DNA of 64,000 bases from Prevotella sp. (lineage in GTDB: Bacteria; Bacteroidota; Bacteroidia; Bacteroidales; Bacteroidaceae), in the NCBI GenBank assembly GCA_017475265.1, contig JAFVFY010000019.1, positions 62,001 to 126,000 on the forward strand. The letters are read 5' to 3'. Each line of letters starts with the position of its first letter. The stretch's first letter is position 1. Below are positions 1 through 64,000 of the stretch, piece after piece. Below the pieces are notes generated by a model, which saw only the letters and a list, made by a program, of their open reading frames with translations, did not search any database and was not told where the DNA came from. The translations under genes and the position numbers were made by a program.

Positions 1-1217
1 CCGTAGGCAGAGAACCCCGTGTTCTTGCTGCTGGCAAAGGCGGTGACCTGTCCTGCCACGGGAACCCTATCATCCGTCATGTTGTCAAGGTCGCTGACGA
101 GATGCATGCCTCCACGATTGTCGAAAAGCAGGGGCTTCTTGTCGCGCCTGCCCGTGCTGACCACACGGAAGTTAAGGTGGCGCGTGCCAATGATTCTATC
201 TGTGGCAATGTCGAGCAGGGCGATGCTGTTCTCGCCGACGATGAGCAGCTGGTTGCCATCATTCATGCTTTCCAAACTAAAGGGGCGGTCAACGCCCTCC
301 AGAAAAATGACGCGGTTGACGGTTTTCCCGTCAACAACCACCAAGTGGCCGGTATGGCTGATGGCGTAGTCTTTGCCGTTCTTCGCAGCAAAGCCGTCGC
401 GGAAGCAATAGTAGTTGTCGCTCATCACCCGCGTGGTATGTAATGCCGAATGGTCAATGGTCAATGCTGAATGGTCAATGGTCAATGCAGAATCGTCCTG
501 CATCCTGTGGGTGAAAATCTCGCCGTAAGTGCTTACCGTCAGCAGATGACCGTCCTTGGGGGAAATCTCCGTGCACGTTATACTTCCGCCATGCACACTC
601 CAGTTGCGCCGGCCACCAGCCGATTGTGTCAAGGCCCGGAACACGGCGGGGATAAAGAGGTCGCCACCGTAGTTGATGGTGTAGAGATAGGAGGCGTAGG
701 CCAGCATATTGCCCAGTTCCGTTTCGCCCGCCTGGTAGATGGAGTACGACTGCGAACCAAGGTTGCGTGCCAGCGAGATATAGTTCAACGTGTCGGCCAC
801 CAGCTTGGCATGTTCGGCCTCCCTGCGCTGCTCTTCAGCTTCCACGCGCTGCTGCTCAGCCATCTGATAGGCAGCCATTGCCTCCTCGGCCGCATCCTCG
901 GCAAGCCCCATTATCTTGATGGCCCTCTGTCGCTCCTTCTCAGAGCGGAGCGTCATCTCCTGAGCAATCTCCGACTGGCGGATGGCTTCCTGGCTGCGCT
1001 CCTCCGAGAGGGTCTGCTGGCCGTATGCCAACTCCTCCATCTGTTTGCTCACACGTCGGTCCACCGCCGACTGTTTCTCATGTTCACGCAGCTCCACAAT
1101 CTGCGACTCCAGCTCGCTGATACGCTCACCATCGCCATGATGCAAGTAAAACCCTGCCACCACCGGCGACAGTAGCAGTACGCCCAAACATATTATTATA
1201 GCACTCTGTCTATTCAC
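1..1217 (-). CDS. Membrane-anchored coiled-coil protein with propeller-like C-terminal region (3' end outside window)
   Basis: This open frame starts at a GTG (1217) and runs off the left edge, giving 405 codons. No in-frame ATG lies near the N-terminus, and an in-frame TGA lies five codons before the GTG. Residues about 5-22 are hydrophobic (IIICLGVLLLSPVVAGFY) and look like a signal anchor. Residues about 30-150 are rich in Glu, Gln, Arg and Ala and predict a long coiled coil. The rest has short segments such as 'SVHGGSITCTEISPKDGHLL' that resemble WD40/propeller blades, so it may be a scaffold or sensor protein; that is inference. A heptamer repeat (443-492) is read in frame as LTIDHSA repeats. 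It lies downstream of rimO on the same strand, separated by another heptamer array. Function not recognised. Confidence 0.65.
   Translation of the reverse strand, partial: MNRQSAIIICLGVLLLSPVVAGFYLHHGDGERISELESQIVELREHEKQSAVDRRVSKQMEELAYGQQTLSEERSQEAIRQSEIAQEMTLRSEKERQRAIKIMGLAEDAAEEAMAAYQMAEQQRVEAEEQRREAEHAKLVADTLNYISLARNLGSQSYSIYQAGETELGNMLAYASYLYTINYGGDLFIPAVFRALTQSAGGRRNWSVHGGSITCTEISPKDGHLLTVSTYGEIFTHRMQDDSALTIDHSALTIDHSALHTTRVMSDNYYCFRDGFAAKNGKDYAISHTGHLVVVDGKTVNRVIFLEGVDRPFSLESMNDGNQLLIVGENSIALLDIATDRIIGTRHLNFRVVSTGRRDKKPLLFDNRGGMHLVSDLDNMTDDRVPVAGQVTAFASSKNTGFSAY
443..492. repeat. Heptamer tandem repeat inside a coding sequence
   Basis: About six consecutive 7-bp units related to ATGGTCA. 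On the minus strand it is translated in frame as two LTIDHSA heptapeptides. Every third unit carries a substitution (CATTCAG or CATTCGG instead of CATTGAC) at the place where TGA would fall in frame. Confidence 0.85.
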
Positions 1218-1229
1218 TTTCTCTTCTAA

Positions 1230-1298
1230 TGTTCAATGCTCAATGTTCAATGCTCAATGTTCAATGTTCAATGGTCAATGCTCAATGGTCAATGGTAA
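1230..1298. repeat. Intergenic heptamer array between rimO and the downstream gene
   Basis: About nine 7-bp units of the form TCAATGN (TTCAATG, CTCAATG, GTCAATG). Read on the minus strand it supplies the last residues of RimO (ITIDH) and its TGA stop codon. Unlike the copies inside genes, it keeps the in-frame TGA. Confidence 0.85.
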
Positions 1299-2703
1299 TA
1301 ACCTCCCCGTAGAGATCAAACTCCTCGGAGTCGGTAATCCTCACATTATATATATTGCCTATGACTGGCATGAAAGTATCGTCCCTTTCACTCCCTTTAA
1401 CTCCCCTTTCACTCCCTTTAACTCCCCATAATGGAATCAACACCTCCGGATCTACTTCAGGTGAGCAGAACTCCGTACGGCCGACGTAGTAGTCGCCCTC
1501 CACGCGGTCGATGATGACGGGCATCACGGTGCCCACCTTTGCAGCCTCAATCTCGGCGCTGATGTTCTGCTGTACGCGCATCAGCTTGTCCAATCGGCGC
1601 TGCTTCACGTCCTCGGGCACATTGTCCTCATAGTGAGTGGCAGACCAAGTACCATCCTCCTCGCTGTAGGCAAAGGCACCGAGACGCTCAAAGCGTGCCC
1701 ATTTCACGAATTCTATCAACTCCTGGAAGTCCTCTTCCGTCTCTCCCGGGAAGCCCACCATCATCGTCGTTCGTAGATGGATGCCTGGCACCTCGCGGCG
1801 CAGACGCTCCACGAACGCCACCGTCTCCTCGTGAGTGATGTTGCGCTTCATGCGAGACAGCACGTTGTCGCTCACATGCTGCAGGGCCACGTCGATGTAT
1901 CGGCAGACGTTCCGTTTCTCGCGCATCACGCGAAGCAGCTCCCAGGGGAAGTTCGTCGGGTAGGCATAGTGCAGACGTATCCACACCACGCCCTCAATGT
2001 CGGCCATCTGCTCTATGAGCTGGGCGATACGCCGCTCACCGTAAAGGTCAAGGCCATAGTACGTCAGCTCCTGAGCTATAATCTGGAACTCCTTCACCCC
2101 ACGCTTTACCAGCCCCCGCACCTCGTCGAGAATCTCCTCCATCGGACGACTGCGGTGATGACCGGTGATAATCGGTATGGCACAGTAGGCACATGAACGG
2201 TCACAGCCCTCACTAATCTTAATGTAGGCGTAGTGGGGAGGGGTAGTAAGCTTCCTTTCCCATTGACCATTAAACATTGAACATTGAGCATTATTGGCTG
2301 CGCGTTCTGAATGGTCAATGGTCAATGGTGAATGGTCAATGGTCAATGGTGAATGGTCAATGTCAGCCGCCAGCTGACGATAGTTGAACTTCCCATACCA
2401 CCCATCGACCTCAGGTATCTCTGCTTCCAGCTCTGCAAGATAACGCTCGGAGAGACAACCCATGACATAGACCCTCTCGACAAGCCCTTCGGCCTTGCGC
2501 TGCACCTGCTCCAGGATGGTATTGATGCTCTCCTCCTTCGCGTCGGCAATGAAGCCGCAAGTGTTCACAACGACGATTTCACCCCTTGGGTCGGGGTCAT
2601 CATGGGTCACATGATAGCCGTGGGCCTCGAAGAGTCCCATCAGCACCTCGCTATCCACGAGGTTCTTTGAACAACCCAGCGATATGAAGTCAATGGTAGT
2701 CAT
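1282..2703 (-). CDS. rimO: Ribosomal protein S12 methylthiotransferase RimO
   Basis: RimO is a radical-SAM enzyme that methylthiolates the conserved Asp of ribosomal protein S12. The N-terminal MTTase domain has its three cluster cysteines at C11, C49 and C83. The radical-SAM CX3CX2C motif is C167, C171 and C174 (CDRSCAYC), and a C-terminal TRAM-like region follows. At 473 residues it is longer than usual (about 430-440), largely because residues about 114-148 are encoded by a heptamer palindrome (2260-2364) sitting between the MTTase and radical-SAM domains. A second small insert (GVKGSER twice, 1378-1428) lies near the C-terminus, and the stop codon lies in a heptamer array. The core catalytic residues are intact, so the enzyme is probably active. 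Confidence 0.95.
   Translation of the reverse strand: MTTIDFISLGCSKNLVDSEVLMGLFEAHGYHVTHDDPDPRGEIVVVNTCGFIADAKEESINTILEQVQRKAEGLVERVYVMGCLSERYLAELEAEIPEVDGWYGKFNYRQLAADIDHSPLTIDHSPLTIDHSERAANNAQCSMFNGQWERKLTTPPHYAYIKISEGCDRSCAYCAIPIITGHHRSRPMEEILDEVRGLVKRGVKEFQIIAQELTYYGLDLYGERRIAQLIEQMADIEGVVWIRLHYAYPTNFPWELLRVMREKRNVCRYIDVALQHVSDNVLSRMKRNITHEETVAFVERLRREVPGIHLRTTMMVGFPGETEEDFQELIEFVKWARFERLGAFAYSEEDGTWSATHYEDNVPEDVKQRRLDKLMRVQQNISAEIEAAKVGTVMPVIIDRVEGDYYVGRTEFCSPEVDPEVLIPLWGVKGSERGVKGSERDDTFMPVIGNIYNVRITDSEEFDLYGEVITIDH
2260..2364. mobile_element. Heptamer-armed palindromic element inserted in frame in rimO
   Basis: The left arm (2262-2291) has units such as CCATTGA and ACATTGA. The loop holds GGCTGCGCGTT. 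The right arm (about 2308-2361) is the inverse complement, made of AATGGTC-type units. On the minus strand it encodes roughly LTIDHSP repeats, then AANNAQCSMFNGQW. Every third unit of the right arm is changed so that no TGA appears in the RimO frame. Confidence 0.8.
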
Positions 2704-2933
2704 AATCTTTAATTTTCAATTCTCAACTCTCAGTTCTCAACTCTCAATTCATAATGCAAAGGTATTGCGGAAACGGGCAATCAGCAAAGCCGCGTAACAT
2801 TCTTTAATCAATATTACGTTATTTCAATACGTTTCTTGCAAAATATTTTGTTTATACGATATAAATGCTTACCTTTGCAGCAAATTACCAATTCTAAATC
2901 CTCAAATCTCAACCCTCAACTCTCAAATCAATT
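2704..2933. promoter_or_regulatory. Divergent promoter region between rimO and dcuB
   Basis: For rimO (minus strand), the -7 box TACCTTTGC occupies 2764-2756 and the -33 TTTG occupies 2788-2785, with 20 bp between. For dcuB (plus strand), the TTTG is at 2847-2850 and TACCTTTGC at 2870-2878, with 19 bp between. Both match the Bacteroidota sigma-factor consensus. Heptamer arrays of TCTCAAN-type units flank the promoters on both sides (2718-2750 and 2893-2928), next to each start codon. Confidence 0.8.
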
Positions 2934-4262
2934 ATGGTTATCATGATTATTCAGCTCCTCATCGTGTTAGGAGCATTGTGGGTGGGTTCCCGCTACGGAA
3001 GCCTGGCCCTTGGTGCCATCTCAGGCATTGGCCTGGCACTGTTGGTATTCGGTTTTGGCTTGAAACCCGGAACTCCACCTACCGACGTCATCTACATCAT
3101 CATCGCCGCCGTGACCTGCGCGGGCATCATGCAGGCTTCAGGCGGTATGGACTGGCTCATTCAGATGGCCGAGAAGTTGCTGCGCAAGCACCCAGACCGC
3201 ATCACCTTCCTGGCACCGTTAAGCACATTCTTCCTCACCGTGCTGGTAGGAACAGGCCACGTGGTCTACACCCTTATGCCCATCATCTGTGACATCGCCC
3301 TGAAGAAAGGCATACGCCCTGAACGCCCCTGCGGCGTGGCCTCGATAGCCTCGCAAGTAGGCATCACCTGTTCGCCCATTGCGGCTGCCGTGGTGGCCTT
3401 CGTAAGCATCTCCAACGCCAACGGCTTCGACGTCACCATCCCACAAGTGCTGATGGTCAGCATTCCTGCCTGTATATGCGGATTGATGGCCGCCGCCACC
3501 GCCAGCTACCACCGGGGACTTGACCTAGACAAGGACCCTGTGTTCCAGGCTCGCCTGAACATTCCAGAACAGCGCGAATACATCTATGGCAACAACGCCA
3601 CGACGCTCGACAAGGTGATACCCGTAGAGGCTAAGCGTGCCGTCTACATCTTCCTGGCAGCCCTGTGCGTCATCGTGCTGTTTGCCGCAGTGCCTTCGCT
3701 GCTGCCCGCATGGGACGGCAAACCCCTGAAGATGAACCTCGTCATTCAGATTGTGATGATTTCTGCCGCCGCCCTGATGATTATCTTCTGCAAGGCATCG
3801 CCCAAGAAGGCCGTTGCTGGCCCCGTATGGCAGTCGGGTATGGTGGCCGTGGTGGCTATCTACGGAATAGCCTGGATGGCCGACACCTACTTCTCTAACT
3901 ACATGCCCGAGATTCAAGCCATGCTCGAGGACGTGGTGAAGAGCTACCCGTGGGCCATCGCCATCGTCTTCTTCCTCGTCTCCGTGCTCATCAACTCTCA
4001 GGGAGCCGTCGTCGTGGCCATGCTGCCGCTGGCCTATTCCCTCGGCATATCGGGACCCGTGCTGCTGGGTGTGCTGCCATCGGTCTATGGCTACTTCTTC
4101 ATCCCCAACTATCCCTCGGATATTGCCACCGTGAACTTCGACCGCTCAGGCACCACCGTCATCGGTAAGTACCTGCTCAACCACTCGTTCATGATGCCAG
4201 GACTCATCTGCGTCGGCACATCAACCATCGTGGCTTACCTCCTTTCCATGCTATTCTATTAA
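2934..4262 (+). CDS. dcuB: Anaerobic C4-dicarboxylate transporter, Dcu family
   Basis: Members of this inner-membrane family exchange fumarate, malate or aspartate for succinate during anaerobic fumarate respiration. The 442-residue length matches the family. The N-terminus (MIIQLLIVLGALWVGSRYG), the stretch around GIMQASGGMDWLI and the segment ASQVGITCSPIAAAVVAF are typical of DcuA/DcuB proteins, and the chain is hydrophobic with about 10-12 membrane segments. Another ATG at 2946 is possible, but 2934 directly follows the leader. It has a consensus promoter and is followed after 19 bp by a kinase-like gene on the same strand, perhaps cotranscribed. The A or B subtype cannot be fixed by eye; the symbol is a best guess. 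Confidence 0.88.
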   Translation: MVIMIIQLLIVLGALWVGSRYGSLALGAISGIGLALLVFGFGLKPGTPPTDVIYIIIAAVTCAGIMQASGGMDWLIQMAEKLLRKHPDRITFLAPLSTFFLTVLVGTGHVVYTLMPIICDIALKKGIRPERPCGVASIASQVGITCSPIAAAVVAFVSISNANGFDVTIPQVLMVSIPACICGLMAAATASYHRGLDLDKDPVFQARLNIPEQREYIYGNNATTLDKVIPVEAKRAVYIFLAALCVIVLFAAVPSLLPAWDGKPLKMNLVIQIVMISAAALMIIFCKASPKKAVAGPVWQSGMVAVVAIYGIAWMADTYFSNYMPEIQAMLEDVVKSYPWAIAIVFFLVSVLINSQGAVVVAMLPLAYSLGISGPVLLGVLPSVYGYFFIPNYPSDIATVNFDRSGTTVIGKYLLNHSFMMPGLICVGTSTIVAYLLSMLFY

Positions 4263-4281
4263 CCCCCAAAACAATAATACT

Positions 4282-4905
4282 ATGAACAAGAACGAAAAAT
4301 TTGTCATCACCATCAATCGTGAAATAGGCTCCGGCGGACACACCGTAGGGGGCAAAATAGCCACCAAGCTGGGGGTTCCCTACTATGACAAGGCCGTCAT
4401 ACAGGGCCTTATGGGGAAGTATAACCTCAGCATAGAAGAGATTGAGAGTTTGAAGGGCCGCAAGCAAGACTGGTGGAGTGAGTTCAAGCGCGTCATAGGC
4501 ATCGGCCGCGACATGTCCGGCTCTGTCATCAACGAGCCAGACCTGTATAATGCTAACGACATCTTCAGGACTGAAAAGGAAATCCTCCTGGGCATTGCCG
4601 AGGCAGAGTCGTGCGTCGTTGCAGGAAGGAGCGGTTTCTACATTTTCCAGGACCATCCCAACCGCCTGAGCATCCTCATCACCGCCCCCATGGAGCAGCG
4701 CATCCAGCGTCTTGTCAGTCATCAGGGACTCAGCGTCGAGGAGGCAAAGAAAACCATTGAAAAGGTGGACACGTCGCGCGAAAACTATATAAAGAAGTTC
4801 ACAGGCACCACCCGCTATGACGCCCGCAACTATGACCTTGTCATTAGCATGAAGGGGAAAACGGAGGATGAAATCGCCGACCTGATACTACAGTATATCG
4901 GGTAG
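4282..4905 (+). CDS. Cytidylate kinase-like family protein
   Basis: This 207-residue protein begins with a P-loop-like segment (TINREIGSGGHTVGGKIA) followed by LGVPYYDKAVI, the pattern of the cytidylate-kinase-like family. That family is related to CMP kinase but usually of unknown substrate. The middle region (VVAGRSGFYIF, then ILITAPMEQRIQR) fits a nucleoside monophosphate kinase fold, with a lid region rich in Arg and Glu. It lies 19 bp after the dicarboxylate transporter and probably shares its transcript. A true CMP kinase role is possible but not shown. Confidence 0.8.
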   Translation: MNKNEKFVITINREIGSGGHTVGGKIATKLGVPYYDKAVIQGLMGKYNLSIEEIESLKGRKQDWWSEFKRVIGIGRDMSGSVINEPDLYNANDIFRTEKEILLGIAEAESCVVAGRSGFYIFQDHPNRLSILITAPMEQRIQRLVSHQGLSVEEAKKTIEKVDTSRENYIKKFTGTTRYDARNYDLVISMKGKTEDEIADLILQYIG

Positions 4906-4990
4906 TCTGCATTTTTCTCATAGACAGTAAACGGACTTTTTCAACAAATATAACGGAGGAAAGTGGTCAAAGCAACTAGCCTTTGTACCA

Positions 4991-5056
4991 GTTTCCACCG
5001 TGGAAACTGTTTGTTTCCCCCGTGGAAACATTTTGTTTCCACGGGGGAAACATTTG
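4991..5056. repeat. Array of three 22-bp palindromic units
   Basis: Exactly three 22-bp units lie head to tail. Each has a 17-bp core with inverted arms (GTTTCCAC C GTGGAAAC in unit 1) and a 5-bp spacer (TGTTT, ATTTT or ATTTG). The rest of the 4906-5182 gap shows no gene. Arrays with the same period but other sequences lie near 17726, 43756 and 62191. Confidence 0.85.
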
Positions 5057-5182
5057 GATAGATACTTACTATCTGATACTTAGATACGTTATAGCAGTCA
5101 CTACCTGACGTCTTTTCTCATATACTGTAAGGGTATCCTTGTGTTAAAATAATAACAAAAACGCGAAATTAATTCGTCAATA

Positions 5183-5215
5183 TTTGTCAGTTTCGGAAAT
5201 AATGAATACTTTTGC
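5183..5215 (+). promoter_or_regulatory. Promoter of the BspA-like gene pair
   Basis: TTTG at 5183-5186 and TACTTTTGC at 5207-5215 are separated by 20 bp, ending 24 bp before the start codon. Confidence 0.8.
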
Positions 5216-5239
5216 AGTCAATTTTCAAAATGTGGTAAA

Positions 5240-6949
5240 ATGAAGAAGAGCATTATTACTGTCTTAGGATGCTGTATGCTTGCCTCCATGCCGGCACAGG
5301 CAGAGGAGTTCGAGTATGAGGGCATAAAATATTACAGCCTGACGGACTCCACTGCGCAGGTGGGGAGGAACAGCGATGTGCAGGGCGACGTTGTGATTCC
5401 TGACTCCGTGGATTTCAACGGGAAACGGCTGAAGGTCACGGCCATTGGCGACAATGCGTTCTACGAATGGGAGTGGAACGAGAAGGGCATCACCTCCATC
5501 CAGCTCCCCAAGGGTCTTACCTCTATCGGCAGCTACGCTTTCTGCTATCAAAGGCAGTTGAAGGCCATCGACATCCCCGAGACGGTGGAGACAATGGGTA
5601 TCGGCGCACTATCGTTCACTGGCCTGAAAACCATCGAACTGAGGCACACGCCCAAGGATGTGCAATACGCCGTGTTGAGCGACTGCGACTCGCTGGAGCG
5701 TGCCGTGATGCCTGGCGATATGGCGGTACTGCCCAGCGGCATTTTCATGCGATGCAAGAACCTGAAGGAGGTCGTACTGCCCTCGACGATGACGACCATC
5801 GGCAGTAGTGCCTTCAAGACGTGTACTGCGTTGGAGAGCTTCACGCTGCCCGATAGTCTGAAAGTCTTGGAGGGCGGTGCTTTCGAAGGCTGTACGAGCA
5901 TGAGGGAAATCGTCCTGCCCGCAAAGCTGACCACACTGTCCAACAGCTGCTTCATGAACTGCACCGGCCTGCGACGTGTGACCATCCCGTCGTCGGTGAC
6001 TACTATCGGTGACTATCTCTTTATTGGTTGCACAGCACTGGAAGGAATCAACTGGGACGGCGTGGCCATCACGGCGATTACCGAGCAGATGTTCAAGAAC
6101 TGCACGAGCCTGAGACAGATAGATATTCCCTCATCGGTGACGCGAATCAAAGCCAATGCCTTCGAGGGATCCGGCCTGCAGTCGGTGGTCTTTGGCGGCA
6201 GTTTAGAGACAATCAGCCGCGAGGCCTTCATCGGCTGCAACAGTCTTGAAGATGTCTATTTGCGCACCGACAAGCTGGACGAGTGCTATGGCACGATTTT
6301 CTCGCCTGCCTCTTTCTTTTTCGGCACGCTGCACGTGCCGGAGGGGCAGAAAAACAAATACATGCACCTTGACTTCTGGAAAAGCTTCGAGAACATCGTC
6401 GAGGAGAACACCAGCGGAACGGAATACTGCCTGATAGACGTCACGTCGAACTATTACGATACATACGTGAATGACGAGGAGATATTTTTCGAGACCCACC
6501 TGGAACAGCCCAAGGGCAGTCCGCTCACCGTCCGCTTCACATTCAACAAGAACGGGTTTGCCGATGGCTATGTCCGTTATCTACGGGGTATGCAGGTCAA
6601 CGGCGTGGAGCACATCCAGGACTGCACTGACGGCACACTCACCATCGACGAGGTGACGGAAGACCTTGACATCACGGTGGACATTGGTGTTTACGATGCC
6701 TCGCTTGCCATCTACCAGGACGATCACGGCGGTCTGGAGGTGCTGTGCGCCCCCAATGCCGAGACTAACGTCACCATTATGCCCGCCGAGGGCTATCGCG
6801 CCAACGTGACGTTAGGCCCCTGGATGAAGACATACCAGTGGGGGAACCCGTGGAAGGAAACTTACACGGCAAGCGACAACGATCCGCTCAGCCTTCGCCT
6901 AGGGCTTCGTGATGATGAGGAAATCAAAATAAAATACGTGAAGAAATGA
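5240..6949 (+). CDS. BspA-like leucine-rich repeat surface protein
   Basis: This 569-residue protein has a signal peptide (MKKSIITVLGCCMLASMPAQA) and then a long run of BspA-type leucine-rich repeats of about 23 residues. Examples are AIGDNAFYE, SIGSYAFCY, TIGSSAFKTCTALESF and TTIGDYLFIGCTALEG. Repeats cover about residues 60-385; the last 170 residues form a different domain without repeats. Such proteins are exported to the cell surface and often bind host or matrix proteins. No convincing T9SS tail is seen at its C-terminus. The stop overlaps the next start (ATGA at 6946-6949), so the two genes are translationally coupled and probably act together. Confidence 0.88.
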   Translation: MKKSIITVLGCCMLASMPAQAEEFEYEGIKYYSLTDSTAQVGRNSDVQGDVVIPDSVDFNGKRLKVTAIGDNAFYEWEWNEKGITSIQLPKGLTSIGSYAFCYQRQLKAIDIPETVETMGIGALSFTGLKTIELRHTPKDVQYAVLSDCDSLERAVMPGDMAVLPSGIFMRCKNLKEVVLPSTMTTIGSSAFKTCTALESFTLPDSLKVLEGGAFEGCTSMREIVLPAKLTTLSNSCFMNCTGLRRVTIPSSVTTIGDYLFIGCTALEGINWDGVAITAITEQMFKNCTSLRQIDIPSSVTRIKANAFEGSGLQSVVFGGSLETISREAFIGCNSLEDVYLRTDKLDECYGTIFSPASFFFGTLHVPEGQKNKYMHLDFWKSFENIVEENTSGTEYCLIDVTSNYYDTYVNDEEIFFETHLEQPKGSPLTVRFTFNKNGFADGYVRYLRGMQVNGVEHIQDCTDGTLTIDEVTEDLDITVDIGVYDASLAIYQDDHGGLEVLCAPNAETNVTIMPAEGYRANVTLGPWMKTYQWGNPWKETYTASDNDPLSLRLGLRDDEEIKIKYVKK

Positions 6950-8835
6950 GAACAAAGATACTATTCATCTGTCTGCTCGCCGCAGGCAGCATCCTTGGCG
7001 CCGACTTCAAGCAAGGATACATCAGTTATACACTCACTTCGTCTTCCACCGTCAGCGTGGAGCAAGTGGACATCAGAAGTAGGTATGCGAGCATCGACAC
7101 CACGCGGTTCGAGATACCCGAGACCGTTGAGTTCAACGGCCACCAGCTGACGGTGACTGCCATCGGGAAAGATGCCTTCCAGTCGCGCATCGACACCCTC
7201 ATCCTGCCCAAGACCATCACCTCGGTGGGCGACTATGCCTTCCGCTATGCTTATCTGAAAAGCATCAGCTTGCCCGACGGCCTCAAGACACTGGGCAGCA
7301 GATGTTTCCAGTATTGCCAGTTGGAGGAGATACACCTACCAGACAGCCTGAAGACCATTGGCTCGGAGGCTTTCGCAGAGAACCCTTTGACGGAGATTCA
7401 CTTCCCTGAAGGTCTGACCTCCATCAGGAGCGGTGCTTTCAGCAGCTGCAAGTACCTGACGGAGATTGACCTGCCCGCAAGCGTGGAAGCCCTTGAGGGC
7501 TATGTATTCAGCGCTTGCGAGAACCTCGAGAAAGTCACCACTCATGGCAACCTGAAGTACATCAAGAACACCAGTTTCTCCTATTGCACCAAGCTGACGA
7601 CCATCGTTTTTGGTGGAACGGTCGATGAACTAGGCGGATTCAGCAACTGCACCGCCTTGGAGAGCTTCACCGTTCCCGAAGGTACGCGGAAAATCTATAA
7701 CATTGCCTTTTCCGGCTGCTCGTCGCTGAAGGAGATAGTGATTCCCAATAGTGTACGCGAGATAGATATGCGTGCTTTTTCCGGCTGCACCAGCCTGACG
7801 GAAGTGACATTGCCCCCGGCCCTGAAGTCTGTCGGTTCGCAGTTGTTCTTGGATTGTAAGAGTCTGCAGACCCTCACCATTGGCGAGAATGTGACAATGA
7901 TAGCCTCCGACGCCTTCAGAGGCTGCACAAGCCTCAGACACCTGATAGTCCGTGGACTAACGCCAAGCAAATATTCATCCTCGAGCTACTCGCAGGAAAT
8001 TCTCGACCTGTTCGACGAGGCAGAACTCAGCGTACCCACAGGCAGCAAGGACACCTACGCCAATGCCGACTTCTGGAAGAACTTCAAGCAGGTGACCGAG
8101 TTCGACCCCGGCACGCTCTATCAGGCTGTCCCCCTGAACATCAAGGAGGGCGGGCGCGTAAGCTGCTGCGGCCAGGTGATTGGAGCGGGCGAGTCTTCGT
8201 TGCTCGTACCTGAGGGTGAGCCGTTCACGCTTACATTCCTGCCCAACGACGGCTTCAGGGTGCGCGAAGTGGAGCTAAGATACACCGGCGGCATAGACTA
8301 TTTGGGCAAGAACGTCGTGGACAACCAGCTGACCGTCAGCAGCGTCAATCCCGAGGAAGTATTCTGGGTGTTTTGGGACGTTGCCCGTGCCAACCTCGAC
8401 ATCGTGCAGAACGAGATGGGGCGTGTGCGTCTCTCGGTGGACATCAACAAGACCTACAGTTGCCGCATCATCGAGGAAGAAGGGTGGCAGGTACACAGCA
8501 TCACCTACAATGGTGAGGACATTACCGACAGGGGCGGAAAGGAGAACTACATCCAGACGCCCGTCGTCAAAGGCGATGCCGTCATCCGTGTCGCCCTCGA
8601 ACAATGTATTACCGGCATCACGAAGCCCGAGCACGACAGCATGAGGGTGTTGGGGAATGATAAAGGCCTCGTCATTGAAAACACCAAACGGGGTGAACTA
8701 ATCAATGTCTATCGCCTGAACGGACAACTGCTGAAGAGCATCAGGGCCACAGGAGGCAACGAGCACATCGCATTGCCTTCGGGCGAGGTCTACCTCGTCA
8801 AGACAGAGGGGAAAACCATCAAGATACGATTGTAA
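6946..8835 (+). CDS. BspA-like leucine-rich repeat protein with T9SS-type C-terminal tail
   Basis: This 629-residue protein has a signal peptide (MRTKILFICLLAAGSILGA) and about ten BspA-type repeats between residues about 60 and 330 (for example AFSSCKYLTEIDLP, AFSGCSSLKEIVIP, AFSGCTSLTEVTLP). A non-repeat region of about 220 residues follows. The end (VYRLNGQLLKS through LPSGEVYLVKTEGKTIKI) is the pattern of type IX secretion sorting domains, so it is probably exported by T9SS and anchored at the surface. It overlaps the previous BspA-like gene by 4 bp and is probably a paralogue of it. Its ligand cannot be told from sequence. Confidence 0.88.
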   Translation: MRTKILFICLLAAGSILGADFKQGYISYTLTSSSTVSVEQVDIRSRYASIDTTRFEIPETVEFNGHQLTVTAIGKDAFQSRIDTLILPKTITSVGDYAFRYAYLKSISLPDGLKTLGSRCFQYCQLEEIHLPDSLKTIGSEAFAENPLTEIHFPEGLTSIRSGAFSSCKYLTEIDLPASVEALEGYVFSACENLEKVTTHGNLKYIKNTSFSYCTKLTTIVFGGTVDELGGFSNCTALESFTVPEGTRKIYNIAFSGCSSLKEIVIPNSVREIDMRAFSGCTSLTEVTLPPALKSVGSQLFLDCKSLQTLTIGENVTMIASDAFRGCTSLRHLIVRGLTPSKYSSSSYSQEILDLFDEAELSVPTGSKDTYANADFWKNFKQVTEFDPGTLYQAVPLNIKEGGRVSCCGQVIGAGESSLLVPEGEPFTLTFLPNDGFRVREVELRYTGGIDYLGKNVVDNQLTVSSVNPEEVFWVFWDVARANLDIVQNEMGRVRLSVDINKTYSCRIIEEEGWQVHSITYNGEDITDRGGKENYIQTPVVKGDAVIRVALEQCITGITKPEHDSMRVLGNDKGLVIENTKRGELINVYRLNGQLLKSIRATGGNEHIALPSGEVYLVKTEGKTIKIRL

Positions 8836-8908
8836 ACACGGGAGCGAAAAGTCCGTCAGGGGCATTGCGATAATAGTGGGTTCGCAATTATAAGTTATTA
8901 AGCGAAAA

Positions 8909-9121
8909 CTAACGTTTCTTCCCCTTTTCGAAGAGGTCAACGTGGGTGCCAGTGCCTGTAAAAAGGAGAACCATGGCTTGGTCGTTCTGATACTCTTTTG
9001 GCAGTCTGCCACTTATCTCAAGAAGATGGATGGCTGTTTTCAACAGCTCCATGTCGTAACCTCGCTTTTTGCAAAGTTCCGTGTTCTTACGGAACGTTGT
9101 GGTCATTTGTACCTCGTACAT
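8909..9121 (-). pseudogene. YafQ-type toxin with an internal deletion
   Basis: The start at 9121 (MYEVQMTTTFRKN) lies 7 bp after the antitoxin stop, as expected for a toxin in such an operon. The N-terminal half (CKKRGYDMELLKTAIHLL, then LPKEY) and the last part (LLFTGTGTHVDLF) match the YafQ branch of RelE/ParE RNases. The product is only 70 residues against about 90 usual. The middle segment, which in YafQ carries the two central His residues and the Asp-Trp pair, is missing between 'LPKEYQND' and 'MVLLFTGTG'. Only the C-terminal His-x-Asp-Leu-Phe site remains. The deletion keeps the frame open, so a short protein may still be made, but RNase activity is unlikely. Confidence 0.75.
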
Positions 9122-9128
9122 AAACGTC

Positions 9129-9368
9129 TCAGATGCCCAATGAACGGAACATATCCTCAGACGACGCAAATTTCTCTATGCGTCCTTCGCGGATGTCTTC
9201 CATCGATTGTTCCATACTTGAAAGCTGTCTGCGCTTCGGCTGGCTGACTTTGGTAACACCGCGAAGCATGCTGATGGCTTTCTTTATATCGCGTACCATA
9301 GACATGTCCTCGATGCTGACGGTGAGCACTCCTGGCTGGAGTGGCTGAGTGGTGGATGCTGTAATCAT
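9129..9368 (-). CDS. Antitoxin of a type II (YafQ-like) toxin-antitoxin pair
   Basis: A 79-residue protein directly upstream of the damaged YafQ-type toxin and read in the same direction. The order antitoxin then toxin and the size fit. The C-terminal part (SMEDIREGRIEKFASSEDMFRSLGI) resembles the Bacteroidales antitoxins that pair with YafQ-like toxins, in which the C-terminal arm wraps the toxin. The N-terminal part (VSIEDMSMVRDIKKAISML) may form the dimer and DNA-binding region. It is intact although its toxin appears disabled, so it could remain as an orphan antitoxin. Confidence 0.65.
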   Translation of the reverse strand: MITASTTQPLQPGVLTVSIEDMSMVRDIKKAISMLRGVTKVSQPKRRQLSSMEQSMEDIREGRIEKFASSEDMFRSLGI

Positions 9369-9430
9369 ATTCTTTGTTTGTCTACTATATCTATTTACGA
9401 AGCTATTTACCCGTTAAGCTCTTTGGATTC

Positions 9431-10393
9431 CTAATTCTTGAAGAGGCTGTCCACGAAGGCGCGGCGGTCGAAGAGCTGCAGGTCTTCCATGCCCTCGCCC
9501 AGGCCGATGTACTTCACGGGAACTTGCAGCTGGTCGCTGATGCCAATGACGACGCCGCCCTTTGCCGTGCCGTCAAGCTTGGTGATGGCAAGAGAAGTGA
9601 TTTGCGTGACGGCGGCAAACTGCTTGGCCTGCTCGAAAGCGTTCTGGCCGGTAGAGCCGTCGAGCACCAGAAGCACCTCGTCGGGGGCTCCGGGGAGCAC
9701 CTTCTTCATCACGTCCTTGATTTTCTTCAGCTCGTTCATCAGCCCCACCTTGTTGTGCAGACGTCCTGCGGTGTCGATGAGCACCACGTCGGCGTTGTTA
9801 GCCTTGGCACTCTGCAGGGTGTCGAAAGCCACCGAGGCGGGGTCGCTGCCCATCTGCTGCTTGACGACGGGCACCCCTACCCTCTCGCCCCAGATGACGA
9901 GCTGCTCCACGGCAGCGGCACGGAAGGTGTCGGCAGCACCGAGGTAGACCTTCTTGCCAGCCTGTTTGAACTGCCAGGCCAGCTTGCCAATGGTAGTGGT
10001 CTTGCCCACGCCGTTCACACCGACAACGAGGATGACGTAGGGGTCACCACTGTCTTCCCCTTGCGAGGCGTCGAGGGTGTTTTTCTCGGTCTCAGCCAGC
10101 AGGGCGGCAATCTCCTCACGCAGGATGTTGTTCAGCTCCGAGGTGGAGACATACTTGTCACGTGCCACGCGCTCCTCAATGCGCTTGATAATCTTCAACG
10201 TGGTGTCAACGCCAACATCGCTCGTAATAAGCACCTCCTCGAGATTGTCGAGCACGTCCTCGTCAACCTTCGACTTGCCCGCCACGGCGCGTGCCAGCTT
10301 GTCAAACACGGAGGTTTTGGTCTTCTCCAGGCCCTTGTCAAGTGTCTCCTGATTCTCTTGCTTCTTCTTCTTGAAAAAATCAAACAGTCCCAT
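9431..10393 (-). CDS. ftsY: Signal recognition particle receptor FtsY
   Basis: FtsY is the SRP receptor GTPase that delivers ribosome-nascent chain complexes to the Sec translocon at the inner membrane. The chosen start at 10393 (MGLFDFFKKKK) is the usual short amphipathic start of Bacteroidota FtsY; an upstream in-frame extension to 10453 lies over the promoter. The NG domain shows G1 (GVNGVGKTTTIGKLA), DTFRAAA, G3 (DTAGR) and G4 (TKLDGTAKGG). Length 320 residues is normal for the family without the long acidic A domain. Its promoter boxes are at 10422-10454. It is not part of a visible operon. Confidence 0.95.
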   Translation of the reverse strand: MGLFDFFKKKKQENQETLDKGLEKTKTSVFDKLARAVAGKSKVDEDVLDNLEEVLITSDVGVDTTLKIIKRIEERVARDKYVSTSELNNILREEIAALLAETEKNTLDASQGEDSGDPYVILVVGVNGVGKTTTIGKLAWQFKQAGKKVYLGAADTFRAAAVEQLVIWGERVGVPVVKQQMGSDPASVAFDTLQSAKANNADVVLIDTAGRLHNKVGLMNELKKIKDVMKKVLPGAPDEVLLVLDGSTGQNAFEQAKQFAAVTQITSLAITKLDGTAKGGVVIGISDQLQVPVKYIGLGEGMEDLQLFDRRAFVDSLFKN

Positions 10394-10421
10394 AAAACAA
10401 TAAATAATGTGTAATATGGGC

Positions 10422-10454
10422 GCAAAAGTACGAAGAAAAAACGACTCCCACAAA
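10422..10454 (-). promoter_or_regulatory. ftsY promoter
   Basis: On the minus strand, TTTG lies at 10454-10451 and TACTTTTGC at 10430-10422 with 20 bp between. This is one reason to prefer the ftsY start at 10393. Confidence 0.8.
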
Positions 10455-10478
10455 TGCTATAACATTTTTTTCGCCTTT

Positions 10479-13298
10479 TCAAACGATTTCTTTACAGGGA
10501 ATCCATATCCAGAAAGTGCAACCCTTACCCTCTCCTTCGCTCTCAAGTCCTATCTGACCTCCGCATCCCTGGGCTATGCTCTTGCAGATGGCGAGTCCCA
10601 AACCGGTGCCCTGCACGAAGTCGTTGAGCTTATAGAAGCGGTCGAAGACACGTGACTGTTTCTCCTTGGGAATACCTGCACCCGTGTCCTCGCAGAAGAT
10701 GTATAGTCCTTTTTCGGGATTGGGGGATGAGGAGTTAGAGGTGAGGGGAATGAACTTCCACCCCACTCGTATGTGTCCCTCGTGGGTGTACTTCACGGCG
10801 TTGGTGACGAAGTTGGTAATGACCTGCTGTATGCGACCCATGTCCAGTTCGGTGACGAAGCTGTCGGCAGGGCTTTCGGCAATGAACTTCACGCCAGGCT
10901 CCTGCACACGCTGCTCCAGCGACTGGCAGACAACGAGGAACTCCTGGGCAAAGTCCACCCGATGGGGCACGATGGCCAAGGGCTTGACGTCGAGCGAGGA
11001 AGCCTCGAAGATGTCGTTGATGAGGCGCATGAGCATGTCGCAGTTGTTGTGGATGATACTGATGAACTCCTTTCGCTCCTCAGGGTCGGTGACGGCCTGC
11101 AGCAGGTCTGAGAAACCCACGATGGCATTCAGCGGCGTGCGAATCTCATGGGTCATGTTTGCCAGGAAGGTGCTCTTGAGCATGGCAGAGTTCTCAGCAC
11201 GTGCTGTCTCCTCGCGCAGTTTCTCCTGCGCCTCCATGAGGTCGGTGATGTTTCTCACCACGCCGAAGAGTGTCTTCACCTTTCCGTTGGCATCGATAAG
11301 GGGCATTCCGCTGACAACATACCAGGCAGGAGTTTCAGTCACAGATGTGCGGTGCAGGAGACGTGTGACGTTGAAAGGCTTGCCCGACTGTATAATCTCA
11401 TGGTAGCTACGCATTACCTCCTCTCGCCCCACATCGTCATTTTTGTCTACATAATCATCGAGGGTCATGTGGAATTCCTCACCATGGAGCGTGCGCGAGA
11501 ACGAGATGAGCCGCTTCTCCATGTCCAGGTGCCAGACGTACATATTGCTGTTCTCCAACAGCGAACGCAGTTCTTGCTCGTAGCGCTGGTTGGCCTTGCT
11601 GGCATTGTCGAGCTCCTCGCGCCGCCGTTGCAGTTCAAGATACATCATTCGTTCCTCGGTGACGTCGCGGGCAGTAACGGCATAATAAAGTAGTTGGCCG
11701 TCCTCGTCGTGAATAAGTCTCAAACGCTGCTCAACATACTTGTCAAGCCCTAAGGCCGGGAAATACATGTGGGAACAAGTGTGGAAATTATCTCTCGAAT
11801 TGACATCAACGTCCTTGAAAGTATCGGTATCGAAGATATTGGTATTCCAGAAGAACTTCAGCGTCTCTTCGTCAAGACCACAAAGCTTCTTCATGTTCTC
11901 GTTGAGGTTGATAAGACGTCCGCCCTTGTCGTAGAACGACATGGCAATAAGTGAAGAGTCAAACATCTTCATGTATTGGCTGGTCAGCTCGCTGGCCTCC
12001 TGCTCCCGTCGCAGTTCCTCTGTGATGTCCTGCGCAATGATGACTATGTTCTTCGGTATGGGCAAGTGTCCCATTTCCGGATAGGAGAATCCCGTGACGG
12101 TGTGCCATTCAGGGTTCTCCTTCGTGCCGAAGTTCCACCGCAAGTGGTAGGGATAAGGCTTTCCCTTCAGTTTGCTTATGACTTCACGACGCAAGACCAT
12201 GGCATCGCGGTCGTCGGGATGTATGTACTCCATCATCTGCTGCATGGTGATACCCTCGTCAGGGATGGCATGTCCATGCTGGTTGGTGACCCGGTTGTGT
12301 CGCAGGTTGTTGGTGATGACAGAGAAGTTACCCATGTTCAGCGCCTGTCGCATCATGGTCTCGGTGACACTGTTGCGCTGCAAGACCTTCTTCATGCGAA
12401 CGACGGCAATCCTGTAGACGACGAATACGAAGAGTGCCAGCAGCAACACAGCGAGCCCATAGTACCACACCTTGAGGCTCGTGTGCTTGGCAGCACGGTC
12501 GGGATGGAACCATCGCTCACGAATGATGTTTATCTTGCCACTCTGCTGCAGTCGGGCATACTGGTTGTCTATGTCTTCCATGAGCAGGGAGTCGTAGCCA
12601 ACGAAATGTATCTCCTTTGCCTCAATGTCGAGGGAGTCTATGACCACGTTCTCCAAGTTGAACTCCCTTATTTTCCACCTCAGCGGTTCCATTCCCAAGA
12701 GGAAATAGGCCAGCTTGCCGCTCTCCAGTTCTCCAAGGGCCTCGCGTCCGGTGTAAACTTCCAGATGGTTCTTGGCCGTGAAGCGCGAAACAACATCGAA
12801 GGGCAGGGAGTCGTTGATAACGTTGACGGCAATCTTCTGGCCTTCTATCTGGTCTGCCCGCGATATGGGCCGCGAACTGCGGTTACGCGCAAGCACGAAA
12901 CGGTTATAGCCCAGTATGCTCAACGAGCGACAGTAGGGCTTACCCGTGAAGCGCTCTCCATAGTCCACGATAAGGTCTACCTTGTGGCACAAGAAGGAGT
13001 CTACGGCCTGCTGACGGGAACCCATGACATACTTGTAAGGCTTGTCCAGTTCCTTGAGGATGGCATCGAGCACTTCTATGCAGAATCCTTCGTTCTGTAA
13101 CTTGTTGCTCCTGTATTCGTAAGGTGCGAAATCCCAGTCGCAGGCGATGGTCAGCGTATCGTCCTCGGCTGCAGTAGAAGTGACAAGTGACAAGTGACAG
13201 GTGACAAGTATGATTACCACAGACCTTATCTGCAGCAGAAGAGTTCTGAAAATATTATCAATCCTAACCATACTTGTCATTTTATCTCTAAAAATCAC
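10479..13298 (-). CDS. Sensor histidine kinase with periplasmic solute-binding domain and PAS domains
   Basis: Up to 939 residues. A signal/anchor segment (about 24-42) is followed by a family-3 solute-binding domain (about 48-275, CDWDFAPYEYRSN through RERWFHPDRA), a membrane helix (about 282-303) and several PAS domains (about 330-690). The histidine kinase core has the phospho-acceptor H717 in ANMTHEIRTPLN. The ATPase domain has the N-box TNFVTNAVKYT, DTGAGI and GTGLGLAI. This BvgS-like layout suggests sensing of a small periplasmic ligand such as an amino acid. No receiver domain is fused. The GTG at 13298 overlaps the stop of the upstream kinase (GTGA); an ATG at 13280 is the alternative. 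A 7-bp repeat (13180-13210) encodes part of the signal segment. Confidence 0.88.
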   Translation of the reverse strand: MIFRDKMTSMVRIDNIFRTLLLQIRSVVIILVTCHLSLVTSTAAEDDTLTIACDWDFAPYEYRSNKLQNEGFCIEVLDAILKELDKPYKYVMGSRQQAVDSFLCHKVDLIVDYGERFTGKPYCRSLSILGYNRFVLARNRSSRPISRADQIEGQKIAVNVINDSLPFDVVSRFTAKNHLEVYTGREALGELESGKLAYFLLGMEPLRWKIREFNLENVVIDSLDIEAKEIHFVGYDSLLMEDIDNQYARLQQSGKINIIRERWFHPDRAAKHTSLKVWYYGLAVLLLALFVFVVYRIAVVRMKKVLQRNSVTETMMRQALNMGNFSVITNNLRHNRVTNQHGHAIPDEGITMQQMMEYIHPDDRDAMVLRREVISKLKGKPYPYHLRWNFGTKENPEWHTVTGFSYPEMGHLPIPKNIVIIAQDITEELRREQEASELTSQYMKMFDSSLIAMSFYDKGGRLINLNENMKKLCGLDEETLKFFWNTNIFDTDTFKDVDVNSRDNFHTCSHMYFPALGLDKYVEQRLRLIHDEDGQLLYYAVTARDVTEERMMYLELQRRREELDNASKANQRYEQELRSLLENSNMYVWHLDMEKRLISFSRTLHGEEFHMTLDDYVDKNDDVGREEVMRSYHEIIQSGKPFNVTRLLHRTSVTETPAWYVVSGMPLIDANGKVKTLFGVVRNITDLMEAQEKLREETARAENSAMLKSTFLANMTHEIRTPLNAIVGFSDLLQAVTDPEERKEFISIIHNNCDMLMRLINDIFEASSLDVKPLAIVPHRVDFAQEFLVVCQSLEQRVQEPGVKFIAESPADSFVTELDMGRIQQVITNFVTNAVKYTHEGHIRVGWKFIPLTSNSSSPNPEKGLYIFCEDTGAGIPKEKQSRVFDRFYKLNDFVQGTGLGLAICKSIAQGCGGQIGLESEGEGKGCTFWIWIPCKEIV
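13180..13210. repeat. Heptamer repeat in the signal segment of a kinase gene
   Basis: Four GTGACAA-type units, translated on the minus strand as part of ILVTCHLSLVTS, at the probable end of the signal/anchor segment. Confidence 0.75.
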
Positions 13299-16090
13299 TT
13301 CCTGACCATCGACTCTACCTCACACGGTATGGTAACCCATACGGTGGTTCCCTTTCCCACTTCGCTGGTGATGTCTATGTTACCTCCCATGAGCGATGCC
13401 AGCTCCTTACAAATAGGCAGTCCCAGTCCTGTGCTGTTATTTCCCGAAGGCGTGTTGAATCGCTCGAAGATGTGTTCAAGCACGTCCTTGGATATGCCTT
13501 CGCCCGTATCGTCGACCCCCAGGACAAGCCTTCCTCCGATATACTCGTAACGTACACGCACCCTTCCGTGGTATGTGTGTTGGACGGCGTTGTGCAGCAG
13601 CTGCTCCAGGATGCGACCCAAGTTGGTAAGGTCTATGATGAGCACCAGCTGCTCGTAGAGGTTCTCCACATCGTAGATGACACCATCCCTGCGACCTTCG
13701 AGCCATCCGTTGTGACAGAGGCCGTCGATGGCCTTGGCGAAGTCTGTCTCACGTTTGGTCGACTCCACCATCTTCGCATCGAGTCGTGAGAGGAAGAGAA
13801 TGTCGTTCACCAGTTTGAGCAGATAGGCCGAGTTTTCCTTGATAGTGTCTATGCATGCCGGCTCGTCGGCAGGGTCATGTTCTCTCTCAAACATCTCCGC
13901 GCTCTTCACGACGATGTCGAGCGGAGTGCGAATGGCAAAGCACATGTTATGGAGGAACTTCATCTTCAGCTGCTCCACCTCTTGTGCCTTCTCCGTCTCC
14001 AGTTTCAGCTGTTGCTCCGTATGCTTGATTTCCGTGACATCGCGGCAAACGCCCTCGTAGGCCGTCACATGTCCCTGTTTGTCAACGACGGGGAACATCT
14101 GCACCAGCAGACAAACCGTCTGGCCGCCCTTCACACGCAGCCGTGTGCGAATATCACCATAGCATGAAACCTTCGTGCGGCGGTCCATAGTGCGGATAAG
14201 GCGCATCACCTGGGGGAGTGACTCAGCATCGGTGAGTTCTATACAACGCTGCTGTGTTAGCATGTACTGCACCTCGTGCATACGATGAAAGATGGTGAAC
14301 ACATGGGTGTCGGGCGAGTAGGTAACAATGCGCACACCACCTACCTGAAGTACGTAGTTGATGTTGTTCACATACTCACCCAGCTCGTCCAAGGCCTGTC
14401 GCAGGTCTTTCAGACCTTTGGTAAGCTGCACGTATGTGCGTGCCACCTCAGTAACTTCGCGGCCCGTGGTAAGAACACCCAAAGGCTTCTGGTCACGGTC
14501 AAAGACTGGAAGTACCTGCATTTCGTAGAACCGGCTCTCAGCATTGGGGTGCTGGTTTTCAGGCAATGGTGTTCCGTCGGCAGTCATCGCCAAGGTAGCA
14601 TATCGGTAGGAGAGAACGTCATCGTCGGGGAAGAAATCCTTTACATTGTAGTGCTTGGTACGGGCTTCCGCAAGTGTTACATGGAAGGTACTCTGCGCGC
14701 GCTTGTTCATATTTATTACGTCGCCCTGGCTGTTGCAGTAAATCATGTCTACCATGGCCGTGCTGAACACTGCCCGATAGCGACTCATCAGCTCGTTGGC
14801 CTTGCGCTGCTTGTTGATTTCTTCGGTGGCATCACGCTCTGTACAGATAATGACCGCAGGCTTACCCTTGATGCTCTCCAGCACAGAGAGCGTCACGCTG
14901 AAGATGTGGTTCTCCATGTCAGCCGTAGCCACGTCGGTGATGTGCATCTGGAGGGATACCTCCTCCTTCTCCTTGTCGATGAGCTGCTGAATGGCAGCAT
15001 GAAGCTGGTCCACCTCTGCGGGCCAGTAGCGGCGTGCGAAGGCTGTGGTCGTTATCATCTCCTGAGTACGGGCATCGTCACCATACCATCTGACAAAGTC
15101 CTTACCCACCTCGTAGGTCCAGATTTTCACCTGACAGGTCTTCAGCACCAAGGCGAGGCGGTTGATTCTACGGCGTCCATCGGCAGTGGCCCGACGCTCA
15201 CGAAGATGGTAGACAACGGAGGCAATGGTCAGCAGCAGGGCAATGATACAGAGGCCATAGACCACATACCAAAGCCACGCCGGCGTCTCATTCTCAGCAG
15301 CCTCCTCAGGGTAGAACCACTTCATCTCCAGCGGCTGCAGACGGTCACTGGCTTTCAGGATGGAGTACGCTTCATCGAGCTTGGCGAGCAGCGTGCTGTC
15401 ATTGCTCATGAAGCGGTATTCGCCCGAAGGTATGTCTACGGGCGAAAGGGTAAGGTTCGAGGCGTGATACTTGTGTATGAGCCATTTCAGCGACATAGTG
15501 TTCCAGAGCACCTGCCCGCTGTTCTCGGCACTGGCTATCTGTATGGCCAGTCCCATGTCGTCGAAGGGTTGCGCGTTGAGCCCCCAGCCGTGATCCTGCA
15601 TCATGTGATGGCTGAAGCTGCCGGTATGGACGATGACCTGCTGCGTGGCCAGGTCGCTGATGTTGTGCACCGTCTGCTTGTAGTCCGAGGGATGGGCCAC
15701 GCTATGGGTGAACAGGTGGACGACGGTCTTGCCGTAATGGCGCGTATAGTCATCGTGGAAACCGGCCATCATGCCCAGCATCAAGTCCGACTGCCCGTTC
15801 AGCAAGTCCTCCAATGCCTGCGAAGTGGGTTTCAGCCGAATCACGTAGGGAATGTCCAGTTCTTTGAAGAGAAGGCTGAGCAGCTCCACGTTGTAGCCCG
15901 TGGGCTTGCCATTGTCATCGAGAAACACGTAAGGCCACAAGTCCCAGGCATCCTCATAGACCAACGGATTCTCCTCGGTGTACTCCCGTGGCTCATACTT
16001 CTGGCTGTCACTCTGGGCAAAGGTTCCAGAGGCTACAACAAGCAGCATGAGCATGGCAAACAGACGAAGGACTATGATTCCTGGCTTCAT
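13295..16090 (-). CDS. Solute-binding-domain sensor kinase with a degenerate H-box
   Basis: This protein of about 931 residues starts at 16090 (MKPGIIVLRLFAML) with a signal peptide, placed just after a consensus promoter; an upstream in-frame ATG at 16129 would overlap that promoter. Residues about 40-265 form a family-3 solute-binding domain (LWPYVFLDDNGKPTGYNVEL), followed by a membrane helix (WLWYVVYGLCIIALLLTIA) and PAS-like domains. The H-box reads HNMCFAIRTPLD, with F718 where the phospho-acceptor His belongs. The ATPase motifs (LLHNAVQHT, DDTGEGI, GLGLPI) are intact. It may bind ATP and act in trans on, or with, the coupled intact kinase downstream, with which it overlaps by GTGA. That partnership is inference. 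Confidence 0.85.
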   Translation of the reverse strand: MKPGIIVLRLFAMLMLLVVASGTFAQSDSQKYEPREYTEENPLVYEDAWDLWPYVFLDDNGKPTGYNVELLSLLFKELDIPYVIRLKPTSQALEDLLNGQSDLMLGMMAGFHDDYTRHYGKTVVHLFTHSVAHPSDYKQTVHNISDLATQQVIVHTGSFSHHMMQDHGWGLNAQPFDDMGLAIQIASAENSGQVLWNTMSLKWLIHKYHASNLTLSPVDIPSGEYRFMSNDSTLLAKLDEAYSILKASDRLQPLEMKWFYPEEAAENETPAWLWYVVYGLCIIALLLTIASVVYHLRERRATADGRRRINRLALVLKTCQVKIWTYEVGKDFVRWYGDDARTQEMITTTAFARRYWPAEVDQLHAAIQQLIDKEKEEVSLQMHITDVATADMENHIFSVTLSVLESIKGKPAVIICTERDATEEINKQRKANELMSRYRAVFSTAMVDMIYCNSQGDVINMNKRAQSTFHVTLAEARTKHYNVKDFFPDDDVLSYRYATLAMTADGTPLPENQHPNAESRFYEMQVLPVFDRDQKPLGVLTTGREVTEVARTYVQLTKGLKDLRQALDELGEYVNNINYVLQVGGVRIVTYSPDTHVFTIFHRMHEVQYMLTQQRCIELTDAESLPQVMRLIRTMDRRTKVSCYGDIRTRLRVKGGQTVCLLVQMFPVVDKQGHVTAYEGVCRDVTEIKHTEQQLKLETEKAQEVEQLKMKFLHNMCFAIRTPLDIVVKSAEMFEREHDPADEPACIDTIKENSAYLLKLVNDILFLSRLDAKMVESTKRETDFAKAIDGLCHNGWLEGRRDGVIYDVENLYEQLVLIIDLTNLGRILEQLLHNAVQHTYHGRVRVRYEYIGGRLVLGVDDTGEGISKDVLEHIFERFNTPSGNNSTGLGLPICKELASLMGGNIDITSEVGKGTTVWVTIPCEVESMVRK

Positions 16091-16184
16091 ATCGCGTGCA
16101 AAGATACACATTAATACAATAATGTCCAAATTTTTAGGGAAAAAGTTTGGCCATCACGCTTGAAAACCGTACCTTTGCAACTCA
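16091..16184. promoter_or_regulatory. Divergent promoters of the kinase pair and xerD
   Basis: Minus strand: TTTG at 16130-16127 and TATCTTTGC at 16106-16098, with 20 bp between. Plus strand: TTTG at 16146-16149 and TACCTTTGC at 16170-16178, with 20 bp between. The two promoters face away from each other. Confidence 0.8.
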
Positions 16185-17117
16185 ATGGCAGAAACATCGA
16201 CCACCGACGAGAACATCATGGCGGCCTACCGCCGATACCTGCGTCTACAGCGAAACGTTTCGAGGAATACCCTCGACGCCTACCTGCTCGATGCCTCAAA
16301 GCTTCTCACATACTTAGAGGGTAGCGGCAAGGTGCTCACGGAGGTGACGCTCGACGACCTGCAGCTGTTCCTGCACTACCTCCACGACATCGGCATCGGG
16401 CCGCGCTCCACCTGCCGCATCGTCAGCGGGGCAAAGTCGCTCTTCCGCTTCATGCTCCTCGACGGCTACATAGAGAACGACCCCTCGGAACTATTGGAGA
16501 ACCCAACTATAGGCGAACATCTGCCAGAGTTCCTCACACCCGCCGAGGTAGACCTCCTGGAGGACTCCATAGACCTTTCGAAGCCTGAGGGCCACCGCAA
16601 CCGCGCCATCATCGAGGTACTCTTCTCCTGCGGCCTGCGCGTGTCAGAGCTGGTGAACCTGAAGTTCTCAGACGTATACCCCGAAGAGCGCTACGTCCGC
16701 ATCATGGGCAAGGGTGCGAAGGAACGGCTGGTTCCCATCAGCGAGCGGGCACTCCATGAGATTGACAACTACATGCCTTGGCGGCAGACGCTGAAAATCA
16801 AGAAGGGTGAGGAGGACTACGTCTTCCTGAACCGCCGGGGGTCGCACCTCACCCGCGTGATGATTCTCATCATGCTCAAACGTCAGGCCGAGGAAGCAGG
16901 GCTGCAAAAGGTCATCTCCCCCCACACGCTGCGCCACTCCTTTGCCACAGCCCTCCTCGAGGGCGGTGCCGACCTGCGCGTCATCCAGGTGCTACTCGGT
17001 CATGAGTCCATCGGCACCACGGAAATCTACACCCACCTCTCCATGAACACCCTGCGCGAGGAGGTGCTGCTCCATCACCCGCGTAACGTAATCAGTCATG
17101 CAAGATCCCAGACCTAA
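16185..17117 (+). CDS. xerD: Site-specific tyrosine recombinase XerD
   Basis: XerD resolves chromosome dimers at the dif site together with a XerC partner at the division septum. The 310-residue protein has the N-terminal SAM-like core-binding domain (about 10-95). The catalytic domain has R152 (GLRVSEL), K176 (GKGAKE), H247 and R250 (HTLRHSF), H273 (LLGHES) and the nucleophile Y282 (EIYTHLS), all present. Length and motifs fit the housekeeping enzyme rather than a transposon integrase. It has its own consensus promoter and is divergent from the kinase pair. No dif site was identified in the window. Confidence 0.9.
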   Translation: MAETSTTDENIMAAYRRYLRLQRNVSRNTLDAYLLDASKLLTYLEGSGKVLTEVTLDDLQLFLHYLHDIGIGPRSTCRIVSGAKSLFRFMLLDGYIENDPSELLENPTIGEHLPEFLTPAEVDLLEDSIDLSKPEGHRNRAIIEVLFSCGLRVSELVNLKFSDVYPEERYVRIMGKGAKERLVPISERALHEIDNYMPWRQTLKIKKGEEDYVFLNRRGSHLTRVMILIMLKRQAEEAGLQKVISPHTLRHSFATALLEGGADLRVIQVLLGHESIGTTEIYTHLSMNTLREEVLLHHPRNVISHARSQT

Positions 17118-17159
17118 AAAGCATTTTTCCCGTTCCATCCAAATTTTCTGGCAGTTTTC

Positions 17160-17191
17160 TTTGCCGATTCACAAACTTTTCGTAATTTTGC
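17160..17191 (+). promoter_or_regulatory. Promoter in front of a non-coding region
   Basis: TTTG at 17160-17163 and TAATTTTGC at 17183-17191 are separated by 19 bp, a full match to the Bacteroidota consensus, although no credible protein gene follows. Confidence 0.65.
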
Positions 17192-17196
17192 ACCGT

Positions 17197-17507
17197 CACT
17201 TGTAGGGGCTGGCCCCGTGCCTGCCCGCATGACTGCGAAGAGCCGCAGGACGTGGACGGGTGACCATATATATGAGAAAGACGTTTTCAAACGCCTGTCG
17301 TTGTGCATAACGAATCTCGCAAATCCGTAAACTCACAACAAGCAGATGACAGCCGAAACGTCTACGGGGTACGCTTATATACCTATAATATATAATATTA
17401 CGTACTGGCGTGGGCTAACTGCGTTGTCTATCCTGTGTGAGTTGGGCAATGCGAGAGCCAGTTATGCCAGGGTAGGCGAAAGAGACAGACACCTACGACT
17501 TTTTTTG
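17197..17507 (+). ncRNA. Candidate structured non-coding RNA of about 310 nt, family not recognised
   Basis: A consensus promoter ends at 17191. Inside lie ordered complementary segments: GACGTTT (17280-17286) with AAACGTC (17356-17362), CTGTC (17295-17299) with GACAG (17348-17352), and GTTGTG (17300-17305) with CACAAC (17334-17339), all nested. Other hairpins are CTGCG-CGCAG near 17233-17248 and AACTG (about 17417) with CAGTT (about 17459). A short stem (GTAGG 17472-17476 with CCTAC 17492-17496) followed by seven T residues may end transcription. It lacks the marks of tmRNA (GGTTCGA), RNase P RNA or SRP RNA that I would recognise. A short GTAG-flanked hairpin at 17202 could instead be REP-derived. 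Confidence 0.45.
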
Positions 17508-17592
17508 TATATATGCGGGGCAGGACGCAGTAATTGGCAACGCCATTTCCGAGCAGAGCCCGCCTACCCTTTCCAAGCGTTGCAATCTAAGC

Positions 17593-17625
17593 ACTGAATT
17601 AGGGCGTTGCCAACCCTAATTCAGT
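17593..17625. repeat. Perfect 12-bp inverted repeat
   Basis: ACTGAATTAGGG and CCCTAATTCAGT flank a 9-nt loop (CGTTGCCAA). There is no clear T-tract, so it could be a protein-binding site, a REP-like hairpin or a weak terminator. Confidence 0.7.
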
Positions 17626-17725
17626 ACTTTGATAATATAATCCTCTGCGGAAGACTTATTTTAAGGAATTTAGGAATCAAGGAATGGCTGCCGGTGCTCT
17701 TGCTGAACATACCCATATCCCTTTG

Positions 17726-17813
17726 CTGAGCTAACCAGCTGACAAGGCTGATCCTCCTCAGCTAGTTTGCTGAGCCTCCTCGGCTGGTTTGCTCATCAAA
17801 ACCATAGCTTTTT
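17726..17813. repeat. Array of four 22-bp units
   Basis: Units begin at 17726, 17748, 17770 and 17792. The middle units have palindromic cores (GCTGA...TCAGC). The last unit shares the word TCAAAACCATAGCTTTT (nearly) with units of the 43756 array, linking the two arrays. The remaining bases of the 17508-17859 gap hold no gene that I can support. Confidence 0.7.
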
Positions 17814-17859
17814 TTATTCAACAAAAGTACTGCCCTCTGCCATTCTGCGTAGAGGACTT

Positions 17860-19161
17860 TTATTTTACATCTATCGGCGGCAGGCCGACTTCCTGTCGCC
17901 ACTCGTTGACGTGCAGGGAGTCCAGTAAGGGACAGTTGAACTGCGTGCCGTATTTCTGTGGACGGCCCTCGCGGATGTCGATGCGGTCTTTCGTGGCGGC
18001 CACGTATGCAGGGGATAGATCGCCTTGGCGGACAGCTTCCTCCAACTGTGGCAGGAACTGCTTGATGCGGCCCAAGTCGCTGTGCTGGATAATCATCCAG
18101 ACGGTCTGCGTCGCGAAGTCGCCCACCTTCGACTTCCGGGGATAGCCCGACTCCGACAATATCTGGCTAACCAACTGAAGGTTGGTGCTGTCCGTATCCA
18201 TTGCCCGGCGCGCCAGCATCTCAATACGCTCTGGGGATTCCCTGCGCTTATTAGAGGCCAAGAACCACAGCATACGGTCGTACTGATCGCGTTCGAAAAT
18301 CCACTCCAAATATTGCTTCTGGGCGAGGTCGTAGTCCCACTTACGCTGGCGCACCTCAAACGTGTCGCGTAAATGCTGAAAAGTCGAGGCCATCGGCTCC
18401 TCGTAGAAGTCCGGCTCCATTCTGACGCGATGGCTGAGATAGTCGAGTGCCGCCTCGTCGTTGTGTATGCCCATCATCTTTTTGGCTACCGTGGACAGAT
18501 GGCTCGGCAGGATGTAGCGGTCTTCCGTGAACGCCAGGTCATACGTCTGCTTCGCCTCCGCATACAGCCCGTCGTCCATGAGCGAGTCGGCATGGAATAT
18601 CAACGCCCAGTAGTCGTTTTGCGAGGCAGGTGCCGTATGGCGGCCATCGCCCTTGATTCTCCTCAGCGTCAGCTTTCGGAGATGCTCCAGGCTCTCGCCC
18701 GCCATCTCAATATGGTGCGGGTCGCTCACATCCCAATGGTACAGCCCCAGCGTCGGGAACTGCTTCGTTTCACTTTGTAGCACGTAGACAAAGCCCTTCG
18801 TCCGCCCATTCCTCAGATAGCGGTCGATGCAGATGATACGCTGGTTTTTCTTCGACACCACGACATTGCGCCAGACCACATCTTCCGTCTGAAGTGTGGG
18901 CTTGTCAAAGAGCGACGTCTTGTATACATTCAATTCACCATCCATCCCGATGAATGCGTCGGGCGGTGTCGCTATATAGTACTTACAGGCGAACTGATAC
19001 GTCGCCATGTCCACACCGTCGAGCCAGCGCAGGGAATCGACGGCGAAGGGCAGCTCCCGCCTGACGCTCGCGTCGAACCGCTCGGCTTCCGTCATGTTTT
19101 TCGTCTGGCAACCAGCAAACATTATCGCTATTAATGCATAAAGAACCAATCTTTTATTCAT
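17860..19161 (-). CDS. Lipoprotein with TPR-like region and DUF6624-like C-terminus
   Basis: This 433-residue protein has a lipoprotein signal (ALIAIMFAGC, lipid-modified C18), so it is probably attached to the outer or inner membrane. The middle region contains helical segments resembling tetratricopeptide units (HADSLMDDGLYAEAKQTYDLA). The C-terminal 110 residues end with LEDR-like and KYGTQF motifs (KDRIDIREGRPQKYGTQF), as in DUF6624 proteins, a family of unknown function. It is a single-gene unit on the minus strand; a -7-like TACCTTTGT lies at 19223-19215 without a clear -33 box. Function unknown. Confidence 0.75.
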   Translation of the reverse strand: MNKRLVLYALIAIMFAGCQTKNMTEAERFDASVRRELPFAVDSLRWLDGVDMATYQFACKYYIATPPDAFIGMDGELNVYKTSLFDKPTLQTEDVVWRNVVVSKKNQRIICIDRYLRNGRTKGFVYVLQSETKQFPTLGLYHWDVSDPHHIEMAGESLEHLRKLTLRRIKGDGRHTAPASQNDYWALIFHADSLMDDGLYAEAKQTYDLAFTEDRYILPSHLSTVAKKMMGIHNDEAALDYLSHRVRMEPDFYEEPMASTFQHLRDTFEVRQRKWDYDLAQKQYLEWIFERDQYDRMLWFLASNKRRESPERIEMLARRAMDTDSTNLQLVSQILSESGYPRKSKVGDFATQTVWMIIQHSDLGRIKQFLPQLEEAVRQGDLSPAYVAATKDRIDIREGRPQKYGTQFNCPLLDSLHVNEWRQEVGLPPIDVK

Positions 19162-19331
19162 AGTCTTCCTTCACGTCATCAGCCTTGTTATACACAAGGC
19201 TCCTGTTTCTGAGTACAAAGGTACTCATTATTAATCAATTATTCGTATTCCTGTCCATAATATTAACAAAATATATGACTGGGGGAAATGCTGACCTGAG
19301 GGAATAGGCTTAGTTAAACTTTGCGTAAATG

Positions 19332-19364
19332 TTTGGCCATGTCAATATTTCTTGCTACTTTTGC
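19332..19364 (+). promoter_or_regulatory. Promoter of the giant surface protein gene
   Basis: TTTG at 19332-19335 and TACTTTTGC at 19356-19364 with 20 bp between. It ends 42 bp before the chosen start at 19407. Confidence 0.8.
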
Positions 19365-19406
19365 GGCGCAATAAACAGAACTGACCGAAGCCAAAACAAC
19401 ACAACT

Positions 19407-22400
19407 ATGAAGATTAGACAATTTATCCGTACAATGGCTGTGGTGCTGATAGCGCTTATGGCCAGTGGCCCCGCGATGGCCAAGAAATGGAACTACTCCA
19501 AGGAGGGCGTGGCCGATGACGGTGGCGGCACCTACGACTTCCGCTACGACCAGAAAAACTTCCGCTACGATGGTAAAAGCCACTGGAACGCCGAGGAGCA
19601 CATCATGTGGTTCAAGACGCTGAAGAAGTTCGACGCCTCCAAGGGAAACTATTACTATGAGTTCGAGCTGGCCGGCTGCTTCATTGAGATTGCCAAGTAT
19701 GGCAAGAGCGAATGGACGAAGACCTACATCGAGGGTGAGGTCTATGTGGTGACTGCCGACGGCACGGAGCACCGCATAGGCACATGGAACAAGCCCAAGT
19801 CGAACGAGAAGGAGGTAACCTACACTTCCGACGAGAACGACTACGGCTCCCTCTACGTCAGCAGCATGAACACCAGCAACGGCCATTTCAACATCAGGTA
19901 CTTAGCCGGGAAGGCTGCCGTCACCGAGGGCGTGAACAAGGTATGCCTGCGCCAGCGCCTCACTTTCAAGGACAGCCGTGTGTGGGACTGGTGGCAGTAT
20001 GAGAAAACCATCGACCTCTCCGCCATCGACGAGGACTTCCCGCTGCCTCAGTTGACGGCAGACTGGGGCGACGACGGCAAGATGCACTATACGGCCACCG
20101 ACATCAGTGTCAATGACAATATGCTTAAGTATGGCTACTGGGTGCGCATCAACTTCCTGGAAAACGGCATAGGAAGGTTTGGCAAGCTTGGCGACTTCAA
20201 GCGTGGAGACGAGTCGGTGACCATCACCGAGAAGCCAGTCAACAAGGAGAACATGGAGTTCTCTGCATGGCTCAAGTCAAAAGCCAGCGATGAGATAAAG
20301 GACATTTCCTATACGACTCCCGTCTATGTCTATTACCGGGCCAACCATTTAATGAATGTCACTGAGGCAAACTGTGGCACTACCGGTTGGCACTATACGC
20401 AGCTCAACTATTATCAGCCCTATCTCTCCCTGACGGTATTGCCTTTCACCCGTCCGGAGAAGGTGAATGTGGCCTTCGACAAATGGAAGAAGCGCAACAC
20501 CGTCACCTGGACGAAGCGCGAGAAGGCTACGCTGTGGGACAATTCCCAGAGGACGCAGGTGGAGTGCCGCACCGACGGCAAGTGGTATGTCATACGCTAT
20601 GACCGCAACAAGACGGCGAAAGACTACATTCTCGTGGGCCAGCCCCTGCGCGGCGATGCCGCGACGCTGCAGGTGGAGGACACCGAGATAGATTACGACA
20701 AGGAGTACGTCTATCGCGTGGTGTTCCTGCCCAAGGTGCTGGAGGACAAGTACGAGGACGACCTGGTGAACCTGCCCGGACAGAAGGAGAAGAATTCGGA
20801 CACGAACCTCTGGAACGAGGCCTGGACGAGCACGCTCATGGAGGTGCCCGTGAAGCTGGCGCAAGACCGCAGCGACGACAGCGGCATACACCTCGTCTGG
20901 GAGTACAACGTGCTGACGAGCGGCTGCGAGTGGCGCATCGACAAGCACCGCATGGGACAGACCACCTGGACGCCCGTCACCACCATCCCCGTCGATACGA
21001 AGCAGAGCACGGCCTCCTATCTTGAGGAGGGAGGCTCAGTGTGCGACCTCTTCACCTATCGCATCATGACCACCATCAACGGCAAGGAACTCTTCTCCGA
21101 CACGCTGGTCTGCAACCTGCCCGCCGGGGCCTATATCAGCGACGTGAAGGCCACCACCGGCTCTGAGGAGAAGTTCGTGAAGGTGAAGTGGAAGGTGGCG
21201 CGACCCGGCGACGACGACATCTGGTTCCGCGTGCTGCGGCGACCCATCGGCACCGACGAGTGGACGATGCTCAACGACGAGATTCACGGCCACGCCACGG
21301 AATATGAATACAAGGACGAGAATGTCATGGCCGGTTCGTACTATGAGTACAGCGTCGAGGCCTACGGCGCGATGTGCGAGGGGCAGTTGGTACAGACCGA
21401 CCGCCGGATAGCCCCGGGCTTCTCCCAGGCGCGCGGCACCATTACTGGCCATATCTCCTACGGCACAGGTACCGCCGTGGCTGGGGTGAAGGTGAACCTC
21501 GTCAAGTCGAGTGCCGGAGAGAGCACCGACCAGCCGCAGTTCCTCTCCCGCTACATCGAGGGCGAGGGCAAGGGCCTGCAGTGGACGGCAGACTCGGCGA
21601 AGTATGCCAACAAGCTCAACGGACAGCAGGAGCTGACGCTACAGCTGTGGGCGAAGCCAAGCCCCGACTCCGAGGGAGAGGCAGCGCAGAGTCTGCTGCG
21701 GCTAAACGGCGCCCTTGAGCTTGGCATCAAGACCGTCAACGGCGCCGACTACTACCTTTATGCCACCGACTTTTCAGTAAGCGGACGAGACGTCCGCGCT
21801 CCCATGGACTTCCCGGAACTCACCTTTGACCCCTATAAGTTCACCCACATCGCCGCTGTCTATGGTTCTGGCCTATGGACTTTCTATGTAGGCACCGACA
21901 CCCTCCACACCGCCACCCTGAGTGTGGAAAGCCCAGACTGGAACGCAGTAGTAGCCCACGCTTCCCAGCGTGGGAGCAGCTCTGATGACACTATTGATGA
22001 CGGTGATCCCACGCTGGGAAGCGTGGGCTACTACCCGACACTCTCTATCGGTGGCACGCTCGGCGATAATCCCACGCTGGGAAGCGTGGGCTACTACCGC
22101 GGCTTCGTCGATGACATCAGACTCTGGAACCGCGCGCTCAGCGAGAAGGAGATAGAGACCAACTACACCCGCATCCTCAGCGGCACGGAGAACGGCCTCC
22201 TCCTCTACTGGCCGCTCGACGAGGGCATCAACGTGCGCGACTACGTCTTCGACGTGGCCTGCCAGGATGGCATCTACCTGCTGAACCACCCCGAGGTGGG
22301 CATCAACGCCACGCCGTCGGCCACCGTTCCCGAAGACCTGGGCCTTTACGGACTAACCGACATGGAGGGCGACTATATTATAAGAGGTGTACCCTTCCAG

Positions 22401-25400
22401 CAGGGCGGTACCAACTACAAGCTCGTCCCCAACCTCGGCGTCCATGAGTTCTCGCCCAACACCCGTTCCATGTTCGTCAGCCCGACGAGCCTCACCGCCA
22501 ATAACATCGACTTCGAGGACGTCAGCTCCTTCCCCATGAGCGGCCACATCTACTATGCCGGTACCAACGTCCCCGCCGAGGGCATACGGTTCTACATCGA
22601 CGGCGAGTTGGTGACCGCCAACGGCGAGGTCAAGATCACCGACAGCGACGGCTACTACGAAATCTCCGTGCCCATTGGCGAGCATTACGTTGAGGCCAAG
22701 CTCGATGGTCACACGATGGTCAGCGGCGGACGCTTCCCCACCCGAGGCATCTATAACTTCGACCGCCGCACCCAGTACGACTTTGCCGACTCCACGCTGG
22801 TCAACTACGTCGGGCGCGTCACTGGCGGCCTCCGCAACGACACCCTCGCCGTGGGCTTCGGCCTCTCTAATAATAATATTGGTGTAGCCACCATCACCCT
22901 GAAGTTGAACAATGAGTCGTTCTCATTCAACTGCAAGGACGACCACATCACCGATGCCGACGCAGAGCGTACCTGGCAGAGCGACGTTCAAGGGGATTTG
23001 CAATCCCCGGTCATCCACAGCCATACGCGAACCGGCACAGGCTACGACGCGAAGTACATCTACATCGAGACCGACAGCCTGACGGGCGAGTTCTCCGCCC
23101 TGCTCCCGCCGCTGAAATACGTCACGAAGAGCGTCCGCGTGAACAACAACAGCGACATTGAGTTCACCAACCTGCCCGAGGTAGACCTGACGAACGTGAC
23201 GCAGGTGCTACGCGACACCCTTGTCCAGGATACAGGGTCTGGCACCAAAGTGACCAGCACCTACAGCTACAACACCAAGACCGTCCACACCTATTACGCC
23301 AATCCCCGCTTGGAAGTCAGTCAGAAGAGCGTGGGCAGCGAGCGTAACACCCCCGAGGGTGTCTTCGGCTTGCGCGAAATCGACGACTTTGTTGATGACT
23401 TCGGCAAGACGAACATCACCGACATCTGGACCGTGGAGGATGACAAAGTGAACTACCGCTTCGGCTATCCCCTCTACCGCACAGGCGACAAGGTGAAGAT
23501 GACGCTCTACGGCTATGAGTCCTACGTGAACTACGACGGCGACACTCCCGTCACCGACAACATCCCCATGGATGGCCAGATGATTGTCATCGCCAACGAG
23601 ATGAGCGACGAGCAGATGGTTGTTAACCGAGTGACCAGCGAGGAGCTGGAGCTGCAGCCCGGCGACATTTACGACCTGAAGACCAACGAGCTACAACTCG
23701 GCAGCGACGGTCGCAACGAGTTCACCTGGTCGGTAGGATTCCCCAACATCGTTAGCCCCTACACCCGCCAGCTTAGCATGAGCTACGAGCGCAACGGCCG
23801 CACCCGCGTCTGGGAAGGTTTCAACGCCATCTTGCTCGGCACGCTGAACACTGGCACCAATTTCGTTACCCTGGGTCCCGACATCGTCACCATGGTGCTC
23901 CGCGATGCGCCAGGCTCGAACGGCAAGACCAGCTGGACGCGCGGACACAGCAAGACGAAGCTTGATTTCAGTTCCGATGCCTGGTACGACGATACGAAGC
24001 TCGCCACCGACTTCAACAGCGGCGTCAGCGTGGATGTGTCTACGGGTCTTGGCGTGGCCGTCCGCTCGAAGAAGGAAATATGGTTTAACAAGAACGGCGC
24101 CGTTCATCTCTCCGGAGAAATAGGCAATCAGACGACGAGGACATGGACCACCTCCGTGACGGAGACCGTGGCGACGACAGGCCACAACAACTACCAGATG
24201 GCCAACGTGACGAACCCCTCGGCCAAGGGCGACGTCTTCATCGGCGCGTCGATGAACCTCATCATTGGCGACTGCCGCAAGGTGGGCCTCTTCCGCGACG
24301 GGGCCGACGCGCCCTTCGGCGTTGACCTGCGCGACTCCAAGTCCATCGGCGACAGCATCCGCACCACGTTCATGTACTCGGCCTATGAGCTGGAAAACGT
24401 CATGATACCGAAGTGGAAGGAGACCCGCAACGCCATGTTCACCTTCGTAGGCAGCGAGCCCGAGGCCAAGAACTACGTGAACAATACCGAGAAGTGCGTC
24501 TATGTCTGCTGGCTCCCCAAGGACAGCCTGCAGGCCGACAGCGTCACCGCCTACCGTCAGGTGGCGCCCGCCAGCATCAAGGAGGGCGACTACTATCCCG
24601 ACAGCGTGCTGTGGTGCAATGACCAAATCTCTACGTGGAAACGTCAGCTCGCCGCCAACGAGGCTGACAAGGTTACGGCCATGAAGAAGAGCCAGTACTT
24701 CAAGAGGAACATCTCATTCGACGGCCTGTCGGACTATAGCTATACAAGCAAGCTCGACACCACCTATCAACACAAGTCCTACGAGACACACCACGTCGGC
24801 GGCATCGTGGGATGGGGAACCACTACAGAGATGAAGACCGGTGCGCTCTTCAAGGACTCCTTCTCGTTCTCGACCGAGAACGGATGGGCGCATCAGGAAT
24901 CGGACACCGACTACGATGACAACACCGATGACTTCGCACAGTTCAGCTACAGCATGGCCGACGGCAACGCCGGAACGGACTTCTCGGTGAACATCTACTC
25001 TTCGCCCGCCGGCTGGAGCGACATCTTCAGCATCGTGGCAGGCCAAAGCTACAACCCCTGGGAGGGCGAGGCCAAGACGGAATACTACCAGCCCGGCAAG
25101 CACACGCTGCAGAACGGTACGCAACGCATGGAGCAGCCCGACATCAAGATCAGCACCGACGGCAACGTCGGCGCCAAGAGCGCCACGCTCACCGACGTGC
25201 CGTCGGGACAGGAGGCGCAGTTCACCATTCACCTCACCAACAACTCGCTGGTCAACATGGGCTTCTCCTTCATCTACAACGTCCTGGTGCTCGAAGACCA
25301 GAACAACGAGGGCCTAAGTGTGTTCATGGACGGTTTCCCCGCCAACGGCCGTGGAGTCTACGTCACCCAGGGCGAGACCATCACGAAGATTATCAAGGTG

Positions 25401-28400
25401 AAGCAGACCGACCAGAGCCGCCTCGACTACGAGGGGGTGAAGATCCGCTTCGTCTCACAGTACCAGCCTGCCATCATCTTCGACGAGGTAGCCTTCAACG
25501 TGCACTTCAAGCCGTCGTCGTCGCCCATCGACCTCGTCATCAGCGAGCCGGTGCTCAACATCGAGACGCTGGTGCGCAACGACAGCTGCGTCATCATGAA
25601 GCTCCAGAACTACGACCGGCAGTTCAAGAACCTCAAGTCCATCGGTGTTCAGTACCGCTACGAGGGCGATACACAGTGGAACACCATCCACACCTACGTC
25701 ACCAACAAGGCCGACTCGCTGAACCGGAGCTTCAGCCTCCTGCCCGACCGCAGCGACGTGACCTTCCGCTACAACATGATGGACGACAATATGTTCCCGC
25801 AAGGCACTTACCACTTCCGCGCCTTCACCACCACGCCCTACGGCGAGAACCCCAACGACGCAGCCACCGTCTATAGCAGCGAGGTGACGGTCGTCAAGGA
25901 CAACCAGGCACCACGCCAGCTCACCACGCCGACGCCCGCCAACGGCATACTGCGCTACGGCGACGACCTGAGCATAGAGTTCAACGAGGACATCGTGTCG
26001 GGCTACGTCAGCGACAAGAACATCATCGTCACGGCCAAGCTCAACCACCAGCCTGTGCAGCACGATGTGGCCAAGCAGCTGCAGCCCTTCGGCGAGGAGC
26101 AGCGCACGGTGAACCCCGTGTTCCTCAACGGCGACTTCTCGATAGACTGCTGGATGCTGTGGCGCTATCCCGGAACCATCCTGCGCTTGGGAACGGGGCA
26201 GCTCTCACTGAGCATCAATGAAGAGGGACACATCGTGGCCGGCATCGCCAGCACCGAGGTGGTGAGCAAGGATGTCCTGCCCAAGAACAAGTGGACATAC
26301 CTGGTGCTGAGCTACAAGGCCGCCGACCAGACATTCACCGCCCTGGCGCAGTACGACACGCAGACACTGCCGCTGTTCACCAACGAGCGGGTGGCCGAGG
26401 GGGTCATACCGTCGGTGAGCCACTATGACGACAACCGCCTCTACTTAGGCCGCATGGACGGAGCCATCCACGACCTGAGCCTCTTCAACATCTACCGCGA
26501 TGTGAACGAGGCCGCCGCCACGAAATACCAGGCGAAGGACAACTATGTCTATGGCCTGGCCAACTACTGGCCCATGAACGAGGGACACGGCCATGTGGCC
26601 GCCGACACGCGCCACACGCACGACTTCGAAGTGAACGACTCCTGGATGCTGGAAAATAAGAACTATGCCCTCCAGTTTAACGATGACCAGGGCGCGGAGG
26701 CCGACATCTCGCACATCAACACCAGTGCCGGCGACAGCTATGCCATTGAGCTGTGGGCACATGTCACGCCAAATATAGGCAGCAACGACGAAATGACCAT
26801 CTTCGAAAACACAGAGGACACAGAGGGCGCAAAGCAACGCAACAACCGCCTGGGCCTCTACATCAACATGGCGAATGACTGGATCCTGCGCTACGGACAG
26901 AACGAGCAGGTGGTGGTGAGCCATGAGGACTTCCCCTATATTCCCTCATGGGCTCATGTGGCCCTGAACGTGGTGCGCGGCCAGGCCGCCAGCTTCTACT
27001 ACAACGGCAAGCGCACGGCGGTCATTGCCGAGCGCGACATGCCGCCATTGGAAGGTGCGCGCCTGACGATGGGCAAGGGCATGGGCAGCTACTCCGAAAT
27101 CGACGAGGTACGCATCTGGCACGCCGCCCTCTCCGAGAGCCGTCTGCTGAGCAACATGTATAACTGCATCGACACCGCCGATGTCTATTCGCGCGGCCTC
27201 GTTGCCTACTACCCCTTCGAGCACACCGGCACTGTCGATGGCGTAGCCACGAAAGTACCCACCCTTTCGTCCATTGCCCCCGCCTGGAAGGCGGGCACCA
27301 CCCCCATCGACCTCACCCCCGCCGGTTCTTTCACAATGGTGCAGGCCACACCGCCGCTGAAGAACGCCCCCGTGGAGACCCGCCTTCTTGTAAAGCCCGT
27401 GGCCTCCGACCGCAAGGTGGTCATCAGCCTCGTAGAGGGCAGTGGCATCAAGGCCCGCGACATCGAGGGCACCACGCTCAACATCACCGTCGATAAGATC
27501 CACGACATGCACGGCAACGAGTCGCTGCCCATCCGCTGGCAGGCTTACGTGCAGCAGAACACGCTGAAGTGGACGAAAGACTCCGTGACCGTCATCAAGC
27601 ACTATGGCGATGACTACACCTTCGATGTAGTCATCGAGAACCTCGGCGGCACCACCGAGTACTACACATTATATAATATGCCCCAGTGGCTCACCTTAGT
27701 GACCGCCCTCGACGGTTCCCCCGTCGAGACCTCCGGCGACCTCGCCCCCCTCTCACAGAAGACGCTGCGCTTCGCCGTATCGCCGCTCACGCCCGTCGGC
27801 TGCTACGACATCACCATCGGTCTGCAGGGCAACAACGCCATCCTCGAACCGCTGCGTATCGTGCTGAAGGTGCAAGGCGACCTGCCTGCATGGACGGTCG
27901 ATGCCACGGCCTACGAGAACTCCATGTCCATCGTCGGGCAGGTGTATCTCGACGGCCATCTCATGGAGAACGGCGAGAGCATCGTCGCCGCCTTCATCGA
28001 TGATGAGTGCCGGGGCATAGCTTCGCCCGTGAAGGAGCGCGGGGCGGCTTACGTGAACCTGACCGTCTATGGCACGTCATACGCCATGGTCAACAACGAG
28101 CAGGTCGCTGTCGATGATGGCAAACCGATCACCTTCCGCATCTGGGATGCCTACACGGGCATTACCTACACCGATGTCAAGGTCACCCTTCCTGCCTCTG
28201 AGACCTCTGAATCCTCTGAGACCTCTGTGCTATTCGGCACCAACAAGTTCTACGGCGACTTCTCTTACCCTGTCATTCTGACAAAGAGTGACCAGGTGGA
28301 GCAGTACCTCGCCCTGCACCCTAACTGGAACTGGATCTCCCTTGGCGTGGAGCCCAAGAAGAAGGCTCCCTACTCCGTGTTCAAGGGCATCAAATCATGG

Positions 28401-29423
28401 GAGGCACTGCTCAAGGATTATGGTACTGGCATCAGCTATAGTAATGGAACGTCATGGAGCGGTCCGTTGACGAGTGTGGAACCCAACACCATGTATATGC
28501 TTCAGCTGCAACGCCTGGACAACAGCACAGACCTGCCTGAACGTCTGCCCATTGCCGGCCGGCAGCTGACGACGGAGGAGGCTCCAGTGACCATAGAGCC
28601 CGATTGGAACTGGATAGCCTACACGCCCATGGTCACCATGGCCATCGACCACGCCCTGGCCGGTGCTAACCCGCAGGAGGGCGACCGCATAAAGTCGCAG
28701 ATGGCATTCGCCATCTTCGGCTCCAACGGCGTCTGGGAAGGAGAGCTAAGAGCACTCGAGAACGGTCAGGGATATATGTACTACAGCACCGACAAGAGCA
28801 AAAAGACCTTCACCTGGCCCGCCCTTTCCTCCATTTCCCCCGCCCGTCCTGCCCTTTCCTCCATTGCCCCCGCTCAGAAGCCCCTTTCGTCCATTTCCCC
28901 CGCCTGTGAGGCGGGAACCACCTCCTCCGCGCGAGGAGCCGATGGCGACCCCTTCACCCCCGTTCCGCCCTCCACCTACCCCTACAACATGACCATGGTC
29001 ATCCAGCTCATCACCTCTACCTCCCCTGTGCCCATCGACACCTGCGAGGTGGCTGCCTTCGTCGACGGCGAGTGCCGAGGAGCCACGCGCACCTACGAGG
29101 GCCTCTACTACCTCCTCATTGCCGGCGAGGGCAGCGGCATGCCCTTAGAGCTGCGCACCTGCATTGACGGGCAGGTCGTCACCATCGACAACAAGCTCAC
29201 CTTCAGCACCGACGCCAATATCGGCACCCCCTGGAAACCCTACGTCATAGACCTCACCGACGTACAGGCCATCCATGACATCCACTACTCCGACAACGGC
29301 GCTGTGGAGACGCTCTACGACCTACAGGGCCGCAAGATGGATAGCCAGACTTTGCATCAGGGTGTCTATATCCGCAACGGAAAGAAACTGGTCATCGGAG
29401 ACCGCACATCTATTAATAAGTAA
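19407..29423 (+). CDS. Giant LamG-domain surface protein exported by the type IX system
   Basis: This 3338-residue protein begins with a signal peptide (MKIRQFIRTMAVVLIALMA). The first 650 residues contain fibronectin-III-like modules. Carboxypeptidase-regulatory-like beta domains lie at about 675 and 1041-1105. LamG/concanavalin-type domains lie at about 731-931, 2230-2390 and 2428-2598, each ending in patterns like DDIRLWNRALSEKEI and LLLYWPLDEG. A Big_5-like domain lies near 2170-2215. The end (LYDLQGRKMDSQTLHQGVYI) is a T9SS sorting tail. It is probably a surface adhesin or carbohydrate-contacting protein. Several REP-like palindromes are read through in frame (21948-22097, 22990-23010, 27262-27303, 28822-28922). 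An in-frame ATG upstream (19329) precedes the promoter and is not used. Exact role unknown. Confidence 0.85.
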   Translation: MKIRQFIRTMAVVLIALMASGPAMAKKWNYSKEGVADDGGGTYDFRYDQKNFRYDGKSHWNAEEHIMWFKTLKKFDASKGNYYYEFELAGCFIEIAKYGKSEWTKTYIEGEVYVVTADGTEHRIGTWNKPKSNEKEVTYTSDENDYGSLYVSSMNTSNGHFNIRYLAGKAAVTEGVNKVCLRQRLTFKDSRVWDWWQYEKTIDLSAIDEDFPLPQLTADWGDDGKMHYTATDISVNDNMLKYGYWVRINFLENGIGRFGKLGDFKRGDESVTITEKPVNKENMEFSAWLKSKASDEIKDISYTTPVYVYYRANHLMNVTEANCGTTGWHYTQLNYYQPYLSLTVLPFTRPEKVNVAFDKWKKRNTVTWTKREKATLWDNSQRTQVECRTDGKWYVIRYDRNKTAKDYILVGQPLRGDAATLQVEDTEIDYDKEYVYRVVFLPKVLEDKYEDDLVNLPGQKEKNSDTNLWNEAWTSTLMEVPVKLAQDRSDDSGIHLVWEYNVLTSGCEWRIDKHRMGQTTWTPVTTIPVDTKQSTASYLEEGGSVCDLFTYRIMTTINGKELFSDTLVCNLPAGAYISDVKATTGSEEKFVKVKWKVARPGDDDIWFRVLRRPIGTDEWTMLNDEIHGHATEYEYKDENVMAGSYYEYSVEAYGAMCEGQLVQTDRRIAPGFSQARGTITGHISYGTGTAVAGVKVNLVKSSAGESTDQPQFLSRYIEGEGKGLQWTADSAKYANKLNGQQELTLQLWAKPSPDSEGEAAQSLLRLNGALELGIKTVNGADYYLYATDFSVSGRDVRAPMDFPELTFDPYKFTHIAAVYGSGLWTFYVGTDTLHTATLSVESPDWNAVVAHASQRGSSSDDTIDDGDPTLGSVGYYPTLSIGGTLGDNPTLGSVGYYRGFVDDIRLWNRALSEKEIETNYTRILSGTENGLLLYWPLDEGINVRDYVFDVACQDGIYLLNHPEVGINATPSATVPEDLGLYGLTDMEGDYIIRGVPFQQGGTNYKLVPNLGVHEFSPNTRSMFVSPTSLTANNIDFEDVSSFPMSGHIYYAGTNVPAEGIRFYIDGELVTANGEVKITDSDGYYEISVPIGEHYVEAKLDGHTMVSGGRFPTRGIYNFDRRTQYDFADSTLVNYVGRVTGGLRNDTLAVGFGLSNNNIGVATITLKLNNESFSFNCKDDHITDADAERTWQSDVQGDLQSPVIHSHTRTGTGYDAKYIYIETDSLTGEFSALLPPLKYVTKSVRVNNNSDIEFTNLPEVDLTNVTQVLRDTLVQDTGSGTKVTSTYSYNTKTVHTYYANPRLEVSQKSVGSERNTPEGVFGLREIDDFVDDFGKTNITDIWTVEDDKVNYRFGYPLYRTGDKVKMTLYGYESYVNYDGDTPVTDNIPMDGQMIVIANEMSDEQMVVNRVTSEELELQPGDIYDLKTNELQLGSDGRNEFTWSVGFPNIVSPYTRQLSMSYERNGRTRVWEGFNAILLGTLNTGTNFVTLGPDIVTMVLRDAPGSNGKTSWTRGHSKTKLDFSSDAWYDDTKLATDFNSGVSVDVSTGLGVAVRSKKEIWFNKNGAVHLSGEIGNQTTRTWTTSVTETVATTGHNNYQMANVTNPSAKGDVFIGASMNLIIGDCRKVGLFRDGADAPFGVDLRDSKSIGDSIRTTFMYSAYELENVMIPKWKETRNAMFTFVGSEPEAKNYVNNTEKCVYVCWLPKDSLQADSVTAYRQVAPASIKEGDYYPDSVLWCNDQISTWKRQLAANEADKVTAMKKSQYFKRNISFDGLSDYSYTSKLDTTYQHKSYETHHVGGIVGWGTTTEMKTGALFKDSFSFSTENGWAHQESDTDYDDNTDDFAQFSYSMADGNAGTDFSVNIYSSPAGWSDIFSIVAGQSYNPWEGEAKTEYYQPGKHTLQNGTQRMEQPDIKISTDGNVGAKSATLTDVPSGQEAQFTIHLTNNSLVNMGFSFIYNVLVLEDQNNEGLSVFMDGFPANGRGVYVTQGETITKIIKVKQTDQSRLDYEGVKIRFVSQYQPAIIFDEVAFNVHFKPSSSPIDLVISEPVLNIETLVRNDSCVIMKLQNYDRQFKNLKSIGVQYRYEGDTQWNTIHTYVTNKADSLNRSFSLLPDRSDVTFRYNMMDDNMFPQGTYHFRAFTTTPYGENPNDAATVYSSEVTVVKDNQAPRQLTTPTPANGILRYGDDLSIEFNEDIVSGYVSDKNIIVTAKLNHQPVQHDVAKQLQPFGEEQRTVNPVFLNGDFSIDCWMLWRYPGTILRLGTGQLSLSINEEGHIVAGIASTEVVSKDVLPKNKWTYLVLSYKAADQTFTALAQYDTQTLPLFTNERVAEGVIPSVSHYDDNRLYLGRMDGAIHDLSLFNIYRDVNEAAATKYQAKDNYVYGLANYWPMNEGHGHVAADTRHTHDFEVNDSWMLENKNYALQFNDDQGAEADISHINTSAGDSYAIELWAHVTPNIGSNDEMTIFENTEDTEGAKQRNNRLGLYINMANDWILRYGQNEQVVVSHEDFPYIPSWAHVALNVVRGQAASFYYNGKRTAVIAERDMPPLEGARLTMGKGMGSYSEIDEVRIWHAALSESRLLSNMYNCIDTADVYSRGLVAYYPFEHTGTVDGVATKVPTLSSIAPAWKAGTTPIDLTPAGSFTMVQATPPLKNAPVETRLLVKPVASDRKVVISLVEGSGIKARDIEGTTLNITVDKIHDMHGNESLPIRWQAYVQQNTLKWTKDSVTVIKHYGDDYTFDVVIENLGGTTEYYTLYNMPQWLTLVTALDGSPVETSGDLAPLSQKTLRFAVSPLTPVGCYDITIGLQGNNAILEPLRIVLKVQGDLPAWTVDATAYENSMSIVGQVYLDGHLMENGESIVAAFIDDECRGIASPVKERGAAYVNLTVYGTSYAMVNNEQVAVDDGKPITFRIWDAYTGITYTDVKVTLPASETSESSETSVLFGTNKFYGDFSYPVILTKSDQVEQYLALHPNWNWISLGVEPKKKAPYSVFKGIKSWEALLKDYGTGISYSNGTSWSGPLTSVEPNTMYMLQLQRLDNSTDLPERLPIAGRQLTTEEAPVTIEPDWNWIAYTPMVTMAIDHALAGANPQEGDRIKSQMAFAIFGSNGVWEGELRALENGQGYMYYSTDKSKKTFTWPALSSISPARPALSSIAPAQKPLSSISPACEAGTTSSARGADGDPFTPVPPSTYPYNMTMVIQLITSTSPVPIDTCEVAAFVDGECRGATRTYEGLYYLLIAGEGSGMPLELRTCIDGQVVTIDNKLTFSTDANIGTPWKPYVIDLTDVQAIHDIHYSDNGAVETLYDLQGRKMDSQTLHQGVYIRNGKKLVIGDRTSINK
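21948..22097. mobile_element. Three GTAG-flanked REP-like palindromes inside the giant gene
   Basis: Copies at 21948-21975 (reverse), 22007-22034 and 22070-22097 (forward) have the stem CCCACGCT-GGGA-AGCGTGGG and the tail GCTACTAC, which reads GTAGTAGC on the other strand. All are translated in frame (PTLGSVGYY in the two forward copies, VVAHASQRG in the reverse one) within the first LamG domain. Confidence 0.85.
22990..23010. repeat. Short palindrome in the giant gene
   Basis: GGGGATTTGCAATCCCC reads almost the same on both strands. A similar word (GGGGATTGCGAATCCC) lies at 63273-63288 in the radical-SAM gene. Both are translated in frame. Confidence 0.5.
27262..27303. mobile_element. REP-like hairpin of the SSIAPA family (giant gene)
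   Basis: A conserved 5' tag (CTTTCGTCCATTGCC) precedes the hairpin CCCGCCT-GGA-AGGCGGG. It is read as TLSSIAPAWKAGTT. The same family occurs at 28822-28922 and in the transposase gene. Confidence 0.75.
28822..28922. mobile_element. Three SSIAPA-family REP-like copies, two partial and one complete
   Basis: Partial copies at about 28822-28845 and 28852-28873 have the 5' tag but little or no hairpin. The complete copy at 28881-28922 has CCCGCCT-GTG-AGGCGGG. The stretch is read as PALSSIS, then PALSSIAPA, then PLSSISPA. Confidence 0.75.
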
Positions 29424-29428
29424 TAAAG

Positions 29429-30619
29429 ATGCCTATAGAAGGGACAGCAAAGCAAGGACAATGGCAATGGCAGGAGCCAGGCTCGGCATGGAAGGGCGTC
29501 GGCATCTACCATGTCACGCTGACTGTTACGTCACGTGAGCCGTTGTTGGGTGCGCTCGTCATTCCAGAGAACGACCCGTGCAAGGCGTATGTGGAGCGGA
29601 CGGAGCTGGGCCGGTTACTACTGGAGTGCCAGCGTTCCATCCCCGTCTTTCATCCTGAGATTCAGATTCTGCAATACAGCCTCATGCCCGACCATTTGCA
29701 TAGCATCTGGTATGTCCGCCGCCCGATGGAGAAGGGCATCCGCTATGCCGTGCAGGCTTTCTGGCGGGCTGCGAAGAAGCTGGGGCGGGGATACTCCTTC
29801 CTTCATTCCCGCCTCCCAGGCGGGGAAACCGACGAAAACAGCAGCAGGACAATGCCCGGCACCGCCGCGCCCTTGATCGCCGCCACCGCCACGCCCATGA
29901 TCGCCGCCACCGCCGTGCCCTCGATGACCGGCACTGCCGCGCCCACGCTGGCTCTTTCGTCCATTGCCCCGGCTGATAGCCGGGAGAACCCGCTGCGGGA
30001 GATGCTTGGCGGCGAGGCCTACTGCCGCCTTGCCCCGCTCTTCACCGAGATGCCCTTCATCCGCCCCATGTCTCGCCGCGGTCAGCTGCAGACCATGATC
30101 CGCTACGTGCAGCTCAACCCTCAGCGGCTGGCCACCAAGCGCCTCATGCCCGGTTTCTTCCGCGTGCAGGAGGACATCGTGATTGCCAATCGCACCTACT
30201 CCGGGGTGGGCAATGCCGCCCTGCTGCAGGCGGAGCGCTACGCCACCGTCCACGTGCGCCGCAAGATGGTAGATGCGGCAGAGCATGGCGACACACAGCC
30301 CCTGCGCGACTATATGAACGGCTGCGTGCTGGCCGCCCGGCAGGGCACAGTGATGGTCTCGCCCTTTATCTCTACAAAAGAGAAGGCGGTGATGACCGTC
30401 CTTCTGGACGAGCAGCATCCCTTCATCTTCCTTGCCGACAACGGCTTCCGCGACTATTACAAGCCCTCTGGCGTGCTCTTCGAAGCCGTCGCTGCCGGGC
30501 GTGTGCTCATCCTCAGCCCATGGGCCTACGATGCCGGCAAACGCCACATCAGCCGTGCCGACTGTGTCGCCCTCAATGCCATGGCCGAGGAGATTGCCGC
30601 CCTCAGTGGAACACAATAA
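29429..30619 (+). CDS. REP-associated tyrosine transposase (RAYT), Y1/HUH family
   Basis: RAYTs are single-copy HUH nucleases related to IS200/IS605 TnpA that nick single-stranded REP hairpins. The 396-residue protein has the HUH motif in SLMPDHLHSIW (H89 and H91) and the Y1 region MIRYVQLNPQRL with the likely nucleophile Y226. Between them, residues about 125-190 are an insert of low-complexity Ala/Thr/Pro repeats and two REP-like hairpins (29795-29830 and 29951-29990). Residues about 300-390 form a C-terminal domain (VMVSPFISTKEKAVM, then GRVLILSPWAY) found in larger Bacteroidales members. It starts 5 bp after the giant gene, which suggests cotranscription. No flanking inverted repeats mark it as a full insertion sequence. 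Confidence 0.85.
   Translation: MPIEGTAKQGQWQWQEPGSAWKGVGIYHVTLTVTSREPLLGALVIPENDPCKAYVERTELGRLLLECQRSIPVFHPEIQILQYSLMPDHLHSIWYVRRPMEKGIRYAVQAFWRAAKKLGRGYSFLHSRLPGGETDENSSRTMPGTAAPLIAATATPMIAATAVPSMTGTAAPTLALSSIAPADSRENPLREMLGGEAYCRLAPLFTEMPFIRPMSRRGQLQTMIRYVQLNPQRLATKRLMPGFFRVQEDIVIANRTYSGVGNAALLQAERYATVHVRRKMVDAAEHGDTQPLRDYMNGCVLAARQGTVMVSPFISTKEKAVMTVLLDEQHPFIFLADNGFRDYYKPSGVLFEAVAAGRVLILSPWAYDAGKRHISRADCVALNAMAEEIAALSGTQ
29795..29830. mobile_element. REP-like hairpin inside the transposase gene (copy 1)
   Basis: The stem CCCGCCT-CCC-AGGCGGG follows a CTTCCTTCATT tag and is followed by GGAAACC. It is read in frame as FLHSRLPGGETD. Confidence 0.65.
29951..29990. mobile_element. REP-like hairpin inside the transposase gene (copy 2)
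   Basis: The tag CTTTCGTCCATTGCC is identical to the copies in the giant gene, but here the stem is CCCGGCT-GAT-AGCCGGG. This again keeps pairing although bases differ. It is read as ALSSIAPADSREN. Confidence 0.75.
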
Positions 30620-30656
30620 AATAATACAAGCCCCGTGCTAGCCCGAAAGCATCACA

Positions 30657-30797
30657 ATGGAAAAGAAAAAATATCAGAAACCCATATCCCGCAGCATTGC
30701 AGTGCAGAATGTGCTGCTGTCTGATGTCAGCGGCAATTTGAATAGCGAAATCTCCGGCTACAAAAAGGCCGAGAGAAGTTCCTTCGAGGATGATTAA
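30657..30797 (+). CDS. Short 46-residue protein of unknown function
   Basis: ATG at 30657 to TAA at 30795-30797. The start MEKKKYQKPISRSIAVQNV resembles the small Bacteroidales peptides that begin with KKYxKPxI and carry an acidic or aromatic tail; here the end is SSFEDD. It lies between the transposase and the fimbrillin-like gene and ends 13 bp before the latter's start. No hydrophobic segment is seen. Expression is uncertain and no function is known to me. Confidence 0.45.
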   Translation: MEKKKYQKPISRSIAVQNVLLSDVSGNLNSEISGYKKAERSSFEDD

Positions 30798-30810
30798 ACA
30801 CATAGCAAAC

Positions 30811-31710
30811 ATGAAAAACTTTTCACTCATCACTTTACTGGCGGCGCTGATAGCCTGCTCGTCCGATGACGACGGGCAGACTAGCGGCAATGACATCGTA
30901 AAGCCGAGGCTGCTCACCATCACGCAGGTCGAGCAACCCGGCACACGAGCCACACTTGGCGAAGAGTACGAGGCACTGTCTGCATCGTGGACAGCCGGTG
31001 ATGTGCTGACGTATGCTACCTTAAGCAACATCGGCAATTCATACTACAAAGGCACGCTGACGGCAAAGACCACTGCCCCCTCTTCGGCATTCACGGGAAG
31101 CGTGATGTGCAACGAGAGCAACAAGCTGGCCGTCATCTATCCGCAAACAACGACCTTGGCCACCAACAATGGCTCTTACACCATCAGTCTCACTGACCAG
31201 GACGGTACGCTCCCGACGCTGGCCTCCAACTACCACTACGTCTATGGTGTGGCCACCGTCAATACTGTGACCGAGACCACCGCAACGGCTACGATGGATG
31301 AAAAGATGAAGAGCCTGCTCACCGTCGTCAAGTTCAAGTTCGTGGACACGGCCAACGGCGATGCCCCCGTCAATGTGAAGTCGCTGGCTATTTCATACGA
31401 CACTGCCGGTGGCGGCTATCCGCAAAAGGCAACCGTAGTGACCAAGACCACACAAAGTGAAGTCCATGCCGAAGGTGAAGGCCAAGATGTATACGAAGAC
31501 AAAAAACTGAACATCACCCTACCCGCTGCCACTAAAGAGGGAGTCTATGTCGCGCTCGTTCCCGGCGGCACCCCAAGGACTGACAAAACCGACGGACGCC
31601 TCAAGTTCTTCTTCTCAGTCACCGATGATGACGGCAATACCTACACCGGCACAGCCAAGGCAGTGCTGGTGGAGGGAGAATTCGTAAACGCAACAATAAA
31701 AGTACAATAA
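30811..31710 (+). CDS. Fimbrillin-family lipoprotein
   Basis: This 299-residue protein starts at 30811 (MKNFSLITLLAALIAC) with a lipobox LIAC and lipidated C16 followed by SSDDD, typical of surface lipoproteins. The body (PRLLTITQVEQPGTRATL, then SWTAGDVLTYATLS) matches the fimbrillin/Mfa-like family, whose members form the shaft, tip or anchor of lipoprotein-derived fimbriae or act as stand-alone adhesins. No other fimbrial genes (anchor or accessory) are beside it, so it may be a solitary member. The in-frame ATG at 30790 would put extra charged residues before the signal and overlaps the small ORF, so it is not preferred. Confidence 0.8.
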   Translation: MKNFSLITLLAALIACSSDDDGQTSGNDIVKPRLLTITQVEQPGTRATLGEEYEALSASWTAGDVLTYATLSNIGNSYYKGTLTAKTTAPSSAFTGSVMCNESNKLAVIYPQTTTLATNNGSYTISLTDQDGTLPTLASNYHYVYGVATVNTVTETTATATMDEKMKSLLTVVKFKFVDTANGDAPVNVKSLAISYDTAGGGYPQKATVVTKTTQSEVHAEGEGQDVYEDKKLNITLPAATKEGVYVALVPGGTPRTDKTDGRLKFFFSVTDDDGNTYTGTAKAVLVEGEFVNATIKVQ

Positions 31711-31714
31711 ATCC

Positions 31715-32419
31715 ATGAAAGTATTAAGTTTATTCATTTTTATTTTTTCATTATTCATTAGCGAAGCGCAGGCCGACAACCGTCAGGCCCGCAAGTACAT
31801 CCGTCAGGGCAACAGCCTCTACCGCCAGGGAAAGCAGCACGAGGCCACGGTATCTTACTTCAAGGCCGTCAATGCCGACAGCACAGATGCTCGAGCACAG
31901 TATAACCTCGCCACGTCGATGTTCCCCGAGAACTGGAAGATGGTGCAGAAGGAGCAGACCGACACCATGGTGCAGACGCTCATCAAGGCTGCCGAGCTGG
32001 AGCAGAACCCGCTGCGCCGCTCGAAGGCTTTCCACAACGTGGGAACCATCTTCCAGAACGCCAAGGAGTTCAAGCAGGCCATCGAAGCCTACAAGAACGC
32101 CCTGCGCAGCAACCCCAACGATGACGAGTCGCGCTATAACCTCGTGCTTTGTCAGCGCCAACTGAAGGATGACGACCAGAACCAGAACGGCGATAACGGC
32201 CAGAACCAGGAGCAGGAGGACAAACAGCAGCAAGACCAGCAGCAGCAACAACAGCAACAGCAGCAAGACCAGCAACAGCAACAGCAGCAGGAGCCACCCA
32301 TGAGCAAGGAGAATGCTGAGCAGTTGCTCAATGCTGCCATGCAGGAAGAGAAGAAGACCCAGGAGAAGATGCAGCAGATGCAACAAGGTCAGCGCCGGCA
32401 GATAGAGAAGAACTGGTAA
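31715..32419 (+). CDS. BatC-like tetratricopeptide protein with poly-Gln region
   Basis: This 234-residue protein has a signal peptide (MKVLSLFIFIFSLFISEAQA) and TPR units covering about residues 22-150 (RQGNSLYRQGKQHEATVSYF, then AFHNVGTIFQNAKEFKQAIE). A Gln-rich stretch of about 40 residues (32200-32295) follows, then a charged Met/Gln tail. This is the layout of BatC from the Bacteroides aerotolerance operon, a periplasmic or membrane-associated TPR protein. The usual batA, batB, batD and batE partners are not next to it. The poly-Gln DNA consists of CAG/CAA codons and could vary in length. It starts 4 bp after the fimbrillin-like gene. Confidence 0.75.
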   Translation: MKVLSLFIFIFSLFISEAQADNRQARKYIRQGNSLYRQGKQHEATVSYFKAVNADSTDARAQYNLATSMFPENWKMVQKEQTDTMVQTLIKAAELEQNPLRRSKAFHNVGTIFQNAKEFKQAIEAYKNALRSNPNDDESRYNLVLCQRQLKDDDQNQNGDNGQNQEQEDKQQQDQQQQQQQQQQDQQQQQQQEPPMSKENAEQLLNAAMQEEKKTQEKMQQMQQGQRRQIEKNW

Positions 32420-32427
32420 AAGAAGTC

Positions 32428-33444
32428 ATGGAGCAGAAGAGTTTTTTCAGTCGACTGGCAAAGGTGTCGTTACCGCTTTTGCTGGGCGGTGCCATCCTCT
32501 ACTGGATGTACCGTGACTTTGACTTCCAGCACGTCCGCCACGTACTGCTCCATGAGATGTCGTGGACGTGGATGCTGCTGTCATTCCCCTTCTGCATCAT
32601 GGCCCAGGCCTTTCGCGGTTGGCGCTGGCTGCTCACGCTGGAGCCGCTGGGCGAGCGTCCTCGTATCCGCGTATCCGTCTACTCCATCTTCGTCAGCTAT
32701 GCCGTGTCGCTCGTCGTACCTCGCATCGGAGAGTTCACACGCTGTGGCGTGCTCAAACGATGGGACGGCGTATCGTTTCCCAAGGCACTGGGTACCGTTG
32801 TGACGGAGCGTGCCGTCGACTCGCTCATCATCATACTGGTTACGGGTTTGGCGTTCCTGCTGGAGATGAGTATCTTCGGAACATTCTTTGAACGCACGGG
32901 GACATCGCTCGATGTCATCCTGCGTGGCTTCTCTTGGGCTGGATGGTTGGTGACGGCAATATGTGCAGTGGCCGTGCTCGTGCTGCTCCATGTGTTGCTG
33001 GGACACCTTACTATATATAATAAGGTGAAGGAAACGCTCCACTCCGTATGGGAGGGCATCGCCTCGTTGCGACGTGTCCGTCATGCCACGCTCTTCATTC
33101 TGATGTCCCTGGGCATCTGGGTATGCTATTTCCTGCACTACTACATTACTTTTTTCTGCTTCCCCTTTACTGAAGACCTGGGCATAGGATGCGGTCTGGT
33201 CACCTTCCTCATTGGGTCGATAGCAGTGGTGGTGCCGACGCCCAATGGTGCTGGTCCGTGGCATTTCGCCGTCAAGACCATGCTCCTGCTCTACGGTGTT
33301 CAGGAAGAGCAGGCCCTCTATTTCGTCCTTATCGTACACACCGTGCAGACCATGTTCGTCATCCTGCTGGGCATCTACGGCTGGGCACGCCTGAACCTGC
33401 TGCCACGCACTAAATCCACACCAACAGAAGGCATGGCAGGGTGA
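32428..33444 (+). CDS. Lysylphosphatidylglycerol synthase/flippase-like transmembrane protein
   Basis: This 338-residue integral membrane protein has about eight hydrophobic helices. It matches the LPG-synthase transmembrane (UPF0104) family: the N-terminal VSLPLLLGGAILYWMY, the conserved AQAFRGWRWLL, and the segment VSLVVPRIGEFTRCGVLKRW followed by ALGTVVTERAVDS. The family includes stand-alone flippase-like proteins without the catalytic domain of MprF, which is the case here. It may move a lipid or lipid-linked sugar across the inner membrane; the substrate is unknown. It begins 8 bp after the batC-like gene, suggesting one transcript. Confidence 0.85.
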   Translation: MEQKSFFSRLAKVSLPLLLGGAILYWMYRDFDFQHVRHVLLHEMSWTWMLLSFPFCIMAQAFRGWRWLLTLEPLGERPRIRVSVYSIFVSYAVSLVVPRIGEFTRCGVLKRWDGVSFPKALGTVVTERAVDSLIIILVTGLAFLLEMSIFGTFFERTGTSLDVILRGFSWAGWLVTAICAVAVLVLLHVLLGHLTIYNKVKETLHSVWEGIASLRRVRHATLFILMSLGIWVCYFLHYYITFFCFPFTEDLGIGCGLVTFLIGSIAVVVPTPNGAGPWHFAVKTMLLLYGVQEEQALYFVLIVHTVQTMFVILLGIYGWARLNLLPRTKSTPTEGMAG

Positions 33445-33474
33445 CTACTGAAGACAAGAAAACAAATAAATACT

Positions 33475-35172
<1,698 letters not shown>

Positions 35173-35279
35173 AAAGCTTTTTAGTAACACAGGGGAAAAC
35201 ATCCTACCCATCCAGAAAGAACTTGACCTTGTAGAAGGTCTGTTAATTGGCCTGTTTTTTCTTTTTTTCCGCTTTTCTC

Positions 35280-35311
35280 TTTGCTATATGCCGAAAAAGT
35301 AGTACTTTTGC
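35280..35311 (+). promoter_or_regulatory. Promoter of the gene at 35329
   Basis: TTTG at 35280-35283 and TACTTTTGC at 35303-35311 with 19 bp between. A small hairpin (GACCTT-GTAG-AAGGTC) and T-rich DNA upstream may end ettA transcription. Confidence 0.75.
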
Positions 35312-35328
35312 ACACGAAGAGAATAAAC

Positions 35329-35871
35329 ATGACGCTACAGCTGTTCAAATGGATGATGGCACTGGCCATAATGCTCTATCTGCCGCTGCTTTTCGAGCAG
35401 GTGAAGGGCTTCAGGCACAGAGACCCCAAACACACTGATGAATATATCAAGGAGCGGGTGGAGAGCATCTGGTTCGATGTGACACATTTCTATAACAGCT
35501 TGGCAGGAGAGACCGACGGTGTGCCAGCGACTTGGAAAGACTTCGACCGGCTCTACTGCTCGGAGGCGTGGAACACACAGGTGGCAAAGGTGGATGAGGA
35601 CTTCTTCACCAGCAACTACTGGCTGGGAGGTGAACAGCTGGAGTTCCTCTACACCAATAAACTGGAGGTGATAGACCGAACAGGCGATCAAGCCACCGTC
35701 AGCCTGACACTACACAACGGTAACCTCGCCGTGCCCGTTCTGCTGGTAATGACCTTCGAGCGTGATGAATGGTACATCGACAACATGACGTACTACTGGA
35801 ATGAGAAACCATCGACACGCTATTACGACTGGCGACAGGAAATGGAAACAAACGTAAACAATAAACAATAG
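35329..35871 (+). CDS. Small membrane-anchored or secreted protein, unknown function
   Basis: This 180-residue protein starts at 35329 (MTLQLFKWMMALAIMLYLP) with a short hydrophobic N-terminus. The remainder has a mixed alpha/beta composition with TERM-like segments (LLVMTFERDEWYIDNMTYYW), as in DUF3828/DUF4878-type periplasmic proteins that adopt an NTF2-like fold; this assignment is tentative. The in-frame ATG at 35281 precedes the promoter and is not used. The last residues (NVNNKQ) are encoded by a heptamer array (AACAATA units, 35860-35888) that continues to the next gene. Confidence 0.65.
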   Translation: MTLQLFKWMMALAIMLYLPLLFEQVKGFRHRDPKHTDEYIKERVESIWFDVTHFYNSLAGETDGVPATWKDFDRLYCSEAWNTQVAKVDEDFFTSNYWLGGEQLEFLYTNKLEVIDRTGDQATVSLTLHNGNLAVPVLLVMTFERDEWYIDNMTYYWNEKPSTRYYDWRQEMETNVNNKQ

Positions 35872-35897
35872 ACAATAACCATTAACACAAGAACAGC

Positions 35898-37274
35898 ATG
35901 AAACGAAAACTGACGATTGGCTTATCCTTAGCCTTTTTATCATTGTCACCTTGCGTGACGACCGTACAGGCAGGTGGCCTGATGACCAACACCAACTACC
36001 ACATCGCCTTTGACCGTATGTTTGCCCGTGGTGCCACCACGGAGATTGACGCAGCCTACTCGAACCCTGCCGGACTGGCTTGGGGACATGAGGGATGGCA
36101 GCTGTCGCTCAACCTGCAGAAGCCTTGGCAGAACCGTGACATCGAGACTTCGATTCCTGGTTTCCTGGGACAGGACTTCAACAAGAAATTCAACGGTAAG
36201 GCTTCGGCACCCATCGTGCCGGCTATCTTTGCCTCGTACAAGAAAGACCGCTGGGCACTCTCAACCATGATTGGCATCGTGGGTAGTGGAGGCTTTGTGA
36301 AGTATGATGAGGGCGTGCCCATGTTCAACGTCATGCTGGAGTCGATGCTGGCATCGAAAGGCGTCATGCCAGGCCAGTATTCACTTAACTCGCAGATGAA
36401 GGGCAAGCAGTACATCTATGGCGGACAACTGAACTTTACCTACAAGATTATCGATTGCCTCTCGGCTGCTGTTGGTATGCGTGCCAACTATTATGACGGA
36501 TATTATCGTGGCCATGTCATTGCAGGAGACCATCAGCTGCTGGGTGACCTCGTCAGCTTGAAGCTCGACGTAGACCAGCGTGGATGGGGCTTTGCTCCGC
36601 TGGTGGGTATCGACTTCCATCAGGGGCCGATTACCATTGGTGCCAAGTATGAGTTCCGCACGCGTATCTGTACTGAGAACAAGACCAACGAGCTTGAAGC
36701 CGGACTTGGCCAGAAACTTCAGGCCACGCTGGCTGCCAGTGATCCTGCTGCCCTACAGACCATTGCCACTACGCTTGGTACAAAGACCGCAGCATACGCC
36801 GACGGTGCCGAGACACGTTATGACATGCCCTCGCTGCTCACCGTGGCCGCACAGTATGAGATCTCTCCGAAGGTGAGGGCCGCTGTGGAGTATCATTTTT
36901 TTGACGACAAGAACGCCAAGATGGCGGGTGACCGTCAGAAGGAACTGACACATGGCACACATGAGTTCCTGGCCGGTGTGGAATGGGACGTATGCGACAA
37001 GCTCACTCTGTCGTGCGGCGGACAGCGTACTGACTACGGTCTCTCCGATACTTATCAGCAGAACACCTCCTTCGCCTGCGACAGCTACAGTATAGGACTG
37101 GGTGGAGCCGTGAACTTGACGGAGAAGATGCGCCTGAACTTCAGCTATTTCTGCTCCCTCTATAGCGATTACACCGTGGAGAGCAAGAACTATCTGGGTA
37201 CCCCTTACGCCGGCAGCGACACCTATAGTCGCACCAACCACGTCATCGGTGTGGGACTTGATTACAAGTTCTAA
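35898..37274 (+). CDS. OmpP1/FadL-type outer-membrane transport protein
   Basis: This 458-residue protein has a signal peptide (MKRKLTIGLSLAFLSLSP). The N-terminal region (ARGATTEIDAAYSNPAGLA) is the hallmark of the OmpP1/FadL/TodX family, 14-stranded barrels that let hydrophobic molecules such as fatty acids or aromatics cross the outer membrane. The chain ends with an aromatic-rich strand (GVGLDYKF) as outer-membrane barrels do. It lies 26 bp after the preceding small protein and may share its promoter. The substrate cannot be told from sequence. Confidence 0.87.
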   Translation: MKRKLTIGLSLAFLSLSPCVTTVQAGGLMTNTNYHIAFDRMFARGATTEIDAAYSNPAGLAWGHEGWQLSLNLQKPWQNRDIETSIPGFLGQDFNKKFNGKASAPIVPAIFASYKKDRWALSTMIGIVGSGGFVKYDEGVPMFNVMLESMLASKGVMPGQYSLNSQMKGKQYIYGGQLNFTYKIIDCLSAAVGMRANYYDGYYRGHVIAGDHQLLGDLVSLKLDVDQRGWGFAPLVGIDFHQGPITIGAKYEFRTRICTENKTNELEAGLGQKLQATLAASDPAALQTIATTLGTKTAAYADGAETRYDMPSLLTVAAQYEISPKVRAAVEYHFFDDKNAKMAGDRQKELTHGTHEFLAGVEWDVCDKLTLSCGGQRTDYGLSDTYQQNTSFACDSYSIGLGGAVNLTEKMRLNFSYFCSLYSDYTVESKNYLGTPYAGSDTYSRTNHVIGVGLDYKF

Positions 37275-37305
37275 ATTCAAGCGAAATAACAATTTTTCTT
37301 AAAAT

Positions 37306-37339
37306 CTTGCGCTGTTTCACAAAATATTAGTACTTTTGC
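37306..37339 (+). promoter_or_regulatory. Probable promoter of the ppiD-like gene
   Basis: TACTTTTGC at 37331-37339 is a consensus -7 box. The -33 box is imperfect (CTTG at 37306-37309, 21 bp upstream). Confidence 0.6.
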
Positions 37340-37435
37340 AGCCGATTTGTGCGCTAGGGTCATCTGGCTCCCAATTCCACATCTTTATGTATAAGATATA
37401 GAACACTTAAAAACAATAAAAAACAAAACAACAAA

Positions 37436-39589
37436 ATGGCAGCAATTGGAAAAATCAGAAGCTGGGGACCCGTCTTGGTCATTATCCTGGGCGTGGTCTT
37501 GTTCTTTTTCATCGCAGAACCTTTTGGCGACTTCATTCGCTCGCGTTCTGCTGCCAGCGGACAGACCGTTGGTGAAGTGTTAGGTGAACGCCTTTCCATT
37601 CAGGAGTATCAGAACCTCGTCGATGAGTATCAGCAGATACTGAAGATGCAGGGACGCGACAACCTGGGTGAAGACGAGATGAACAGTCTGCGTGACTACA
37701 TCTGGAGCAACTACGTGCGCAATAAGCTCGTTGAGGCTGAGGCTGAGAAGCTCGGCATCACCGTTACCGACGAGGAGATGATTAATGTACTGCAGGACGG
37801 CACGAACCCCGTTCTCCAGCAGATTCCTCTCATGTCGGAGTTTATCAACCAGAGTACTGGCAAGTTCGACCTCAGTCAGGTGAACATGTATCGTCAGGCT
37901 GTTAGTCAAGCTTCGTCCAACAGTCCGCAGTATGCTGAGCAGGCAGCAGCGTTCGAGTATGGATGGCGTTTCGCTGAGAAGACCCTTCGCCAGATGCTCC
38001 TCGCCAACAAGTACCAGGCACTGCTCGGTGGCTGTATGCTCTCGAACCCCATTCAGGCAAAGGCCACATTCGATGGAAATAACGTGGAGAGCCAGATTCT
38101 CCTCGCTGCTATGCCCTATTCAAGCATTAACGACAATGAGGCCGAGCCCACGGAGGCTGAGATAAAGGCTAAGTACAACGAGCATAAGAACTCTTACAAA
38201 ACCGACGATGAGACCCGCGACGTGAAGTACGTGGCTTATCAGGTGGTGGCCTCTGAGGCTGACCGCGCCGAGCTGATGGCACAGATGATGGATGCTGTGG
38301 CAAAACTCCAGAGTGACAGCCTGACAACGGCAGAGGTCGTGCGCGCAGCACAGTCACAGACTGCCTACATCGGTCTGCCCGTGAAGCGTATGGCTTTGTC
38401 TACTGATGTTGCTGTCCGTGTGGACTCTATGAGACCCGGACAGGTGACCGAACCCTTTGAGAACCGTTCAGACAACACCCTTAACGTGGTGAAGCTCGTT
38501 GGTCGTGTCATGCAGGCTGACTCTGTCGAGTTCCGCGTTATCAGCATTATGGACCGTCCCTTGGACGCTGCCGCCAAGTCGGGTGACAGCATTATGCTCG
38601 CCGTAAAGGCTGGCATACCTTTCGACTCCATTGCCAAGAACTACGGACAGACACCCGAAAAGACATGGTTCACCTCAGCCAACTACCAGAATCAGCAGAA
38701 CATCGACGCTGACACCAAGGCCTACTTCGAGGCACTGCTCAATACCCCCAAGGGCGAGACCAAGAACCTGAAGCTCTCACGTGGTAACTTTATCATCCAG
38801 GTTACTGACCGCAAGGGCGACGTGGAAAAGTATGACGTGGCTATCATCAAGCGCCCCATCAACTTCTCTAATGACACTTATACTGAAGCTTTCAATAAGT
38901 TCAGCCAGTACGTTAGCGAGAACCAGACGGCTGCCGGACTCGAAGAGCACGCAGCTGACTATGGCTTTGACGTGAAGAAACGCACCATGACCAGTGCCGA
39001 GCATAATATTGCCAATATCCACGGTACTCACGATGCTCTGAAGTGGCTCTTTGACGAGGCTAAGGTAGGACAGGTGTCGCAGGTATATGACCGTTGCGGT
39101 GACAATGACTACCTCGTGGTTGTTGCCCTCGACAAGGTGAATCCCGCTGGCTACCAGCCCCTGGAGACGGTAGAGGACGCCCTCAAGCAGGAAGTGATGA
39201 ACGACAAGAAGTTCGCTATCCTGGCCGAGAAGCTCAACGGTGTAACCTCCATCTCGGCTGCTCAGGCTGCTGGTGCAAAGGTGGACACCGTGAAGTTTAT
39301 CACCTTCAACTCGCCTGTCTTCGTCCAGGCCGTCGGACAGCCGGAGTCAGTACTCAGCGGTGCTGTCGTTGGCACAGAGAAGGGACAGTTCAGCAAGAAC
39401 GTCGTGAAGGGTAAGGCTGGCGCATACCTGTTCCAGGTGCTCGACCGCACCACCCGCGACGTACAATACGATGAAGCTGCCGTGCAGCGTGGTATTCGCC
39501 AGACGGCCCTGCAGCAGGCACTGGGACTCGGCTTCCAGATATTGCAGAACAAGGCTAAGGTCGAGGACTTCCGCTATCGCTTCTTCTAA
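37436..39589 (+). CDS. SurA-N/PpiD-like periplasmic folding factor
   Basis: This 717-residue protein has one N-terminal membrane helix (VLVIILGVVLFFFIA). A SurA-type N-terminal domain follows (about residues 35-240), with features such as LSIQEYQNLVDEYQQ and EYGWRFAEKTLRQMLLANKY. One or two parvulin-like regions lie in the second half. This is the arrangement of PpiD, an inner-membrane-anchored chaperone that helps newly exported outer-membrane and periplasmic proteins fold near the Sec channel. Whether the parvulin domains keep peptidyl-prolyl isomerase activity is unclear. A REP/MITE-like repeat begins 3 bp after its stop. Confidence 0.87.
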   Translation: MAAIGKIRSWGPVLVIILGVVLFFFIAEPFGDFIRSRSAASGQTVGEVLGERLSIQEYQNLVDEYQQILKMQGRDNLGEDEMNSLRDYIWSNYVRNKLVEAEAEKLGITVTDEEMINVLQDGTNPVLQQIPLMSEFINQSTGKFDLSQVNMYRQAVSQASSNSPQYAEQAAAFEYGWRFAEKTLRQMLLANKYQALLGGCMLSNPIQAKATFDGNNVESQILLAAMPYSSINDNEAEPTEAEIKAKYNEHKNSYKTDDETRDVKYVAYQVVASEADRAELMAQMMDAVAKLQSDSLTTAEVVRAAQSQTAYIGLPVKRMALSTDVAVRVDSMRPGQVTEPFENRSDNTLNVVKLVGRVMQADSVEFRVISIMDRPLDAAAKSGDSIMLAVKAGIPFDSIAKNYGQTPEKTWFTSANYQNQQNIDADTKAYFEALLNTPKGETKNLKLSRGNFIIQVTDRKGDVEKYDVAIIKRPINFSNDTYTEAFNKFSQYVSENQTAAGLEEHAADYGFDVKKRTMTSAEHNIANIHGTHDALKWLFDEAKVGQVSQVYDRCGDNDYLVVVALDKVNPAGYQPLETVEDALKQEVMNDKKFAILAEKLNGVTSISAAQAAGAKVDTVKFITFNSPVFVQAVGQPESVLSGAVVGTEKGQFSKNVVKGKAGAYLFQVLDRTTRDVQYDEAAVQRGIRQTALQQALGLGFQILQNKAKVEDFRYRFF

Positions 39590-39591
39590 CC

Positions 39592-39628
39592 TTAGCCCCC
39601 TAAGTTAGGGGGTTGGGGGTCTGAACGA
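39592..39628. mobile_element. Single arm of the TTAGCCCCCTAAGTT element
   Basis: These 37 bp are identical to the left arm of the inverted-repeat element at 55954-55990. They begin TTAGCCCCCTAAGTT and end GTCTGAACGA. The element starts 3 bp after the ppiD-like stop codon. Confidence 0.8.
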
Positions 39629-39848
39629 TCAACATTAGTAACAACCCCATAGGGACTGTGTCCGTTCGATCGGGATACTCATCAAATAACCTTGAAAACC
39701 GGGATGGTTTCTCTTGTCAATGGCGGGCCGCTAACCAAGCTACATTGCCATAATCGTTGCCGGCGGATTACAACGACGGAGGACTCCCACAACCTCTTAT
39801 AAAGGAGTTTTCATCACATCACTGGCACAGATCCCTTTTAACCGTAAC

Positions 39849-39888
39849 AATCAAGTCAGGTGGATAACCCGCCTGACTTGATTTTTTT
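39849..39888 (+). terminator. Rho-independent terminator before ligA
   Basis: A strong hairpin (AATCAAGTCAGG ... CCTGACTTGATT) is followed by seven T residues. The region 39629-39848 before it holds no gene I can support; it could be a long 3' untranslated region or an unrecognised RNA. Confidence 0.8.
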
Positions 39889-39950
39889 CTTGCTGATTTG
39901 TTGCAGCCGTCAGATTTTTTTCGTAATTTTGCAGCCACCAACTTACATAG

Positions 39951-42140
<2,190 letters not shown>

Positions 42141-42167
42141 ACAATAAACAATAAACAAATACAACAA

Positions 42168-43487
42168 ATGTCAACACTAACTATTTGCATTGTCGTTGTC
42201 TTTTGTTTGGGTTACCTCTGCATTGCCGTGGAGAGCCTGACGAAAGTGAACAAGGCAGCCATTGCGTTGCTGATGTGTGTGCTTTGCTGGACCCTGTTCA
42301 TGCTTGGCCCTGGTGCTTATTATCCTGGTGTGGCGGCCGACGGTGTGCTCCACCATGTGGCCGAAGTGATTGAGCACCACCTCGGCGATGCCGCCAGCAC
42401 GTTGTTCTTCCTCATGGGAGCGATGACCATCGTGGAAATCGTCGACACGAACGGCGGTTTCAACTTCGTGCGCGACACGCTGAAGACTCGCTCTAAGCGC
42501 AAGCTGATGTGGCGCGTGGCCTTCATGACCTTCTTCCTCTCGGCCATTCTCGACAACCTCACCACCTCCATCGTGATGATCATGGTGCTGCGCAAGCTGG
42601 TGCAGAGCCGTGAGGAGCGGCTCATCTATGCCGCCCTCATCGTTATTGCGGCCAATAGCGGCGGCGCTTTCTCGCCCATTGGCGACGTGACGACCATCAT
42701 GCTCTGGATCAAGGGTGTCATCACCACGCAGGGTGTCATCACCGAGATATTCATCCCCTCGCTCGTGTCGATGGTCATCCCGGCGGCCATTCTCAGCCTG
42801 CACCTGAAGGGGAAGTTCGACAAGGAACAGAACCTGCCAAAGGCTGCCGTGACGCAGTTCACCAAGGTGCAGCGTAACATCATCTTCTGGCTGGGCGTGG
42901 GTGGCCTGTGCTTCGTGCCCATCTTCAAGACGCTGACGCACCTGCCGCCGTTCATGGGCATCCTGCTCGTGCTGGGCGTGCTGTGGACGGTGACGGAGAT
43001 TTTCCACTACAACACCGCCGAGGATGACACGATGGCAAAGCGTGTTAGCGACATTATGACCCGTATAGACCTCTCGACCATCATGTTCTTCCTCGGAATA
43101 CTGATGGCTGTGGCCGTACTGCAGGAGGTGGGCGTGCTCACCGCCCTTGGCGAGGGACTGAACGAGACATTCCAGGGCAACTACTACGTCATTAATGGCA
43201 TCATTGGCGTGCTCTCGTCAATCGTGGACAACGTGCCCCTCGTGGCTGGATGCATGGGAATGTATCCTGTTGCTGCCGAAGGCGCGATGGCCGTGGATGG
43301 CATCTTCTGGCAGTTGCTGGCCTACTGTGCCGGCGTGGGCGGTTCGATGCTCATCATCGGCTCTGCTGCTGGTGTCGTTGTCATGGGCTTAGAGAAAATC
43401 AGCTTCGGCTGGTACCTGAAGCGTATCACGTGGATAGCCTTCGTGGGGTATCTGGCAGGAATAATCTGCTACTGGCTCATAGTCTAA
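42168..43487 (+). CDS. nhaD: NhaD-type sodium/proton antiporter
   Basis: This 439-residue membrane protein has about 11-13 hydrophobic helices. It shows the NhaD/IT-superfamily features: FFLMGAMTIVEIVDTNGGF, FLSAILDNLTTSIVMIMVL, AANSGGAFSPIGDVTTIMLW and LSSIVDNVPLVAG. NhaD antiporters export Na+ or Li+ in exchange for protons and help keep pH and salt balance. The NSGGAFSPIGDVTT stretch is highly conserved in this family. It starts 27 bp after ligA; the gap is filled with a heptamer array (CAATAAA units). Its stop codon lies inside a dispersed repeat (43485-43529). Confidence 0.92.
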   Translation: MSTLTICIVVVFCLGYLCIAVESLTKVNKAAIALLMCVLCWTLFMLGPGAYYPGVAADGVLHHVAEVIEHHLGDAASTLFFLMGAMTIVEIVDTNGGFNFVRDTLKTRSKRKLMWRVAFMTFFLSAILDNLTTSIVMIMVLRKLVQSREERLIYAALIVIAANSGGAFSPIGDVTTIMLWIKGVITTQGVITEIFIPSLVSMVIPAAILSLHLKGKFDKEQNLPKAAVTQFTKVQRNIIFWLGVGGLCFVPIFKTLTHLPPFMGILLVLGVLWTVTEIFHYNTAEDDTMAKRVSDIMTRIDLSTIMFFLGILMAVAVLQEVGVLTALGEGLNETFQGNYYVINGIIGVLSSIVDNVPLVAGCMGMYPVAAEGAMAVDGIFWQLLAYCAGVGGSMLIIGSAAGVVVMGLEKISFGWYLKRITWIAFVGYLAGIICYWLIV

Positions 43488-43529
43488 CCTGAATTATTCA
43501 TTGTACCGCTTTGCGGTGTTACGCAAAAC
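43485..43529. mobile_element. Dispersed repeat copy 1 (TAACCTGAATTATTCA family)
   Basis: This 45-bp repeat supplies the nhaD stop codon and contains the small hairpin ACCGC-TTT-GCGGT. A second copy lies at 44212-44256 with only a few differences. Confidence 0.8.
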
Positions 43530-43755
43530 GTAGCCTTTGGGTGACACATCCACATGTTTGATGCAAGTTCGTGCTGAAAAATCTTTACATTGACCCCTCT
43601 GAGACTCCGATTTTTTGAATGAGTTCCTTGGTGGATTGCGTATGAGCCAGTTTTGAGAGAGGTCGTTTCCGCGTTTTTCACGCTACTGCTCAGCTATGGG
43701 CTGATTGCCCCCTAAAACTGGTTCGTTTTAGTCGGTTTTCACCGAAAAAGGTGGT

Positions 43756-43902
43756 CTTGTAGTACAAGACCATATCTTTTGTAGTACAAGACCATATCTT
43801 TTGTAGTACAAGACCATAGCTTTTGATGAACAAGACCATAGCTTTTGTAGTACAAAACCATAGCTTTTGTTGAACAAAACCAGTGCTTTTGTTGAACAAA
43901 CC
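43756..43902. repeat. Array of about seven 22-bp palindromic units
   Basis: Units start at 43776, 43798, 43820, 43842, 43864 and 43886, preceded by a partial one. The core is TTGTAGTACAA, perfect in the early units and degraded (TTGTTGAACAAAA) in the later ones. The spacer is ACCATAT or CCATAGC. The flanking sequence 43530-43755 holds no gene I can support. Confidence 0.85.
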
Positions 43903-44211
43903 CGCTAACTTACTACCATTAGACTGGCTGTTTGGCTCCAAAAAGGCCACAACGGACACCTCGAACACCCTTTTTCGGGGTATTTCTCCAACCTCGAAAA
44001 ACACCAGTTTTAAGCGAAATAGCGGCAAACAAGTGTTAAGTTTATGTAATTTTAAGTCATTTTCTGCACAAAAGAGGGGGATTTGTGCAGGGTTATGAAG
44101 CGCGATTCCTGCAAAAAACAGGCGGTTTGGGCAGTTTTTTGCGCTAGATGCTCATATTTTAGGAACACTTTTTTCTGCACTTTTTCTTTACATTTCGGCA
44201 ATGCAACCACC

Positions 44212-44362
44212 TAACCTGAATTATTCATGGTACCGCTTCGCGGTGTTACGCAAAACCCCATAAAACCAAATAAAACCAAACTTATAATTGTTTTTTCTTG
44301 TTTTCTTTTGTTTTCTTTTGTTTTGCTGTAGATCGCAAAGCGGTATGAATAATCCAAGCTAA
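44212..44362. mobile_element. MITE-like element with terminal inverted repeats
   Basis: The left end (44212-44256) is repeat copy 2. The right end (44334-44362) is an inverted, partly diverged copy (GCAAAGCGGTATGAATAATC). Between them lie AAAACCAAAT- and TTTTCTTTTG-type simple repeats that are also roughly complementary. Length is about 150 bp, with no coding capacity. Confidence 0.7.
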
Positions 44363-44486
44363 ACGGATTCCATCGCCTTTTGCTGATCAAACCTTCCTAC
44401 CGAACTGCTACCTCGAAAGGGATTATACGAGCAAATCTAATATTCATTGGAGCTGCGCACCATAGCGCAGTCTCCACCATAGATGA

Positions 44487-44744
44487 TTAGGGGCAGTGCA
44501 AGGCCCCACTCTTTCCGCCGAGACTCTGGCAATCAACTGCTACTCTAACATGTTCTACGACTGCCCGAGCCTAACCTCCTTAACCTGACTGGCAACGGAT
44601 ATAACCAGTGCCTATGACTGCATCAGCTATTGGCTCAGTGGCGTAATGGCAGAAGGAACTCTCTATGTTGACCCGTCTATGACAGCGGCGTCTTGGGGCA
44701 TACCCGGCGACTGGGAGGTGAAGTCGGTGGCTGAAAAGCCCTAA
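44487..44744 (+). pseudogene. Decayed C-terminal remnant of a BspA/DUF285-type surface protein
   Basis: One frame reads GPTLSAETLAINCYSNMFYD, CPSLTSLT, then a TGA at 44586. It continues in the same frame with SAYDCISYWLSGVMAEGTLY and PGDWEVKSV to TAA at 44742-44744. The CYxNMFYxCxSLT unit and the closing GVxAEGT...W pattern are typical of the C-terminal repeats of BspA-like (DUF285) proteins. Upstream the frame is closed by further stops, and no start or signal peptide remains. Probably the relic of a lost surface-protein gene beside the repeat cluster. Confidence 0.75.
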
Positions 44745-44913
44745 CCGCTCAGGAATCCCGGTTCCCTGCTTCGCATGAGGCAACCGACAAACAGGAGGGC
44801 GGCGCTTCCGCAACAGCGGACGGCACCGCCCTCCTCATTCCCGCTAAAGCGCCCGCCCGTCTTCTTGTCGCGCAAATTTTTAAGGATTCTTTTTGCACTT
44901 TCTTGATGATTTA

Positions 44914-44946
44914 TTTGGTCGTTTCGATTGAAAGGTGTATTTTTGC
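44914..44946 (+). promoter_or_regulatory. Promoter of the gene at 44950
   Basis: TTTG at 44914-44917 and TATTTTTGC at 44938-44946 with 20 bp between. The -7 box ends only 3 bp before the ATG, so the mRNA leader must be very short or absent. Confidence 0.7.
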
Positions 44947-44949
44947 AGC

Positions 44950-45561
44950 ATGGAATGGACAGAAAACGTAATCATTGCCGACGGAGACTATGTTGACAGC
45001 GTGGCCTTCAATCTAACGGTGAACTTCGAACGGATGATAGGACGACGCATACCGCCAGCCGACATGGCACGGTGGGTGGAGTGCATAGCCTTGGACGGTG
45101 GGATGCGACCTGAAGGATTGCAACGCTCGGAAGCGTTGCCTACTACGCAGGTGGTGCTGGTACATGGAGCTGGACGGAAGCGCATGGAGAACTTCACGCC
45201 GGGGAATTATGCCGATGAGCTTCATGGGAAGGCGTTCAAGGGCAATCTGGGCGAGTTTGTGTTCACCTGTATTAACCCCGAGGGATTCACTACTACAGAT
45301 GACCTGCTGGCGGACACGCTGCAACTGGTGCTACAGGCCGATGGCGTGAAGCGTATCATGGTGGTTCCCAGCGAGCAGGGGCTTGACGGTGTGCGCCGTG
45401 TGCTTAGACAAACGACAGACGGTGACGCACCGAAATGCATCACCGTCTTTGCTATGCAGCCCATTGCGGGCGGGCGTTTCTCTCAGGAGATTCTTGGCTA
45501 TTCGCTCATGGCCGCCCTAGGAGTGAAGGGCAGTGAGCTGAAACCGGAGCCTTGTAATTGA
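44950..45561 (+). CDS. Conserved Bacteroidales protein of unknown function
   Basis: This 203-residue cytosolic-looking protein (no signal or membrane segment) starts at 44950 (MEWTENVIIADGDYVDSVAF). The stretch VNFERMIGRRIPPADMARW and the later SEQGLDGVRRVLR give it the look of a conserved Bacteroidales family (possibly DUF6621-like; not certain). A REP-like palindrome (45118-45146) is translated in frame as LQRSEALPTT. The stop codon TGA is provided by a heptamer array (AATTGAT units) that fills the gap to the convergent ftsZ. The -7 box almost touches the start codon. Function unknown. Confidence 0.75.
   Translation: MEWTENVIIADGDYVDSVAFNLTVNFERMIGRRIPPADMARWVECIALDGGMRPEGLQRSEALPTTQVVLVHGAGRKRMENFTPGNYADELHGKAFKGNLGEFVFTCINPEGFTTTDDLLADTLQLVLQADGVKRIMVVPSEQGLDGVRRVLRQTTDGDAPKCITVFAMQPIAGGRFSQEILGYSLMAALGVKGSELKPEPCN
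45118..45146. mobile_element. GTAG-flanked REP-like palindrome inside a coding sequence
   Basis: Stem GCAACGCT-CGGA-AGCGTTGC with the tail CTACTAC. Compared with the copies in the giant gene, two stem positions differ on both arms so that pairing is kept. Confidence 0.8.
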
Positions 45562-45598
45562 CAATTGATAATTGATAATTGACAATTACCTAATTACG
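45555..45598. repeat. Heptamer array between convergent genes
   Basis: Six 7-bp units related to AATTGAT/AATTGAC. The array includes the stop codon of the gene ending at 45561 and ends next to the ftsZ stop at 45603. Confidence 0.8.
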
Positions 45599-45602
45599 AT
45601 TC

Positions 45603-46922
45603 TTATACGAAGCTGATGACTCCCTGCATTGGCTCCTGCTGTTCAGGCTTCTGCGGCTCGGTGCTGGTGGTCTTGTCGCTGCCGATGCTGGCCAGGATGT
45701 CCTTCGAGCGTTTGTAGGTGGGCGTCTGCTCCACGTCGGAGATGACATTGTCGTTGTCGAGGTCCTCTGGCGCGAAGATGTAGATGTTCGGACGGCGCTT
45801 GTAGCGCTTGGCGGTGTCGCCTTCACCGTAGTAGTGACCACGGCGCTCGTCGCGCTTGGCAGCCTTCTCCTGCTCCTCGGCCAGTCGGTTGGCCTCCTCG
45901 CGTGTCTGCTGCTTGGCCATGCGCTCCTCCATACCGTCGACGTTCTGCATACCGAAGCCCGTTGCCAGGATGGTGACTTTCACGCGCTTGCCCAGCTCTG
46001 GGTCTACGGCCACACCCCACTTGAACACGAAGTCGGAGCCGAAACGCTCCATGAACTCGTGCACGTAGTTCATCTCCTCCATCATGAAGTTGTCCTTCGA
46101 GTCCTTCTGGTGCGAGAACGATATGTTGAGCAGTATCTTCTTCGAGTTGAAGATGTCGTTGTCGTTGAGCAGGGGCGAGTTGAGGGCATCCTCAATGGCT
46201 TTCTTCACTCGGTCCTCGCCTTCACCGTAGCCCGTCGACATGATGGCTACGCCACCGTCCTGCAGCACGGTCTTCACGTCGTTGAAGTCGAGGTTCATCG
46301 TGCCGTGCAGGGTGATAATCTCGGCAATGCTCTTGGCAGCTACGGAGAGGGTGTCATCAGCCTTTCCGAAGGCATCGAGGAATGAGAGGTCGGGGTAGAT
46401 GGCGCGAAGGCGCTCATTGTTGATGACGAGCAAGGCATCAACGTGCTTAGACATCTCCTCCACACCGTCGAGGGCCTGGTCAATCTTCTTGTTGCCCTCG
46501 AAGCGGAAGGGAATGGTGACGATGCCCACGGTGAGGATGTCCATCTCTTTCGACACGCGAGCGATGACGGGAGCAGCACCAGTTCCGGTGCCTCCACCCA
46601 TACCGGCGGTGATGAAAGCCATGCGCGTGCCGTCGTTGAGCATGTTACGGATGTCTTGAAGGCTCTCCTCGGCTGCGGCGCGCGCCTTTTCCGGACGGTT
46701 ACCGGCACCGAGACCCTCGCTGCCCAACTGAAGCTTTACGGGCACAGGGGAGTCGTTAAGGGCCTGATTGTCAGTGTTGCAGACTACGAAGGTCACGTCG
46801 TGGATGCCTTCCTTGTACATGTGGTTCACAGCGTTGCCGCCACCGCCGCCTACGCCGATGACCTTGATGATGCTGTGCTTCTCTTCGGGAATGCCGAAGT
46901 CTAGTATGTCGTTGCTGTTCAT
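45603..46922 (-). CDS. ftsZ: Cell division protein FtsZ
   Basis: FtsZ is the tubulin-like GTPase that forms the Z ring. The 439-residue protein has the GGGGGNAVNHM loop, the tubulin signature GMGGGTGTGAAPVIA (about residue 108), the T7 region with NLDFNDVKTVL and a long variable linker. A C-terminal conserved-like peptide (MQGVISFV) ends the chain. It is the last gene of the dcw cluster, following ftsA. Upstream of its start lies a 9-bp tandem repeat with a GGGGGCTGCGC hairpin (46925-46988) where a leader would be. Confidence 0.97.
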   Translation of the reverse strand: MNSNDILDFGIPEEKHSIIKVIGVGGGGGNAVNHMYKEGIHDVTFVVCNTDNQALNDSPVPVKLQLGSEGLGAGNRPEKARAAAEESLQDIRNMLNDGTRMAFITAGMGGGTGTGAAPVIARVSKEMDILTVGIVTIPFRFEGNKKIDQALDGVEEMSKHVDALLVINNERLRAIYPDLSFLDAFGKADDTLSVAAKSIAEIITLHGTMNLDFNDVKTVLQDGGVAIMSTGYGEGEDRVKKAIEDALNSPLLNDNDIFNSKKILLNISFSHQKDSKDNFMMEEMNYVHEFMERFGSDFVFKWGVAVDPELGKRVKVTILATGFGMQNVDGMEERMAKQQTREEANRLAEEQEKAAKRDERRGHYYGEGDTAKRYKRRPNIYIFAPEDLDNDNVISDVEQTPTYKRSKDILASIGSDKTTSTEPQKPEQQEPMQGVISFV

Positions 46923-46924
46923 TG

Positions 46925-46988
46925 CTTTTGTGGGTTTTGTGGGTTTTATGGGTTTTGTGGATCTTGTGGGGGCTGCGCATTTAGCGCA
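46925..46988. repeat. 9-bp tandem repeat plus GCTGCGC hairpin between ftsA and ftsZ
   Basis: About five TTTTGTGGG-type 9-mers, then GGGGGCTGCGC (46968-46978), then ATTTAGCGCAGC, forming the hairpin GCTGCGC-ATTTA-GCGCAGC. The 11-bp word is identical to the loop words of both ligA inserts. Confidence 0.8.
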
Positions 46989-47021
46989 GCTTACGAGAAC
47001 AGGGAGAGAATGGAGAAGGGA

Positions 47022-48473
47022 CTATTCCTCGGAGACGATGTCCTTGCCGAACTGGCTGAGGGCTCTTCCAACCTTCTTCCATAAGCTGTTCTCCTTCTTC
47101 TGGCGGCGTTCCTCCTCGCGTTTGCGCTCTTCTTCCTCGCGGCGGATTCGCTCCTCCTCCTCTTTCTTTCGCTGTGCCTCTTCGCGTGCACGCTGTTCCT
47201 CCTGCTCGGTAAGAATCACTCCTGCGTCGGTCTCATGCGGCTGTCTTGCCTTGCGGTCGTTGATAGCGGGCTGAGGCTTCTCCTCTTCACCGAAGAGGTT
47301 TCTGGTGAGGTCAATAGGACCGCCGGCGCAGTTCATGTCGCCCTTGATGAGGAGTCCGAGTACGGTGTTGTACATGCCATTCTTGGCTTTTATCAGGTCG
47401 TTGCCGCTGTTGATGGTTGCGGTGACGAACTTTGCCACGCGCACCTTCTCTATGCGGGTGCTGTTGCTGAAGGCCTTCTCGATGTTCTTCATGTTGGCAC
47501 CGCCGCCGGTGATGATGATGCCACCGAGCATCTTCCCGTAGTACTCATCGGGAATCTGGTAGCGCACGTTCTCTATGATTTCCTCCATGCGTCCCTCCAC
47601 AATCTCTATGAAGCGGCGGCTTTCCACCTGTCGGTCAGGGTCGATGGAGTATTTCAGCGTGGGGTCTATGTCGTTGTTGTCGGTATAGGCCGAGGCATAT
47701 TTCAGCTTCATGGCCTCTGCCTCGCTCTCCTCCATCTGCAGCGATGCGATGTCCTTGGTGACGTTGTTTGAGCCGAGGGGTATGACGACGAGGTGGCGCA
47801 GCACATTCTTCCAGAACACGGAGACGGTGGTCGTATCGGCGCCGATGTCGACGAGTGCGCATCCCGAGCGCTTCTCGGCCTCGGTGAGCACGGCATCGGC
47901 TAGTGCCAGCGGTGCGAGGTACATGTCGGCCACGTTGATGCCTGCTGTCTCGAAGCAACGGTTGAGGTTCTGGAAGAACGACTTACGCTCCAGAATGTTC
48001 AGGAAGTTACCTTCCAGTCGTGTGGCGCGTATGCCCACGGGGTCCATCTGATAGTTGGAGTCCACCTTGTACTCCAGTTCCGCCACGTCGAGGATTTTCT
48101 GGTCGGGGTAGTCCAGGTTCCAGTTGGAGTCCATCAGCTCGGCGACCATCTGCTGGGTGATTTTCGTACTTTCCGGCAGGTCTTTGGCAATGGTGTTGCG
48201 CACACTGCGTATGCTCTGTCCGCCCACGCCGACGAATACCTGTGTGATGCGTGTCTTTAATTGTACCTCCAACTTCTTCACGATGTTGGTCAGCGACTGT
48301 GCGGTCTTATCGATATTGTAGACCACACCCTTGCGGATGTACGATGACGAGTCCTCCTGTGCCATTGCCAACACAGAGATGCTCCCGTCGGGCTTCTTCT
48401 GTCCAGCTATGCCCGTCACCTTCGATGAGCCAAGCTCTATCGCCACGATAAAGTCTTTCTGTTCTGTTGCCAT
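47022..48473 (-). CDS. ftsA: Cell division protein FtsA
   Basis: FtsA is the actin-like protein that ties FtsZ to the membrane and recruits later division proteins. The 483-residue protein begins FIVAIELGSSKVTGIAGQ (phosphate-1 loop), has the 1C subdomain in the first part, and contains GCALVDIGADTTTVSVF (phosphate 2) and GGIIITGGGANMKNI (adenosine loop). A highly charged Glu/Arg/Lys coiled-coil linker (about 425-465) precedes a C-terminal amphipathic helix (SLWKKVGRALSQFG), the likely membrane anchor. It lies between ftsQ and ftsZ. Confidence 0.96.
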   Translation of the reverse strand: MATEQKDFIVAIELGSSKVTGIAGQKKPDGSISVLAMAQEDSSSYIRKGVVYNIDKTAQSLTNIVKKLEVQLKTRITQVFVGVGGQSIRSVRNTIAKDLPESTKITQQMVAELMDSNWNLDYPDQKILDVAELEYKVDSNYQMDPVGIRATRLEGNFLNILERKSFFQNLNRCFETAGINVADMYLAPLALADAVLTEAEKRSGCALVDIGADTTTVSVFWKNVLRHLVVIPLGSNNVTKDIASLQMEESEAEAMKLKYASAYTDNNDIDPTLKYSIDPDRQVESRRFIEIVEGRMEEIIENVRYQIPDEYYGKMLGGIIITGGGANMKNIEKAFSNSTRIEKVRVAKFVTATINSGNDLIKAKNGMYNTVLGLLIKGDMNCAGGPIDLTRNLFGEEEKPQPAINDRKARQPHETDAGVILTEQEEQRAREEAQRKKEEEERIRREEEERKREEERRQKKENSLWKKVGRALSQFGKDIVSEE

Positions 48474-48571
48474 ACCTCTTATATGTTTACGAATTACAAA
48501 TTACGAATGAACCTATTAATATATAACTATTTATTTCCCTATTTATTATTTCTGGCATTTGCAAAATTTGA

Positions 48572-49303
48572 CTATCTCCTCTTGCAGATAATCTGGTTGT
48601 CGTATTCCACACTGACACGCGAGTACTTGTTCCATCCTGCCTGAGTGAGGCCATATTGGTAGAACTTGCGCAGCCTTTCCAGTTTCTTGGTGATGCGTAT
48701 GGGCTGTCCGAGGTAGGCAATGTGGTCGCCCACGCGGGGCACCAGCTCCACGCTTCCGTCGCTGAGGATGTTTAGCTGTGTGATTTCGCTCTTCCAAAAT
48801 TCATCGTTGTTGATGATGTTTGCCAGCGGTGCGAGAACTCTTTCGGCGTATGCTTTGTTGATGCTTCCGGTGCAGACGATAAGTTTGCAGGAGTACTCCG
48901 TGCGTGGCATGTGCTTGCCGTGTGTGTCTACGTAGTAGTCCTCGCCGTTGTTGTTCATCACGCGGATGACGGGAATACGCTGGTGCACGTTCACGCGCAC
49001 CGTGCCGTCCTGCGTGGTCCAGCACTCGGCATCTTCTATCAGCTCCTTGGCCTTGAGCGACTCCTCCATCACGCGTAGGTTGATGGTGGTCACTGGCTTG
49101 CCTATGGGCGAGAGCTTGTCGGCGGTGAGCATCTCCTTTACCTTGTCGCAGGTTAGGAAGCCAGGCATTACGTCCTCCTCAATAGTGATGTCTACGCCGG
49201 GGCACACTATTTCCGTGTCGGGCTTATTGAACGCCGACATTGCCAGCACCATGTAGGCTGCCAGCACAACATTAAATGATACCAATGCAATCTTTTTCCA
49301 CAT
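48572..49303 (-). CDS. ftsQ: Cell division protein FtsQ
   Basis: This 243-residue bitopic protein has an N-terminal membrane helix (IALVSFNVVLAAYMVLAMSA) and a periplasmic part with POTRA-like and FtsQ-like regions (MEESLKAKELIEDAECW, then GTVRVNVHQRIPVIRVMN). FtsQ links early cytoplasmic and late periplasmic division proteins through the FtsQLB complex. Sequence identity to FtsQ of model species is low, as usual for Bacteroidota, but its place between murC and ftsA supports the call. A palindromic 11-bp repeat block separates it from murC. Confidence 0.88.
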   Translation of the reverse strand: MWKKIALVSFNVVLAAYMVLAMSAFNKPDTEIVCPGVDITIEEDVMPGFLTCDKVKEMLTADKLSPIGKPVTTINLRVMEESLKAKELIEDAECWTTQDGTVRVNVHQRIPVIRVMNNNGEDYYVDTHGKHMPRTEYSCKLIVCTGSINKAYAERVLAPLANIINNDEFWKSEITQLNILSDGSVELVPRVGDHIAYLGQPIRITKKLERLRKFYQYGLTQAGWNKYSRVSVEYDNQIICKRR

Positions 49304-49318
49304 AATCTTCTTTGTTTA

Positions 49319-49446
49319 TGGAGTGAAAGGGGAGTGAAAGGGGAGTGAGGAGGGAGTGAAAGGGACAATACATTTTGTGAAGGACGATTAGTAACGTCCC
49401 TTTCACTCCCCTTTCACTACCCTTTCACCCCTCCTTCACTTCCTTT
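49319..49446. mobile_element. Palindromic element with 11-bp repeat arms between murC and ftsQ
   Basis: The left arm (49319-49366) repeats GAGTGAAAGGG-type 11-mers. The right arm (about 49396-49446) is its inverse (CCCTTTCACTC units). About 29 bp lie between. The right arm is translated as the C-terminus of MurC (GSEGGVKG) and contains its stop codon. Confidence 0.8.
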
Positions 49447-50802
49447 TAGTAGAGCTTCTGTTAACAGTGGTACTTGGTCGTCGAGGTCGCCGGCTCCAAG
49501 CACTACGAGAACATCGAAGTCGCGGCTCTTGACGAGGTCGAGCACGTCGTTTTTGTTGATGAGTTGTCGTTTCACGCCTGGCTTCAGGTTGTCGTAGATG
49601 AGCTGCGAGGTGACACCCTCTATAGGCAGTTCGCGGGCGGGGTAGATGTTGGTGAGGATGACTTCGTCGAGCTGGCTCAGCGCCTCGGCAAACTCGCGGT
49701 AGAAGTCGCGGGTACGGGTGTAGAGGTGGGGCTGGAAGATGGCCGTGATGTGGCGGTCGCGGTATAGCTGACGCAGCGAGCGGGCACTCTCATAGATTTC
49801 CTTCGGGTGGTGGGCGTAGTCGCTGAGGAACACCAGCTGCGGGGTCTTTATCTTGAAGTCGAAGCGACGGTCCACACCGCTGTAGGTCCTCATGCCCTCG
49901 CGTAGCTCCTCGGTTGTGCAACCTGCCAGTTGGGCCATGGCCATGGCGGCGATGCCGTTCTCGATGTTGATGGGTATGGGGTTGCCTAGCGTCACGTCCT
50001 TGACCGACTCGATGGGCGAGACGAAGTCGAAGGTAATCTCTCCGTTTTCTATCTTCACGTTCTCAGCGTGGAAGTCGCCCTCGTTGAGTGCGTAGTCGTA
50101 GCGGCGCACGCCCTCGGCCAGGCGTTCCTTCATCTCCAGTCCACGGTGGATGATGAGTGCACCGCCGGGCTGAATCAGTTCGGTGTAGTGGGCGAAGCTC
50201 TCCAGATAGGCCTCCTTCGTGCCGTAGATGTCGAGGTGGTCGGGGTCGGTGGCGGTGATGACGGTCATCCAGGGTGTCAGCCAGTGGAAGCTGCGGTCGA
50301 ACTCGTCAGCCTCGATGACCACGTAGTCAGAGTCTGAGACGATGTAGTTCGTGCCGTAGTTCTTCGTGATGCCGCCTAGGAAGGCGTTGCAGTCCAGATG
50401 GCTCTCGTGCATGATGTGGGCGCACATCGCGCTGGTCGAGGTCTTGCCGTGGGTGCCGGCCACGCAGAGACCCTTCATCTGGCGTGTCAGCGTGCCGAGC
50501 AACTGTGCCCGCTTCTGCAGGTCGAAGCCGTTCTCGCGGAAGAATACCAGTTCCTTGTGCTCAGCGGGGATGGCGGGGGTGTAGACCACCAGGCACGAGT
50601 CCTTCTGCTTGCATACATCAGGAATGGCATCTAGGTTCTCCTCGTAGTGGATGATGGCACCCTCCTGCTCCAGGCGGCGGGTCAGCTCGGAAGGAGCACG
50701 GTCGTAGCCTGCCACGACGAGACCGCGACGGAGGAAGTAGCGGGCGATGGCACTCATGCCGATGCCACCGATGCCAATGAAGTAGACTGCTGTTATTTTC
50801 AT
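49417..50802 (-). CDS. murC: UDP-N-acetylmuramate-L-alanine ligase MurC
   Basis: MurC adds L-Ala to UDP-MurNAc in the cytoplasm, the first step of peptide-stem synthesis. The 461-residue protein has an N-terminal Rossmann loop (FIGIGGIGMSAIARYF), the Mur ligase ATP loop (GTHGKTSTSAM, about residue 117), the central EADEFDRSF region and the C-terminal domain with HHPKEI. The last eight residues and the stop come from an 11-bp repeat element, so the native C-terminus may have been changed by the repeat. Gene order murG-murC-ftsQ is normal for a dcw cluster. Confidence 0.96.
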   Translation of the reverse strand: MKITAVYFIGIGGIGMSAIARYFLRRGLVVAGYDRAPSELTRRLEQEGAIIHYEENLDAIPDVCKQKDSCLVVYTPAIPAEHKELVFFRENGFDLQKRAQLLGTLTRQMKGLCVAGTHGKTSTSAMCAHIMHESHLDCNAFLGGITKNYGTNYIVSDSDYVVIEADEFDRSFHWLTPWMTVITATDPDHLDIYGTKEAYLESFAHYTELIQPGGALIIHRGLEMKERLAEGVRRYDYALNEGDFHAENVKIENGEITFDFVSPIESVKDVTLGNPIPINIENGIAAMAMAQLAGCTTEELREGMRTYSGVDRRFDFKIKTPQLVFLSDYAHHPKEIYESARSLRQLYRDRHITAIFQPHLYTRTRDFYREFAEALSQLDEVILTNIYPARELPIEGVTSQLIYDNLKPGVKRQLINKNDVLDLVKSRDFDVLVVLGAGDLDDQVPLLTEALLKGSEGGVKG

Positions 50803-50834
50803 TTACGATTTACGAATTTACTATTTTCGATTTG

Positions 50835-51950
50835 TTACACGGCTATAGCCAGTTTCAGTACTTCCTCGGCGATGATGCGGGCACTGTCGGGGAGTGCCAT
50901 CTTGAGGACGTTCTCACTGAGGTTTTTCAGACGGGCATCGTCGGCTACGGTCTGCATGGCCAGGGGGATGAGTTTTTCCTGAGCCTCGCTGTCCTTGACG
51001 TAGAGGGCAGCGTCGCGGTTTGCCAGAGCGAAGGCGTTCTTCGTCTGATGGTCTTCGGCCACGTTAGGGCTGGGCACGAGAATGACGGGCATGCCGATAA
51101 GGCAGAACTCCGAGATGCTGCTGGCTCCGGCACGACTGACCACGAGGTCGGCGGCACGATAGGCAGCGGCCATGTCTGCGATGAAGGCTTGAGGTTTGAG
51201 GTTTGAGAGTTGAGCGTTGTATTCTTTCAACCGCTGCTCCATCTCCTCGTGGTAGTACTTACCCGTCTGCCAGATGAACTGCAGGTCAGACTCTGCTATC
51301 TCCTTGAGATGGCTGAGTACGCTCTCGTTGATGGTGCGGGCACCGAGACTGCCGCCTACCAGCAGGATGGTTTTCTTGGTGGGGTCGAGGCCGAAAGTAT
51401 TCAAGGCCTCTTCGCGGGTGATTGGCGATGAGAGCAGCGACTGGCGCACTGGGTTACCCGTGAGCATGAGCTTATCCTTTGGGAAGAATCGTTCCATGCC
51501 CTCGTATGCCACACAAATCTTCGCGGCCTTGGCGGCTAGCTGCTTGTTGGCCAGTCCGGCATAGCTGTTCTGCTCCTGTATGAGGGTGGGAATACCGAGG
51601 CTATTGGCGGCTCCGAGGGCTGCGCTGCTGGCATAGCCTCCTACGCCTACGGCCACCTGCGGTCGGAACTCCTTCAGTATGCGCTTTGCCATGCGCTTGC
51701 TACGCAGGTAGTCTAGTGCCACGCCGATGTTCTGAGGCTTCCACAATGGACGGTAGAACCCGCGTATGGGCAGGCCCTTGATTTCGTAGCCCGCCTGTGG
51801 CACGCGCTGCATCTCCATGCGGCCCTCAGCACCGATGAAGAGAATCTGCGCCTCGGGGCGCAGCTCTCGTATGGCGTTGGCTATCGACACGGCGGGGAAG
51901 ATGTGACCGCCCGTTCCGCCGCCACTGATAATGATTCTTGGCGTGGTCAT
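50835..51950 (-). CDS. murG: Undecaprenyl-PP-MurNAc-pentapeptide N-acetylglucosaminyltransferase MurG
   Basis: MurG transfers GlcNAc from UDP-GlcNAc to lipid I, giving lipid II at the inner face of the membrane. The start at 51950 (MTTPRIIISGGGTGGHIFPA) overlaps the ftsW stop by ATGA; a longer in-frame extension upstream is repeat sequence within ftsW. The 371-residue chain has both GT-B halves, with GGTGGH, GVGGYAS, QEQNSYAG and the C-terminal SRAGASSISEF donor site. A heptamer block (TTGAGGT units, 51190-51212) is read as NAQLSNLKPQ inside the C-terminal domain. Confidence 0.95.
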   Translation of the reverse strand: MTTPRIIISGGGTGGHIFPAVSIANAIRELRPEAQILFIGAEGRMEMQRVPQAGYEIKGLPIRGFYRPLWKPQNIGVALDYLRSKRMAKRILKEFRPQVAVGVGGYASSAALGAANSLGIPTLIQEQNSYAGLANKQLAAKAAKICVAYEGMERFFPKDKLMLTGNPVRQSLLSSPITREEALNTFGLDPTKKTILLVGGSLGARTINESVLSHLKEIAESDLQFIWQTGKYYHEEMEQRLKEYNAQLSNLKPQAFIADMAAAYRAADLVVSRAGASSISEFCLIGMPVILVPSPNVAEDHQTKNAFALANRDAALYVKDSEAQEKLIPLAMQTVADDARLKNLSENVLKMALPDSARIIAEEVLKLAIAV

Positions 51951-53260
51951 GCTTCTATGGGTTTTGTGGGTGATGTGGGTTCTATGGGTTTTGTGGGCTT
52001 TGTGGCTGGTGTGATGCGCTTTGCGCTCTTGCTCACACTGAGGATAGCACCGATGTAGGCACAGTTGACGATAGTCGAGGTACCACCCTTGGAGACGAGC
52101 GGCAGCGGCTGTCCGGTAACAATGCCGAAGTCTACGGCCACACACATGTTGATGACGGCTTGGTAGACCAGCAGCAAGGCCAGGCCCATGACGAGGAAGG
52201 CAGGGAAATTGTTCTCGCAGCGACTTGCTATGCGCCCTGCGCGGAAGAGCAAGATGACGTAGAGGAAGACCACGAGGATAGCTCCCACGATGCCTATCTC
52301 CTCGATGATGATGGCGTAGATGAAGTCTGAGAAGGCCTGCGGCAGGTAGTCGCGCTCCACGCTGTTGCCCGGTCCTTTGCCGATGACGCCGCAGGAGGCG
52401 ATGGCCAGATTGGCGTGTGTCACTTGGAAGTTCTTGTCCGTAATCTTGTAATCATGCGGATCCTCGGGCTTGCCGGGCATGAGCAGACGGTTACGCCAGG
52501 TACCAAAGCGGTGGGTGAGCTTCTCGAAGGCGCTCTTGTCCTCTTTGGTTTTCTTTTCCACCACATGCTCGGTCTTCACGCCGGCTCGTGCGTTGGCTAG
52601 ATCCTGTTCAGCCTCCTTGTCCATGCTTCCCAGACCGAAGACGAGGGCCAAGAACAGCATCACACAGGCAGCCAACACGCCAGTGAGCTGGCCAATTTGC
52701 TTCCAGGGCACGCGACCCAGAAACATCATTGTGAAGATGACGCCGAAGAGTAGAATTGCCGTGGAGAGGTTCTCCAGACCGATGAGTATTACGGCTGGCA
52801 CTGTCAGCCACAGGATGTACTTCATCGATGTGGCATCGGCTCCGCTGTCATCATCGCGTTGCATGGCACTGAGAATCTGTGCCGTGGCAAGCACCATCGT
52901 TCCCTTGGCAATCTCCGATGGCTGGAAGGTGAAGCCAGGTAGCTGGATGACGCGGTTGGCGCCGTTGATGCTCTCGCCGAAGATGAGCACCCAAAGCAGC
53001 GTGGCGTAAGTGATGATGAGCATGATAGGCGTAATGAGCTTGAAATAGCGGCATTGGATGTTGAGCGTGACGATGGCCACCAACAGCCCCATGAGGATGG
53101 TGCCGCAGTGGTAGATGAGCGGACCGAGGTAGTCCTGCGACTTATACGTCAGTGTGCTTGAGGCGGAGAACACCTCGACGATGCTGATGAGGCAGAGGAA
53201 GAGGAATACCGTCCAGATGCCTTTGTCGCCTTTGAAGAGATTGCCTATCTTTTTGTTCAT
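51947..53260 (-). CDS. ftsW: Septal lipid II polymerase FtsW (SEDS family)
   Basis: FtsW is the SEDS glycosyltransferase that works with FtsI at the septum. The 437-residue protein has about ten membrane helices and SEDS motifs (FTFQPSEIAKGTMVL, then EEIGIVGAILVVFLY and LVSKGGTSTIVNC). A loop of about 60 residues between helices (about 220-285) is charged. The last about 20 residues (ATKPTKPIEPTSPTKPIEA) are read from 9-bp tandem repeats (51953-52008), making a Pro/Thr/Lys tail. It overlaps murG by 4 bp. Confidence 0.95.
   Translation of the reverse strand: MNKKIGNLFKGDKGIWTVFLFLCLISIVEVFSASSTLTYKSQDYLGPLIYHCGTILMGLLVAIVTLNIQCRYFKLITPIMLIITYATLLWVLIFGESINGANRVIQLPGFTFQPSEIAKGTMVLATAQILSAMQRDDDSGADATSMKYILWLTVPAVILIGLENLSTAILLFGVIFTMMFLGRVPWKQIGQLTGVLAACVMLFLALVFGLGSMDKEAEQDLANARAGVKTEHVVEKKTKEDKSAFEKLTHRFGTWRNRLLMPGKPEDPHDYKITDKNFQVTHANLAIASCGVIGKGPGNSVERDYLPQAFSDFIYAIIIEEIGIVGAILVVFLYVILLFRAGRIASRCENNFPAFLVMGLALLLVYQAVINMCVAVDFGIVTGQPLPLVSKGGTSTIVNCAYIGAILSVSKSAKRITPATKPTKPIEPTSPTKPIEA
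51953..52008. repeat. 9-bp tandem repeat encoding the FtsW tail
   Basis: Six TTTTGTGGG/TTCTATGGG-type 9-mers, the same word family as upstream of ftsZ. A 9-bp unit keeps the reading frame at any copy number, giving three residues per unit. Confidence 0.8.
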
Positions 53261-53275
53261 TTTTCTTTCTTTTTT

Positions 53276-53354
53276 CTATAGAGGCTATAGATACTATAGA
53301 AACTATAGATACTATAGATACTATAGAGACTATAGTTGCTATAGAGACTATAGG
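53276..53354. repeat. 9-bp CTATAGATA-type array between murD and ftsW
   Basis: About eight and a half units of CTATAGNNN. The final Leu codon and the stop codon (TAG) of murD fall in the first unit on the minus strand. Confidence 0.85.
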
Positions 53355-54679
53355 TTTCTAGCCAGTTCCTTGAATTGTTCGCCGCGGTCCTCCATGTTAT
53401 GGAAGAGGTCGAAGGAGGCGCAACAGGGCGAGAGAAGGACGGTCTCGCCAGGCTGGGCCAGCTCGTAGCAGGCGTCCATGCATTCGCGCATGGAGTGGGT
53501 GTCGCGCACGGGGATGCCCATGTTGTCGAAGTTCTCGTGCAGCTTTGTGTTGTCGGCACCGAGGTAGATCAGGGCGGAGCACTTTTCCTTTACGAGCGGC
53601 TTGATGGGCCCGTAGTCATTGCCCTTGTCCTTGCCACCGATGATGAGCACCACCTTAGTCTTCATCGAGTCGAGGGCATACCAGCAGGCATCGACGTTGG
53701 TGGCCTTCGAGTCGTTGACGTATTGCACGCCACGCACGGTGCACACCTTCTCCAGACGATGCTCCACGCCGGGGAAATCGCTGAGCGCCTTGCGAATTGC
53801 TTCCTTCTTGATGCCTGCGATGTTACCAGCCAGACCAGCGGCCAGTGAGTTGTAGATGTTGTGGCGGCCAGTGAGGCCAAGGCTCTCCTGCTCCATGTTG
53901 AAGGGTGTGGGTTTCTCCAGAGTGTACTGTCCGGCCTCGATGTAGCCGATGGAACCCTTTTCCTTCAGCTCGGAGAAGGGGTACTGGATGGCCTTGATGT
54001 CGTACTTCTCCAACTCGCGCTTGATGACGGGGTCGTCGTTCCAATAGATGAAGGCATCCTCGGCGGTTTGGTTCTGGATGATGCGCATCTTCGCGTCCAC
54101 GTAGTTTTGCATCTCGAAGTTGTAGCGGTCGAGGTGGTCGGGCGTGATGTTCAGCAGCACAGCGATGTTGGCACGGAAGTCGTACATGTTGTCCAGCTGG
54201 AACGAGCTGAGCTCGATGATGTAGTATTCGTGCGGCTCCTCAGCTACCTGCAGGGCCAGTGAGTGGCCGATGTTTCCAGCCAGTCCGGCATCGTAGCCAG
54301 CTGTCTTGAAGATATGGTAAATCAGCGACGTGGTGGTGGTCTTGCCGTTGGAGCCGGTAATGCAAATCATCTTCGACGTGGTGTAACGTCCGGCGAACTC
54401 TATCTCGCTGATGATGGGGATGCCGGCGGCCTTGGCCTTGGCGACCATCGGAGCTGTGTCGGGTATTCCAGGGCTCTTGATGATTTCGTCGGCGTTGAGG
54501 ATGAGGCTCTCCGTGTGCTGGTCCTCTTCCCACTTTATACCGCGCTCATCGAGCATCTGCTTGTAGTTAGGAGCAATCTTCGACATGTCTGAAACAAACA
54601 CGTCGAAGCCCTTTTTCTTTGCCAGTACGGCGGCACCTGCACCGCTTTCGCCGGCACCGAGGATGACTATTCTCTTCAT
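53348..54679 (-). CDS. murD: UDP-N-acetylmuramoylalanine-D-glutamate ligase MurD
   Basis: MurD adds D-Glu to UDP-MurNAc-L-Ala. The 443-residue protein has the N-terminal nucleotide-like domain (ILGAGESGAGAAVLA), the ATP loop (ITGSNGKTTTTSLIYHI), and the central LNITPDHLDRY and C-terminal DSKATNVDACWYAL segments typical of MurD. The start overlaps the mraY stop by one base (TAATG). Its stop codon lies within a 9-bp tandem array that fills the space to ftsW. Confidence 0.96.
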   Translation of the reverse strand: MKRIVILGAGESGAGAAVLAKKKGFDVFVSDMSKIAPNYKQMLDERGIKWEEDQHTESLILNADEIIKSPGIPDTAPMVAKAKAAGIPIISEIEFAGRYTTSKMICITGSNGKTTTTSLIYHIFKTAGYDAGLAGNIGHSLALQVAEEPHEYYIIELSSFQLDNMYDFRANIAVLLNITPDHLDRYNFEMQNYVDAKMRIIQNQTAEDAFIYWNDDPVIKRELEKYDIKAIQYPFSELKEKGSIGYIEAGQYTLEKPTPFNMEQESLGLTGRHNIYNSLAAGLAGNIAGIKKEAIRKALSDFPGVEHRLEKVCTVRGVQYVNDSKATNVDACWYALDSMKTKVVLIIGGKDKGNDYGPIKPLVKEKCSALIYLGADNTKLHENFDNMGIPVRDTHSMRECMDACYELAQPGETVLLSPCCASFDLFHNMEDRGEQFKELARNL

Positions 54680-55950
54680 TATCTTATCTTCAGTGTTATT
54701 ATTGTCAGTGCTGCTAGTATGATGGTCGTTATCCAGAAGCGGATGGTGATTTTTGACTCATGGAAGGGGCGTGCGGGCCATCCTTTGAGGATGTAGCGCG
54801 AGGTGGGGTCGAGCTGCGAGTCCAGGCGGCGGAAGGTGTCATGGATGGGCGTGGAGCGGAATACACGCACGCGCTGGCCTTTCTTCTTCATTATCTTGAA
54901 CCACTGTGTCTGGATGATGACACTCAGGCTCTCGATGAAGAATATGCCACAGAGGATGGGCAGCAGCAGCTCTTTATGGATGATGACGGCACAGACACCG
55001 ATGATTCCACCGATGGTTAGCGACCCCGTATCGCCCATGAAGATTTGTGCGGGGAAGGCGTTGTACCACAGGAAACCGACCATTGCACCCACGAAGGCGG
55101 CCAGGAAGATGACCAACTCTTCAGAGTGGGGGATATACATGATGTCGAAATAGGAGGCGTAGCCGATGTGCGACGAGACGTAGGCGAGGATGCCGAGTGC
55201 CACGCCGATGATGGCGGAGTTGCCGGCACACATGCCGTCCATGCCGTCATTCAGGTTGGCACCGTTGCTCACGGCGGTCACCACGAGGATGGTCATCAGC
55301 ACAAAGACAATCCAGCCGGCGGCAACCTTATGCTCACCGACAAACGACATCATCTCCGAGTAGCTCAGGTTGTGGTGTTTGGTGAAGGGGATGGTGGTTA
55401 TCAGGCTCTTATGCGCTTCTTGCTCATGCTTCACCACTTCTGTCTGGTTCTTATGGGGAACCGAGATGTTCTCTCGCATCACTACATCGGGGCTTAGGTA
55501 TAGAACCAAGCCCACGATGAAGCCGATGCTTACCTGACCAACAATCTTGTATTTACCTTTCAGTCCTTCTTTATGTTGGCGGAATATCTTGATGTAGTCG
55601 TCGGCGAAGCCCAGGATTCCGAGCCACACCGTGGTGATAATCATCAGTATGAGGTAGGTGTTGCGAAGGCGGCCCAGCAGCAGTACGGGCACGAGCATGG
55701 CTACGATGATAATGATGCCGCCCATGGTGGGCACGCCCTTCTTCTCCACGCCGAAGGGGTCGATGGACGGGTCGCGTTCCACCTCGAAGATTTTCTTGCG
55801 CTTCATCCACTTGATGAACCACTCGCCAAACCACGCCGAGATAATCAGCGACAGGATGAGCGCCAATAGTGCACGGAACGAGATGTAGCTCCACAGGTGG
55901 CTGCCCGGGATGTCGTATTGCTCAAAATATCGGAAGATGTAGTATAGCAT
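54679..55950 (-). CDS. mraY: Phospho-N-acetylmuramoyl-pentapeptide transferase MraY
   Basis: MraY moves phospho-MurNAc-pentapeptide onto undecaprenyl phosphate to make lipid I at the inner membrane. The 423-residue protein has about ten helices and the conserved motifs PTMGGIIII, GFADDYIKI and NLNDGMDGMCAG with the catalytic aspartates. Bacteroidota MraY proteins are longer than the 360-residue E. coli form because of an inserted cytoplasmic loop (about residues 155-205 here), as seen. It is preceded by an inverted-repeat element where murF would often be found in other phyla. Confidence 0.95.
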   Translation of the reverse strand: MLYYIFRYFEQYDIPGSHLWSYISFRALLALILSLIISAWFGEWFIKWMKRKKIFEVERDPSIDPFGVEKKGVPTMGGIIIIVAMLVPVLLLGRLRNTYLILMIITTVWLGILGFADDYIKIFRQHKEGLKGKYKIVGQVSIGFIVGLVLYLSPDVVMRENISVPHKNQTEVVKHEQEAHKSLITTIPFTKHHNLSYSEMMSFVGEHKVAAGWIVFVLMTILVVTAVSNGANLNDGMDGMCAGNSAIIGVALGILAYVSSHIGYASYFDIMYIPHSEELVIFLAAFVGAMVGFLWYNAFPAQIFMGDTGSLTIGGIIGVCAVIIHKELLLPILCGIFFIESLSVIIQTQWFKIMKKKGQRVRVFRSTPIHDTFRRLDSQLDPTSRYILKGWPARPFHESKITIRFWITTIILAALTIITLKIR

Positions 55951-55953
55951 ATT

Positions 55954-56110
55954 TTAGCCCCCTAAGTTAGGGGGTTGGGGGTCTGAACGACCTCCTTTTC
56001 ACCCCCTTTGGTTATTATTTAGTGTTATTCTGTTTTATTCGCTTGTTCAGACCCCCAACCCCCTCGCTCGACCGAAGGACGCTTGCCTTAGCAAGAACTT
56101 AGGGGGCTAA
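55954..56110. mobile_element. MITE-like inverted-repeat element between murE and mraY
   Basis: The ends are perfect 15-bp inverted repeats: TTAGCCCCCTAAGTT at 55954-55968 and AACTTAGGGGGCTAA at 56096-56110. A second inverted block (AGGGGGTTGGGGGTCTGAAC) follows directly on the left, but on the right is separated by about 31 bp of extra hairpin sequence. The element's right end supplies the last residues (LAP) and stop codon of MurE. Confidence 0.85.
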
Positions 56111-57610
56111 GAGTTCCCTTACCACCTCGCGGTCGTCGAAGTGGTGCTTCACGCCGCGAATCTCTTGATAGTCCTCGTGGCCTTTTCCGGCAATGAGGAT
56201 GACGTCGCCCTTCTGTGCAAGCATCGTGGCGGTGCGTATGGCCTCACGACGGTCTACGATGGAGAGCACCTTCTTCATCTGCCGTGCGTCGAGTCCGGCG
56301 AGCATGTCGTTGATGATGTCCTGCGGCTCTTCGTCGCGGGGGTTGTCGCTGGTGATGATGACGCGGTCGCTTTGCTTCACGGCTTCCTGAGCCATGAGCG
56401 GACGCTTGCCCTTGTCGCGGTTGCCTCCTGCTCCACAGACGGTAATAACTTTTGGTTTGAGAGTTGAGGCTTGAGCGTTGAGATTTGGCCTCTTCCCTTC
56501 AAGTACTTCGCGTATGGCCTTCAGCACGTTCTCCAGTGCATCGGGTGTATGGGCGTAGTCCACGATGGCTGTCCATCCCTCGGGCGAGGCGATGGGTTCC
56601 ATACGTCCGGCGACGCTTTTCAGTGTGCTCATTACCAAGAGGATGTCCTCCGGCTCTTTGCCTAACAGTCGGGCGGTGCCGTAGACAGCCAGCAGGTTCT
56701 GCAGGTTGTGGCGACCAATGAACTGCACGCCCACCTCGCGGCCATCGATTTCCAGGTACATGCCCTCGAAGTGCTCCTCGATGATGCGGCCACGGAAGTC
56801 GGCCATAGTGCGGGTACTGTAGGTCTTGACGGTTGCCTTTGTGTTCTGCACCATGAAGAGACCGTTCTTGTCGTCAGCATTGGTCAGCGCGAAACTGCCC
56901 TTGGGCAGCATGTCGAAGAACTGCTTCTTCGCGTCGCGGTAGTTCTCCACGGTTTTGTGGTAGTCCAGATGGTCGCGCGTAAGGTTGGTGAAGATGCCAC
57001 CCTTGAATGTCAGTCCGCCGATGCGCTTCTGTGCGATGGCATGGCTCGAACACTCCATGAACACATATTCGCAACCGGCATCAACCATACGGCGCAGCAG
57101 CTGGTTCAGCTCAATGGGGTCGGGAGTGGTATGGGTGGCGGCGACAGGTTCACCGTCGATGTAGTTACAGACGGTGGAGAGCAGTCCGCAGTGGTGGCCC
57201 ATCTGGCGGAACATATTATATAATAATGTGGCGATGGTGGTCTTGCCGTTGGTGCCGGTGACGCCCACCAGCGTCAGGTCTTTCGTGGGATGTCCATAGA
57301 ACGCCGTTGCTACGTTACCGACGACAGCATCGGTGGAGGAGACCTGGACGATAGTCGGGTAGCGACCGTTGCACGTCACGTGTTTCGTGTCGTCCTGCCA
57401 CGACGTCTCTTCACAGAGAATAGCAGCAGCTCCTCGTTCCAATGCGTTGCCGATAAAGCGATGTCCGTCAGTCTGCGTGCCACGAATGGCCACAAACAGA
57501 CTGCCAGGCATCACCTGCCGTGAGTCGATGCACACGCCTGTGATCGTGGTTTCTAGAGAACCCTCGACGGCAATCAATTCTATGCTTTCTAAAACATCAT
57601 TAAGAATCAT
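56099..57610 (-). CDS. murE: UDP-MurNAc-tripeptide (meso-diaminopimelate-adding) ligase MurE
   Basis: MurE adds the third stem residue. The 503-residue protein starts at 57610 ([17 protein letters not shown]); an upstream extension to 57652 is not needed. It has the N-terminal uridine-binding domain ([16 protein letters not shown]), the ATP loop ([15 protein letters not shown]), the [11 protein letters not shown] segment and the DNPR motif (SDNPRDEEP) that marks meso-diaminopimelate specificity. A heptamer block (56455-56480) is read as [12 protein letters not shown], and the C-terminal LAP plus stop come from the MITE-like element. It follows ftsI in the cluster. Confidence 0.95.
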
Positions 57611-57658
57611 CTTTCTCAATAAAACTATTAACTCTATAAAACTATTAACCAATTATGA

Positions 57659-59800
57659 TCATTGTAATTCAAGGAAGCAGGTCATGCCTGGTTCCAGTGG
57701 TGTGCCTGGAGCAATGCTCTGACGGCATACCTCGCCAGTGCCATGCAGACGCACGTGGATGCCCTGTTGCTCAATAAGATAGACGGCATCGCTGGCTCCC
57801 ATGCCTATGGTGCTGGGCATGGTGTTCGTGGCGAATTCAGGTTTGCTCACCTCCACGCCCTTGCTATCGATGCCCAGGCTTCCGAGCACATAGTCGACGG
57901 AGGCTCTGTCACCCTGCTTCACCTCGGGTGTGAAGACGGAGAGCGAGTCGCGGGCATCCTCCACGCTGAGCACTAGGCTGCGGGACATGACACCCTCGGC
58001 GATGTTGTGGAACACAGCTCCCGACATGCTACCACCCGATGCGGGCAGACCGGCCTTGCGCATGCAGACGATGCAAGTATACTTGGGGTCGTCGGAGGGG
58101 AAGTAACCGCAGAACGACAGCCAATACTCCGTCGTGCCGCTGCGGTAGTGTCCGCCCTTGGCCACCTGTGCCGTGCCTGTCTTGCCCGACACCTGGAACG
58201 ACTTACTGCCGGCCTTCTTGCCCAGACCCTGGCTGACGACGTGACGAAGCACGGTCTGGATGGTGCTGATGGCCTTCTCGCTGGCAATGTGCTCCTTGAT
58301 GACCTGTGGCTCGACGGTGGCCACTACCTCGCCGTCCTTGACGAACTCCTTGACGAAGCGCGGGCGCATCATGCGGCCGTTGTTGGCGATGGCGTTGTAG
58401 AACGTCACGGTATTGATGGGAGGTATCTGCGTCTCGTAGCCGATAGACATCCAGGGTAGGGTTGTCTTACTCCAGTAGAGGGCGCGGTTGGTGGTTTTGA
58501 AGTCTGGGTAGCGAATCTTCGGCTTGGCATAGCCCACCATGGGGAGCTCCAAGTCCTGACCGATGCCTACGCGGTAGAGTCCTTCGACATACTTGCGGGG
58601 ATTGCTGCTGTAGAAATGGTCGATGGTGTAGCTCACGCCGATGTTGGAGCTGACCTCCAGCGTGCGTGCCAGGTTGATGCTTCCGTAGCCGCCACGGTGC
58701 CAGTTGTGGTCTTTCATTTTCGCACCGTGCATGGGCATGATGCCGTGTCCGGTGTGGATGACGTAGGAGGTGTCCACAACCCCGTCGTCGAGAGCCACGA
58801 GGATGGAGGCGGTCTTGAACACCGAGCCAGGCTCGCAGCGGTAGCTGATGGCGTCGTTGAACATCTCACGGTAGATTCCGTCGGAGCCGCGCCGCATGTT
58901 TACGATGGCCTTCACGTCGCCTGTCTTCACCTCCATGAGGATGGCCACGCCGATGCTGGCCTCCCACTTGTTCAGTTCCTGCACGAGGGCTTTCTCAGCG
59001 AGGTCTTGCATGCCGATGTCGATGGTGGTCACGATGTCGGCACCGTCTACGGGCGGTGTCACGGTGAAGGGCACTATCTCGTTGAGCACCTTCTCCTTGC
59101 GCTGTATGCCATAGCTGCCACGCAGGATGCTGTCGTAGCTCAGTTCTATGCCGAAGCGGGCCGTGTCCTGACCGCCCTCAAACGAGCGGATGTCGCCGAT
59201 GGTGCGCTCGGCCAGCGAACCGAAGGGACGGCGGCGGGCATCGAACGGCTCGGCATGGAAACCGTATTTGTTTCTGGGTAGATTGAAGTAGGGCAGCTGC
59301 TTCACCTCGCAGTAGGTGCTGTAGCTGATGCGACGTGGCCATACGGCCCAGTGACGGGCACCGATGCTCTTCTCACCCTTCTTGTTCACTATGACTTTAT
59401 GGCGACCCTCTTCCAGACGCTCCTTGAACTTCTCAGCCGTCCATTCGGGGAATATCTCATGAAGGCCGTCGCAGAGGCTGTCGAGCTTCGACACCCACAC
59501 GGAGTCGCGCTTGCGAGCCCAGACGGTGTCGCTGCGGTCGCCGGGCTGGAAGTCCATGAAAACCTTGTATTCAGGGATGCTGCTGGCCAGGAGCTGACCG
59601 TCGCTGCTGAGTATGTTCCCTCGGTTGGGGCGCACACGCACGCTGTCGCTCTTCTGGCTCTCGGCCACCACGTTCCAGTAATGTCTGTTAGACGTCATGG
59701 TGTAGGTGGCCTTGGCAATCACTGCCACGCCTATCAGCGTCAACAATACCGCTATGATCAAGTAGCGCGGCAAAACCTTATCTTTACTGAACTTACTCAC
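57659..59800 (-). CDS. ftsI: Septal peptidoglycan transpeptidase FtsI (PBP3) with PASTA domain
   Basis: FtsI cross-links septal peptidoglycan together with FtsW. The 713-residue protein has an N-terminal membrane helix (YLIIAVLLTLIGVAVIA), the dimerisation/pedestal region (RVRPNRGNILSSDGQLLA) and the transpeptidase domain. The catalytic SxxK is SVFK (in EPGSVFKTAS), SxN is SSN and KTG is in SGKTGTAQV. One C-terminal PASTA domain (about 645-713) is present, a common trait of Bacteroidota FtsI. A short 17-bp direct repeat lies between it and murE. Confidence 0.95.
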   Translation of the reverse strand: MSKFSKDKVLPRYLIIAVLLTLIGVAVIAKATYTMTSNRHYWNVVAESQKSDSVRVRPNRGNILSSDGQLLASSIPEYKVFMDFQPGDRSDTVWARKRDSVWVSKLDSLCDGLHEIFPEWTAEKFKERLEEGRHKVIVNKKGEKSIGARHWAVWPRRISYSTYCEVKQLPYFNLPRNKYGFHAEPFDARRRPFGSLAERTIGDIRSFEGGQDTARFGIELSYDSILRGSYGIQRKEKVLNEIVPFTVTPPVDGADIVTTIDIGMQDLAEKALVQELNKWEASIGVAILMEVKTGDVKAIVNMRRGSDGIYREMFNDAISYRCEPGSVFKTASILVALDDGVVDTSYVIHTGHGIMPMHGAKMKDHNWHRGGYGSINLARTLEVSSNIGVSYTIDHFYSSNPRKYVEGLYRVGIGQDLELPMVGYAKPKIRYPDFKTTNRALYWSKTTLPWMSIGYETQIPPINTVTFYNAIANNGRMMRPRFVKEFVKDGEVVATVEPQVIKEHIASEKAISTIQTVLRHVVSQGLGKKAGSKSFQVSGKTGTAQVAKGGHYRSGTTEYWLSFCGYFPSDDPKYTCIVCMRKAGLPASGGSMSGAVFHNIAEGVMSRSLVLSVEDARDSLSVFTPEVKQGDRASVDYVLGSLGIDSKGVEVSKPEFATNTMPSTIGMGASDAVYLIEQQGIHVRLHGTGEVCRQSIAPGTPLEPGMTCFLELQ

Positions 59801-59805
59801 CTTCT

Positions 59806-59941
59806 TAATTTACGATTTACGGATTTACGATTTACGGATTTGCGATTTACGATTTGTTACCTCTCACCTCTTTAGTATCGTCCCTTTCACTCCCCTTTCA
59901 CTTCCCTTTCACTCCTCTTTCACTCCCCTTTCACTCCCCTA
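59806..59941. repeat. Heptamer and 11-bp arrays between the ftsL-like gene and ftsI
   Basis: 59806-59855 holds about six TTTACGA-type 7-mers. 59881-59941 holds five and a half CCCTTTCACTC-type 11-mers. The latter contains the stop codon of the ftsL-like gene and shares its word with the block beside murC. Confidence 0.85.
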
Positions 59942-60428
59942 CTGGAATGATGTACGGTGGTTGCTCAGGCAGTTGCAGCTCGTTGTCCTCGTCCTGGCTG
60001 AGTACCTTGAGCACATTGCTCTGTCGGCACAGCTCCGTGAGGTTGCTGGAGCTTGACATGGCGCGGAACTTCGCGTCAATCAGTTCGTGCTCCAGACGGC
60101 TTATCTCTATGACGTCCTGCTGACACTGATAGCGCACTCCCACGTAGACACAGGTGAGAAGCACGACAAGGACGATGAACCACACGTAGTGGCGGACGAA
60201 TGTCAAGAGGAAGTCGCCACCCACTATTTGGCGCAGTGTCAGCGTGCCTATAGGAGCCACATCATCCTCGCTGGCCTGAGCCTTTAGCTGCCGCAGGGTA
60301 GGTGCCTTCTCCCGGCCTTCGTCAGGAGAGGTGGCTGCCGCTGCGTCACGCTCATCAAGCTCTTCCTGCAAGGGCTCTTCGTAGCCAGCTTCCACAATCA
60401 GTTCTACGTCGTTGTTCTTCTTCATCAC
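59931..60428 (-). CDS. ftsL: FtsL-like cell division protein
   Basis: This 165-residue bitopic protein has a long acidic cytoplasmic N-terminus (about 90 residues), one membrane helix (YVWFIVLVVLLTCVYVGV) and a periplasmic coiled-coil-like segment (VIEISRLEHELIDAKFRAM). Its place between rsmH and ftsI and its topology are those of FtsL, which joins FtsQ and FtsB and activates FtsWI. Sequence conservation of FtsL is low, so the call rests on position and topology. Its last residues (PVGE) and stop fall in an 11-bp repeat. Confidence 0.82.
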   Translation of the reverse strand: MMKKNNDVELIVEAGYEEPLQEELDERDAAAATSPDEGREKAPTLRQLKAQASEDDVAPIGTLTLRQIVGGDFLLTFVRHYVWFIVLVVLLTCVYVGVRYQCQQDVIEISRLEHELIDAKFRAMSSSSNLTELCRQSNVLKVLSQDEDNELQLPEQPPYIIPVGE

Positions 60429-60435
60429 TTATCAA

Positions 60436-61506
60436 TTATTTAGCGCAGGCACGTTTGTCACCCATCACTTTCTCCGCCATGCGCAGCTTGGCACTGCGGC
60501 TACGGGGGTTGCGTTGCATCTCATCGTCGGAAGGTGTCACCACCTTATTATTAATAATGTGTAGCGGAGCCGTCACACGTCCGAAGAAATCTTTTTCCGT
60601 TCTCCCCTCGGCGTTGCCGCTGCGCATGACGTTCTTCACCATGCGGTCTTCCAGTGAGTGGTAGGTGATGACTACCAGCCGTCCTCCGGGTCTGAGCAAC
60701 TCCGTGGCCGAGGTAAGCATCTCGCGGAGCACCTCCATCTCACGGTTCACCTCGATGCGCAGGGCCTGAAACAGCTTTGCGCCATCCTTCTTCCATTGAC
60801 CATTGACCATTGACCATTGACCATTGGCCATTGACGATTGACCATTGACCATTGACGATTGACCATTTTTGGCACCCTCGACCTCGGAATGGTCAATGGT
60901 CAATGGTGAATGGTCAATTCCCACAGCCTTTAGCAGTTGTCCTGTGGTCTCTATGCGCTGCTGCTGACGTGCCTTGACGATGGCCTTGGCCAGTTGGCGG
61001 GCGTTGCTCAGCTCGCCGTAGAGTCGGAAGATGTCGGTGAGCTGCTGCTCGTCGTAGTCGTTCACCACGTCGGCGGCTGTCTTGCCTGCGCGACGGTTCA
61101 TCCGCATGTCCAGTGGACTGTCGAAGCGGAAGGAGAACCCACGGCTGGCATCGTCAAAGTGGTGCGATGACACTCCCAGGTCGGCCAGCACCCCGTCCAT
61201 CTGATTCACACCGTAATAGCGCATCCAGTTCCTTATATATCTAAAGTTGCTGCGAATGAAGGTGAATCTATCATCTTGTGCAATATTTTTTTCTGCGTCG
61301 GCATCCTGGTCGAAGGCGTAGAGATGTCCCTCCTTGCCCAGCCGCTTCAGTATCTCCTTCGAGTGACCACCGCCACCGAAAGTCATGTCGGCATAGATGC
61401 CGCCGGGCTGAATTGCCAGCCCGTCGATGCTCTCCTTCAGGAGCACTGGAACATGATAGGCCGTGCTGCCTAACGTGTTCTCCATCCCTTGCACGCAGTT
61501 ACTCAT
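60436..61506 (-). CDS. rsmH: 16S rRNA (cytosine1402-N4)-methyltransferase RsmH (MraW)
   Basis: RsmH methylates N4 of C1402 in the 16S rRNA decoding centre. The roughly 356-residue protein has the start AYHVPVLLKESIDGL, the SAM loop ADMTFGGGGHSKEIL, LADLGVSSHHFDDASRGFSF and the C-terminal VVITYHSLEDRMVKN. Residues about 196-239 are encoded by a heptamer palindrome (60791-60921) placed just before LFQALRIEVN, in a loop that varies among species. The start ATG at 61506 overlaps the mraZ stop; an alternative is 61485 (MENTLGSTAYHV). The motifs needed for catalysis are intact. Confidence 0.94.
   Translation of the reverse strand: MSNCVQGMENTLGSTAYHVPVLLKESIDGLAIQPGGIYADMTFGGGGHSKEILKRLGKEGHLYAFDQDADAEKNIAQDDRFTFIRSNFRYIRNWMRYYGVNQMDGVLADLGVSSHHFDDASRGFSFRFDSPLDMRMNRRAGKTAADVVNDYDEQQLTDIFRLYGELSNARQLAKAIVKARQQQRIETTGQLLKAVGIDHSPLTIDHSEVEGAKNGQSSMVNGQSSMANGQWSMVNGQWKKDGAKLFQALRIEVNREMEVLREMLTSATELLRPGGRLVVITYHSLEDRMVKNVMRSGNAEGRTEKDFFGRVTAPLHIINNKVVTPSDDEMQRNPRSRSAKLRMAEKVMGDKRACAK
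60791..60921. mobile_element. Heptamer-armed palindromic element inserted in frame in rsmH
   Basis: The left arm (60791-60867) has eleven CCATTGA-type units, the loop has about 20 bp, and the right arm (60888-60921) has AATGGTC-type units. On the minus strand it encodes DHSPLTIDHS and later MVNGQSSMANGQWSMVNGQW. The same peptide words appear in RimO. The TGA that the repeat would give in frame is changed to TCA or TCC. Confidence 0.85.
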
Positions 61507-61972
61507 CACTTTGTTCTTTTTTGATACGAGGAACCATCAGCGCCTTGAGTTTCATCGAGAATTCATTCTTCGGGAGGAATGGCTTCTCGAGCTTCTCAGC
61601 GGCCCAAATCTCTATGACGTCGCTAACACCTAAGAACTTCACCGACAGTTTTATTTCTGCCAAATCCAGCAAACGCTTAGGAATCAGGAAACGACCGTTG
61701 GCATCGAGCGTCAGCATCTCGGCCTCCGAAACGAACTGGCGGAACACCATTTCGCTCTCGGTGTCGAAGGCGTTTACATTCGCCTTTATGTCGTCAATGC
61801 GTTTGTTCCATACACTTATCGGATAGAGTACCAGGCAGGGTTCATCGACATGCGCACGCAAAACGAGCATTCCCTCGCTATTTGCCTGCAGTATTTTGCG
61901 GAAAACAGCGGGGAGGAAAGCACGGCCTTTCGTGTCAATCTTGGATTCTATGTTGCCTAGAAATCTCTCCAT
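61499..61972 (-). CDS. mraZ: Transcriptional regulator MraZ
   Basis: MraZ is a DNA-binding protein with two SpoVT/AbrB-like domains that controls the dcw operon by binding repeats in its own promoter. The 157-residue protein has both halves, each with the DxxGRxxxP pattern: DTKGRAFLP (about 13-21) and DANGRFLIPKRL (about 91-102). It is the first gene of the cluster. Its -7 box (TATCTTTGC) lies at 61994-61986 on the minus strand. Its TAA overlaps the rsmH start. Confidence 0.93.
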   Translation of the reverse strand: MERFLGNIESKIDTKGRAFLPAVFRKILQANSEGMLVLRAHVDEPCLVLYPISVWNKRIDDIKANVNAFDTESEMVFRQFVSEAEMLTLDANGRFLIPKRLLDLAEIKLSVKFLGVSDVIEIWAAEKLEKPFLPKNEFSMKLKALMVPRIKKEQSDE

Positions 61973-61985
61973 AAGATACTACGGT

Positions 61986-61994
61986 GCAAAGATA
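61986..61994 (-). promoter_or_regulatory. -7 box of the dcw cluster promoter
   Basis: TATCTTTGC on the minus strand lies 14 bp before the mraZ start. No exact TTTG -33 box is at the usual distance, which could suit a regulated promoter. No clear tandem MraZ box was recognised. Confidence 0.6.
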
Positions 61995-62190
61995 CTAAAA
62001 ATATCCCCCACCACACTGCATTTACTCCCCACTTCGCTGGAAATTTATGGTTTTTTTACACAAATTAAGTCTTTTGGAGGAGGTGCTTACACACTTTTCT
62101 TGTTTTGTGCATGCAATTTTCTAGATTATCACCTTAGTGGTTGAAACCTACCAAACTTATTATTATCATTATCGACGGTTTTGTCTATGA

Positions 62191-62322
62191 GAGAAAACGG
62201 CTTTCTCTGGTAGACAAAACGGCTTTCTCTATAAGACAAAACGGCTTTCTCTATGAGAGAAAACGGCTTTCTCTATGAGAGAAAACGGCTTTCTCTGGTA
62301 GAGAAAACGGCTTTTACTCGCC
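62191..62322. repeat. Array of six 22-bp palindromic units upstream of the dcw cluster
   Basis: Six units of exactly 22 bp. The core is GAGAAAACGGCTTTCTC or the variant with GACAAAA. The arms GAGAAA/TTTCTC are separated by ACGGC. The spacer is CTATGA-like or GGTA. A partial unit precedes it at 62174-62190. The rest of 61995-62366 holds no gene I can support. Confidence 0.85.
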
Positions 62323-62366
62323 CGGCCCGGTTTTTTCTGTGTGTAGGTCTAAGTCAATAATGTGGC

Positions 62367-63140
62367 TTAGCCTTGTTTTTCGGTCATGTATTGCCAGTAG
62401 CGACGGGGCATGTCGTTGAGTTGCTTGCGGGGATTCATGCGTTCGCGGATGCAGATGGCCTTGAAGTAAGTGCGCCAGAGATCCTGGAAGAGTTTGTCGT
62501 TCTCGCTCAGCACGTTGGCGTCGAGCTTACCATTCGACAGATTGAAAGGCACGGCGGCTTCGTCCTCAAAGGTCACGCGTATGACGGTTTCCCCGTCATA
62601 ATAGAATCCATAATGCCGACGGGCATCATAGATGAGCCAAGGCTGGTCGTTAAACCGGTCTTGGAAGTGGTGGGTGATGATGGGCAGCACGTTATGGTCG
62701 GGGCTGACGACGGCGAGGTAGGTGCCGTCCTTCGCCTTCTGGAAACGGATGAACTGCTTCATGCGCAGCTGTTCGTGGAGCACGCGGCGGGCGATGTTCG
62801 TCACCGCCAGCACGTCGGAGTCGGCATAGTTTCGCTCGATGTCTCCCTGACGGAACACCTTACAGATATACTGGAATAGGGGCTGGTTCAGCTCCCGCTG
62901 TTCCGACAGCCAACTGACGGCAATCAGTCTCATGGCCTCCCGCGACACCCGCTTCTCCAGTCCGGCCCATACGCGCCGGGCCTTCTCCCCGTCGGTACAA
63001 ACATTATATATATGTTCGCAGAAGAGTGGCAGCGGGTCGCCTTCCGCCAGCAGTTGCTCCGGCTGCTCTTTTAGAGCATAGGCGTCGAACACTGCCGTCA
63101 ACAGCCCGTCCATCGTTCCGTCGAATGTATATACGGTCAT
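62367..63140 (-). CDS. Putative DNA repair protein, DUF4130/TIGR03915-type
   Basis: This 257-residue protein begins MTVYTFDGTMDGLLTAVFDA and ends with MNPRKQLNDMPRRYWQYMTE. Both ends are characteristic of the DUF4130/TIGR03915 family, which is found almost always beside a radical-SAM/HhH protein (TIGR03916). The C-terminal half has short uracil-DNA-glycosylase-like blocks by family description, though I cannot verify a catalytic residue by eye. It lies 12 bp after its partner gene, on the same strand, so the two form one unit. The DNA substrate is not known. Confidence 0.85.
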   Translation of the reverse strand: MTVYTFDGTMDGLLTAVFDAYALKEQPEQLLAEGDPLPLFCEHIYNVCTDGEKARRVWAGLEKRVSREAMRLIAVSWLSEQRELNQPLFQYICKVFRQGDIERNYADSDVLAVTNIARRVLHEQLRMKQFIRFQKAKDGTYLAVVSPDHNVLPIITHHFQDRFNDQPWLIYDARRHYGFYYDGETVIRVTFEDEAAVPFNLSNGKLDANVLSENDKLFQDLWRTYFKAICIRERMNPRKQLNDMPRRYWQYMTEKQG

Positions 63141-63152
63141 TTACCTGTCTGT

Positions 63153-64000
63153 TTAGTCCTTGAAATCAAGGGATAGCTGTTGCTCGGCGGCGGCTCTCTT
63201 TTGTTGTGCCTTGCTGATGAGCAACGGGCGGAGACGCTCGGGGCGCAACTCGTTGATGCCGACGATGGGGTCGGGGATTGCGAATCCCTGACTGCGGGTC
63301 AGCTCGTTGCAAGTGATGAAGTACTTGGCTTTCTTCATCACGACACCCATCTTCTTCAGGTCGTAGGACGTGAGGCGGTTGAAGCGGCGAGAGTTGACGA
63401 TGAGCCAGGCCGACTTGGTGCCAAGGCCGGGAACGCGGAGCAGTTGCTCGTAGTCGGCGGTGTTGATGTCGACAGGGAAGGCTTCGGGGTGGCGGAGTGC
63501 CCAAGCCAGCTTCGGGTCTACTTCAAGGTCGAGGTTCGTATGCTGGTCGTCGACGATTTCCTCCACCTTGAAATGATAGAAGCGCAGGAGCCAGTCGGCC
63601 TGATAGAGCCGGTTCTCGCGTACCAGCGGCGGTTGCTTCAGCACGGGCAGACGTGGGTCGTAGGTGTTCACGCTGACGTAGCCAGAGTAATAGACGCGGC
63701 GCATCGTCGGCTGGCCATAGAGCATCGACGACATGTTGAGGATGTCGCGGTCGGTCTCTTTCGTCGCGCCGACAATCATCTGTGTCGACTGTCCGGCAGG
63801 TACGAAGCGCGGCACGTTGCGCATGTGGCGACGATCCTCCTTGTTTTCGAGAACGCCCTGCTGGATGAGGCGCATGGGCTGGAACACGCTCTGATGGTCT
63901 TTCTCCGGTGCCAGGAGCTTCAGCGACTCCTCCTTCGGAATCTCGATGTTCACGCTCATGCGGTCGGCGTAGCGGCCCGCCTCGTTGAGCAGCTCCTGCG
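63153..64000 (-). CDS. Radical-SAM/helix-hairpin-helix putative DNA modification or repair protein (5' end outside window)
   Basis: The frame is open to the right edge (QELLNEAGRYADRMSVNIEI...), so only the C-terminal 282 residues are seen; the radical-SAM cysteines lie outside. The visible part has the segment VGATKETDRDILNMSS, the strand pattern VYYSGYVSVN and two helix-hairpin-helix regions (DINTADYEQLLRVPGLGTKS, then LKKMGVVMKKAKYFI), which bind DNA non-specifically. It matches TIGR03916-type proteins, partners of the adjacent DUF4130 gene. A short palindrome (63273-63288) is read in frame as GFAIPDP. Confidence 0.85.
   Translation of the reverse strand, partial: QELLNEAGRYADRMSVNIEIPKEESLKLLAPEKDHQSVFQPMRLIQQGVLENKEDRRHMRNVPRFVPAGQSTQMIVGATKETDRDILNMSSMLYGQPTMRRVYYSGYVSVNTYDPRLPVLKQPPLVRENRLYQADWLLRFYHFKVEEIVDDQHTNLDLEVDPKLAWALRHPEAFPVDINTADYEQLLRVPGLGTKSAWLIVNSRRFNRLTSYDLKKMGVVMKKAKYFITCNELTRSQGFAIPDPIVGINELRPERLRPLLISKAQQKRAAAEQQLSLDFKD
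63271..63292. repeat. Short palindrome in the radical-SAM gene
   Basis: GGGGATTGCGAATCCC resembles the palindrome at 22990-23010. It could be a dispersed REP-like hairpin or coincidence. Confidence 0.4.

What the first reader, a model, noticed from the sequence alone, without database searches (positions are those of the whole stretch)
2260..2364. In-frame heptamer palindromes keep rimO open by altering every third unit
The arm read as CATTGAC repeats would put a TGA in frame every 21 bp. In rimO each third unit reads CATTCAC, giving LTIDHSP repeats instead of a stop. The gene at 1-1217 (CATTCAG, CATTCGG) and rsmH show the same change, while the intergenic array at 1230-1298 keeps the TGA and ends RimO. 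This suggests repeats that insert into, or are filtered for, open reading frames and become protein segments.
Basis: seen in the sequence. Interest (0 to 1): 0.9.

Follow-up and report, generated by a model that had tools for sequence, protein, structure and literature searches.

The report
Palindromic repeats translated inside Prevotella genes
A short hairpin-forming DNA repeat built of seven-base units sits inside many unrelated genes of Prevotella-like rumen bacteria, including two genes in this window, and appears to be read through as extra protein because the one unit in three that would stop translation is changed.

Summary
RimO carries a 103-bp palindrome (2260-2362): two inverted arrays of the heptamer CATTGAC around a 17-bp core. 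Every in-frame TGA is TCA, giving IDHSPLTIDHS. Similar palindromes sit in rsmH in this window, in about a dozen other genes of this genome, and in 25 of 398 same-genus genomes (own included).

Of 132 palindromes analysed, 87 lie in open coding frames. At in-frame TGA positions of the 5' arm, TGA is found 0 of 96 times and TCA 77 of 96. Out-of-frame units of the same arms keep TGA (272 of 284), as do 3' arms (393 of 418) and copies not called coding (373 of 419). A held-out set of 26 further palindromes agrees.

At 56 of 60 distinct gene sites the reading phase is the same, which fits spread of a frame-adapted lineage better than repair after insertion. RimO of 22 aligned relatives lacks the insert (0 of 22). 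The repeat usually replaces a variable loop.

The closest known kind is the Rickettsia palindromic element. Arms of tandem heptamers and the 21-bp step appear new. Translation is inferred; how it moves is unknown.

The parts
1282..2703 (-). rimO (ribosomal protein S12 methylthiotransferase), host gene
   Evidence: ORF 473 aa; best match RimO 4jc0 E 2.1e-84; matches in 40 of 40 genomes, own included
2310..2362 (-). 5' arm in gene sense: (CATTGAC)n with each in-frame TGA changed to TCA; encodes IDHSPLTIDHSPLTIDHS
2293..2309 (-). 17-bp core, sense CAGAACGCGCAGCCAAT; related 17-bp cores sit in five other genes of this genome
2260..2292 (-). 3' arm in gene sense: GTCAATG-type units, stop-free in all frames; encodes NAQCSMFNGQW
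   Evidence: the palindrome folds as RNA at -31.8 kcal/mol, z -4.88
1228..1296 (-). heptamer array at the end of rimO that keeps TGA and supplies the RimO stop codon
   Evidence: the other RimO proteins printed have other C-termini
1282..1284 (-). RimO stop codon TGA inside the heptamer array
449..487 (-). single heptamer array inside the gene at 3-1217, stop avoided by CATTCAG and CATTCGG; encodes ALTIDHSALTIDHS
60439..61536 (-). rsmH (MraW methylase family) frame, second palindrome host in the window
   Evidence: Pfam PF01795 E 1e-92
60888..60918 (-). rsmH palindrome, 5' arm in gene sense with CATTCAC
60868..60887 (-). rsmH palindrome, 20-bp core
60793..60867 (-). rsmH palindrome, 3' arm in gene sense, extended array
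1383..1427 (-). second repeat type inside rimO: a CCCTTTCACTC 11-mer alternating with a 10-mer, so that the period is 21 bp; encodes GVKGSERGVKGSER

Best explanation
This is a dispersed palindromic repeat, mostly 80-130 bp: two inverted arrays of the heptamer CATTGAC around a short core (10-49 bp, most often 17 or 29). It has a lineage adapted to being translated.

Shown from sequence: it lies in open frames inside many unrelated genes, several of them widely conserved, in loops that vary among relatives. The arm that comes first in the sense direction would carry a TGA in frame every 21 bp; each of those is changed, mostly to TCA, while nearly all other units keep TGA. The second arm is stop-free in every frame. 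Nearly all coding copies are read in the same phase, and related cores recur in unrelated genes.

Inferred: copies already carrying the change, and so readable in one orientation and one frame, are the ones that spread within and between genes; selection removes copies that land in a wrong frame. Once inside a gene, arrays grow or shrink by slippage, and steps of three units (21 bp, 7 codons) survive best. The product is a tolerated hydrophilic loop. How the element is copied to new places is unknown; hairpin-templated copying or a single-strand transposase acting in trans are candidates.
For: Stop avoidance is specific to the in-frame units of the sense 5' arm: coding 5' arms in-frame 96 sites, TGA 0, TCA 77; same arms out-of-frame 284 sites, TGA 272, TCA 2; coding 3' arms 418 sites, TGA 393, TCA 0; copies not called coding 419 sites, TGA 373, TCA 7. 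One copy per gene site: TCA 63 of 76. These used 80 of the 109 stretches; the other 29, held out, gave 26 new palindromes, 14 coding: in-frame 13 sites, TCA 12, TGA 0; out-of-frame 41, TGA 40; 3' arms 61, TGA 59; 12 not coding, 109 sites, TGA 94.

One phase: 56 of 60 distinct gene sites, and 13 of 14 held-out copies, are read in the same phase at the arm/core boundary. Core lengths bounded by CATT and AATG are 2 modulo 3 in 30 of 33 coding sites, against 8 of 18 not coding.

Copying: 17-bp cores of one family sit in RimO, NspC, Mfd, GlpK, a WbqC-like gene and an ORF of 1381 aa in this genome. The 29-bp core CTGCTGCGCAAAAGGAGGCGGATGCCAAT is identical in different genes at L122, L246 and L303 and near-identical in others. 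A 32-bp single array is identical at C42:9827, C42:29167 and C59:3093, with different flanks.

Absence in relatives: RimO 0 of 22. A clean 30-bp difference in a peptidase-like gene (C76) against 4 relatives. Of 21 hosts compared, 20 aligned across the site; in 19 no compared relative has a clear CATTGAC-type peptide (one QueA relative has a look-alike TIEHGPLTF), and in rsmH one of two relatives has its own SMVNGQW.

Single arrays with both flanks coding: 33 in the stop-free orientation, 9 in the other (binomial p 2.7e-4).

21-bp step: 5' arms of non-standard length differ by a multiple of three units in 17 of 31 coding cases against 7 of 43 non-coding arms (Fisher p 8.7e-4, on an earlier split of 90 open and 42 not open). 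One gene site shared by two species (L112, L131) has 5' arms of 31 and 10 bp.
Against: Coding status is judged by a home-made hexamer model and an open frame, so zero TGA in frame is partly built into the definition; the weight rests on the controls and on the phase. No protein data exist here.

At most sites the repeat replaces a loop, so exact ends and target duplications could not be defined. In QueA, an FAD-dependent protein and RlmD the core looks, by eye, like host sequence, so arms can also form around native DNA; this does not fit simple copy-and-insert of one unit. 13 of 60 sites recur between loci, so copies are not independent. The 21-bp step has many exceptions (14 of 31 coding 5' arms, 13 of 28 coding 3' arms; arm ends are fuzzy). 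No mobility gene was found.
Confidence: 0.8

Rival explanations
1. Filter only: heptamer arrays arise anywhere by slippage or copying, and the change of TGA to a sense codon arises afterwards, gene by gene, under selection to keep the frame.
For: Single arrays avoid the stop-bearing orientation (33 against 9). Other heptamers whose repeat contains stops show the same 21-bp pattern in open frames, e.g. AACCAAT giving EPITNNR repeats and AAACAAT giving ETINNKR repeats. Nine in-frame sites read TTA rather than TCA.
Against: Post-insertion repair predicts all three phases and a mix of codons; observed are one phase at 56 of 60 sites and TCA at 77 of 96, with cores shared between unrelated genes.
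Confidence: 0.15
2. Foldback or template-switch origin: the palindrome is made in place when a nascent strand folds back on a heptamer array and copies it in inverted orientation, so arms flank native sequence; it is not a mobile unit.
For: In QueA, an FAD-dependent protein and RlmD the core resembles host sequence of relatives and the arms replace the loops on both sides. The coding-palindrome paper on Nematomorpha mitochondria discusses template switching as a source of inverted repeats (PMC6649704, passages seen).
Against: Cores of the 17-bp and 29-bp classes recur in many unrelated genes and species, which in-place origin does not give.
Confidence: 0.25
3. A cellular Y1 (REP-associated or IS200-like) transposase moves the hairpin in trans, as for REP elements.
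For: Y1_Tnp is in this genome (3 matches) and in 20 of the 25 palindrome-bearing genomes against 176 of 373 others (counted by reading the lists).
Against: Five bearers have no match (G136, G229, G339, G345, G411; G229 has 7 pattern matches at 92% completeness). Genome size and completeness confound the comparison. No CATTGAC palindrome lies in the 1.8-3.3 kb held around the three Y1 matches of this genome.
Confidence: 0.12
4. Ordinary ancestral loop or assembly artefact.
For: The RimO linker is variable in length among relatives, and some have other long linkers (L074, L081).
Against: Same repeat in unrelated genes, in separate assemblies of many species; none of the 22 aligned RimO relatives has it.
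Confidence: 0.02

Closest known systems
Rickettsia palindromic elements (RPE); Wolbachia ones known to me here from a title in a reference list
   Same: Hairpin-forming repeat of about 100 bp, in intergenic DNA and in frame inside conserved protein genes, tolerated by a tested protein (PMC2229807, passages seen).
   Different: No sequence comparison was made. Host phylum differs. Arms here are tandem heptamer arrays that change by 21 bp; stop codons are removed unit by unit in one arm only; RPE presence in RNA genes was not tested here.
Other small bacterial repeats with open frames (107-bp Correia element, ERIC/RU-1, YPAL/RU-2, RU-3)
   Same: Reported fused in frame to host genes; the Correia 107-bp form is open and intragenic while the 155-bp form has stops and is almost only intergenic, a split like the one here (PMC2229807, passages and table seen).
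   Different: Not described in those passages as built of tandem units or with unit-by-unit stop removal.
Coding inverted repeats in Nematomorpha mitochondrial genes
   Same: Inverted repeats inside conserved genes, read on both arms (PMC6649704, passages seen).
   Different: There the repeats are perfect, arms encode conserved residues, and they are not presented in those passages as dispersed copies of one element.
REP elements with RAYT (Y1) transposases
   Same: Short dispersed palindromes; Y1 genes occur in this genome.
   Different: REPs are described as 20-40 bp, most GTAG- or CGTC-tagged (PMC3733652, title and abstract start in listing); the link to RAYT is recalled. The ends here are CATTG/CAATG heptamers.
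Heptameric repeats of other bacteria (TAACTGA in Beggiatoaceae; heptameric SSRs in Xanthomonas and Nostoc)
   Same: Seven-base direct repeats in many genomic places (PMC4679880, PMC4692102, titles and abstract starts in listing).
   Different: The first are titled intergenic; neither listing mentions palindromic arms, in-frame copies or stop avoidance.

Membership tests
Rickettsia palindromic element (RPE) | Palindromic repeat of about 105-146 bp forming a long stem-loop | tested here: met
   Roughly: 87 coding copies have median 92 bp, range 51-202, 64 of 87 between 80 and 130; RimO copy folds at -31.8 kcal/mol, z -4.88
Rickettsia palindromic element (RPE) | Copies in frame inside conserved protein genes and also in intergenic DNA | tested here: met
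   87 coding and 45 not called coding of 132; hosts over curated cut-offs include RlmD, QueA, NspC, Mfd, GlpK, RsmH; RimO
Rickettsia palindromic element (RPE) | Sequence homology to a known RPE family | not tested
   No RPE sequence was fetched or compared
Rickettsia palindromic element (RPE) | Host protein shown to be translated and active with the insert | not testable with these tools
   Needs proteomics or enzyme assay
REP element moved by a RAYT (Y1) transposase | GTAG or CGTC tag at the foot of the palindrome | tested here: not met
   By eye only: the palindromes end in CATTG/CAATG heptamers
REP element moved by a RAYT (Y1) transposase | Y1 transposase in bearing genomes, with the repeat next to it | tested here: inconclusive
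   Y1 in 20 of 25 bearing genomes; no CATTGAC palindrome in the DNA held around three Y1 matches here
MITE | Terminal inverted repeats with target-site duplication | tested here: inconclusive
   Clean 30-bp difference seen for one single array; a duplication could not be told at this divergence

The most novel reading that the evidence does not exclude
Prevotella carries a general process that fills variable protein loops with heptamer-array DNA. Many different heptamers take part, with or without palindromic arms and mobile cores. One class has evolved into a reading-frame-adapted element that spreads as translated peptide, so that loop diversification of housekeeping enzymes is continuous and driven by repeats.
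Probability: 0.25. Interest if true: 0.88.

Novelty: new variant of a known kind. Interest (0 to 1): 0.72.

Why it matters
Protein-coding palindromes are best documented in Rickettsia, where reduced intracellular genomes offer an easy explanation (that reason is my own knowledge); in-frame fusions of small repeats are also reported in enterobacteria and Neisseria (PMC2229807, passages). Here they occur in bacteria with draft genomes of about 2.8-4.8 Mb, in conserved genes, in 25 of 398 sampled genomes of one genus. The arms have a built-in ruler: a heptamer shifts frame at every unit, so the position of the stop-avoiding change records the reading frame directly in the DNA. That makes it testable whether mobile DNA can adapt to being protein, and offers many natural loop changes in conserved enzymes. 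Gene annotators should also know that these peptides are repeat-derived.

Tried and rejected
The list of 14-mer hits showed 100 of 135 places; 42 stretches were taken.

DNA search for a close empty site (TolC-like gene, name recalled): apart from its own genome the nearest match was 78% identical, so no exact insertion ends. It showed instead that the same loop holds native sequence, CATTGAC-type palindromes (5 of 29 aligned, L305, L306, L307, L309, L310) or another heptamer palindrome (L308) in different species (29 of 30 loci aligned).

Viral contigs: 0 matches. L200 and L209 look degenerate by eye; none was pursued.

My main counts used 80 of those 109 stretches, because the listing showed 80. 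The other 29 were found while checking this report and analysed as a held-out set.

Structure prediction was not run: by its description it does not list loci from the genome tools as accepted, and a fold without an alignment would be poor. PDB alignment was used instead: the insert falls before the radical SAM part.

An early classification mislabelled at least one coding copy (C56, seen). Four copies counted as not coding (L107:1407, L109, L117, L126) look coding by peptide, so the TCA count there is if anything too high.

Literature: eight searches of an open-licence library; in the listings shown (20 of 109 papers, 15 of 17, all in the others) I saw no report of such elements in Prevotella or Bacteroidota. 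Subscription papers are not covered. PMC186582 is not held. Only passages of PMC2229807 and PMC6649704 were seen.

Full report
What is in the window. rimO (1282-2703, minus) holds a palindrome at 2260-2362. In gene sense it is an array of CATTGAC units, a 17-bp core, then an array of the reverse-complement unit GTCAATG. A (CATTGAC)n array has a TGA in any frame every 21 bp, while (GTCAATG)n has none. In RimO each in-frame TGA of the first arm is TCA, so the segment reads DIDHSPLTIDHSPLTIDHS-ERAANNAQCSMFNGQW. The same holds for rsmH (60793-60918) and for a single array in the gene at 3-1217 (449-487). The array at 1228-1296 keeps TGA and supplies the RimO stop codon. The cysteines of the radical SAM stretch (CDRSCAYC) are present in sequence, and the insert lies before it when aligned to the solved RimO 4jc0.

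Not an ancestral loop. Of 30 RimO loci taken from 40 genomes (own included), 23 were recovered for alignment; apart from the window's own, 0 of 22 have the insert, and the linker varies. One RimO in another species, L128, has its own palindrome in the same linker.

Genome scale. CATTGACCATTGAC occurs 135 times in the 4.75-Mb genome, the reversed control 0 times; CATTCACCATTGAC 22 times. In 699 kb fetched around hits I found 93 CATTGAC-like arrays, merged to 77 elements. 56 of 77 have coding flanks on both sides in one frame, and 55 of those 56 are open through the repeat. Among the single arrays of these, 33 lie in the stop-free orientation and 9 in the other (p 2.7e-4).

Host genes. Matches over curated cut-offs name RlmD, QueA, NspC, Mfd and GlpK, and RsmH, an RNA pseudouridine synthase, an ACR_tran (RND) permease, a WbqC-like protein, an FAD-dependent protein and a protein with APH and RapZ C-terminal domains. 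A citramalate-synthase-like host is below its cut-off. RimO rests. Other gene names used here (peptidase-like C76, TolC-like) are recalled from motifs and come from no family call.

Comparison with five relatives for 21 hosts, one to six relative loci each: 20 aligned across the site. In 19 of them no compared relative has a clear CATTGAC-type peptide (one QueA relative, L166, has a look-alike); in rsmH one of two relatives has its own SMVNGQW; C42:29167 gave no alignment. In 18 of 20 the relatives have other residues in the loop, so the repeat mostly replaces it. In a few the relative has another heptamer-like peptide there (L181, L189, L164). In C76 it is a clean 30-bp addition against four relatives.

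Other species. The palindrome pattern is in 25 of 398 same-genus genomes, own included, with 0 control matches. It is in no viral contig. Pooling the own stretches, 40 fetched loci and 80 of the 109 stretches, and removing duplicates, gave 132 palindromes. A copy was called coding if the frame of a coding upstream flank stays open through it: 87 coding, 45 not.

The central test. In-frame TGA positions of coding 5' arms: 96, TGA 0, TCA 77, TTA 9, others 10. Out-of-frame positions of the same arms: 284, TGA 272, TCA 2. Coding 3' arms: 418, TGA 393, TCA 0. Copies not called coding, both arms: 419, TGA 373, TCA 7. Absence of in-frame TGA is partly definitional; the confinement of TCA to those units is not. 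With one copy per gene site, TCA is 63 of 76. The 29 stretches left out gave 26 new palindromes: 14 coding (in-frame 13 sites, TCA 12, GGA 1; out-of-frame 41, TGA 40; 3' arms 61, TGA 59) and 12 not (109 sites, TGA 94).

Lineage rather than repair. At 56 of 60 distinct sites the reading frame meets the arm/core boundary in the same phase (48 exactly, 8 equivalent with a shifted arm end; exceptions the pseudouridine synthase, QueA, L136 and one with no in-frame site). In the held-out set it is 13 of 14. Core length is 2 modulo 3 in 30 of 33 coding sites bounded by CATT and AATG, and in 8 of 18 copies not coding. Related 17-bp cores sit in six unrelated genes of this genome; the 29-bp core recurs across genes and species. 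Post-insertion repair alone would not give one phase or shared cores.

Length steps. In coding 5' arms of non-standard length, the difference from 32 bp is a multiple of three units in 17 of 31, against 7 of 43 non-coding arms (p 8.7e-4; this used an earlier split of 90 open and 42 not). Coding 3' arms: 15 of 28. So exceptions are many, and arm ends are fuzzy.

Against a simple mobile unit. In RlmD (8 loci at one site), the FAD-dependent protein (3 loci) and QueA the core resembles host sequence by eye and the arms replace loops on both sides. 13 of 60 sites recur in two or more loci, sometimes with different core classes at the same residue (L120 and L143), so some sites are old or repeatedly hit. 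Foldback copying may make or remodel palindromes in place.

Generality. In 1.43 Mb of held sequence there are 581 period-7 arrays of 96 unit types; 302 have coding flanks in one frame, of which 278 are open. This sequence was chosen around CATTGAC hits, so it is not a random sample. Some stop-bearing units other than CATTGAC show the same 21-bp pattern, e.g. seven EPITNNR-type repeats in one frame at C119:13640-13790; others with stops are closed.

Mobility. Y1_Tnp is in 196 of 398 genomes, 20 of 25 bearers; five bearers have none. No CATTGAC palindrome lies in the DNA held around the Y1 matches here. This is inconclusive.

Known kinds. The element works like the Rickettsia palindromic element as reviewed in PMC2229807 (passages), and shares with the Correia repeats a split into open intragenic and stop-bearing intergenic forms. 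It is not filed as a member of either: sequence homology was not tested, and its arms are of another construction.

Noticed in passing
window 1383-1427: A second repeat type in rimO: 11-mer CCCTTTCACTC alternating with a 10-mer so that the period is 21 bp and stays in frame (GVKGSERGVKGSER). Arrays of the same 11-mer at 49320, 49398 and 59882 have an 11-bp period.
   Followed up: partly
G000 C119:13640-13790 (L071:13640-13790): AACCAAT heptamers in a 21-bp repeat, seven copies, open on both strands as EPITNNR and as FPVIGYW.
   Followed up: partly
G000 C105 Mfd ORF (L067:3208-6780), also L118, L233, L237: Another peptide family inside open frames, PTPNPSxxEG with SPLPWGGEGGG; 7 ORF hits in the held set, two of them (L118, L203) the same gene. 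Possibly a second coding palindrome family; its DNA was not examined.
   Followed up: partly
L308 (TolC-like gene): The same loop that holds CATTGAC palindromes in sister species holds another heptamer palindrome here, with peptide NSQFTIDNSQFTIDNS, as if TCA again replaced TGA in AATTGAC units (protein level only).
   Followed up: partly
G000 C11:6713-6801 (L031): A contig ends inside a CATTGAC array, so such arrays probably break short-read assemblies and are undercounted.
   Followed up: no
RGIG3537 loci, e.g. L230, L247, L252, L253, L273: A different core class (about ACCAATACCAGCTGCAATGGGTTTTGC) in palindromes that keep TGA in nearly all units of both arms and were not called coding.
   Followed up: no
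L200, L209, L279, L293: Palindrome-pattern matches in genomes titled Anaerolineales, Acidobacteria (two) and Pyrinomonadaceae; chance, other repeats or transfer was not decided.
   Followed up: no
window 43757-43899 and 62175-62314: Arrays of 22-bp units with about 6.5 copies each, not examined.
   Followed up: no
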